A stretch of 27,430 nucleotides of DNA, taken from positions 1-27,430 of the IMG/VR virus record IMGVR_UViG_3300043446_001083; one strand, 5' to 3'. The stretch's first letter is position 1. The number at the start of each line of letters is the position of its first letter. Both the position numbers and the translations under genes were made by a program. The DNA is from a virus. Below the pieces are notes generated by a model, which had not been told where the DNA came from, made no database searches, and saw only the letters and a list, made by a program, of their open reading frames with translations. Shown here piece after piece: positions 1-27,430 of the stretch.

Positions 1-31
1 GCACCAAGGCAGTGAATCTGTGCACCAGTTT

Positions 32-52
32 GGTGCATGGGGCGCCTTTTTT
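32..52 (+). terminator. Putative intrinsic terminator of an upstream gene
   Basis: GGTGC (32-36) pairs with GCGCC (42-46) with one G-U pair and a 5-nt loop, directly followed by six T (47-52). An alternative hairpin pairs TGCACCA (21-27) with TGGTGCA (31-37). The gene it would terminate lies left of the window. Confidence 0.5.
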
Positions 53-191
53 ATATTGCGATGCAGCAATTTGGGTCCCGTGGCGGGGAGGGGCGGCGGG
101 GGCCCCACCAAGACCAAGCTCACCACCCCCAGCACTTTTCTTCACAAAAACCCGCTTTTGTAAAATTTTTTTTGTAAATTTTATAGAGTAA

Positions 192-208
192 ATTTCACAA
201 TGTGAAAT
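192..208. promoter_or_regulatory. Operator-like perfect dyad, 8-1-8
   Basis: ATTTCACA (192-199), a central A (200), and TGTGAAAT (201-208) form a perfect inverted repeat. The size and symmetry suit a dimeric DNA-binding protein. No cognate regulator is visible in the window, so the function is inference. Confidence 0.4.
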
Positions 209-240
209 GAAATGCGCTAAGTCTTTGATGTTCGACGGGC

Positions 241-258
241 TTGCGGGGGTTGCGGGGG
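241..258. repeat. Tandem direct repeat TTGCGGGGG x2
   Basis: Two perfect 9-bp copies (241-249, 250-258) are followed at once by an AT-only tract (about 261-300). The abrupt G-rich to AT-rich switch is unlike the coding DNA around it. Confidence 0.6.
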
Positions 259-329
259 TTACTTTATTATTTTTATTATTTTTAAAAAATAAAAAATAAA
301 GATAGAGGATAAACTGGAATTAACCCCCG

Positions 330-347
330 AAAGTGCGTAAAGTGCGT
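330..347. repeat. Tandem direct repeat AAAGTGCGT x2
   Basis: Two perfect adjacent 9-bp copies (330-338 and 339-347). Iteron-like repeats near terminase could be a recognition site for a packaging or replication protein, but two copies are weak evidence. Confidence 0.5.
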
Positions 348-384
348 AACTTCTGCGAGCAAAATTGATAGTTAAAAACTATCG

Positions 385-423
385 GGGCTATATTAATCAA
401 TTGTTTGCATTAGTAGGTGTATG
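385..423 (+). promoter_or_regulatory. Promoter-like element copy 1 (leaderless type)
   Basis: GGGCT starts at 385 and the core GCATTAGTA (407-415) starts 22 nt later. After four bases comes TATG (420-423), whose ATG is the start codon of the next gene. A 7-bp hairpin (367-373 with 377-383) sits just upstream. There is no room for a Shine-Dalgarno site between core and ATG. The recurrence of this layout elsewhere in the window is the evidence; the promoter role is inferred. Confidence 0.6.
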
Positions 424-762
424 AACGAATACGTTTACCAGATCCAGGGTGCCTTAGAAGATTCCAATGGGAGACTTCGGGGGATTCGTGTCCTGGTCTG
501 TAACCTCTACTACTTTGACTCGGCCGACGCGCCAGTGGAAATACTGGACAAAGAGACGGCCAAGTATATTGAGTTTCGTTTAAAGGTCTGTGACTACCTC
601 GACATCAACAAATTGCCCGTTGAGGTACAGAACAGGATTCGAGCGCCGTTAGGGCGTTGGCTGGACGATTGGGTCCTAAAGAATTTTTATGGCAATACTA
701 GCAACCGAAAAGATCCTAACCCTGGACTATTGGAAACCGGCAAACAAAATCCAGCCGGGTGA
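421..762 (+). CDS. Unrecognised small phage protein upstream of terminase
   Basis: 113 aa, not recognised. It is soluble-looking with no membrane segment, signal peptide or clear helix-turn-helix. Its place two genes ahead of the large terminase would suit a small terminase subunit, but nothing in the sequence supports that. The start ATG lies five bases after the promoter-like core GCATTAGTA, with no ribosome binding site, so translation may be leaderless. The last 74 bases (about 24 residues, ending in a Pro/Gly/Lys/Asn-rich tail) overlap the next gene in another frame, an unusually long overlap for this compact genome. The functional part may therefore be residues 1-90, rich in acidic and aromatic residues. 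Confidence 0.65.
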   Translation: MNEYVYQIQGALEDSNGRLRGIRVLVCNLYYFDSADAPVEILDKETAKYIEFRLKVCDYLDINKLPVEVQNRIRAPLGRWLDDWVLKNFYGNTSNRKDPNPGLLETGKQNPAG

Positions 763-1681
763 CTACGTGTTTGACCGCAATGGTCAACCAGTCCGCGTAA
801 AATTGGTACAGACGATCCAGGCACAGGCATGCTACGAGGTGCAGCTCAACGATTATACGTCCGTGGCCGGCGATGGCCGGCTTAGTTTTTTGGTAGAGAC
901 GCCAAAGTACCGCAAAAGAGTCCACGAGTACAAGGGAAAACGCCAGTTTAGACGTCCACTAGCAATAAAAACACTGGAAGAACTGACCGCCGCGCCCCTA
1001 AAAACAAAACACAAGCGGCTGGCGTACTCGATACCCACCGCCAGGCCCCTGGAATTACCACACCAGGACCTGCCAGTCCCGCCGTTTTTGTTTGGTTTTT
1101 GGTTTTTTAATCAAAATAGGGACAGACAGTACACGTTTATACCCAATTACACCCAATTAATCGAGCAAAAATTCAAAGATCACGGCTACAAAATAGAACT
1201 TGGTAGTAAAACATACAACGGGCAGCACATGTTCTCTGTGTACCCAACGATTGAGTCACAGCTTGCGCCAAATATCCCGGTAAAAATACCGGCAAACTAC
1301 ATCTTATCGAGCAAAGAGCAGCGGCTAGAGCTGCTGCGTGGGATTTTGTGTGCAAAGTCAAGGCAGTATTCCAAATCGCGGGACACATTTCGCATTACGA
1401 CACAGAATTTTAGTACGATTCAACAGATTCAGTACATCGTCGAGTCATTAGGGCACCGGACCAAGGTGCATTATGACGAAACCAAGAAGTATTACACCAT
1501 ATTTTTTAGATCGCGCCTTAATTTGTTAGAAAACCAAGTCTCGCCGCCTGTAAAGGTGCACCTTGGCAGACGATACATCAAACAGATTGAGCCGCTGCCA
1601 CCGCAGCAGTGTATTCACATTGAGACGGATGGCCCCGACAACAGCTATCTCGTAGGAGAGGGTTTTATTTCATGCCGTTAA
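689..1681 (+). CDS. Free-standing Hint/intein-like protein, apparently inactive
   Basis: 330 aa resembling an intein from end to end but standing alone. Residues 9-36 (ILTLDYWKPANKIQPGDYVF, then NGQPV) match the N-terminal Hint block. The start Met and Ala2 lie where catalytic Cys1 would be. Block-B His appears to be Arg64. Residues 129-170 (PPFLFGFWFF) and 211-260 (RLELLRGILCAKS) look like the two LAGLIDADG-type endonuclease blocks with their acidic residues missing. The C-terminus CIHIE, then NSYLVGEGFISCR and stop, matches the last splicing block, with His-Asn replaced by Cys-Arg and no extein following. Splicing and cleavage activity therefore look lost while the reading frame stays open, which suggests domestication. 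Its end overlaps terL by 10 bases. The assignment rests on motif recognition; a structural prediction would settle it. Confidence 0.75.
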   Translation: MAILATEKILTLDYWKPANKIQPGDYVFDRNGQPVRVKLVQTIQAQACYEVQLNDYTSVAGDGRLSFLVETPKYRKRVHEYKGKRQFRRPLAIKTLEELTAAPLKTKHKRLAYSIPTARPLELPHQDLPVPPFLFGFWFFNQNRDRQYTFIPNYTQLIEQKFKDHGYKIELGSKTYNGQHMFSVYPTIESQLAPNIPVKIPANYILSSKEQRLELLRGILCAKSRQYSKSRDTFRITTQNFSTIQQIQYIVESLGHRTKVHYDETKKYYTIFFRSRLNLLENQVSPPVKVHLGRRYIKQIEPLPPQQCIHIETDGPDNSYLVGEGFISCR

Positions 1682-3117
1682 CACCAAAACAAGAGCTAAC
1701 TTTAAAAAAGTTTGCAAACGATAACAAACACTGGCCTAAGGAACAGTTAGAAGCAGCCATCTGGCAGGTACGCTGGCATCTACAGGCACTACCACACCAA
1801 CGTGAACCGGAAGATGGAGAGTATGATACGTTTCTTATGCTGGCTGGCCGAGGATCGGGGAAGACGCACACGGCTAGTCATTGGATTGGCATTCGTGCTT
1901 GGGTTTATGACAACACTCGCTGGCTCGTCACCGCTCCCACCTCAAACGATATCCGTGCAACTTGTTTTGAGGGAGACTCCGGACTTCTTAATATCATTCC
2001 CCCGGCACTCATCCGCGATTACAACAAGTCCCTCTTTGAGATTACCCTTATCAACGGGTCTCTCATCCAGGGGATTCCCGCTTCTGAACCAGAACGCTAC
2101 CGCGGTAAGCAATACCATGGGGCTTGGTTCGATGAGCTGTGTGCGTTTGATTACATCGACGAGGCCTACGATGGAGTACAGTTTACGCTCCGTCTACGGG
2201 ACCCACGGATTCCTCGCGTGCAACAGATTATTACCACCACCCCCAAACCAAAAGAATTAATTGTAGACTTAAACGAGGGTAAGATTGGTGGGGACGTGTA
2301 CGTATCTAACGCCTCGTCGTATGACAACCGGGCCAACCTCTCAGAGACATTCTTCAAACAGCTTGAGACGTACGACGGCACCGACATGGGTCGTCAGGAG
2401 ATCTATGGTGAGATCCTCGACCCCGAGCAGGCGGGTATCATCAAGCGCAAACAGTTTAGGATCTGGCCAGCGAATAAACCAACGCCGACCCTGGAGTACG
2501 TGATCGCCTCGTACGATCCAGCCACCAGCGAGAAGACAATGAACGACCCCACCGCGTGTACGGTCTGGGGCGTGTTTGAAAACCAAGACTCAGGCACCGC
2601 AGTCATTTTGTTAGACGCCTGGGACGAGCACCTGTCGTACCCAGAGCTGCGCAGAAAAGTGATTAACGACTTTAAGGAGGTCGTCTACGGTGCGGATAAC
2701 GACTTTGGTAAGGGGCGTAAAGCGGACCTGCTATTGATGGAAGACAAATCGGCGGGTATCAGTCTTATACAAGAGCTTCAGGGCGCGGGAGTGCCCGTGC
2801 GCGGATATAACCCCGGCCGTGCCGATAAGGTACAGCGACTTAACATCGTCGCGCCCATCGTGGCCAAGGGTAAGGTCTGGATACCAGAGGAACCACAACG
2901 TAAAGGGGAATATGCAGACTGGGCAAAACGATTTCTGCGTCAAGTATGTTCTTTTCCAGAGGCTGGCGGGCACGATGACTACGTCGACTCGCTCTCCCAG
3001 GCCCTGCGCGTTCTTCGTGATTCTGGATGGATCCAACTCGACCCGCTACCAGCTCGAGATTATAGTTACGCAGATGACGACCTAAGTAAACGATTTGCTA
3101 ACCCTTACGCCCAGTAG
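1672..3117 (+). CDS. terL: Terminase large subunit
   Basis: 481 aa, normal length for a TerL, the ATPase-nuclease motor that cuts concatemeric DNA and pumps it into proheads through the portal. Walker A is GRGSGKT (residues 59-65). Walker B is AWFDE (151-155) with the catalytic Glu155. The coupling segment is IITTTPKP (186-193). The C-terminal RNase H-like nuclease shows ASYDPAT (Asp282), LLMEDKSAG (Glu357/Asp358) and GGHDDYVDS (Asp435, Asp436, Asp439). All key residues are present and the gene is not interrupted by an intein. The start at 1672 lies inside the end of the Hint gene, with AGGAG at 1654-1658 and GAGGG at 1658-1662 as candidate binding sites. The stop codon sits in the loop of a terminator-like hairpin. 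Confidence 0.97.
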   Translation: MPLTPKQELTLKKFANDNKHWPKEQLEAAIWQVRWHLQALPHQREPEDGEYDTFLMLAGRGSGKTHTASHWIGIRAWVYDNTRWLVTAPTSNDIRATCFEGDSGLLNIIPPALIRDYNKSLFEITLINGSLIQGIPASEPERYRGKQYHGAWFDELCAFDYIDEAYDGVQFTLRLRDPRIPRVQQIITTTPKPKELIVDLNEGKIGGDVYVSNASSYDNRANLSETFFKQLETYDGTDMGRQEIYGEILDPEQAGIIKRKQFRIWPANKPTPTLEYVIASYDPATSEKTMNDPTACTVWGVFENQDSGTAVILLDAWDEHLSYPELRRKVINDFKEVVYGADNDFGKGRKADLLLMEDKSAGISLIQELQGAGVPVRGYNPGRADKVQRLNIVAPIVAKGKVWIPEEPQRKGEYADWAKRFLRQVCSFPEAGGHDDYVDSLSQALRVLRDSGWIQLDPLPARDYSYADDDLSKRFANPYAQ

Positions 3118-3129
3118 GGCGGATCTTTT
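3108..3129 (+). terminator. Hairpin with T-rich tail at the end of terL
   Basis: CGCCC (3108-3112) pairs with GGGCG (3117-3121) around the loop AGTA. The terL stop codon TAG (3115-3117) lies in the loop and right arm, and GATCTTTTA follows. The stem is short, so strength is uncertain. Its right arm is also the GGGCG block of the promoter-like element that follows. Confidence 0.5.
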
Positions 3130-3155
3130 AGTATTTGTGCATTAGTATAAATAGG
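3117..3155 (+). promoter_or_regulatory. Promoter-like element copy 2
   Basis: GGGCG at 3117-3121, core GCATTAGTA at 3139-3147 (22 nt start to start), four bases, then TAGG at 3152-3155. Unlike copy 1 it does not run into a start codon: the next ATG is at 3175, leaving a short leader. TATAAA at 3146-3151 could alternatively act as a bacterial -10 box. Confidence 0.6.
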
Positions 3156-3174
3156 AATAACCACCCCCTTCAAC

Positions 3175-3678
3175 ATGGACATCCTTAAAACCCCCCAACA
3201 AAAACTATTGGAAGAGGCAGGCATGACACCGGCCTCACCCGGTCTGCTAAAGACACCCCAGCAGCTTTTGTTGGAGGAGTCTGGCGTAACACGCAAGTTT
3301 GCTGGTGGTGGCAGCACGACAATGAGCGTGCAGGATATGTTGGCCGCACTAATCGCTGCAGGGTACCAACCACAGCGGATGAATACCGGCGGCCAGCCAA
3401 AAAGTTTTGCGAAGAAAATGATTGTGCCGGGGCTTCTTACTGGAATGTTAGCCCCTGATATTGTACAGGCGGCGCAAGATGCAAAACAAGGAAAATACGG
3501 AGAGGCCGCTGGAACGGCCGGATTAATTGCTAGTGGATTTTTACCTGGACCGCTACAGGCGTTGCTTTTTGGTTTGATGCCGTCCGAGCTGGGTAGGGGG
3601 ACACTAGACGAGTATTACGAAGAGCGCGTACCTGGTAGTGTACTACCCATGCGTTTAAAACCACAAGACATGAGATAA
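3175..3678 (+). CDS. Repeat-bearing small protein between terL and portal
   Basis: 167 aa, family not recognised. Residues 3-47 contain an imperfect tandem repeat: LKTPQQKLLEEAG (4-16) and LKTPQQLLLEESG (25-37), the second followed by RKFAGGGS (40-47). That last motif recurs in the Lys/Gly-Gly protein at 23240. Residues 85-135 are Gly/Ala-rich and moderately hydrophobic (IVPGLLTGMLAPDIVQAAQ; AAGTAGLIASGFLPG), possibly a membrane-active or membrane-associated helix pair. No good Shine-Dalgarno site precedes the ATG; AGGA at 3153-3156 is too far. The stop overlaps the portal ATG (TAATG), implying coupled translation. It could be an ejected internal virion protein, but that is a guess from position only. 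Confidence 0.8.
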   Translation: MDILKTPQQKLLEEAGMTPASPGLLKTPQQLLLEESGVTRKFAGGGSTTMSVQDMLAALIAAGYQPQRMNTGGQPKSFAKKMIVPGLLTGMLAPDIVQAAQDAKQGKYGEAAGTAGLIASGFLPGPLQALLFGLMPSELGRGTLDEYYEERVPGSVLPMRLKPQDMR

Positions 3679-6425
3679 TGGCAAATCCAATACTACCCAT
3701 TCAAACCGGCGCTAACCTTCCTGGTTTAGAGAACGAGCAAAATATTGAAGAGGCGGCCGCGCAAGATGCGGAGATGGACTACTACGAAGAGGCCCTTGGT
3801 TTAGAGCCAGGTGACGTAGAAGAGGAAGTCATTGAGCTAGAAGATGGCTCGGTAGTTATCAACTACCAAGAAAAACAGAGCCCACGTAAGAACCCCGAGT
3901 TCTATGCCAACTTGGCAGAAGAAATGGACGAGGGTGTGCTAGATATGTTAGCACAAGAATACTTAGACTTTATTGATGTCGATAAAGAATCAAGAAAACA
4001 ACGAGACAAACAGTATGAAGAAGGACTGCGTAGAACTGGGCTTGGAAAAGATGCACCGGGAGGGGCGACGTTTGACGGGGCCTCTAAAGTTGTGCACCCG
4101 GTTATGGCGGAGGCTTGTGTCGATTTCGCAGCGTCTGCTTCTAAAGAGCTATTGCCTTCTGACGGACTTGTTAAGTCGAACATCAAAGGCGAAGCAGACC
4201 GATTAAAAGAAGAGACAGCGGATCGTAAGGTTAACTTCCTTAACTGGCAGCTCACCGAGCAAGTAGCAGAATACCGCGACGAGATGGAGCAACTGCTTAC
4301 TCAGTTACCATTGGGTGGTTCGCAATTCTTAAAATGGCGCTGGGATGACGAGCAGCGTAGACCTACCTGCGAGTGGGTCGCGATTGATAACATCTTGCTG
4401 CCATACGCATCGACTAACTTCTACACAGCGCAGCGTGTCACTGAAGTACAAGACATTACCGAAGACACATTCTTGCAGCGTGTTGAGGCCGGTATCTACC
4501 GCGACATTGACAGCGCGTACTCTTCAGACGCACCACTAAACGATCAGACACAATCTGAAAAAGCCAACAACAAAATCGAAGGCAAAGACATGCCGTCGAA
4601 AAACATTGACGGATTGCGTCGTGTTTATGAGATCACATGTTTTATACGCTTAGATGACGATGACCAAACTGGTGGTCAGCGCGCCCCTTACATTTTGATG
4701 ATCGATGAGTCGAGCAGCAAAGTATTGGGGCTGTATCGCAACTGGGAGGCAAACGATGAGAAACTGGAGAAGCTCGACTGGTATGTCGAGTTCAAGTTTA
4801 TTCCTTGGCGTGGCGCTTATGCTATTGGCCTTCCCCATCTTATTGGTGGTCTTAGCGCTGCTCTCACTGGTGCTCTACGCGCTCTCTTGGATGCGGCGCA
4901 TATTAATAATTCTCAGACGCTACTTAAACTCAAGGGTGGCCGAATTGGTGGACAAAGCGATCGCATCGAGCCTACGCAAGTTGTAGAGATCGAAGGAGCA
5001 CCTGGCGTTGATGATGTTCGCAAAATTGCGATGCCGATGCCGTTTAATCAGCCGTCATCAGTCCTATACAATCTGCTTGGATGGTTGACAACCGCAGCAA
5101 AAGGTGTTGTAACGACCGCGGAAGAAAAGATTGGCGAGGCAAACAACAACATGCCGGTTGGTACGGCCCAGGCTCTAATCGAACAAGGCGCCAAAGTATT
5201 CTCCAGCATTCACGCACGTCTACATCGCAGCCAGGCTAAATCACTGGCGATTATCTCGCGTATTAATCACTGGTATTTGTCGGACATGGACAACCAGTCT
5301 GGTGAGGCAATTGAAGTTCGTGACTTCTCATACAACAACGACGTACGCCCAGTATCAGACCCCAATATTTTTTCTGAGACACAACGTTTGGCTCAGAACC
5401 AGGCGCTACTACAAATGGCTGCCTCAGCACCCCCTGGAATGTTTGACATCCGCGCGGTGTATCGTCGTGTATTAAACCAATTAAAAGTGCCCTCGGTAGA
5501 TGAGATACTACCAAACCCGTTAGGTGCAAAAGAATCCAATCCTGCGTTAGAAAACGTCGCCATGACTATGGGACGTCCTGCCGCAGCATACCCAGACCAA
5601 GACCACATCAGTCATATCAAGATCCATTTAGAGTATGCGATGAACCCTGCGTATGGTGGCAATCCAGTGATTGGACCAACATTTGCACCAAACGCTTTAG
5701 AGCACATCAAGCAGCACTTAACGCTGCACTATCTGCAGTCCATGCGCGCGTATGTGGCGCAGGCTTCGGGCGGTAAAGATGCACTAGAGCTGCACCAAGA
5801 GAAACCACTTGATTTAGAGGCACAACAGGCGCTTGCGTTAGCATCACAGATGGTTGGCCAAGATGCACAGATGACGCTGCAGCCATATGTACAACAAATT
5901 CAGGCACTGGCACAAAAAGTGGCGCAGGCGCAGCAGGCGCAGATGGAAAAAATGTCAGCAGCCGATCCGACCGCTCAGGTACTGCTCAAGACTCAGTTGG
6001 CAGAAACACAGCGCAAACAACAAGAGGCTGAGATGCGCATGCAGATGGACCAGGCTAAATCCCAGCAAGATTATGAGCTCAAGATTGCCGAGTTACAGCG
6101 CAAAGTATTAGAACTGCAGAGTAAATACCAAGTCCAAACTGAACTGGACAACCAGAAAAATTCGACCAATATCGCGATTAACAGTATGAATAACTCGTCA
6201 CGCGAGCGCGTGGCGGCAATGCAGGCACATGCAGGTCTGACACAACAGGAAATGGCACTGGCACAAGAGCAGGCGATGTTGGGTATCCAGGCAGTCAACG
6301 AGGCCGAGCGTGATATTCGCCAGCATGGTATTGAGATAGAAAAACAGCACTTTTTAAACGAGGCTGACGTAGCAAAACAGGCAGTACAGGCAGCATTACA
6401 ACCAAACCCCACCACAGGAGTATAA
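3678..6425 (+). CDS. Portal protein
   Basis: 915 aa, large for a portal. The dodecameric portal forms the vertex through which DNA enters and leaves and to which terminase and neck attach. Residues 1-90 are very acidic. About 90-680 form the conserved core, including the TGLGKDAPGGATFDGASK region and the long helical region near GEANNNMPVGTAQALIEQGAKV, typical of P22-like large portals. From about residue 700 to 905 the chain is Gln/Ala-rich coiled coil (many AQAQQAQ and QRKQQEAEMRMQ segments), fitting a long internal barrel in the capsid as in P22-type portals. The ATG overlaps the preceding stop. It is the first large protein after terL and lies upstream of scaffold and coat, the classical head-gene order. 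Confidence 0.92.
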   Translation: MANPILPIQTGANLPGLENEQNIEEAAAQDAEMDYYEEALGLEPGDVEEEVIELEDGSVVINYQEKQSPRKNPEFYANLAEEMDEGVLDMLAQEYLDFIDVDKESRKQRDKQYEEGLRRTGLGKDAPGGATFDGASKVVHPVMAEACVDFAASASKELLPSDGLVKSNIKGEADRLKEETADRKVNFLNWQLTEQVAEYRDEMEQLLTQLPLGGSQFLKWRWDDEQRRPTCEWVAIDNILLPYASTNFYTAQRVTEVQDITEDTFLQRVEAGIYRDIDSAYSSDAPLNDQTQSEKANNKIEGKDMPSKNIDGLRRVYEITCFIRLDDDDQTGGQRAPYILMIDESSSKVLGLYRNWEANDEKLEKLDWYVEFKFIPWRGAYAIGLPHLIGGLSAALTGALRALLDAAHINNSQTLLKLKGGRIGGQSDRIEPTQVVEIEGAPGVDDVRKIAMPMPFNQPSSVLYNLLGWLTTAAKGVVTTAEEKIGEANNNMPVGTAQALIEQGAKVFSSIHARLHRSQAKSLAIISRINHWYLSDMDNQSGEAIEVRDFSYNNDVRPVSDPNIFSETQRLAQNQALLQMAASAPPGMFDIRAVYRRVLNQLKVPSVDEILPNPLGAKESNPALENVAMTMGRPAAAYPDQDHISHIKIHLEYAMNPAYGGNPVIGPTFAPNALEHIKQHLTLHYLQSMRAYVAQASGGKDALELHQEKPLDLEAQQALALASQMVGQDAQMTLQPYVQQIQALAQKVAQAQQAQMEKMSAADPTAQVLLKTQLAETQRKQQEAEMRMQMDQAKSQQDYELKIAELQRKVLELQSKYQVQTELDNQKNSTNIAINSMNNSSRERVAAMQAHAGLTQQEMALAQEQAMLGIQAVNEAERDIRQHGIEIEKQHFLNEADVAKQAVQAALQPNPTTGV

Positions 6426-6426
6426 C

Positions 6427-6645
6427 ATGGCCGAAAATTTAAAAGGCTTTCGTCAAATTTACCAGGAGACTGGCCACTTATCTAGCGGCGGCGGCCCTGG
6501 CGACAAAAACATCGACGCCGGCTCTTCCGGCAGCCACCGCGATAACAACTGGAAAAAAGGCGCAGCCCAGGGCAGATTAAAAAATGCCAAGGCAATTGGC
6601 CCAGGTAAAAACCTCAAGGATATCGAAGGCGGCAATTTTTATTAA
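6427..6645 (+). CDS. Small disordered Gly/Asn/Lys-rich protein
   Basis: 72 aa, not recognised. It starts one base after the portal stop codon with AGGAG (6416-6420) well placed, so it is probably a real, co-translated gene. Composition is Gly, Ser, Asn, Asp and Lys-rich with few hydrophobics (SSGGGPGDKN; GSSGSHRDNNWKKGAAQGR), so it is likely disordered. There is no Cys, membrane span or known motif. Position suggests a minor virion component or an assembly factor of the portal. A gap with a promoter-like element follows, so it ends the terL-portal cluster. Confidence 0.75.
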   Translation: MAENLKGFRQIYQETGHLSSGGGPGDKNIDAGSSGSHRDNNWKKGAAQGRLKNAKAIGPGKNLKDIEGGNFY

Positions 6646-6650
6646 TTTTA

Positions 6651-6689
6651 GGGCGGATTTCTTTGTAACCTTGCATTAGTGAGATTATG
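6651..6689 (+). promoter_or_regulatory. Promoter-like element copy 3 (leaderless type)
   Basis: GGGCG at 6651-6655 inside TAGGGCGGATTT, core GCATTAGTG at 6673-6681, four bases, then TATG at 6686-6689, whose ATG begins the next gene. The TAGGGCGG block sits at the same distance from the core as in copies 2 and 5, but here no left hairpin arm is seen. The conserved block is therefore not just part of a terminator stem. Confidence 0.6.
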
Positions 6690-6881
6690 AAGGATTTTAT
6701 TTCTGAAATTATCGGTCGTGTAAAGACTGAGCAAAAATCACTAGCGGAATCCGTTACCGCAGGAACTAACGTAAACTCGTTTGAAGATTACCAGCGATTG
6801 GTAGGCCGATACGAGGGTTTTAAGATTACGTTGGATATTATTAATGAGATTTTAACGGAAGACGAAGAAGACGAGTCGTAA
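6687..6881 (+). CDS. Small acidic helical protein ahead of the head genes
   Basis: 64 aa, predicted mostly helical, ending in an acidic tail (LTEDEEDES). It resembles small conserved proteins often found between portal and scaffold in phages of this type, whose role is unknown. No Shine-Dalgarno site is present: the ATG abuts the promoter-like core, so the message may be leaderless. The next gene follows after 22 bases with a strong AAGGAG. It is probably the first gene of the head-morphogenesis transcript. Confidence 0.75.
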   Translation: MKDFISEIIGRVKTEQKSLAESVTAGTNVNSFEDYQRLVGRYEGFKITLDIINEILTEDEEDES

Positions 6882-6903
6882 GATTCAAGAAAGGAGATGC
6901 CGG

Positions 6904-7344
6904 ATGGCATTTGATGTATCACAAAAAGAAGACCCAGATCTACGCTCAGAGGAAGAGTGTTTTCCAGACGTTGATCCAGGTATTGAAGTAGCCGGAGACC
7001 GTGTTTTAGTGCAACTACGACGCGAGAAGGCTAAAAGTAAGGGCGGAATCATTTTAGTTGATGAGACCCGACAGACGTTACGTTTCAACGAGACCGTAGC
7101 TAAAGTACGCCAGATTGGCCCTCTAGCATATAAATCGCCGGATACCTTAGAGCCTTGGATTGAAGGCCCCTGGTGTAAAGTTGGCGATTTGGTTAGAACA
7201 ATCAAGTACGGTGGTGACCGTTTTGTTGTAAATCCTGATGATGATGGAGCACCGATTGTGTTTATCACCATCCAGGCACGTGAAATCATTTCTCGCATCA
7301 AGTCGTTTGAGTATGCGCAGAAGATGAAGGCGTTTGTAGATTAA
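6904..7344 (+). CDS. GroES-like co-chaperonin
   Basis: 146 aa, longer than bacterial GroES (about 97 aa). Residues about 26-133 match the Cpn10 beta-barrel: GIEVAGDRVLVQL at the start, KSKGGIILVDET as the mobile-loop region that docks on GroEL, KVGDLVRTIKYGGDRFVV, and a hydrophobic end IVFITIQAREIISRI. An acidic 25-residue N-terminal extension and a C-terminal tail flank it. Like T4 gp31, it probably adapts host GroEL to fold the large coat protein encoded three genes downstream. The start at 6904 is chosen from AAAGGAG (6890-6896); the ATG at 6897 is out of frame. Recognition is good, though identity with host GroES is low by eye. Confidence 0.88.
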   Translation: MAFDVSQKEDPDLRSEEECFPDVDPGIEVAGDRVLVQLRREKAKSKGGIILVDETRQTLRFNETVAKVRQIGPLAYKSPDTLEPWIEGPWCKVGDLVRTIKYGGDRFVVNPDDDGAPIVFITIQAREIISRIKSFEYAQKMKAFVD

Positions 7345-7359
7345 TTTTGAAAGAAAATT

Positions 7360-8358
7360 ATGGCAGAAAATGAAAACAAAGACATTCCTGTAAAAGAACA
7401 GGACGACGGTTCTGCGTTAGTCGCTCTGGAGCAAATGGAAGACCCGTTTGTAGAGACAGAAGAACCAAAACAAGAGACTAAAGAAGAAGAGCCTGAAGAG
7501 CTTGCAGAAGGCGGCGAAGTAGAAGCCCAAGCCGACGAGCAAGACGATGACGATCAAGAGACAGAAGAAGATCGCGAGGCGATTCGTCAAGCCAGACGCG
7601 AAGAGCGCAGGCTTAAAAAAGAATTAGCTAAACAAAAAGACATGACGGCGCGAAATAAAATTAGCGCGTTAGAACGTCGAAACGCTGAACTAGCAGAGCG
7701 TTTAGCTAAACTAGAGAATACCGCTGCATCATATCAATTTGCGCAGATTGATAAAGCAATTGAAGACGAAGCAACTCGTGTAGAGTATGCTAAGATGAAA
7801 ATGCTACAAGCCGCGCAAGAGAATGATGCCGCAGCACAAGTAGAGTATTTAGAGCAGTTAACAGACGCAAAACAGCGTTTGCAACAAGCTCAATTTTATA
7901 AAAAACAACAGCTCGAGCAAGCAAAAGCTCCAAAGCAAAACGTACCAACCCCGATTGCCGAAGAAGTACAACGCAATGCAACGCAGTGGTTAAAGAAAAA
8001 CTCTTGGTACGATCCGCAGGCTCGAGATACAGATAGTAGAATTGCCAAGGTAATTGATCAAGAACTCGCAGCCGATGGCTGGGATCCAAGTGATCCTGAG
8101 TATTGGGAAGAGTTAGACAATCGTTTATCGGCACGTTTACCACACCGCTACACATCAAGAGGCGGACAGCAAACTCGTCGTGCAGGCCCAACAGCCTCAA
8201 GCCGAGTGGCTAATACAGCAACAGTAAAACCCGGAACTATCACGCTAAGTCGTGATCGTGTTCAGGCGATTAAAGATGCTGGCGCATGGGACGATGTTGA
8301 GAGACGTAATAAAATGATCCGCGCGTATGCTGCGTATGATCGTGCAAATAAAGGATAA
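7360..8358 (+). CDS. Capsid scaffolding protein
   Basis: 332 aa, highly charged. Residues 1-75 are Glu/Asp-rich, 75-195 are long charged coiled coil (repeated LAKLEN, KQRLQQAQFYKKQQLEQAK-type heptads), and the C-terminal third contains a compact segment (QWLKKNSWYDPQARD; WDPSDPEYWEELDNRL) and a basic Arg-rich stretch near 263-273 that may bind coat. Length, composition and place just before the decoration and coat genes are those of phage scaffolds, which template procapsid assembly and then leave or are degraded. No protease motif is visible here or nearby, so how it exits is unknown. Confidence 0.82.
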   Translation: MAENENKDIPVKEQDDGSALVALEQMEDPFVETEEPKQETKEEEPEELAEGGEVEAQADEQDDDDQETEEDREAIRQARREERRLKKELAKQKDMTARNKISALERRNAELAERLAKLENTAASYQFAQIDKAIEDEATRVEYAKMKMLQAAQENDAAAQVEYLEQLTDAKQRLQQAQFYKKQQLEQAKAPKQNVPTPIAEEVQRNATQWLKKNSWYDPQARDTDSRIAKVIDQELAADGWDPSDPEYWEELDNRLSARLPHRYTSRGGQQTRRAGPTASSRVANTATVKPGTITLSRDRVQAIKDAGAWDDVERRNKMIRAYAAYDRANKG

Positions 8359-8363
8359 TTATC

Positions 8364-8918
8364 ATGGCAAATACAAGAATTAAACGCGACTTAGAAGATC
8401 GTTTAGTAGATCGAGTCGAAGAAGTTAAAGACCGGATGGCAGAACAAGATCCGGAAGCAAAATCACGGCGCGAACGTGCAGAGGCGTTCAGAGACAAATG
8501 GCAGAATAGCGCACTGCCCGATATTCCAGCTGGAGCAATCCCTGGATTCCATTTGTGCTGGTTATCCACCACAAATAATTATGACAGTATCGACAAACGT
8601 ATGGCATTGGGTTATGAGCCAGTGAAAGCCGCTGAATTAGGAAAAGGCTTTGAAGCACTTGGTAAGATGAGCTCGGGCAAGTTTGAAGGCTGTGTTAGTT
8701 GTAACGAGATGGTTCTCTTCAAGTTACCAGAAGAAATCTATCAAGAAGTGATGCGTATGATGCACCTCGAGGATCCCCTTGAGCATCAGCGAAATATTAC
8801 TGCAAACGTTCGGAGCACTGCTCAGGACGGCAAAGGTGGTAGATCAATTCTTGAAGGTGGTATTTTGGAAATGGAAAAAGAGGCCGCAAAAGCAAACAGT
8901 AATGTTCGCTTCCAATAA
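8364..8918 (+). CDS. Conserved-looking phage protein between scaffold and coat
   Basis: 184 aa, function not recognised. The N-terminal 45 residues are highly charged and helical (repeated E, R, D and K). The middle contains PGFHLCWLSTTNNYDSIDKRMALGYE-type aromatic sequence (written here in part), followed by a GCVSCNEMVLFKLPEE segment with two Cys, then a Gly/Arg loop and a charged helix at the end. No transmembrane span is present. AAAGGA (8350-8355) lies eight bases before the start. It sits five bases after scaffold and just ahead of two virion proteins, so a role in capsid assembly or completion is likely but unproven. Confidence 0.8.
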   Translation: MANTRIKRDLEDRLVDRVEEVKDRMAEQDPEAKSRRERAEAFRDKWQNSALPDIPAGAIPGFHLCWLSTTNNYDSIDKRMALGYEPVKAAELGKGFEALGKMSSGKFEGCVSCNEMVLFKLPEEIYQEVMRMMHLEDPLEHQRNITANVRSTAQDGKGGRSILEGGILEMEKEAAKANSNVRFQ

Positions 8919-8950
8919 CATACTTCAATATTAACAAAGGAAAACATTAA

Positions 8951-9622
8951 ATGGCAACCACATTTAAACCCTTTGGTCTGAAGCCTGCATACCATCCTAG
9001 CGGTTTGGATCGTGCCACTGCATTTGTGGGTACAAACTCATTCCAAGCTGCTACTGATAATAGCTATAATGCTCCCTACTCTTTGAGTGCGGGCCAAGCA
9101 TTCTATCAATATCAGCCTGTTGGTCTAAATGCCTCAAACCAATTGACTATTGCCGCAACTTCTGCTACCGGAGAATCTGCTGGTACAATTTACGGCGTAT
9201 TTGATGGCGTAGAGTTCACTGACTCCCAAGGTCGTCGCTCTGTAGCTAAATGGGCATCTAAGACTCAATTAGATTCCTACACACAAATCGTATTCTGGAT
9301 CTGGACTGATCCAGCTATGGTTTACGAAGCGCAATCTAGCGGTTCTATTGACGCATCTTCTATCGGTGCTCAGTATGACTTTGATGCAACAAACAATCCC
9401 ACCTCTGGTACCTCCATTGGTAACGGTGGCGCTGGTTTCTCAACCTGCGCTTTAGCAGCTACCGCAGTAGCTACTACCGTACAAGGTCAAGTACGTGTGA
9501 TTGGTTTAGGACGTGAGGCAGCATACCCACCCGGCGAAACAAACGCTTGGGGCGATGCCAAAACGATTGTGCAAGTACAGATCGCTAACAACACGTTTGT
9601 AGCGCCTAAGGCTTCGGTCTAA
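8951..9622 (+). CDS. Probable capsid decoration/cement protein
   Basis: 223 aa, rich in Gly, Ala, Ser and Thr with alternating beta-type sequence. It begins FKPFGLKPAYHPSG, a start seen in many phage virion proteins encoded directly before the coat gene. Segments such as GTIYGVFDGVEFTDSQGRR and IVFWIWTDPAMVYEAQ suggest a beta-barrel. There are no membrane spans or enzyme motifs. Translation is driven by AAAGGA (8936-8941), and the major capsid gene follows after 23 bases with a similar site, so both are probably made in high amount. Decoration or cement is inferred from position and composition. Confidence 0.7.
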   Translation: MATTFKPFGLKPAYHPSGLDRATAFVGTNSFQAATDNSYNAPYSLSAGQAFYQYQPVGLNASNQLTIAATSATGESAGTIYGVFDGVEFTDSQGRRSVAKWASKTQLDSYTQIVFWIWTDPAMVYEAQSSGSIDASSIGAQYDFDATNNPTSGTSIGNGGAGFSTCALAATAVATTVQGQVRVIGLGREAAYPPGETNAWGDAKTIVQVQIANNTFVAPKASV

Positions 9623-9645
9623 CATTTAACGAAAGGAACTAGCAA

Positions 9646-10563
9646 ATGGCAACCCCAATGCGCAGTACAGACTTTCGTGCGGTAGTCGAGCCGATTATCA
9701 ACGAAGTCTTTGATGGCGTTTATGAACAACGCGCTGACGAGTGGAAAGGATTTGTAGAGCAGATCCAAGGTATTCCACGTAATTATCATGAAGAAGTAAT
9801 GCTCTTCGGTATGAATGCTGCTCCTGCGATGCCTGACGGCACCCCAGTCAGCTATGACCAAGGTGGTACGCTGTACATCACCCGTTTCATCTATCAAATC
9901 TATGGTTTGGCATATGCTTTAACCAAAGTGTTGATGGAAGACGGTGATCACATCCGTATCGGCAGCACTTTCGCCAAGCACTTGGCTCAGTCCATGATTG
10001 AGACCAAAGAGACATTGTGCGCTAACTTACTCAACTTCGCATTTACAGCCGGTTATACCGGTGGTGACGGCGTAACGTTGGTTAACACAGCTCACCCTGT
10101 AGCTAACGGCTTGACATACAGCAACAAGTTGACAACTCCTGCCGCTTTGTCGCAGACTTCTGTTGAGCAAATGCTCATTCAGATCCGTTCTGCAATCGAC
10201 AACAACGGTAAGCGTATCCGCTTGCGCGCTGAGCAGTTAATTGTACCTCCAGCACTCGAGTTCCAAGCAGAAGTAATTCTGAAGTCGGTTCTCCGTTCTG
10301 GTACCGCTGACAACGATCTCAACCCAATCAAGTCTACTGGCATGCTACCAAAGGGTACACACGTTGTAACCCGTTTGAGCTCCAGCAAGGCATGGTGGGT
10401 ACAGACCGATGCTGAGAATGGCTTGATGTTAGTAATGCGTCGCCCCATGGAGAAATCTATGGAGGGCGATTTTGAAACTGACAGCATGCGTTATAAGGCA
10501 ACCGAGCGTTACGCAACGGGCTGGCATGATGCACGTAACATCTATGGTACACAAGGTGTTTAA
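9646..10563 (+). CDS. Major capsid protein
   Basis: 305 aa, probable HK97-fold coat with similarity in style to the Mu gpT-like head-subunit group. Recognisable parts are the N-terminal RSTDFRAVVEPIINEVFDGVY, the central segment beginning ALTKVLMEDGDHIRIGSTF and continuing through HLAQSMIETKET, the LRAEQLIVPPALEFQAEVIL core, and the C-terminal segment RRPMEKSMEGDFETDSMRYK followed by ATERYATGWHD. It comes after scaffold and decoration genes, has a strong GAAAGGA site (9632-9638), and is followed by the best intrinsic terminator in the window, as expected for a very highly expressed gene. Coding is clean throughout. Confidence 0.9.
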   Translation: MATPMRSTDFRAVVEPIINEVFDGVYEQRADEWKGFVEQIQGIPRNYHEEVMLFGMNAAPAMPDGTPVSYDQGGTLYITRFIYQIYGLAYALTKVLMEDGDHIRIGSTFAKHLAQSMIETKETLCANLLNFAFTAGYTGGDGVTLVNTAHPVANGLTYSNKLTTPAALSQTSVEQMLIQIRSAIDNNGKRIRLRAEQLIVPPALEFQAEVILKSVLRSGTADNDLNPIKSTGMLPKGTHVVTRLSSSKAWWVQTDAENGLMLVMRRPMEKSMEGDFETDSMRYKATERYATGWHDARNIYGTQGV

Positions 10564-10590
10564 TCAGCTTTAAAAAAGTTGTAAAAAACC

Positions 10591-10621
10591 AAAAAACCCA
10601 GCCCACAAAGCTGGGTTTTTT
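10591..10621 (+). terminator. Strong intrinsic terminator after the major capsid gene
   Basis: AAAAAACCCAGC (10591-10602) pairs perfectly with GCTGGGTTTTTT (10610-10621) around a 7-nt loop. The GC core followed by six T is a textbook factor-independent terminator, and the A-tract would also work on the opposite strand. The final T is shared with the next promoter-like core. Confidence 0.93.
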
Positions 10622-10638
10622 GCATTAGTATAGATATG
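10621..10638 (+). promoter_or_regulatory. Promoter-like element copy 4 (leaderless type)
   Basis: Core GCATTAGTA (10622-10630), four bases, then TATG (10635-10638), whose ATG starts the HNH gene. The upstream GGGCG block is absent; the terminator occupies that space. This copy shows that the element directly follows termination with no spacer. Confidence 0.6.
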
Positions 10639-11094
10639 GCAAGAGATAAAGAAAACCAAAAACGTATAGCAAAAGAATGGTATGAACGCAATAAAGATCT
10701 TACCAAAAAACGCGCTCGTGCTTGGGAATTAGCTAACCCAGAAAAAACTACAGCTAAAAAAGCAAAATGGCGGCAAGAAAATAAACAAAAACATAACGCA
10801 ATAAATCGTATTTGGAATTCTAAAAACAAACACATAAAAGCAGCACTTCAAGCCAAACGCAAAGCTGCACAGCTCCAACGTACCCCAAAATGGCTAACTG
10901 ACACTGACCTTTGGATTATTGAAGAAGCATACCATTTCGCCCAGTTACGCACAAACCTATTTAGTTTCCCGTGGCACGTCGACCATATTATCCCCCTGCA
11001 AGGCAAAAATGTATCCGGCCTGCACGTCCCCAGCAACCTGCGAGTTATCCCCGGCAGCGAAAACGTCAAAAAATCCAATAAATACGCCAACTAG
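10636..11094 (+). CDS. HNH homing-type endonuclease
   Basis: 152 aa. The N-terminal 80 residues are Lys/Arg-rich and helical, probably DNA-contacting. The C-terminal HNH/beta-beta-alpha-metal nuclease motif is WHVDHIIPLQGK (113-124, Asp116-His117), then GLHVPSNLRVIPGSEN (128-143, Asn134 and Asn143) and KKSNKY. All the usual catalytic positions are present, so it is probably active. Free-standing HNH genes of this kind are common mobile passengers in phages. It lies between the coat and tail-fibre clusters with its own terminator and promoter-like core on the left and another pair on the right. Lys-rich codons (AAA-heavy) differ somewhat from the neighbouring head genes, fitting separate acquisition. 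Confidence 0.92.
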   Translation: MARDKENQKRIAKEWYERNKDLTKKRARAWELANPEKTTAKKAKWRQENKQKHNAINRIWNSKNKHIKAALQAKRKAAQLQRTPKWLTDTDLWIIEEAYHFAQLRTNLFSFPWHVDHIIPLQGKNVSGLHVPSNLRVIPGSENVKKSNKYAN

Positions 11095-11107
11095 GGCGGT
11101 TTTATAT
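11085..11107 (+). terminator. Short hairpin with T-rich tail at the end of the HNH gene
   Basis: CGCC (11085-11088) pairs with GGCG (11095-11098) around AACTAG, which contains the gene's own stop codon (TAG 11092-11094). GTTTTATAT follows. The stem is only 4 bp, so this may be weak; its layout repeats that after terL. Confidence 0.4.
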
Positions 11108-11132
11108 AATAATTTGCATTAGTAGGTATAGG
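11094..11132 (+). promoter_or_regulatory. Promoter-like element copy 5
   Basis: GGGCG at 11094-11098, core GCATTAGTA at 11116-11124 (22 nt start to start), four bases, then TAGG at 11129-11132. A leader of about 90 nt follows before the ATG at 11222. In the leader ATCCCA (11140-11145) can pair with TGGGAT (11190-11195), and AAGGA (11208-11212) is the ribosome binding site. Confidence 0.65.
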
Positions 11133-11221
11133 AAGATTAATCCCATTCTGACCGCCGCTACTTCCCGGTGAGACGACTCAGAGACAGCTTGGGATACCCA
11201 CTGAGATAAGGAAACACAACA

Positions 11222-11743
11222 ATGTCTAGCACATTTACATCCCCCATTCGCATTTTTAAGCGAAACAACCCATCTAACGATGGTACTATTGCTCCAGATA
11301 ACACTGGCGCAGCCATCGTATCACAACAAGCCACATTCACTGGTGTAGCAGCCGCTGGCGCAATTAGCACCACCAAAATTGGTGAGTCTGCCGCGTCTGC
11401 ATTTGTAATCCCAGCCGGTTCTATCATCTCCGATGTTAAACTATACGCAACAACCGCCCCTTCCGCATTAGTTGGCGGCGTCATTACTGTTGCCGTTGAC
11501 GGTGTAACGATTGGAACGATTACCGCCAACACCACCGGTGGCGTAATTGGTATTGCGTTTACCGCAACCACGACCGCTGCTGCTGAAGCCGCAAACAATG
11601 GTTCTGTTGACTCCACTGTGACTTTTACTTGGGCCCGTACTTCGATTACTGGCACATTGGCTGGTGTTCTTTCTGTAGAGTACACCGCACGTAACGCTGA
11701 CGGTTCAATTACTCCATACGGTTCTGGCTACACCAACAACTAA
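11222..11743 (+). CDS. Probable virion structural protein (Ala/Thr-rich beta protein)
   Basis: 173 aa, family not recognised. Composition is Ala, Thr, Gly, Ile and Val with almost no charge after residue 20, giving repeated beta-strand patterns (GGVITVAVDGVTIGTITANT; SVDSTVTFTWARTSITGTL). It has no signal peptide or catalytic motif. It is first in the cluster that continues into the fibres, behind its own promoter-like element and long leader. A minor capsid, decoration or neck role is the best inference. AAGGA lies nine bases before the start. Confidence 0.75.
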   Translation: MSSTFTSPIRIFKRNNPSNDGTIAPDNTGAAIVSQQATFTGVAAAGAISTTKIGESAASAFVIPAGSIISDVKLYATTAPSALVGGVITVAVDGVTIGTITANTTGGVIGIAFTATTTAAAEAANNGSVDSTVTFTWARTSITGTLAGVLSVEYTARNADGSITPYGSGYTNN

Positions 11744-11756
11744 TTAGGAGCCAATC

Positions 11757-12089
11757 ATGCGTCAAATAACCGCAACAGCGGACATTGGTAACGGCGCCGA
11801 ATTAGAGACGTTTAGTACAATTCCGATCATTGTTGATCAATACCAAGACCCAACAGCAATTACTTTTTTTACAAGCAGTGCTGGGACAGTTGAAGTTTCG
11901 TATGCTGACCCATTTCCAAAAGAAAACGGTAATTTTGTTGAACAAACAACTTGGAATTGGCAAACACCGGATCTTACTAAATTTCCAAATGGTCCAAATT
12001 TTATTGGACATCCAATTCGAGCAATTCGTTTAACTGGTGCTGCCGATGGTGATACATTCACTATAATCCAAGCTGGCGTTAAGGGGTAA
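11757..12089 (+). CDS. Small beta-rich virion protein candidate
   Basis: 110 aa, not recognised. Strand-rich sequence (ITATADIGNGAELETFSTIP; IRAIRLTGAADGDTFTII) with aromatic loops (TTWNWQTPDLTKFPNGPNF). It begins 13 bases after its neighbour with TTAGGAG (11743-11749), and the next gene starts three bases after its stop. The three small genes 11222-12704 form a tight run just before the collagen-like fibre, so it probably encodes part of the same tail or fibre attachment structure. No enzyme motif is visible. Confidence 0.72.
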   Translation: MRQITATADIGNGAELETFSTIPIIVDQYQDPTAITFFTSSAGTVEVSYADPFPKENGNFVEQTTWNWQTPDLTKFPNGPNFIGHPIRAIRLTGAADGDTFTIIQAGVKG

Positions 12090-12092
12090 CCC

Positions 12093-12704
12093 ATGCCTGT
12101 TTACCTCGACACTAGGGGTAATTCCGTCCTGTCTATAGCGATCTGTGATCGCTGTAGCAGGAAATTTGCGTACACAGATTTAATGCCCGACCCCAATTTC
12201 CCTGGGATGCGGGTGTGCAAAGATGATTTAGATAATTATGATCCGTGGCGGTTACCCGCCCGTCAAACAGAAAATATTGCGTTGCGTTTTCCACGCCCCG
12301 ATGTATCTGTTGCAACTGGACCTAATTTATTAAATACCCAGGGCAACGCTAACGATCCACAGCAATACGATAACTTAACATTAGAAGGCATTTTGCCAGC
12401 TGCAGCTGCTCAGGGTAACTTAAATACCATAAGCAATACATCACCACCAGTGCGCGCGTCAGTAGTATCTATCACACCAGATACCGGCGCAAGAAATGGT
12501 GGATACTCTGCAACAATTGGTGGCAGTAATTTTAGAAATGTTTCTAGCGTATTAATTGGTGGTATTCCTGCTGATTTTACAGTGATTGACGAAAACAACA
12601 TCAGTGTAACAGTTCCCGCGTATGGGATACCAACAAGTGTGGAAGTTTCTGTTACGACGAGTGTTGATTCTGCGATTGCCTTAAACTTATTTACATACAC
12701 CTAA
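12093..12704 (+). CDS. Zinc-finger-like N-terminus plus IPT/TIG domain protein
   Basis: 203 aa. The N-terminal part has CDRC (Cys18, Cys21) and VCKDD (Cys42, Asp45), a likely metal knuckle with Asp in the fourth place, followed by [12 protein letters not shown], a pattern common after phage zinc knuckles. The C-terminal 80 residues (about 122-203) form an IPT/TIG immunoglobulin-like domain: [20 protein letters not shown], then [20 protein letters not shown] and [12 protein letters not shown] domains in phages are surface or fibre attachment modules. The fibre gene starts one base after its stop codon with no obvious binding site, suggesting translational coupling, so this protein may link the fibre to the virion. 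The link is inference. Confidence 0.78.
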
Positions 12705-12705
12705 A

Positions 12706-14517
<1,812 letters not shown>

Positions 14518-14530
14518 CTAGGAGTAGTCT

Positions 14531-15574
14531 ATGAAAATCGCTGTATATGCGATTAGCAAAAACGAGGAGCAGTTTGTAAAAACATTCTGCGAATCAAGTA
14601 AACTAGCAGATTATATTATGATCGCCGACACGGGATCAACCGACGGAACGGTCGAGGAGGCTAAAAAGTATGGGGCTGTTGTTCATAGCATTTGCATTTC
14701 TCCTTGGCGCTTCGATCATGCTAGGAATGCCGCTCTGGCACTACTCCCCGCTGACATTGACGTCTGCATATCGCTAGATTTAGATGAGCAGTTAGAGCCT
14801 GGTTGGCGCGATGAGATAGAGCGCTTGTGGACACCAGAAACCACACGCATGAGTTACAAGTTTGATTGGGGTCACGGCAAAGTATTTTATAGTACGAAAC
14901 TACACAGCCGCAAAGGGTATCACTGGCATCATCCGTGCCATGAGTACATCAGACCGGATCACAGGACAAAAGAAGTCTGGGCGTACAGTGAGATGTTGTT
15001 AATTACGCACCACCCAGACGAGACAAAATCAAGGGGTCAGTACTTAGACCTGCTTGAGATGTCGGTAAAAGAAGACCCAAGCTGCCCACGTAATGCGTTT
15101 TACTACGCACGGGAGTTAACATACTACCAGCGTTGGAGTGAGGCGATAGTAGCGCTACAAAAGTATCTGGCAATGCCAGAGGCCACATGGAACAACGAGC
15201 GAGCATACGCCATGAGGCTGATTGGTAACTGCTACGATAACCTGGGGCAAGACGGCATGAACTGGTACCGTCGAGCAGTATCTGAAGACCCAGGCGTGCG
15301 CGAGACATGGTGCGAGTTAGCACAGGCGTGCTACAGAAAAGGATTATGGGAGGAGTGTTACGGCGCAGCATGTAACGCACTCAAGCTGACAGAGTGTACC
15401 TATACGTACACAATCGACGCAAACAACTGGAAGGCAAGACCGCACGACTTAGCGGCAATTGCAGCGTACAGATTAGGATTTAAACAGGAAGCAATACGAC
15501 ACGGCGAAAACGCTTTGAAATTTGAACCCAATAACGAGAGATTAATAAAAAACCTCGAGTATTATAAGGAATAA
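14531..15574 (+). CDS. Family 2 glycosyltransferase with TPR-like C-terminus
   Basis: 347 aa. The GT-A fold is shown by the N-terminal AVYAISKNEEQFV, the nucleotide-binding IADTGSTDGT (31-40), FDHARNAAL (61-69) and the metal-binding DLDE (83-86), followed by GTs' typical GYHWHHPCHEYIR acceptor-region segment. Residues about 165-345 are helical repeats resembling TPRs (YYARELTYYQRWSEAIVALQ; YRKGLWEECYGAACNALKL). It transfers a sugar from an activated donor to an unknown acceptor in the cytoplasm. It lies between two fibre genes with a good TAGGAG site 13 bases after the collagen fibre stop, so a virion protein, most simply the Thr-rich collagen-like fibre, is the likely acceptor. Host surface glycan or phage DNA modification are alternatives. 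Confidence 0.88.
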   Translation: MKIAVYAISKNEEQFVKTFCESSKLADYIMIADTGSTDGTVEEAKKYGAVVHSICISPWRFDHARNAALALLPADIDVCISLDLDEQLEPGWRDEIERLWTPETTRMSYKFDWGHGKVFYSTKLHSRKGYHWHHPCHEYIRPDHRTKEVWAYSEMLLITHHPDETKSRGQYLDLLEMSVKEDPSCPRNAFYYARELTYYQRWSEAIVALQKYLAMPEATWNNERAYAMRLIGNCYDNLGQDGMNWYRRAVSEDPGVRETWCELAQACYRKGLWEECYGAACNALKLTECTYTYTIDANNWKARPHDLAAIAAYRLGFKQEAIRHGENALKFEPNNERLIKNLEYYKE

Positions 15575-15576
15575 AT

Positions 15577-16332
15577 ATGGCACAGGCAGGCTATACACCG
15601 ATTAGTTTATACTACAGCACCACCGCGAGTGCTGCGCCCACTGCTGGCAATTTAGTTAACGGTGAGTTAGCGATTAACATTAACGACGGCAAGCTGTACT
15701 ACAAAGACAGCGGCGGAGTGGTGCAGTTAATTGCCAGCAAGTCAACCGCCACTGGACCTGCCGGATCAAACACACAGATTCAGTTTAACAGCAGCGGCAA
15801 CTTTGGCGCGTCGTCTAACCTAACTTGGAACGGCAGCACTCTAGCAATTACCGGCGCGTTAACAGCGACCGCCGACTCAACGTTTAGCTCAACCGGCGCG
15901 TTGTTAATCAGCAAAGGAACAACACTCCAGCAGCCTGGATCACCAGCCACTGGTATGATGCGCTATAACACCACAACAAACCAGTTTGAAGGCTACAGTG
16001 GCTCATCACCTGCGTGGAAGTCGATCGGCGGATCAGCGCTTAGTAACGACACCAGCACCTCAACGAATTTGTATCCGGTGTTTGCCGCAGCGACAAGCGG
16101 AACAGCCGAAAACCTTTACACATCAAATGCGAAGTATTTATATAAACCATCCACCGGTGAACTTCAATCAAGCGCTGTAGTTGCAAGCAACGGCATCTTT
16201 GTGAATAGCCAAACAATTTCTACCAGCTATACAATTGCTGCAGGTAACAGCGCGATATCTTCTGGTCCTGTCACCGTTGCAAGTGGTCAATCAGTCACAG
16301 TCTCCAGCGGGTCACGCTGGGTCGTTTTATAA
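15577..16332 (+). CDS. Tail fibre protein without S74 domain
   Basis: 251 aa. The N-terminus (ISLYYSTTASAAPTAGNLVN, then GELAININDGKLYYKDSGG) is a common phage fibre head that docks to the tail. The middle has STATGPAGSNTQIQFNSSGN and a repeat-rich shaft; residues about 123-150 read PGSPATGMMRYNTTTNQFEG, a motif frequent in environmental phage fibres. The end is a short Ser/Val-rich strand region (SGPVTVASGQSVTVSSGSRW). Start two bases after the glycosyltransferase stop, with AAGGA (15563-15567). It could be the base to which the following S74 fibres attach, or one of a set of alternative fibres. Confidence 0.85.
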   Translation: MAQAGYTPISLYYSTTASAAPTAGNLVNGELAININDGKLYYKDSGGVVQLIASKSTATGPAGSNTQIQFNSSGNFGASSNLTWNGSTLAITGALTATADSTFSSTGALLISKGTTLQQPGSPATGMMRYNTTTNQFEGYSGSSPAWKSIGGSALSNDTSTSTNLYPVFAAATSGTAENLYTSNAKYLYKPSTGELQSSAVVASNGIFVNSQTISTSYTIAAGNSAISSGPVTVASGQSVTVSSGSRWVVL

Positions 16333-16341
16333 GGAAATATT

Positions 16342-17688
16342 ATGGCTTCTTTAGTCGTAGCAGGTGACGTCTCAGGCTCAGTAACCTTATCTGCTCCATC
16401 AGCAGCAGGGTCTACGGTAATTACTTTACCAACCACTTCTGGAACAATGGTCGTTACTGGCGGCGCACAAACCGTTCAGTTCGCTGCTGGTTCTGCCGCT
16501 TCACCTTCCATTACATTTACTGGCGACACCAATACGGGTATCTTTTCTCCCGCAGCCGATACGATTGCGTTCTCTGAGGGCGGTGTTGAGTCGATGAGGA
16601 TTGATAGTAGTGGTAATGTGGGGATTGGTGTTACTCCTAGTGCTTGGTCAGGATTCAGAGCTTTACAACTTGGCACAACCACTTCACTTTGGTCTGGTTT
16701 ATCTGGAAACACATCTAGTTTTTATACCAATAATGCTTTTTATAATGGTACAAACCGTATTTATTTAACCAACGGTTTTGCTTCAGAATACATTATGGGT
16801 CAAGGTCTACACATTTGGTACACGGCTGCTTCTGGCACGGCTGGCGGCACTGTGTCTTTTTCAGAGTCAATGCGCATAGATACTAGCGGTAATGTTGGTA
16901 TTGGTGTTAGTTCGCCTGGACAAAAACTAGATGTAAGCACTACTGGAGATATTCAATTAAGACTAGGTAATGCTGCGACAGGCGCTCAGTTTACATACGA
17001 TATTGGTCGTGTTGCTGCGACTGGTCTTTTACAGTTCTACGGAAATCAAAGTGGTGCTACAGGGTATATCTTTAGCGGTGTCAATGGCGAGCGTATGCGT
17101 ATTGACTCTAGTGGTAATTTGTTGGTTGGAACTACAACTGTTAGTGGCAAAACTAGTGTGAAGCAAACCGCATCTAGTAATGTTCTCTACCTAGATAACA
17201 GCAATGCCACTACTGCCTATGGAATGCAGATTGCATATACTGGTAGAGTGCCAAATAGCACAGGTGAAGAATTTATTTATACAGGTGATTCTAGCCCTAG
17301 ATTTGTTGTGCGTTCAAATGGCGGTATTGCAAACTATTCAGCAAACAATGTTAATTTGTCCGATGAAAGAGAAAAGACCAATATTCAGTTAGCTGGTTCT
17401 TACCTTGATAAGATTTGTGCTATTCCAGTTAAGACATTTAATTACATTGACCAAAACAGAGAAACAGACGATGGTTTAACTCTTGGTGTAATTGCACAAG
17501 ATGTCCAATCAGTTGCTCCTGAGTTAGTCATGGAATCTGATTGGTCTTTAGAAAAAGACGGCTCTAAGATGCGTCTATCTATTTATCAGACAGACTTGCA
17601 ATATGCCTTGATGAAAGCAATCCAAGAACTCAACGCAAAAGTAGAAGCACAAGCAGCCGAGATCGCTGCATTAAAAGGAGCAAATTAA
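16342..17688 (+). CDS. Tail fibre with C-terminal S74 self-cleaving chaperone (1)
   Basis: 448 aa. A Ser/Thr/Gly shaft carries repeats of the type MRIDSSGNVGIG (near 85-96, with variants near 178 and 250) and a FTGDTNTGIF module (59-68) also present in the protein at 25844. From Ser340 the intramolecular chaperone of endosialidase/S74 type starts: SDEREK with catalytic Ser340 and Lys345, then GVIAQDVQSVAPELV and the C-terminal coiled coil ending IAALKGAN. The chaperone drives trimer folding and then cuts itself off. The final codons contain AAAAGGAG, which serves as ribosome binding site for the next gene. Confidence 0.93.
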   Translation: MASLVVAGDVSGSVTLSAPSAAGSTVITLPTTSGTMVVTGGAQTVQFAAGSAASPSITFTGDTNTGIFSPAADTIAFSEGGVESMRIDSSGNVGIGVTPSAWSGFRALQLGTTTSLWSGLSGNTSSFYTNNAFYNGTNRIYLTNGFASEYIMGQGLHIWYTAASGTAGGTVSFSESMRIDTSGNVGIGVSSPGQKLDVSTTGDIQLRLGNAATGAQFTYDIGRVAATGLLQFYGNQSGATGYIFSGVNGERMRIDSSGNLLVGTTTVSGKTSVKQTASSNVLYLDNSNATTAYGMQIAYTGRVPNSTGEEFIYTGDSSPRFVVRSNGGIANYSANNVNLSDEREKTNIQLAGSYLDKICAIPVKTFNYIDQNRETDDGLTLGVIAQDVQSVAPELVMESDWSLEKDGSKMRLSIYQTDLQYALMKAIQELNAKVEAQAAEIAALKGAN

Positions 17689-18864
17689 ATGGCGTCAATT
17701 ATCAGCGCAGGTACAACGTCAGGTACATCGTTAAACCTCTCTGGCGACACTTCTGGCGTACTCCAACTAGCCACGAATGGCTCTACGACTGCTATAACAG
17801 TTGATACCTCGCAGAATGTGGGGATTGGTACGGCTAGTCCCAGTAATTTACTTCATGTTTCTCAGGCTTCTAGCGATTTTCAAACTCGGATAACAGGAAC
17901 AAGTGCAGCAAACGCTGGTTCTATTAGAACTTACAACGCTGGTGGTGAAGCTACTGGATTAGGCACTACAGGCTCTACAAATACAGGGTACGGTGCAAAT
18001 CTTGGATTTATGGGAACAATTACAAATATCCCACAAATTTTTCTTACCAACAACACAGAGCGTATGCGTATCGACTCTAGCGGTAATGTGGGGGTTGGTA
18101 CGACTAGTTCAGGAAATAAGTTTGAAGTAGCTGGTTCTGGTATGTTCTCTGGAGCAGTAACAACCAACACTACTGGCACTCATATTTCGTATCAATCTAA
18201 CAACAGTCAAATTGGTGCGTGGGGTCCTAATACCAGCACTAACGGAACTTTGGTATTTTTCTCGGCTAGGAGTAATGGTGTTAATGGTTTAGAGCGTATG
18301 CGTATTGATTCTGATGGTTATGTTGGAATTGGTAATTCTTCACCAGGCAGCGTGCCAGCAAGACTTGTTGTTTCTCAAGGTGGGAATATTGCATATTTTC
18401 AACAAAATGCAGCAGGCGGCTATTGCGGGCAATTTGATGCAACAGTAAACGGTGGCACTTATTATTTTGTAAATTTCTTAAAAGCTGGTGTTGGTATTTC
18501 AAACATTACTTCAAATGGAACAACAATTTCTTACAACACAGGCTCAGATTATCGTTTAAAAGATAATATTCAGCCAATTACAAATGCTCTTGAAACAGTA
18601 ACAAAACTAAAACCATCAAAATGGGATTGGAAAGAGTTTTGGGGCGGTGGCTCAAGTCAAGGATTTGTTGCTCATGAACTAGCAGAAATAATTCCTGATT
18701 GTGTAACTGGTCAAAAAGATGCTGTTGATGAAACTGGAAAACCAGTTTATCAGGGTGTTGATACATCATTCTTAGTCGCAACACTAACAGCCGCAATCCA
18801 AGAACTCAAAGCAGAATTAGACGCTACGAAAGCAGAAGTAGCAGCCCTTAAAGGAGTAAATTAA
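17689..18864 (+). CDS. Tail fibre with C-terminal S74 self-cleaving chaperone (2)
   Basis: 391 aa, paralogue of the previous gene in layout. The N-terminus (IISAGTTSGTSLNLSGDTSG) is shared in style, the shaft has three or more ERMRIDSSGNVGVG-type repeats, and the S74 domain begins SDYRLK with Ser286 and Lys291 as the self-cleavage pair, followed by QGFVAHELAEIIPDCVTG and a C-terminal coil ending KAEVAALKGVN. The VAHEL and WDWKEF segments differ from the other two S74 copies, so the chaperones have diverged more than the shaft repeats. The start codon follows the previous stop directly. It likely forms an alternative or additional host-recognition fibre. Confidence 0.93.
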   Translation: MASIISAGTTSGTSLNLSGDTSGVLQLATNGSTTAITVDTSQNVGIGTASPSNLLHVSQASSDFQTRITGTSAANAGSIRTYNAGGEATGLGTTGSTNTGYGANLGFMGTITNIPQIFLTNNTERMRIDSSGNVGVGTTSSGNKFEVAGSGMFSGAVTTNTTGTHISYQSNNSQIGAWGPNTSTNGTLVFFSARSNGVNGLERMRIDSDGYVGIGNSSPGSVPARLVVSQGGNIAYFQQNAAGGYCGQFDATVNGGTYYFVNFLKAGVGISNITSNGTTISYNTGSDYRLKDNIQPITNALETVTKLKPSKWDWKEFWGGGSSQGFVAHELAEIIPDCVTGQKDAVDETGKPVYQGVDTSFLVATLTAAIQELKAELDATKAEVAALKGVN

Positions 18865-18865
18865 T

Positions 18866-20605
18866 ATGCCAGTCGTAATTAACGGATCTACAGGAATCAC
18901 ATCGCCAGGCGGTGACGTATCCTCTGCGGACAATACTATTAACGGTGTACGGGTTGGCGAAGGCGGTGGGTCTATTGCGACCAATACTGCGGTGGGCAAT
19001 GGAGCTTTAAACGCTAATACTACTGGTCTTTCTAATACTGCGTTGGGTTACTACACCCTATACAGCAATACGACTGGTAACTACAACATTGCAGTTGGTG
19101 GTAATAACGCACAACCAGCCCTATACAGCAACACAAGCGGTTCAAGCAATACAGCTCTCGGGTCTTCTGCTCTTTTCTCCAACACCACCGCTAGTAACAA
19201 TACTGCTGTAGGTTATCAGGCTGGATATAGTAATACTACTGGCAGTCCAATAACTGCTATTGGTTATCGTGCGTTATATTCCAATACTACTGGCACTAAT
19301 AATGTAGCGATTGGTTCAAACGCACTATACGCAAATACGACAGGATATGTGAATGTTGCTGTTGGCGATGATGCTCTTGATGCATGCACCACAGGACTTG
19401 CAAATACGGCTGTTGGTAACAATGCTGGAACAGATTTAACAACTGGAACTGGTAATGTTTTTGTTGGGATACGAGCAGGTCAAAAAGTAACAAGTGGTGC
19501 AGCTAATACTTTTGTTGGTGGCTCATGGGGTAACTATGTTGGGGCCAATACAACCACAGGTTCTTTTAATACTGCTTTTGGAACTGATGCACTAGCTTCA
19601 AATACTACTGCAGGCAGCAATACCGCAATAGGTGCTTTTGCTTTAGTGTCCAATACAACAGGATCAGGAACAGCAGTAGGGACTAATGCTTATCGTTCTA
19701 ATACAACTGGAACTGCTGGAACTGCAGTTGGTTTAAATGCTTTATATAACAATACAACTGGTTCAAACAATGTAGCAGTTGGGCAAGAAGCATTAGTTGC
19801 CAACACCACCGCATCTAATAACACAGCAGTAGGTTATCAAGCTGGTTATAACAATACTACTGCAGCTGCAAATACTTATGTTGGGTCATTTGCTGGTTTT
19901 TCTTCTACTACAGGTTCAAATAATGCTTTTATTGGTCAATCTGCTGGATATAACAACACAACCGCTTCTGGTAATACAGCAATTGGTCAAAATGCTCTTA
20001 GCTCTATGACTACTGGTGGTGGTTGTACTGTAGTTGGTAATGGCGCTGCTTCAAGTATGAACAATGCAAATGGGCAGTTAACGGCTGTTGGATTAAATGC
20101 CGCAAGTAACTTGACTACTGGTGGTTTTGGAACTTATGTAGGATATGCCGTTCAAGCATCATCAGCATCGGTTAACAGTGAATATGTCTTTGGTAATAGT
20201 ATTACTGGTAAGGGTGCTGGAACTTTTTTTGTATCTGGAATACCTTATAACGGCAACAACCAATCATCTTGGTCAACAACTTCTGACCAACGAGTTAAAA
20301 AGAATATCGTAGATAACAATGTCGGTCTTGAAAAAATCACCGCAATTCAAATTCGTAACTTTGAGTATCGTAAGGCTGAAGAAATTACAGAATTACCATC
20401 ACACTTAGCTATTGATAAAGAAGGTGTTCAGATTGGCGTTATCGCACAAGAATTGCAAAAAGTACTGCCTGAGTGTGTTAAAGAAGAAAGCACAGGGTTT
20501 TTATCAGTTCAATCTGATAACCTCACTTGGTACATGATTAACGCAATTAAAGAGTTAAAAGCAGAAGTAGATAGTCTTAAAGCACAACTTAACAACGGAG
20601 CATAA
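18866..20605 (+). CDS. Tail fibre with YadA-like head repeats and S74 chaperone (3)
   Basis: 579 aa. Residues about 50-440 consist of roughly 22 repeats of 14-17 residues with consensus NTAVGxxALxSNTTGS, the pattern of YadA/trimeric adhesin head repeats, which form a left-handed beta-roll and bind surfaces. The C-terminus has the S74 domain SDQRVK (Ser473, Lys478), then IGVIAQELQKVLPECV and a final coil. An adhesin-like receptor-binding fibre assembled with the aid of a self-cleaving chaperone is strongly suggested. Several repeats are near-duplicates at DNA level (for example the NNTAVGYQAGY units near 19200 and 19820). The start is preceded by AAAGGAG within the last codons of the previous gene. 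Confidence 0.92.
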   Translation: MPVVINGSTGITSPGGDVSSADNTINGVRVGEGGGSIATNTAVGNGALNANTTGLSNTALGYYTLYSNTTGNYNIAVGGNNAQPALYSNTSGSSNTALGSSALFSNTTASNNTAVGYQAGYSNTTGSPITAIGYRALYSNTTGTNNVAIGSNALYANTTGYVNVAVGDDALDACTTGLANTAVGNNAGTDLTTGTGNVFVGIRAGQKVTSGAANTFVGGSWGNYVGANTTTGSFNTAFGTDALASNTTAGSNTAIGAFALVSNTTGSGTAVGTNAYRSNTTGTAGTAVGLNALYNNTTGSNNVAVGQEALVANTTASNNTAVGYQAGYNNTTAAANTYVGSFAGFSSTTGSNNAFIGQSAGYNNTTASGNTAIGQNALSSMTTGGGCTVVGNGAASSMNNANGQLTAVGLNAASNLTTGGFGTYVGYAVQASSASVNSEYVFGNSITGKGAGTFFVSGIPYNGNNQSSWSTTSDQRVKKNIVDNNVGLEKITAIQIRNFEYRKAEEITELPSHLAIDKEGVQIGVIAQELQKVLPECVKEESTGFLSVQSDNLTWYMINAIKELKAEVDSLKAQLNNGA

Positions 20606-20607
20606 AC

Positions 20608-20829
20608 ATGACTGACTTAATACAAGAAATCACCGCAGAAGAAATTGCTCGCCACTACTCGGCAGCGATGGATTCCGTAAACCTAATCAATGGCGAGAAG
20701 CCAGAGAACACAACCGATGAGGAGTGGGCAGATACCATCGCCCGTAATAAGGAACACCTCCGCATCATGCTTGCCAAGGACTTTTGGACCACGGAAGACC
20801 TAAGTCCGCTAGAAGCCGCAAGCCAATAG
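20608..20829 (+). CDS. Small protein following the fibre genes
   Basis: 73 aa, not firmly recognised. Helical and acidic (EITAEEIARHYSAAMDSVNL; TDEEWADTIARNKEHLRIML). It starts two bases after the last fibre stop, with ACGGAG as binding site. Small acidic proteins directly downstream of fibre genes are often fibre assembly chaperones, which is the best guess here. No membrane span or Cys is present. Confidence 0.75.
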   Translation: MTDLIQEITAEEIARHYSAAMDSVNLINGEKPENTTDEEWADTIARNKEHLRIMLAKDFWTTEDLSPLEAASQ

Positions 20830-20854
20830 TTTTTTAACCACAAAGGAGCGTAAC

Positions 20855-21079
20855 ATGGGAAAAAATGAAAAGACCCCCATCACGATTGATAACGTTGATT
20901 ATCATTTTGAAGACTTAACTCAAGAGCAACAGGTGCTGTTTAACCACTGCATCGACCTTGACCGTAAGATCAGTTCGTCTGAGTTCAACTTAGACCAACT
21001 CAAAATTGGTAAGCAAGCGTTTTTCAATATGCTTAAAGACTCATTAAGTAAGAAACCAGAAGAAGTAGCTACCCAATAA
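20855..21079 (+). CDS. Small DUF6447-like protein
   Basis: 74 aa. The pattern ITIDNVDYHFEDLTQEQQVLFNHCIDLDRK (shown in part: ITIDNVDYHFEDLTQEQQ) followed by two helices resembles the small phage family DUF6447, whose function is unknown. AAAGGAG (20843-20849) precedes it. It bridges fibre and lysis clusters and is probably co-transcribed with both. Confidence 0.75.
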   Translation: MGKNEKTPITIDNVDYHFEDLTQEQQVLFNHCIDLDRKISSSEFNLDQLKIGKQAFFNMLKDSLSKKPEEVATQ

Positions 21080-21093
21080 GAGGAGATTTCACG

Positions 21094-21327
21094 GTGGACA
21101 TGCAAGTTATTATCAACACCTTTTTGCCGATTATCTGCGCGGTATTGGGGTGGTTCTGCCGTGAACTTTGGTCTGCCGTACAGGAACTCAAAGACGACCT
21201 AGCCAAGTTGAGAGAAGAACTGCCCCAGCACTACGTCACCAAACAAGACTTCCAAGATCGATGGTACGAGGTGCTCAAATCTCTGCATCGCATCGAAGAC
21301 AAGCTAGACCAAAAAGTAGACAAATGA
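21094..21327 (+). CDS. Single-span membrane protein with cytoplasmic coiled coil (lysis-region candidate)
   Basis: 77 aa. The start is GTG at 21094, chosen because AGGAG (21081-21085) lies eight bases upstream; ATG 21100 would be too far. Residues about 5-22 (VIINTFLPIICAVLGWFC) form one membrane span. The rest is charged coiled coil (LKDDLAKLREELPQ; SLHRIEDKLDQKVDK). This design, a short N-terminal anchor plus a coil, occurs in small holins, antiholins and other lysis accessory proteins, but none can be assigned firmly. It opens the lysis region, and the next gene starts three bases after its stop. Confidence 0.75.
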   Translation: MDMQVIINTFLPIICAVLGWFCRELWSAVQELKDDLAKLREELPQHYVTKQDFQDRWYEVLKSLHRIEDKLDQKVDK

Positions 21328-21330
21328 ATA

Positions 21331-21774
21331 ATGTCAGATCCACTCAACTTTTTAGAAGGGGCAAAATCTCTCGGTAGCACCCTTGACTCCGCTAGGGGCG
21401 TGAGTAAAGAGCTATCCACCAGCATCGCCAACGTACAAAAGGAAGCGACTGACCTAGCCCAGCAACGCGCCCAGGAGCGGCTTCGGGCACAAAAAATTCA
21501 AGTTGATCAGAGTATTTTAAAAGCGTTTGACGAGTTTAAAATCATCGAGGAGGTAAAGCGCCTCGAACAAAAGATGAAGGCCGAGGTGATTAAGACCTAC
21601 GGACCAAAAGCCTGGGACGATATCCAAGTCATCAAGGCCCGCCTCATCAAGGAGAAAAAAGAAAATGAAAAGCTGTTTAACGAAGATCTACACAAAATTA
21701 AAAGAGTTCAGTTGTACTGTTTTCTCGCGGCTGCAGTCGTTGCCTGGTATATTGTATGGGGCCATAAGGGGTAA
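21331..21774 (+). CDS. C-terminally anchored coiled-coil protein of the lysis region
   Basis: 147 aa, family not recognised. It is mostly charged helix and coiled coil (residues 40-120, LAQQRAQERLRAQKIQVDQS; KRLEQKMKAEVIKTYG), ending in a single hydrophobic segment near 126-143 (VQLYCFLAAAVVAWYIVW) followed by GHKG, so it looks like a tail-anchored inner-membrane protein. There is no lipobox or signal peptide to make it a classical spanin. No clear ribosome binding site separates it from the gene before, so coupling is likely. A lysis-timing or membrane role is inferred from its place next to the holin. Confidence 0.7.
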   Translation: MSDPLNFLEGAKSLGSTLDSARGVSKELSTSIANVQKEATDLAQQRAQERLRAQKIQVDQSILKAFDEFKIIEEVKRLEQKMKAEVIKTYGPKAWDDIQVIKARLIKEKKENEKLFNEDLHKIKRVQLYCFLAAAVVAWYIVWGHKG

Positions 21775-21780
21775 GAAATA

Positions 21781-22191
21781 ATGTTCCCAATCGCCGCCCT
21801 ATTTGATATCGGGACCAAGCTGATTGACAAGCTGATCCCCGACCCAGAAGCCAAGGCAAAAGCCCAATCTGAACTCATCAAGTTGCAGCAAGAGGGCAGG
21901 CTGGCAGAGCTAAACGCCGACATGAACGAGCAGAACAATATTTCGGAGCGCTGGAAGGCTGACCTTGCCAGCGACTCGTGGCTCTCTAAAAACATCCGCC
22001 CGCTCTCGCTCGTTGCGATTTTTGCCGGCTATTTTCTGTTTGCCATGATGTCAGCGTTTGGCTACGACGCCAAAGAGTCCTACGTGAACCTATTAGGTCA
22101 GTGGGGCATGCTGATTATGAGCGCGTACTTTGGTGGTCGTACGCTTGAGAAGATTATGGATATGAAATCAAAAAATGAATCTAAGTCCTAA
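21781..22191 (+). CDS. Holin of the GTA 3TM type
   Basis: 136 aa. The N-terminal DPEAKAKAQSELIKL segment and the two evident membrane spans (about 72-92, IRPLSLVAIFAGYFLFAMM, and 100-118, VNLLGQWGMLIMSAYFGG) followed by RTLEKIMD match the holin family first described for gene transfer agents. The first 12 residues (FPIAALFDIGTK) are amphipathic and may be the third membrane-interacting element. Holins accumulate in the inner membrane and open pores at a set time to let hydrolases reach the wall. AAGGGG (21766-21771) precedes the ATG, and the M15 peptidase gene overlaps its end by 17 bases. Confidence 0.85.
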   Translation: MFPIAALFDIGTKLIDKLIPDPEAKAKAQSELIKLQQEGRLAELNADMNEQNNISERWKADLASDSWLSKNIRPLSLVAIFAGYFLFAMMSAFGYDAKESYVNLLGQWGMLIMSAYFGGRTLEKIMDMKSKNESKS

Positions 22192-22609
22192 CTTTACACT
22201 TGAGGAGCTGACCGTATCCGAGGTGGCTCAACGCAAGGGGCTAGACAACACTCCTAACGCTACCGAGGTGGCAAACCTCGTGCGCGTGGCTGAGTTATTA
22301 GAACAAGTCCGCGCCCTACTCAACAAGCCGATCCTTGTAAACTCCGCATTCCGGTCTAAACCCGTGAATGATGCGGTAGGATCGAAAGACACTAGCCAGC
22401 ACCGGATTGGTTGCGCGGCAGACATTCGCGTGCCTGGGATGACACCCAAACAGGTGGTCCAGGCCTGCATCGATGGAGGAATACCATTTGACCAGATTAT
22501 TGAAGAGTTTGGCTCCTGGACACACATCAGCGTGCCAAACACAAAAGACACCGCGCCTCGTAAGCAGGCTCTCATTATTGACAAATCGGGCACTAGACCC
22601 TTCTCTTAA
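22175..22609 (+). CDS. M15-type peptidoglycan peptidase (endolysin)
   Basis: 144 aa, size of compact Peptidase_M15 phage lysins that cut D-Ala-type cross-bridges. The zinc site is SQHRIGCAAD (His76 and Asp83) and WTHIS (His117), with Glu110/Glu111 in IIEEFGSW near the active site; FTLEELTVSEVAQRKGLDN is the usual N-terminal start, and VNSAFRSKPVN precedes the metal site. No signal peptide, so export depends on the holin upstream. The start overlaps the holin gene. A second, unrelated wall enzyme follows, so this phage encodes two bond specificities. Confidence 0.92.
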   Translation: MNLSPNFTLEELTVSEVAQRKGLDNTPNATEVANLVRVAELLEQVRALLNKPILVNSAFRSKPVNDAVGSKDTSQHRIGCAADIRVPGMTPKQVVQACIDGGIPFDQIIEEFGSWTHISVPNTKDTAPRKQALIIDKSGTRPFS

Positions 22610-22615
22610 CTAAAG

Positions 22616-22627
22616 TTTGCATTAGTA
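22616..22627 (+). promoter_or_regulatory. Promoter-like core copy 6 (variant)
   Basis: TTTGCATTAGTA (22616-22627, core GCATTAGTA 22619-22627). It lacks both the GGGCG block 22 nt upstream and the downstream TAKG. It is followed by a leader with AAGGAGG (22641-22647). It separates the two hydrolase genes, so the second may be expressed independently. Confidence 0.5.
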
Positions 22628-22652
22628 TAAACTAATCAAAAAGGAGGGTATG

Positions 22653-23165
22653 ATGGTCAAGGCCATATTTTGCCTATTTTTTGCCGTAATGGCGGTTATA
22701 TTTAACGCAGCGCAGCATAAGGAGACCAGCCCGTTTAATTGGGTCGATCACTCCACGATTGCGCTGATTGAGCACTTTGAGGGTAAGCGCCACAAGGCCT
22801 ACCGTGATAGTGAGGGTAACTGGACGATTGGGGTGGGTCACCTTATCAAACGCCAGACCCGCGATTTGATCCACAGGGAGCTCTCTGAGGAGGAGGTGAT
22901 GGGTATCCTACACCAGGACCTAGAAAAGTGCACCACGGCCCTGGAATCCAGTTTAAACACGGGTATCAACAGGCCCCAGATTAATGCTCTCTTGAGCCTG
23001 TGCCATAACATTGGCCCGGACAACTTTGTTAAGTCCGAGGTGATGAAGTACCTAAACGAGGGCAACGTCCACAAAGCCGCTGACTCGTTTATGAACTGGA
23101 GCAATCCTCCTGTCCTTAAAAAGCGCCGTCAGATTGAGCGGACACTGTTTTTAGCAGGGGCGTAA
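22653..23165 (+). CDS. GH24 lysozyme (muramidase) with N-terminal membrane/signal segment
   Basis: 170 aa from this start. The T4-lysozyme triad is exact: Glu43 in HFEGK, Asp52 in YRDSEG and Thr58 in WTIGVGH, spaced +9 and +15 as in T4 (11, 20, 26). NWSNPPVLKKRRQIERTLFL is the typical C-terminal end. Residues about 2-20 (VKAIFCLFFAVMAVIFNAAQ) form a hydrophobic N-terminus, either a signal-arrest-release anchor or a cleavable signal (FNA before AQ), so it may reach the periplasm without the holin. ATG 22653 is preferred to ATG 22650 because AAGGAGG ends at 22647, only two bases before the latter. Confidence 0.93.
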   Translation: MVKAIFCLFFAVMAVIFNAAQHKETSPFNWVDHSTIALIEHFEGKRHKAYRDSEGNWTIGVGHLIKRQTRDLIHRELSEEEVMGILHQDLEKCTTALESSLNTGINRPQINALLSLCHNIGPDNFVKSEVMKYLNEGNVHKAADSFMNWSNPPVLKKRRQIERTLFLAGA

Positions 23166-23179
23166 AACCCCTATATTTT
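23156..23179 (+). terminator. Hairpin with T-rich tail at the end of the lysozyme gene
   Basis: AGGGG (23156-23160) pairs with CCCCT (23168-23172) around CGTAAAA, which contains the lysozyme stop codon (TAA 23163-23165). ATATTTT follows and merges with the next promoter-like core. This is the third case of a stop codon placed in or at a terminator loop. Confidence 0.55.
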
Positions 23180-23196
23180 GCATTAGTAGATGTAGG
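23158..23196 (+). promoter_or_regulatory. Promoter-like element copy 7
   Basis: GGGCG at 23158-23162, core GCATTAGTA at 23180-23188 (22 nt start to start), four bases, then TAGG at 23193-23196. A leader of about 45 nt with TAGGA/TCCTA dyad (23193-23197 with 23205-23209 around TGATCA) and GAGGAAA as binding site precedes the ATG at 23240. Confidence 0.65.
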
Positions 23197-23239
23197 ACTG
23201 ATCATCCTATTTTGTTCATTTTAACCTCGAGGAAACACC

Positions 23240-23983
23240 ATGGAAGGCTTTAACAAACTCCCCAAAATGCAATGCTTCAAAGAAGGCGGCGCAGTCAAAT
23301 CAAAATACGCTGGCGGCGGCTCATGCTATAAAAAAGGCGGCCACGCTGAGTCCGAAGAAATGAGCAAAGATATTGCCCAGGACAAGTCAATGGTAAAACG
23401 TGGTGTTAAACAGCACGAAGAGGCCCTCCATAAAGACGAGCCAAAGACCAAGCTAAAACTAAAAACCGGCGGCAAGAGCAAGCTCGTTGGTAAATACAAA
23501 GCAGGCGGCTCGATCAAAATGAAGAAGGATGACTCTGACCTTAAAGACATTCAAAAGATCAAGCTGACCAAAACTAAAAAAGCAGAGGCCCCAAGCGCTG
23601 CGATGATGGCAGAACAAACCCCCTTTAAGAAGGGTGGTGCTGCAAAAAAGTATGCTGAGGGTGGCTCTTTAAAAGAAGTTGACGCAGAAGAGAACCCTGG
23701 CCTAGCCAAACTGCCAACTAACGTCCGTAACAAGATGGGCTACGCAAAGAAGGGTGGCCTCGCAAAAAAGTATGCTAACGGCGGCATGGTAACTGACGAG
23801 GAAAGCGCTCGTATGCCCGCCGGTAAGTTACCACAGCAGATCGTTGACGAAGAGGCAACGAAAGAGAACGTAGAGACCCGCGAGATGGTCGCCGGCCCCT
23901 TGCGTAAATTAAAGCGTGGGATCATGGAGACGTTTAAGAGCAAATCCAAGACCCCAATGAAACATGGTGGAAAGGCCTGTTAA
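23240..23983 (+). CDS. Lys/Gly-Gly repeat protein, probably disordered
   Basis: 247 aa, Lys-rich, no recognised family. Ten Gly-Gly sites are spread along the chain. Three are paired in the unit GG-x-x-K-(K/S)-KYA-x-GG at 16-27, 132-142 and 172-182; others are CYKKGG (29-34), KYKAGG (85-90) and KHGGKAC at the end. Segments between units are charged and lack hydrophobic cores, except a short helix near 205-235. The RKFAGGG motif of the small protein at 3175 is clearly related. It begins a cluster with neck and tail genes, so it could be a virion or ejected DNA-binding protein, but function is unknown. GAGGAAA (23229-23235) precedes the start. Confidence 0.8.
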
Positions 23984-23984
23984 T

Positions 23985-24152
23985 ATGCCAATCGAGTCCA
24001 AGCAACAACAAAAAGCGATGTACGCCGCAGCAGCCGGTAAATCAACCTTAGGCATCCCTAAAAAGGTTGGTAAAGAGTTTATCAAGGCCGGCAAAGCAAA
24101 AGCAAACCTTCCACAAAAAGTACAAAAGCGCGCAGCCGGCAGAGGACGTTAA
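23985..24152 (+). CDS. Small basic DUF3008-like protein
   Basis: 55 aa from ATG 23985, which follows the previous stop by one base; the longer form from 23964 would overlap and add a non-conserved MVERPVN. The sequence [20 protein letters not shown] then [21 protein letters not shown] matches the small basic phage/bacterial family DUF3008 (MP-x-KS-x-x-Q and IPKKV-x-KEF motifs), whose function is unknown. High Lys content suggests nucleic acid contact. It is probably translated together with the Gly-Gly protein before it. Confidence 0.82.
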
Positions 24153-24155
24153 TTT

Positions 24156-25223
24156 ATGGCTTACTCTGGTACCACTAACCAGACCAAGATCAACGTAGAT
24201 CAGTTGATCTCGTACGCATATCGTGATGCTGGTAAAACTGCTGAAGAAATAAGCCCCGAGTACATTGAGGCTGGTAAACAGGCACTGTTCTATATTTTAC
24301 AAAATCTTTCTAACCGCGGCGTTAATCTCTGGCTGTTAGAAAACTATTTGTGTGGTGCTGTTACGGCACAACAGCAGTTAGTTCTGCCCCCTGGTACGAT
24401 CGACGTGCGTGAATCAAACTGGGTATACATTATTAACTCACAAGCGGCCGAGTATTTACCGGTATCTAATCCAGACTCGCCAGCTGCGTTTGATCAAAAC
24501 CTTGATGTCACAGCAACCTCAACCATTGGTTCGAATTTTTTTGGTATTGAGTACCAAGACGCGCTCCCAGTTTTTTACGTCGGGTTTAATGGCTACGCGG
24601 CTGGTGGTGGTACTACAACTTACAATTTTGCGTATGAGGTTAGTGATGACGGTGTAACCTGGACAACTGTAAAACAGTTACCAGAGACCACCCTCAAAGA
24701 TCGCGAGTGGGCCTACTTTAACATTAGCACCACACCAAACCATTATTTCTATCGCCTGCGTGAAACCGTGGCAACTACGTTTACCGTACGTGAGATTGTA
24801 TTTTCAACAAGCCAACAAGTTATCCCCTTGGCGCGTCTAAATCGTGACGACTACTGGAACTTACCAAACAAACAGTTCCCATCAGTTCGTTCTTTGCAAT
24901 ACTGGTTTGATCGTACGATTGACCCAACCATGTACCTCTGGCCCGTGCCAAACAATGACTTCCAAATGTTTCAGTTAGTTATTGAGCGACAGATGCCAGA
25001 CGTTGGCTCGTTGACTAATGAGCTGTATGTGCCAAATCGCTGGATTGGCTCAATCCAGGCATCACTATCACATAAACTGGCGATGCAGTTACCGCAGATT
25101 GAGTTATCGCGTGTTCAATATTTAGAAAAGATTGCAACGCAGTTAGAGTACGACGCGGCACAAGAAGAGCGTGACAAGTCACCAATTTATTTCCAACCTA
25201 ACTACAGTTACTATACACGATGA
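24156..25223 (+). CDS. Neck/tail virion protein
   Basis: 355 aa. N-terminal helices (VDQLISYAYRDAGKTAEEIS; GKQALFYILQNLSNRGVNLW), then LVLPPGTIDVRESNWVYI, a beta-sandwich insertion (about 105-215, including FAYEVSDDGVTWTTVKQLPE), and a helical C-terminal part with DYWNLPNKQFPSVRSLQYWF, MYLWPVPNND and SLSHKLAMQLPQIELSRVQY, ending SPIYFQPNYSYYTR. This pattern is typical of proteins encoded before the adaptor in podovirus-like environmental phages and suggests a connector or tail-tube role. No enzymatic motif is visible. AGAGGA lies upstream, and the end overlaps the next gene by ATGA. Confidence 0.75.
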   Translation: MAYSGTTNQTKINVDQLISYAYRDAGKTAEEISPEYIEAGKQALFYILQNLSNRGVNLWLLENYLCGAVTAQQQLVLPPGTIDVRESNWVYIINSQAAEYLPVSNPDSPAAFDQNLDVTATSTIGSNFFGIEYQDALPVFYVGFNGYAAGGGTTTYNFAYEVSDDGVTWTTVKQLPETTLKDREWAYFNISTTPNHYFYRLRETVATTFTVREIVFSTSQQVIPLARLNRDDYWNLPNKQFPSVRSLQYWFDRTIDPTMYLWPVPNNDFQMFQLVIERQMPDVGSLTNELYVPNRWIGSIQASLSHKLAMQLPQIELSRVQYLEKIATQLEYDAAQEERDKSPIYFQPNYSYYTR

Positions 25224-25840
25224 GCGGCGCATACGTAATGACCTACGATAATCTGGTGCTTGACGTTCAGCGTTACATGGAGCGTAACGACGAAGGTTTT
25301 GTTGCCCAGATTCCTAGCTTAATTGGTTTAGCCGAGGCGGCGATTGCTGCTGAGTTAAAATCATTATTGCAGTTAACTGTTGTAGAGACAACATTGGCAA
25401 CAAACCAAGACGTATTAGCAAAACCAGCCCGCTGGCGTAAAACGGTATCAATGAAAGTTAATGGCGCACCAGTCTTGCTACGTTCACAAGATTATATTGC
25501 ACAGTACCAATCAGAATCTGATAACGCACAGCCGAAGTATTATGGTGAGTATGATTATAACAATTGGAACTTTGCACCCAAGCCAGACCAGGATTATCCG
25601 GTTGAGATTATCTACTACAGCCTAATCCAGCCATTAGACAGCAGCAACCAACAAAATTTATTTACCCGTGAGTGCCCACAGGCAATGTTGTTTGGTACTT
25701 TACTTCAGGCACAGGGCTATTTAAAAGCCTTAGATAAATTGCCTGTTTGGAAAGGATACTACACTGAGTCATTAGCCGCCTTGAAGAAAGAAGATAGCTC
25801 GCGCCGCATTGACAGAAATACTACGGTTCAGGAACCATAA
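25220..25840 (+). CDS. Head-tail adaptor-like protein
   Basis: 206 aa. The start is coupled to the previous stop (ATGA); ATG 25238 is an alternative giving MTYDNLVLDVQRYMERND. The helical N-terminal bundle (FVAQIPSLIGLAEAAIAAEL), the short sheet (KPARWRKTVSMKVNGAPVLL), PVEIIYYSLIQPLDSSNQQN, and the final helix with QAMLFGTLLQAQGYLKALDK match the plan of SU10-type phage adaptors that dock under the portal and start the tail. Residues 130-140 carry aromatic loops (YYGEYDYNNWNFAP). The assignment is by fold pattern and position, and so moderate. Confidence 0.7.
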   Translation: MSGAYVMTYDNLVLDVQRYMERNDEGFVAQIPSLIGLAEAAIAAELKSLLQLTVVETTLATNQDVLAKPARWRKTVSMKVNGAPVLLRSQDYIAQYQSESDNAQPKYYGEYDYNNWNFAPKPDQDYPVEIIYYSLIQPLDSSNQQNLFTRECPQAMLFGTLLQAQGYLKALDKLPVWKGYYTESLAALKKEDSSRRIDRNTTVQEP

Positions 25841-25843
25841 TAT

Positions 25844-27106
25844 ATGCCAATCTACACATCACCGTTTACCGGCACCGTTGTACAGCCAACCGACGTATCG
25901 TACTACGAGCTTAACTTTAGCTCTAATGTACAGCTCTACTGGCCTGCCGTTGTTAACCCACAGCAGGTACCTGCCGCTCGTATTATTGACTGCACACCGT
26001 CCACAACCGGATTGGTTATCTCATTACCACAAGCAGACCAGGGAACCACCGGCGCTGATATTTTAATTCGCAACTTTGGTTCTGATACATTTACGGTAGA
26101 AGACTTTGACGGCACTGGATCAGTATCAATTGCTGCAGGTGTATCTAAATATTTTTATTTATCGGATAATACAACTTCTGCCGGTGTCTGGCAAAACGTA
26201 ACGTTTGGTGCTGGTACGTCTTCCGCTGATGCGGCCTCACTAGCTGGTGCTGGTTTAGTGGCGCTTGCTGGAAAACTAAATACCACACAAAACATTGTTG
26301 CGGTATCTTCCACACCAACAATTACAGACTCAAGCCGCGCGTCAACATTTGTCTGGACCGGCGGTAATGGCTCATTTACTCTGCCAACTGCTGCCAGTCT
26401 ATCCGGCGGTTGGTATATTGCGTTTAGAAATAACGGCACGGGCGCGATCACCATTGCTCCACAAGGTACCTCAACAATCGACAGCCTGGCGGATATTACC
26501 GTTAATCCTGGCGAGTCTGGTTTTATTTTATTCCAACAATCTTCTGGTAATTTCTTTACTGTAGGATTAGCCGTACCATCAAATGTAACATTTACATCAG
26601 CAACATATGACGTAGATTCTATCGTTGGCAATACGTTTAGCTTAGTATCCTACGCGCCAATTATCCAGACGTATGTTGCTCTAGCCGGTACTCGATCGGT
26701 TGATTTAGACGTTACATTACCCGCAACAACCCAGCTGTATGTATTGGTAAACAATACTGGACAACCTGGTTATAACGTCACATTCCAAATCTCTGGTAGT
26801 TTGCAGACACCCATCCCGTTAGGTAACGGTGGCGTTATCTTGGCATTGAGTGATGGTAATCAATTATATGTAATTAGCCAGACAACGGTTGGTTTTTACT
26901 ATGCCGATGACGGCACAGCAGCCGGTCCATCTTTTTCCTTTACGAATGACACCAACACTGGTATGTATTTAGTTGGTACCAGCGTGCTCGGTTTATCAGC
27001 AAACTCAACGCTCATGTTGGAGATTGATAATACAAATACACTAAGCCCACAAGTATCAACACCAGCAACATTTAACGCAGGATTAATTGGTGGCGGGACG
27101 TTCTAA
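25844..27106 (+). CDS. Fibre-like virion protein
   Basis: 420 aa of beta-rich, Thr/Ser/Gly sequence. The N-terminus (YTSPFTGTVVQPTDVSYYEL) resembles fibre or spike attachment segments; the middle repeats a motif of the type GSFTLPTAASLSGGWYIAFR then ITIAPQGTSTIDSLADITV and GESGFILFQQSSGNFFTV, as in phage fibre domains. Residues 361-399 (GPSFSFTNDTNTGMYLVGTS and following) match the FTGDTNTGIF module of the fibre at 16342. It has no S74 domain and ends in FNAGLIGGGTF. It sits among neck genes rather than with the fibre array, so it may be the tail-proximal fibre or spike. The start follows the previous stop after three bases. Confidence 0.8.
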   Translation: MPIYTSPFTGTVVQPTDVSYYELNFSSNVQLYWPAVVNPQQVPAARIIDCTPSTTGLVISLPQADQGTTGADILIRNFGSDTFTVEDFDGTGSVSIAAGVSKYFYLSDNTTSAGVWQNVTFGAGTSSADAASLAGAGLVALAGKLNTTQNIVAVSSTPTITDSSRASTFVWTGGNGSFTLPTAASLSGGWYIAFRNNGTGAITIAPQGTSTIDSLADITVNPGESGFILFQQSSGNFFTVGLAVPSNVTFTSATYDVDSIVGNTFSLVSYAPIIQTYVALAGTRSVDLDVTLPATTQLYVLVNNTGQPGYNVTFQISGSLQTPIPLGNGGVILALSDGNQLYVISQTTVGFYYADDGTAAGPSFSFTNDTNTGMYLVGTSVLGLSANSTLMLEIDNTNTLSPQVSTPATFNAGLIGGGTF

Positions 27107-27430
27107 TGGCTGGGGAAAACAAAGTACCAGATCAATATAATCTGGTCTATACACTTCGTGTTCAGCCGGGTATTAAACGAGACGGGACCACATTTGAGTC
27201 ACGCGAGTTTAGTGACGGAGAATGGTGCCGTTTTCAGCGTGGTGTGCCCAAGAAAATGGGTGGTTATCGCGAACTGTTTTCTACCTTTACGGGTATCCCA
27301 CGCGGCATGATTGCTAACTCCTTTAATGGAGTTAACTATGTTTTTGTTGGTAATCAGTATGGCTTAGAAGTATTTACAACAGGCACTACGTTTGGTGTTG
27401 GCAGTGGTCCGCTTACTGTAAATATTTTAC
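27106..27430 (+). CDS. Tail protein, 3' end outside the window
   Basis: At least 108 residues, open to the window end. The ATG shares its A with the preceding TAA. The visible part reads MAGENKVPDQYNLVYTLRVQ, then PGIKRDGTTFESREFSDGEW and CRFQRGVPKKMGGYRELF, followed by repeated short strands (IPRGMIANSFNGVNYVFVGN and QYGLEVFTTG). The KRDGT, REFSDGEWCRFQRG and KKMGGYRE pattern is frequent in proteins of environmental podovirus-like phages following the adaptor; the strand repeats suggest a beta-propeller as in tail nozzle proteins. Nozzle identity is inference. Confidence 0.75.
   Translation, partial: MAGENKVPDQYNLVYTLRVQPGIKRDGTTFESREFSDGEWCRFQRGVPKKMGGYRELFSTFTGIPRGMIANSFNGVNYVFVGNQYGLEVFTTGTTFGVGSGPLTVNIL

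Follow-up and report, generated by a model that had tools for sequence, protein, structure and literature searches.

A free-standing, splicing-dead and nuclease-dead intein derivative fixed before the large terminase gene of a phage clade, and its possible role in place of the small terminase

The open reading frame (ORF) at 689-1681 of the window, which is the whole 27,430-nucleotide stretch analysed here (IMG/VR record IMGVR_UViG_3300043446_001083, positions 1 to 27,430), encodes what is by origin a complete intein of class 3 type, LAGLIDADG domain included, that has become free-standing; this origin is strongly supported. Our preferred reading, held tentatively and with a little less than even confidence, is that this Hint protein, dead both in splicing and as a nuclease, is a domesticated intein that persists as a basic protein binding DNA, most probably in the role of the small terminase (TerS), either alone or with the small protein encoded just upstream. 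The features on which the argument draws are the following.

241-349, unstranded: 9-bp repeats, TTGCGGGGG twice at 241-258 and AGTGCGTAA twice at 332-349, either side of an AT-rich stretch and upstream of the small ORF (from the sequence)
421-762, plus strand: small conserved ORF, 113 aa here and 95-113 aa in relatives; candidate partner of the Hint protein or alternative TerS (gene order, frames, model)
689-1681, plus strand: intein-derived (Hint and LAGLIDADG) free-standing protein, splicing-dead and nuclease-dead, 330 aa (ORF, relatives, model, dN/dS, profile comparison)
689-1033, plus strand: N-terminal half of the Hint fold, approximately residues 1-115 (class 3 intein alignment; model)
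881-883, plus strand: Leu65 at the position of the block B His (class 3 intein alignment)
887-889, plus strand: class 3 Trp replaced by Phe67 (same alignment)
1034-1543, plus strand: LAGLIDADG domain, approximately residues 116-285 (family conservation, fold matches, alignment)
1109-1111, plus strand: Asn141 at the position of a catalytic Asp (class 3 intein alignment; 57-member family)
1355-1357, plus strand: catalytic Asp replaced by Lys223 (alignment with class 3 inteins; 57-member family)
1544-1678, plus strand: C-terminal part of the Hint fold, terminal Asn absent (hhalign and alignment with class 3 inteins)
1616-1618, plus strand: His310 at the position of the class 3 Cys (class 3 intein alignment)
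1655-1662, plus strand: Shine-Dalgarno-like GGAGAGGG for terL, within the Hint codons for GEG (from the sequence)
1673-1675, plus strand: class 3 Thr replaced by Cys329 (alignment with class 3 inteins)
1672-3117, plus strand: large terminase subunit TerL, 481 aa, with an uninterrupted P-loop AGRGSGKT (Pfam and PHROG searches)

The Hint gene runs from ATG to TAA. Its start sits within the small ORF, in a different frame, and its 3' end overlaps terL by 10 nt, the Hint stop ending at 1681 and the terL ATG beginning at 1672. The overlap with terL proposed in a preliminary description of this DNA is therefore real at the 3' end, but the start, taken there to be coupled to the terminase, lies in the small ORF. 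The protein looks like an orphan, because single-sequence Pfam and NCBIfam searches gave no match above cut-off, and a TerS family is absent among its Pfam, PHROG and NCBIfam matches. PHROG terminase profiles do match it (phrog_15, E 1e-13), an annotation trap that arises most likely because these profiles include intein-bearing terminases. Elsewhere in the window we noted a GroES-like protein (Cpn10) within the head gene block (6904-7344), present also in the TerS-bearing sister phage MW202545; a 603-aa protein of the tail region with long collagen-like GPTGPTG repeats (12706-14517; Pfam Collagen); and, between tail-region genes, a glycosyltransferase family 2 gene with TPR-like repeats (14531-15574).

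The structure of the Hint protein, modelled with AlphaFold2 from an alignment of 51 rows (pLDDT 92.9, pTM 0.88), contains both Hint halves and a LAGLIDADG fold with its two motif helices, which matches PI-SceI and I-DmoI. Using Foldseek and VIA-align, the model was found to resemble PI-SceI over its full length (E 3.9e-14, Z 25.3, 319 residues, 3.5 A), and its Hint part the class 3 MchDnaB1 intein (6rix; Z 18.5, 128 residues, 1.8 A). The structure and profile comparisons that the preliminary description had called for thus returned the Hint and LAGLIDADG fold that it had read from the sequence, and not an unrelated one. For comparison at the sequence level we took six active-type phage inteins, five from TerL and one from a Cas4-like protein, all of class 3; the Hint family aligned with them end-to-end by hhalign, with a probability of 100 and E 8.7e-39. 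Residues 2-329 cover columns 1-336 of the 338 in the profile of real inteins, such that the product runs from intein residue 1 to about the penultimate position, as had been supposed; intein matches span Hint 1-330, and no extra domain was predicted from the model and structure matches. The protein therefore has the HINT fold with inserted endonuclease of class 3 inteins and is homologous to them. Separately, gene 195 of Mycobacterium phage ScoobyDoobyDoo (L039:1551-3311), annotated as 'HNH endonuclease', actually encodes an exonuclease-like host protein with a class 3 intein inside it; in Mycobacterium phage Traft412 the corresponding gene bears the name Cas4 family exonuclease.

Class 3 inteins are defined by a Trp-Cys-Thr triplet in blocks B, F and G (PMC5050341). 

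All six comparators carry this triplet, and their first residue is A, D, P or Q, never Cys. The Ala at Hint position 2, which aligns to intein residue 1, is consequently no sign of inactivity, since the parent is a class 3 intein without Cys as first residue; on this point the preliminary description, which had read Ala2 as a lost Cys1, does not stand. Its wider claim that splicing and acidic nuclease residues are gone does. Phe67, His310 and Cys329 align at the Trp, Cys and Thr positions; across the Hint sequences compared, the triplet, the block B His and the terminal Asn have all been substituted or lost, from which we conclude that the protein is inactive in splicing. Neither a C-terminal Asn nor in-frame exteins are found: the ORF stops before the Asn, stop codons lie shortly upstream and terL is in a different frame. 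Likewise, the block C and block E Asp, invariant in all six comparators, are non-acidic in every one of the 57 full-length Hint members, position 141 being N, A, G, S or T and position 223 being K or R. The acidic residue that ends each LAGLIDADG motif is thus missing family-wide, so that its absence from GFWFF and GILCAKS is not local decay.

Two possibilities of residual activity were considered and rejected. Cys308 and Cys329 are invariant in the family, the latter largely because the overlapping terL ATG forces it; as for Cys308 being a retained class 3 nucleophile, both MAFFT and hhalign place the class 3 Cys at His310, two residues on, with a local register shift possible. A frameshift fusion of small ORF, Hint and TerL giving a spliced protein is contradicted by the gene's own ATG, by the missing splicing residues and by stops 3-12 codons upstream in the Hint frame of the loci first examined.

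Relatives were collected from IMG/VR, where the protein search matched 32 loci and the family alignment 299 stretches, far more than chance would give; these records are mostly fragments, and exact peptide-pattern searches favour near relatives. The Hint relatives are 45-100% identical, and the best matches among annotated phage records only about 26%. The frame, translated from Met, is open in 91 of 93 loci, the in-frame stop being confined to one contig that is counted twice (L028 and L080). When the overlapping stretches are left out, the median dN/dS of Hint comes to 0.096 (97 pairs), that of the small ORF to 0.122 and that of TerL to 0.039. The Hint gene is therefore a real gene under purifying selection, as its 330 open codons had suggested. 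Its divergence nevertheless far outpaces that of the neighbouring genes: when the window is compared with L016, Hint is 56% identical in its non-overlapping part, as against 88% for the small ORF and 95% for TerL, which suggests allele exchange. All 57 members are basic (pI 9.1-9.9), with a median net charge of +17 versus -4 to +12 in active-type inteins. Three different clade members (L277, L278 and L279), with 48% identical Hint relatives and the same gene order, were found on three contigs that share a single betaproteobacterial metagenome bin (Umea), which points weakly to the host group.

The position of the gene is equally constant. Among the 80 loci with the closest TerL, two begin at a contig edge, and Hint adjoins terL in all 78 that have sequence upstream, which bears out the conservation of place that had been put forward as a check and differs from the sporadic presence of LAGLIDADG homing endonucleases. 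The order is small ORF, Hint, terL, with the small ORF present wherever loci reach far enough. Frames shift by +1 from small ORF to Hint and by -1 from Hint to terL in 54 of 55 distinct loci, the exception having a gene inserted between Hint and terL; the first overlap measures 20, 38 or 74 nt and the second 10 or 4 nt. A near-identical 128-aa HNH-type gene with its own overlap with the terL start was seen between Hint and terL at L029:1042-1428 and also in L043 and L049. In these three loci the overlap of Hint with the terL start is gone and the GGAGAGGG stretch is synonymously re-coded, while the C-terminal GEGF and CR of the protein are kept, which favours selection on the Hint protein itself. 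Relatives with exteins, which would mark this copy as a decaying intein, were not found in the Hint clade. Fold, end-to-end class 3 homology, residue loss, purifying selection and invariable position together uphold the view of a free-standing domesticated Hint protein.

The nearest TerL clade outside, with TerL 54% identical, comprises MW202545 and 80 IMG/VR loci. Neither Hint nor the small ORF occurs in any of these 80 loci, and 77 have a TerS match before terL, the other three beginning near contig starts. This TerS and that of Caulobacter phage GB2A belong to PF20901 (Sf6-type). A profile of the conserved TerS C-terminus matched 89 frames in the sister clade but had no match below E 0.7 in the Hint clade. 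In eight larger Hint-clade records, PF20901 and PF03592 gave no match above cut-off, with a single sub-cut-off match of PF20901 in G007 (E 0.01, 11.7 bits) and none of PF03592. Two of these records appear to be complete, G004 with an end repeat of 127 nt and G006 with one of 101 nt, and among 10 late G004 proteins in the size range of TerS, which were lysis, tail, GroES, structural, unknown or without matches, TerS was not found. Judging from these searches, the Hint-clade phages, which come from freshwater, appear to be without a small terminase.

A TerL tree of at most 28 sequences had the topology ((Hint 97, TerS 100) 100, Caulobacter TerS) 99, with the TerS-bearing GB2A as outgroup, by which TerS is ancestral and was replaced once; the simplest history is a single TerS loss with gain of the small ORF and Hint. 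The Hint gene thus lies where the Sf6-type TerS lies in the sister clade, directly before an orthologous TerL, and the two are mutually exclusive, but their sequences are unrelated and Hint falls outside all TerS families found. The earlier proposal of a replacement for a missing small terminase gains from the TerS of sister clade and outgroup and from its apparent absence in the Hint clade; that Hint itself is the replacement is something we infer, the small ORF being an alternative. Some TerS-bearing relatives have, ahead of the complete TerL, a partial one that comprises the N-terminal ATPase part (L196:774-1319; L035:2445-3113, gp096c of Caulobacter phage GB2A); this arrangement might be a step on the way to an intein without exteins.

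Class 3 inteins sit in the TerL P-loop of Clavibacter phage CMP1, Gordonia phage YungMoney, Stenotrophomonas phage SOVA965 and Synechococcus phage B23, and P-loop intein sites are known in mycobacteriophage TerL1 (PMC5050341). They share with Hint full-length homology, Hint and LAGLIDADG parts, a length of about 330-355 aa, a non-Cys first residue and association with the terminase. However, they lie between exteins and keep Trp-Cys-Thr, the terminal Asn and the LAGLIDADG Asp, whereas the Hint protein has neither exteins nor those residues and is fixed. Yeast HO endonuclease and the WHO elements are also intein-derived and stand alone, without exteins or a proper motif G, and HO is domesticated (PMC7282813); yet they are nucleases with a zinc finger, unlike Hint, which ends at block G without an extra domain or catalytic Asp. 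WhiA (DUF199) has a LAGLIDADG fold without metal-binding and catalytic residues and is, as Hint, degenerate, fixed and domesticated (PMC3781837), but it is a bacterial transcription factor with a C-terminal HTH domain and no Hint domain. Full-text searches of open-access papers found no description of an intein that serves as a terminase subunit.

Upstream of the small ORF, 9-bp repeat arrays, largely inverted around an AT-rich stretch, occur in the window (241-349) and in about 48 related loci, in a region with the appearance of an origin or a control element that separates divergent gene blocks. The repeat sequences vary between phages (TTGCGGGGG, TTGTCAGGG, TTGCTAGGG, GTCGGACAA and others). 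As a target of Hint they are not supported: the window and L016 have TTGCGGGGG in common despite such divergent Hint proteins, and the partial rank correlation between repeat and Hint similarity is 0.10. Since the repeats do not track the Hint allele, no Hint target site was identified from them. Farther upstream (L008:4161-4391, L025:3931-4162, window 1-40) there are ATGTTGCACCGCACCA repeats and TGCACCAnnTTGGTGCA-type palindromes.

How such a protein arose and what it does can be proposed as follows. A terminase P-loop intein would probably have lost its exteins, the residue preceding intein position 1 becoming the start codon of the Hint gene, and this intein-derived element would have replaced TerS once. 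The role in packaging, which we infer from the sequences, would be that the LAGLIDADG domain still binds DNA without cutting, and that the Hint protein, made together with TerL from overlapping genes, marks phage DNA for TerL and so takes on the recognition task of TerS; the small protein encoded at 421-762 would possibly be its partner in recognition of the packaging site. More tentatively still, a selfish intein that once interrupted the packaging motor may have become the DNA-recognition subunit of that motor, displacing the ancestral small terminase clade-wide.

Against Hint as the TerS it can be argued that the upstream repeats, which do not track the Hint allele, point to no target site; that the small ORF occupies the same position and may itself be equivalent to TerS; that a TerS of another family may sit elsewhere in the genome; and that TerL may simply work without one, which would equally account for the missing TerS homolog. 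The small protein may thus be either a partner of Hint or the actual TerS equivalent. That it is the new TerS, with Hint an accessory such as a late-operon regulator or a TerL clamp, we consider unlikely. It is as invariable as Hint, always directly upstream in the other frame, and the smallest TerS proteins are close to it in size. Nevertheless, its predicted fold is beta-beta-beta-alpha-alpha without HTH, its median pI is 6.06 and no PDB or BFVD fold matched at E below 0.001, and of the two proteins it is Hint that is basic with a DNA-binding fold. Assignment of the small protein to a known family also failed, with no Pfam, NCBIfam or PDB sequence match and weak PHROG matches only. We regard as similarly improbable that Hint is a DNA-binding transcriptional or translational regulator and not a packaging factor. 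The precedent is WhiA, a degenerate LAGLIDADG protein working as a regulator (PMC3781837), and the Hint gene is second in the late operon, near an intergenic region with conserved repeats; these repeats, however, are common to divergent Hint alleles, and the exact exchange with TerS would be left unexplained.

The two readings that deny the protein a new function fare much worse. Homing endonuclease genes commonly degrade after invasion (PMC13405050), and both ends of Hint overlap neighbours, so that an inactive relic kept only through these overlaps might be envisaged; but the low dN/dS was measured outside the overlaps across the whole gene, the frame is open in nearly all loci, and GEGF and CR persist by synonymous recoding where the HNH-type gene separates Hint from terL, which makes this relic reading very improbable. 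Hardly more credible is a still active homing endonuclease or autoprocessing protein with a rearranged active site. The two invariant Cys, the rapid divergence and the apparent allele exchange between otherwise similar phages speak for it, whereas both metal-binding Asp positions are non-acidic throughout, the class 3 Cys is aligned to His, no terminal Asn is present, the overlapping terL ATG largely dictates Cys329 and presence of the gene is fixed, not sporadic.

Domesticated homing endonucleases are few (HO, WhiA), and we are aware of no case in which a full-length intein, deprived of both activities, turned into a core viral gene. The small terminase, in turn, is usually treated as a core part of the motor. 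If the Hint protein serves packaging, the small terminase would be replaceable by an unrelated protein recruited from the motor gene's own parasite. The Hint clade with its TerS-bearing sister offers a natural experiment on how TerL finds its DNA.
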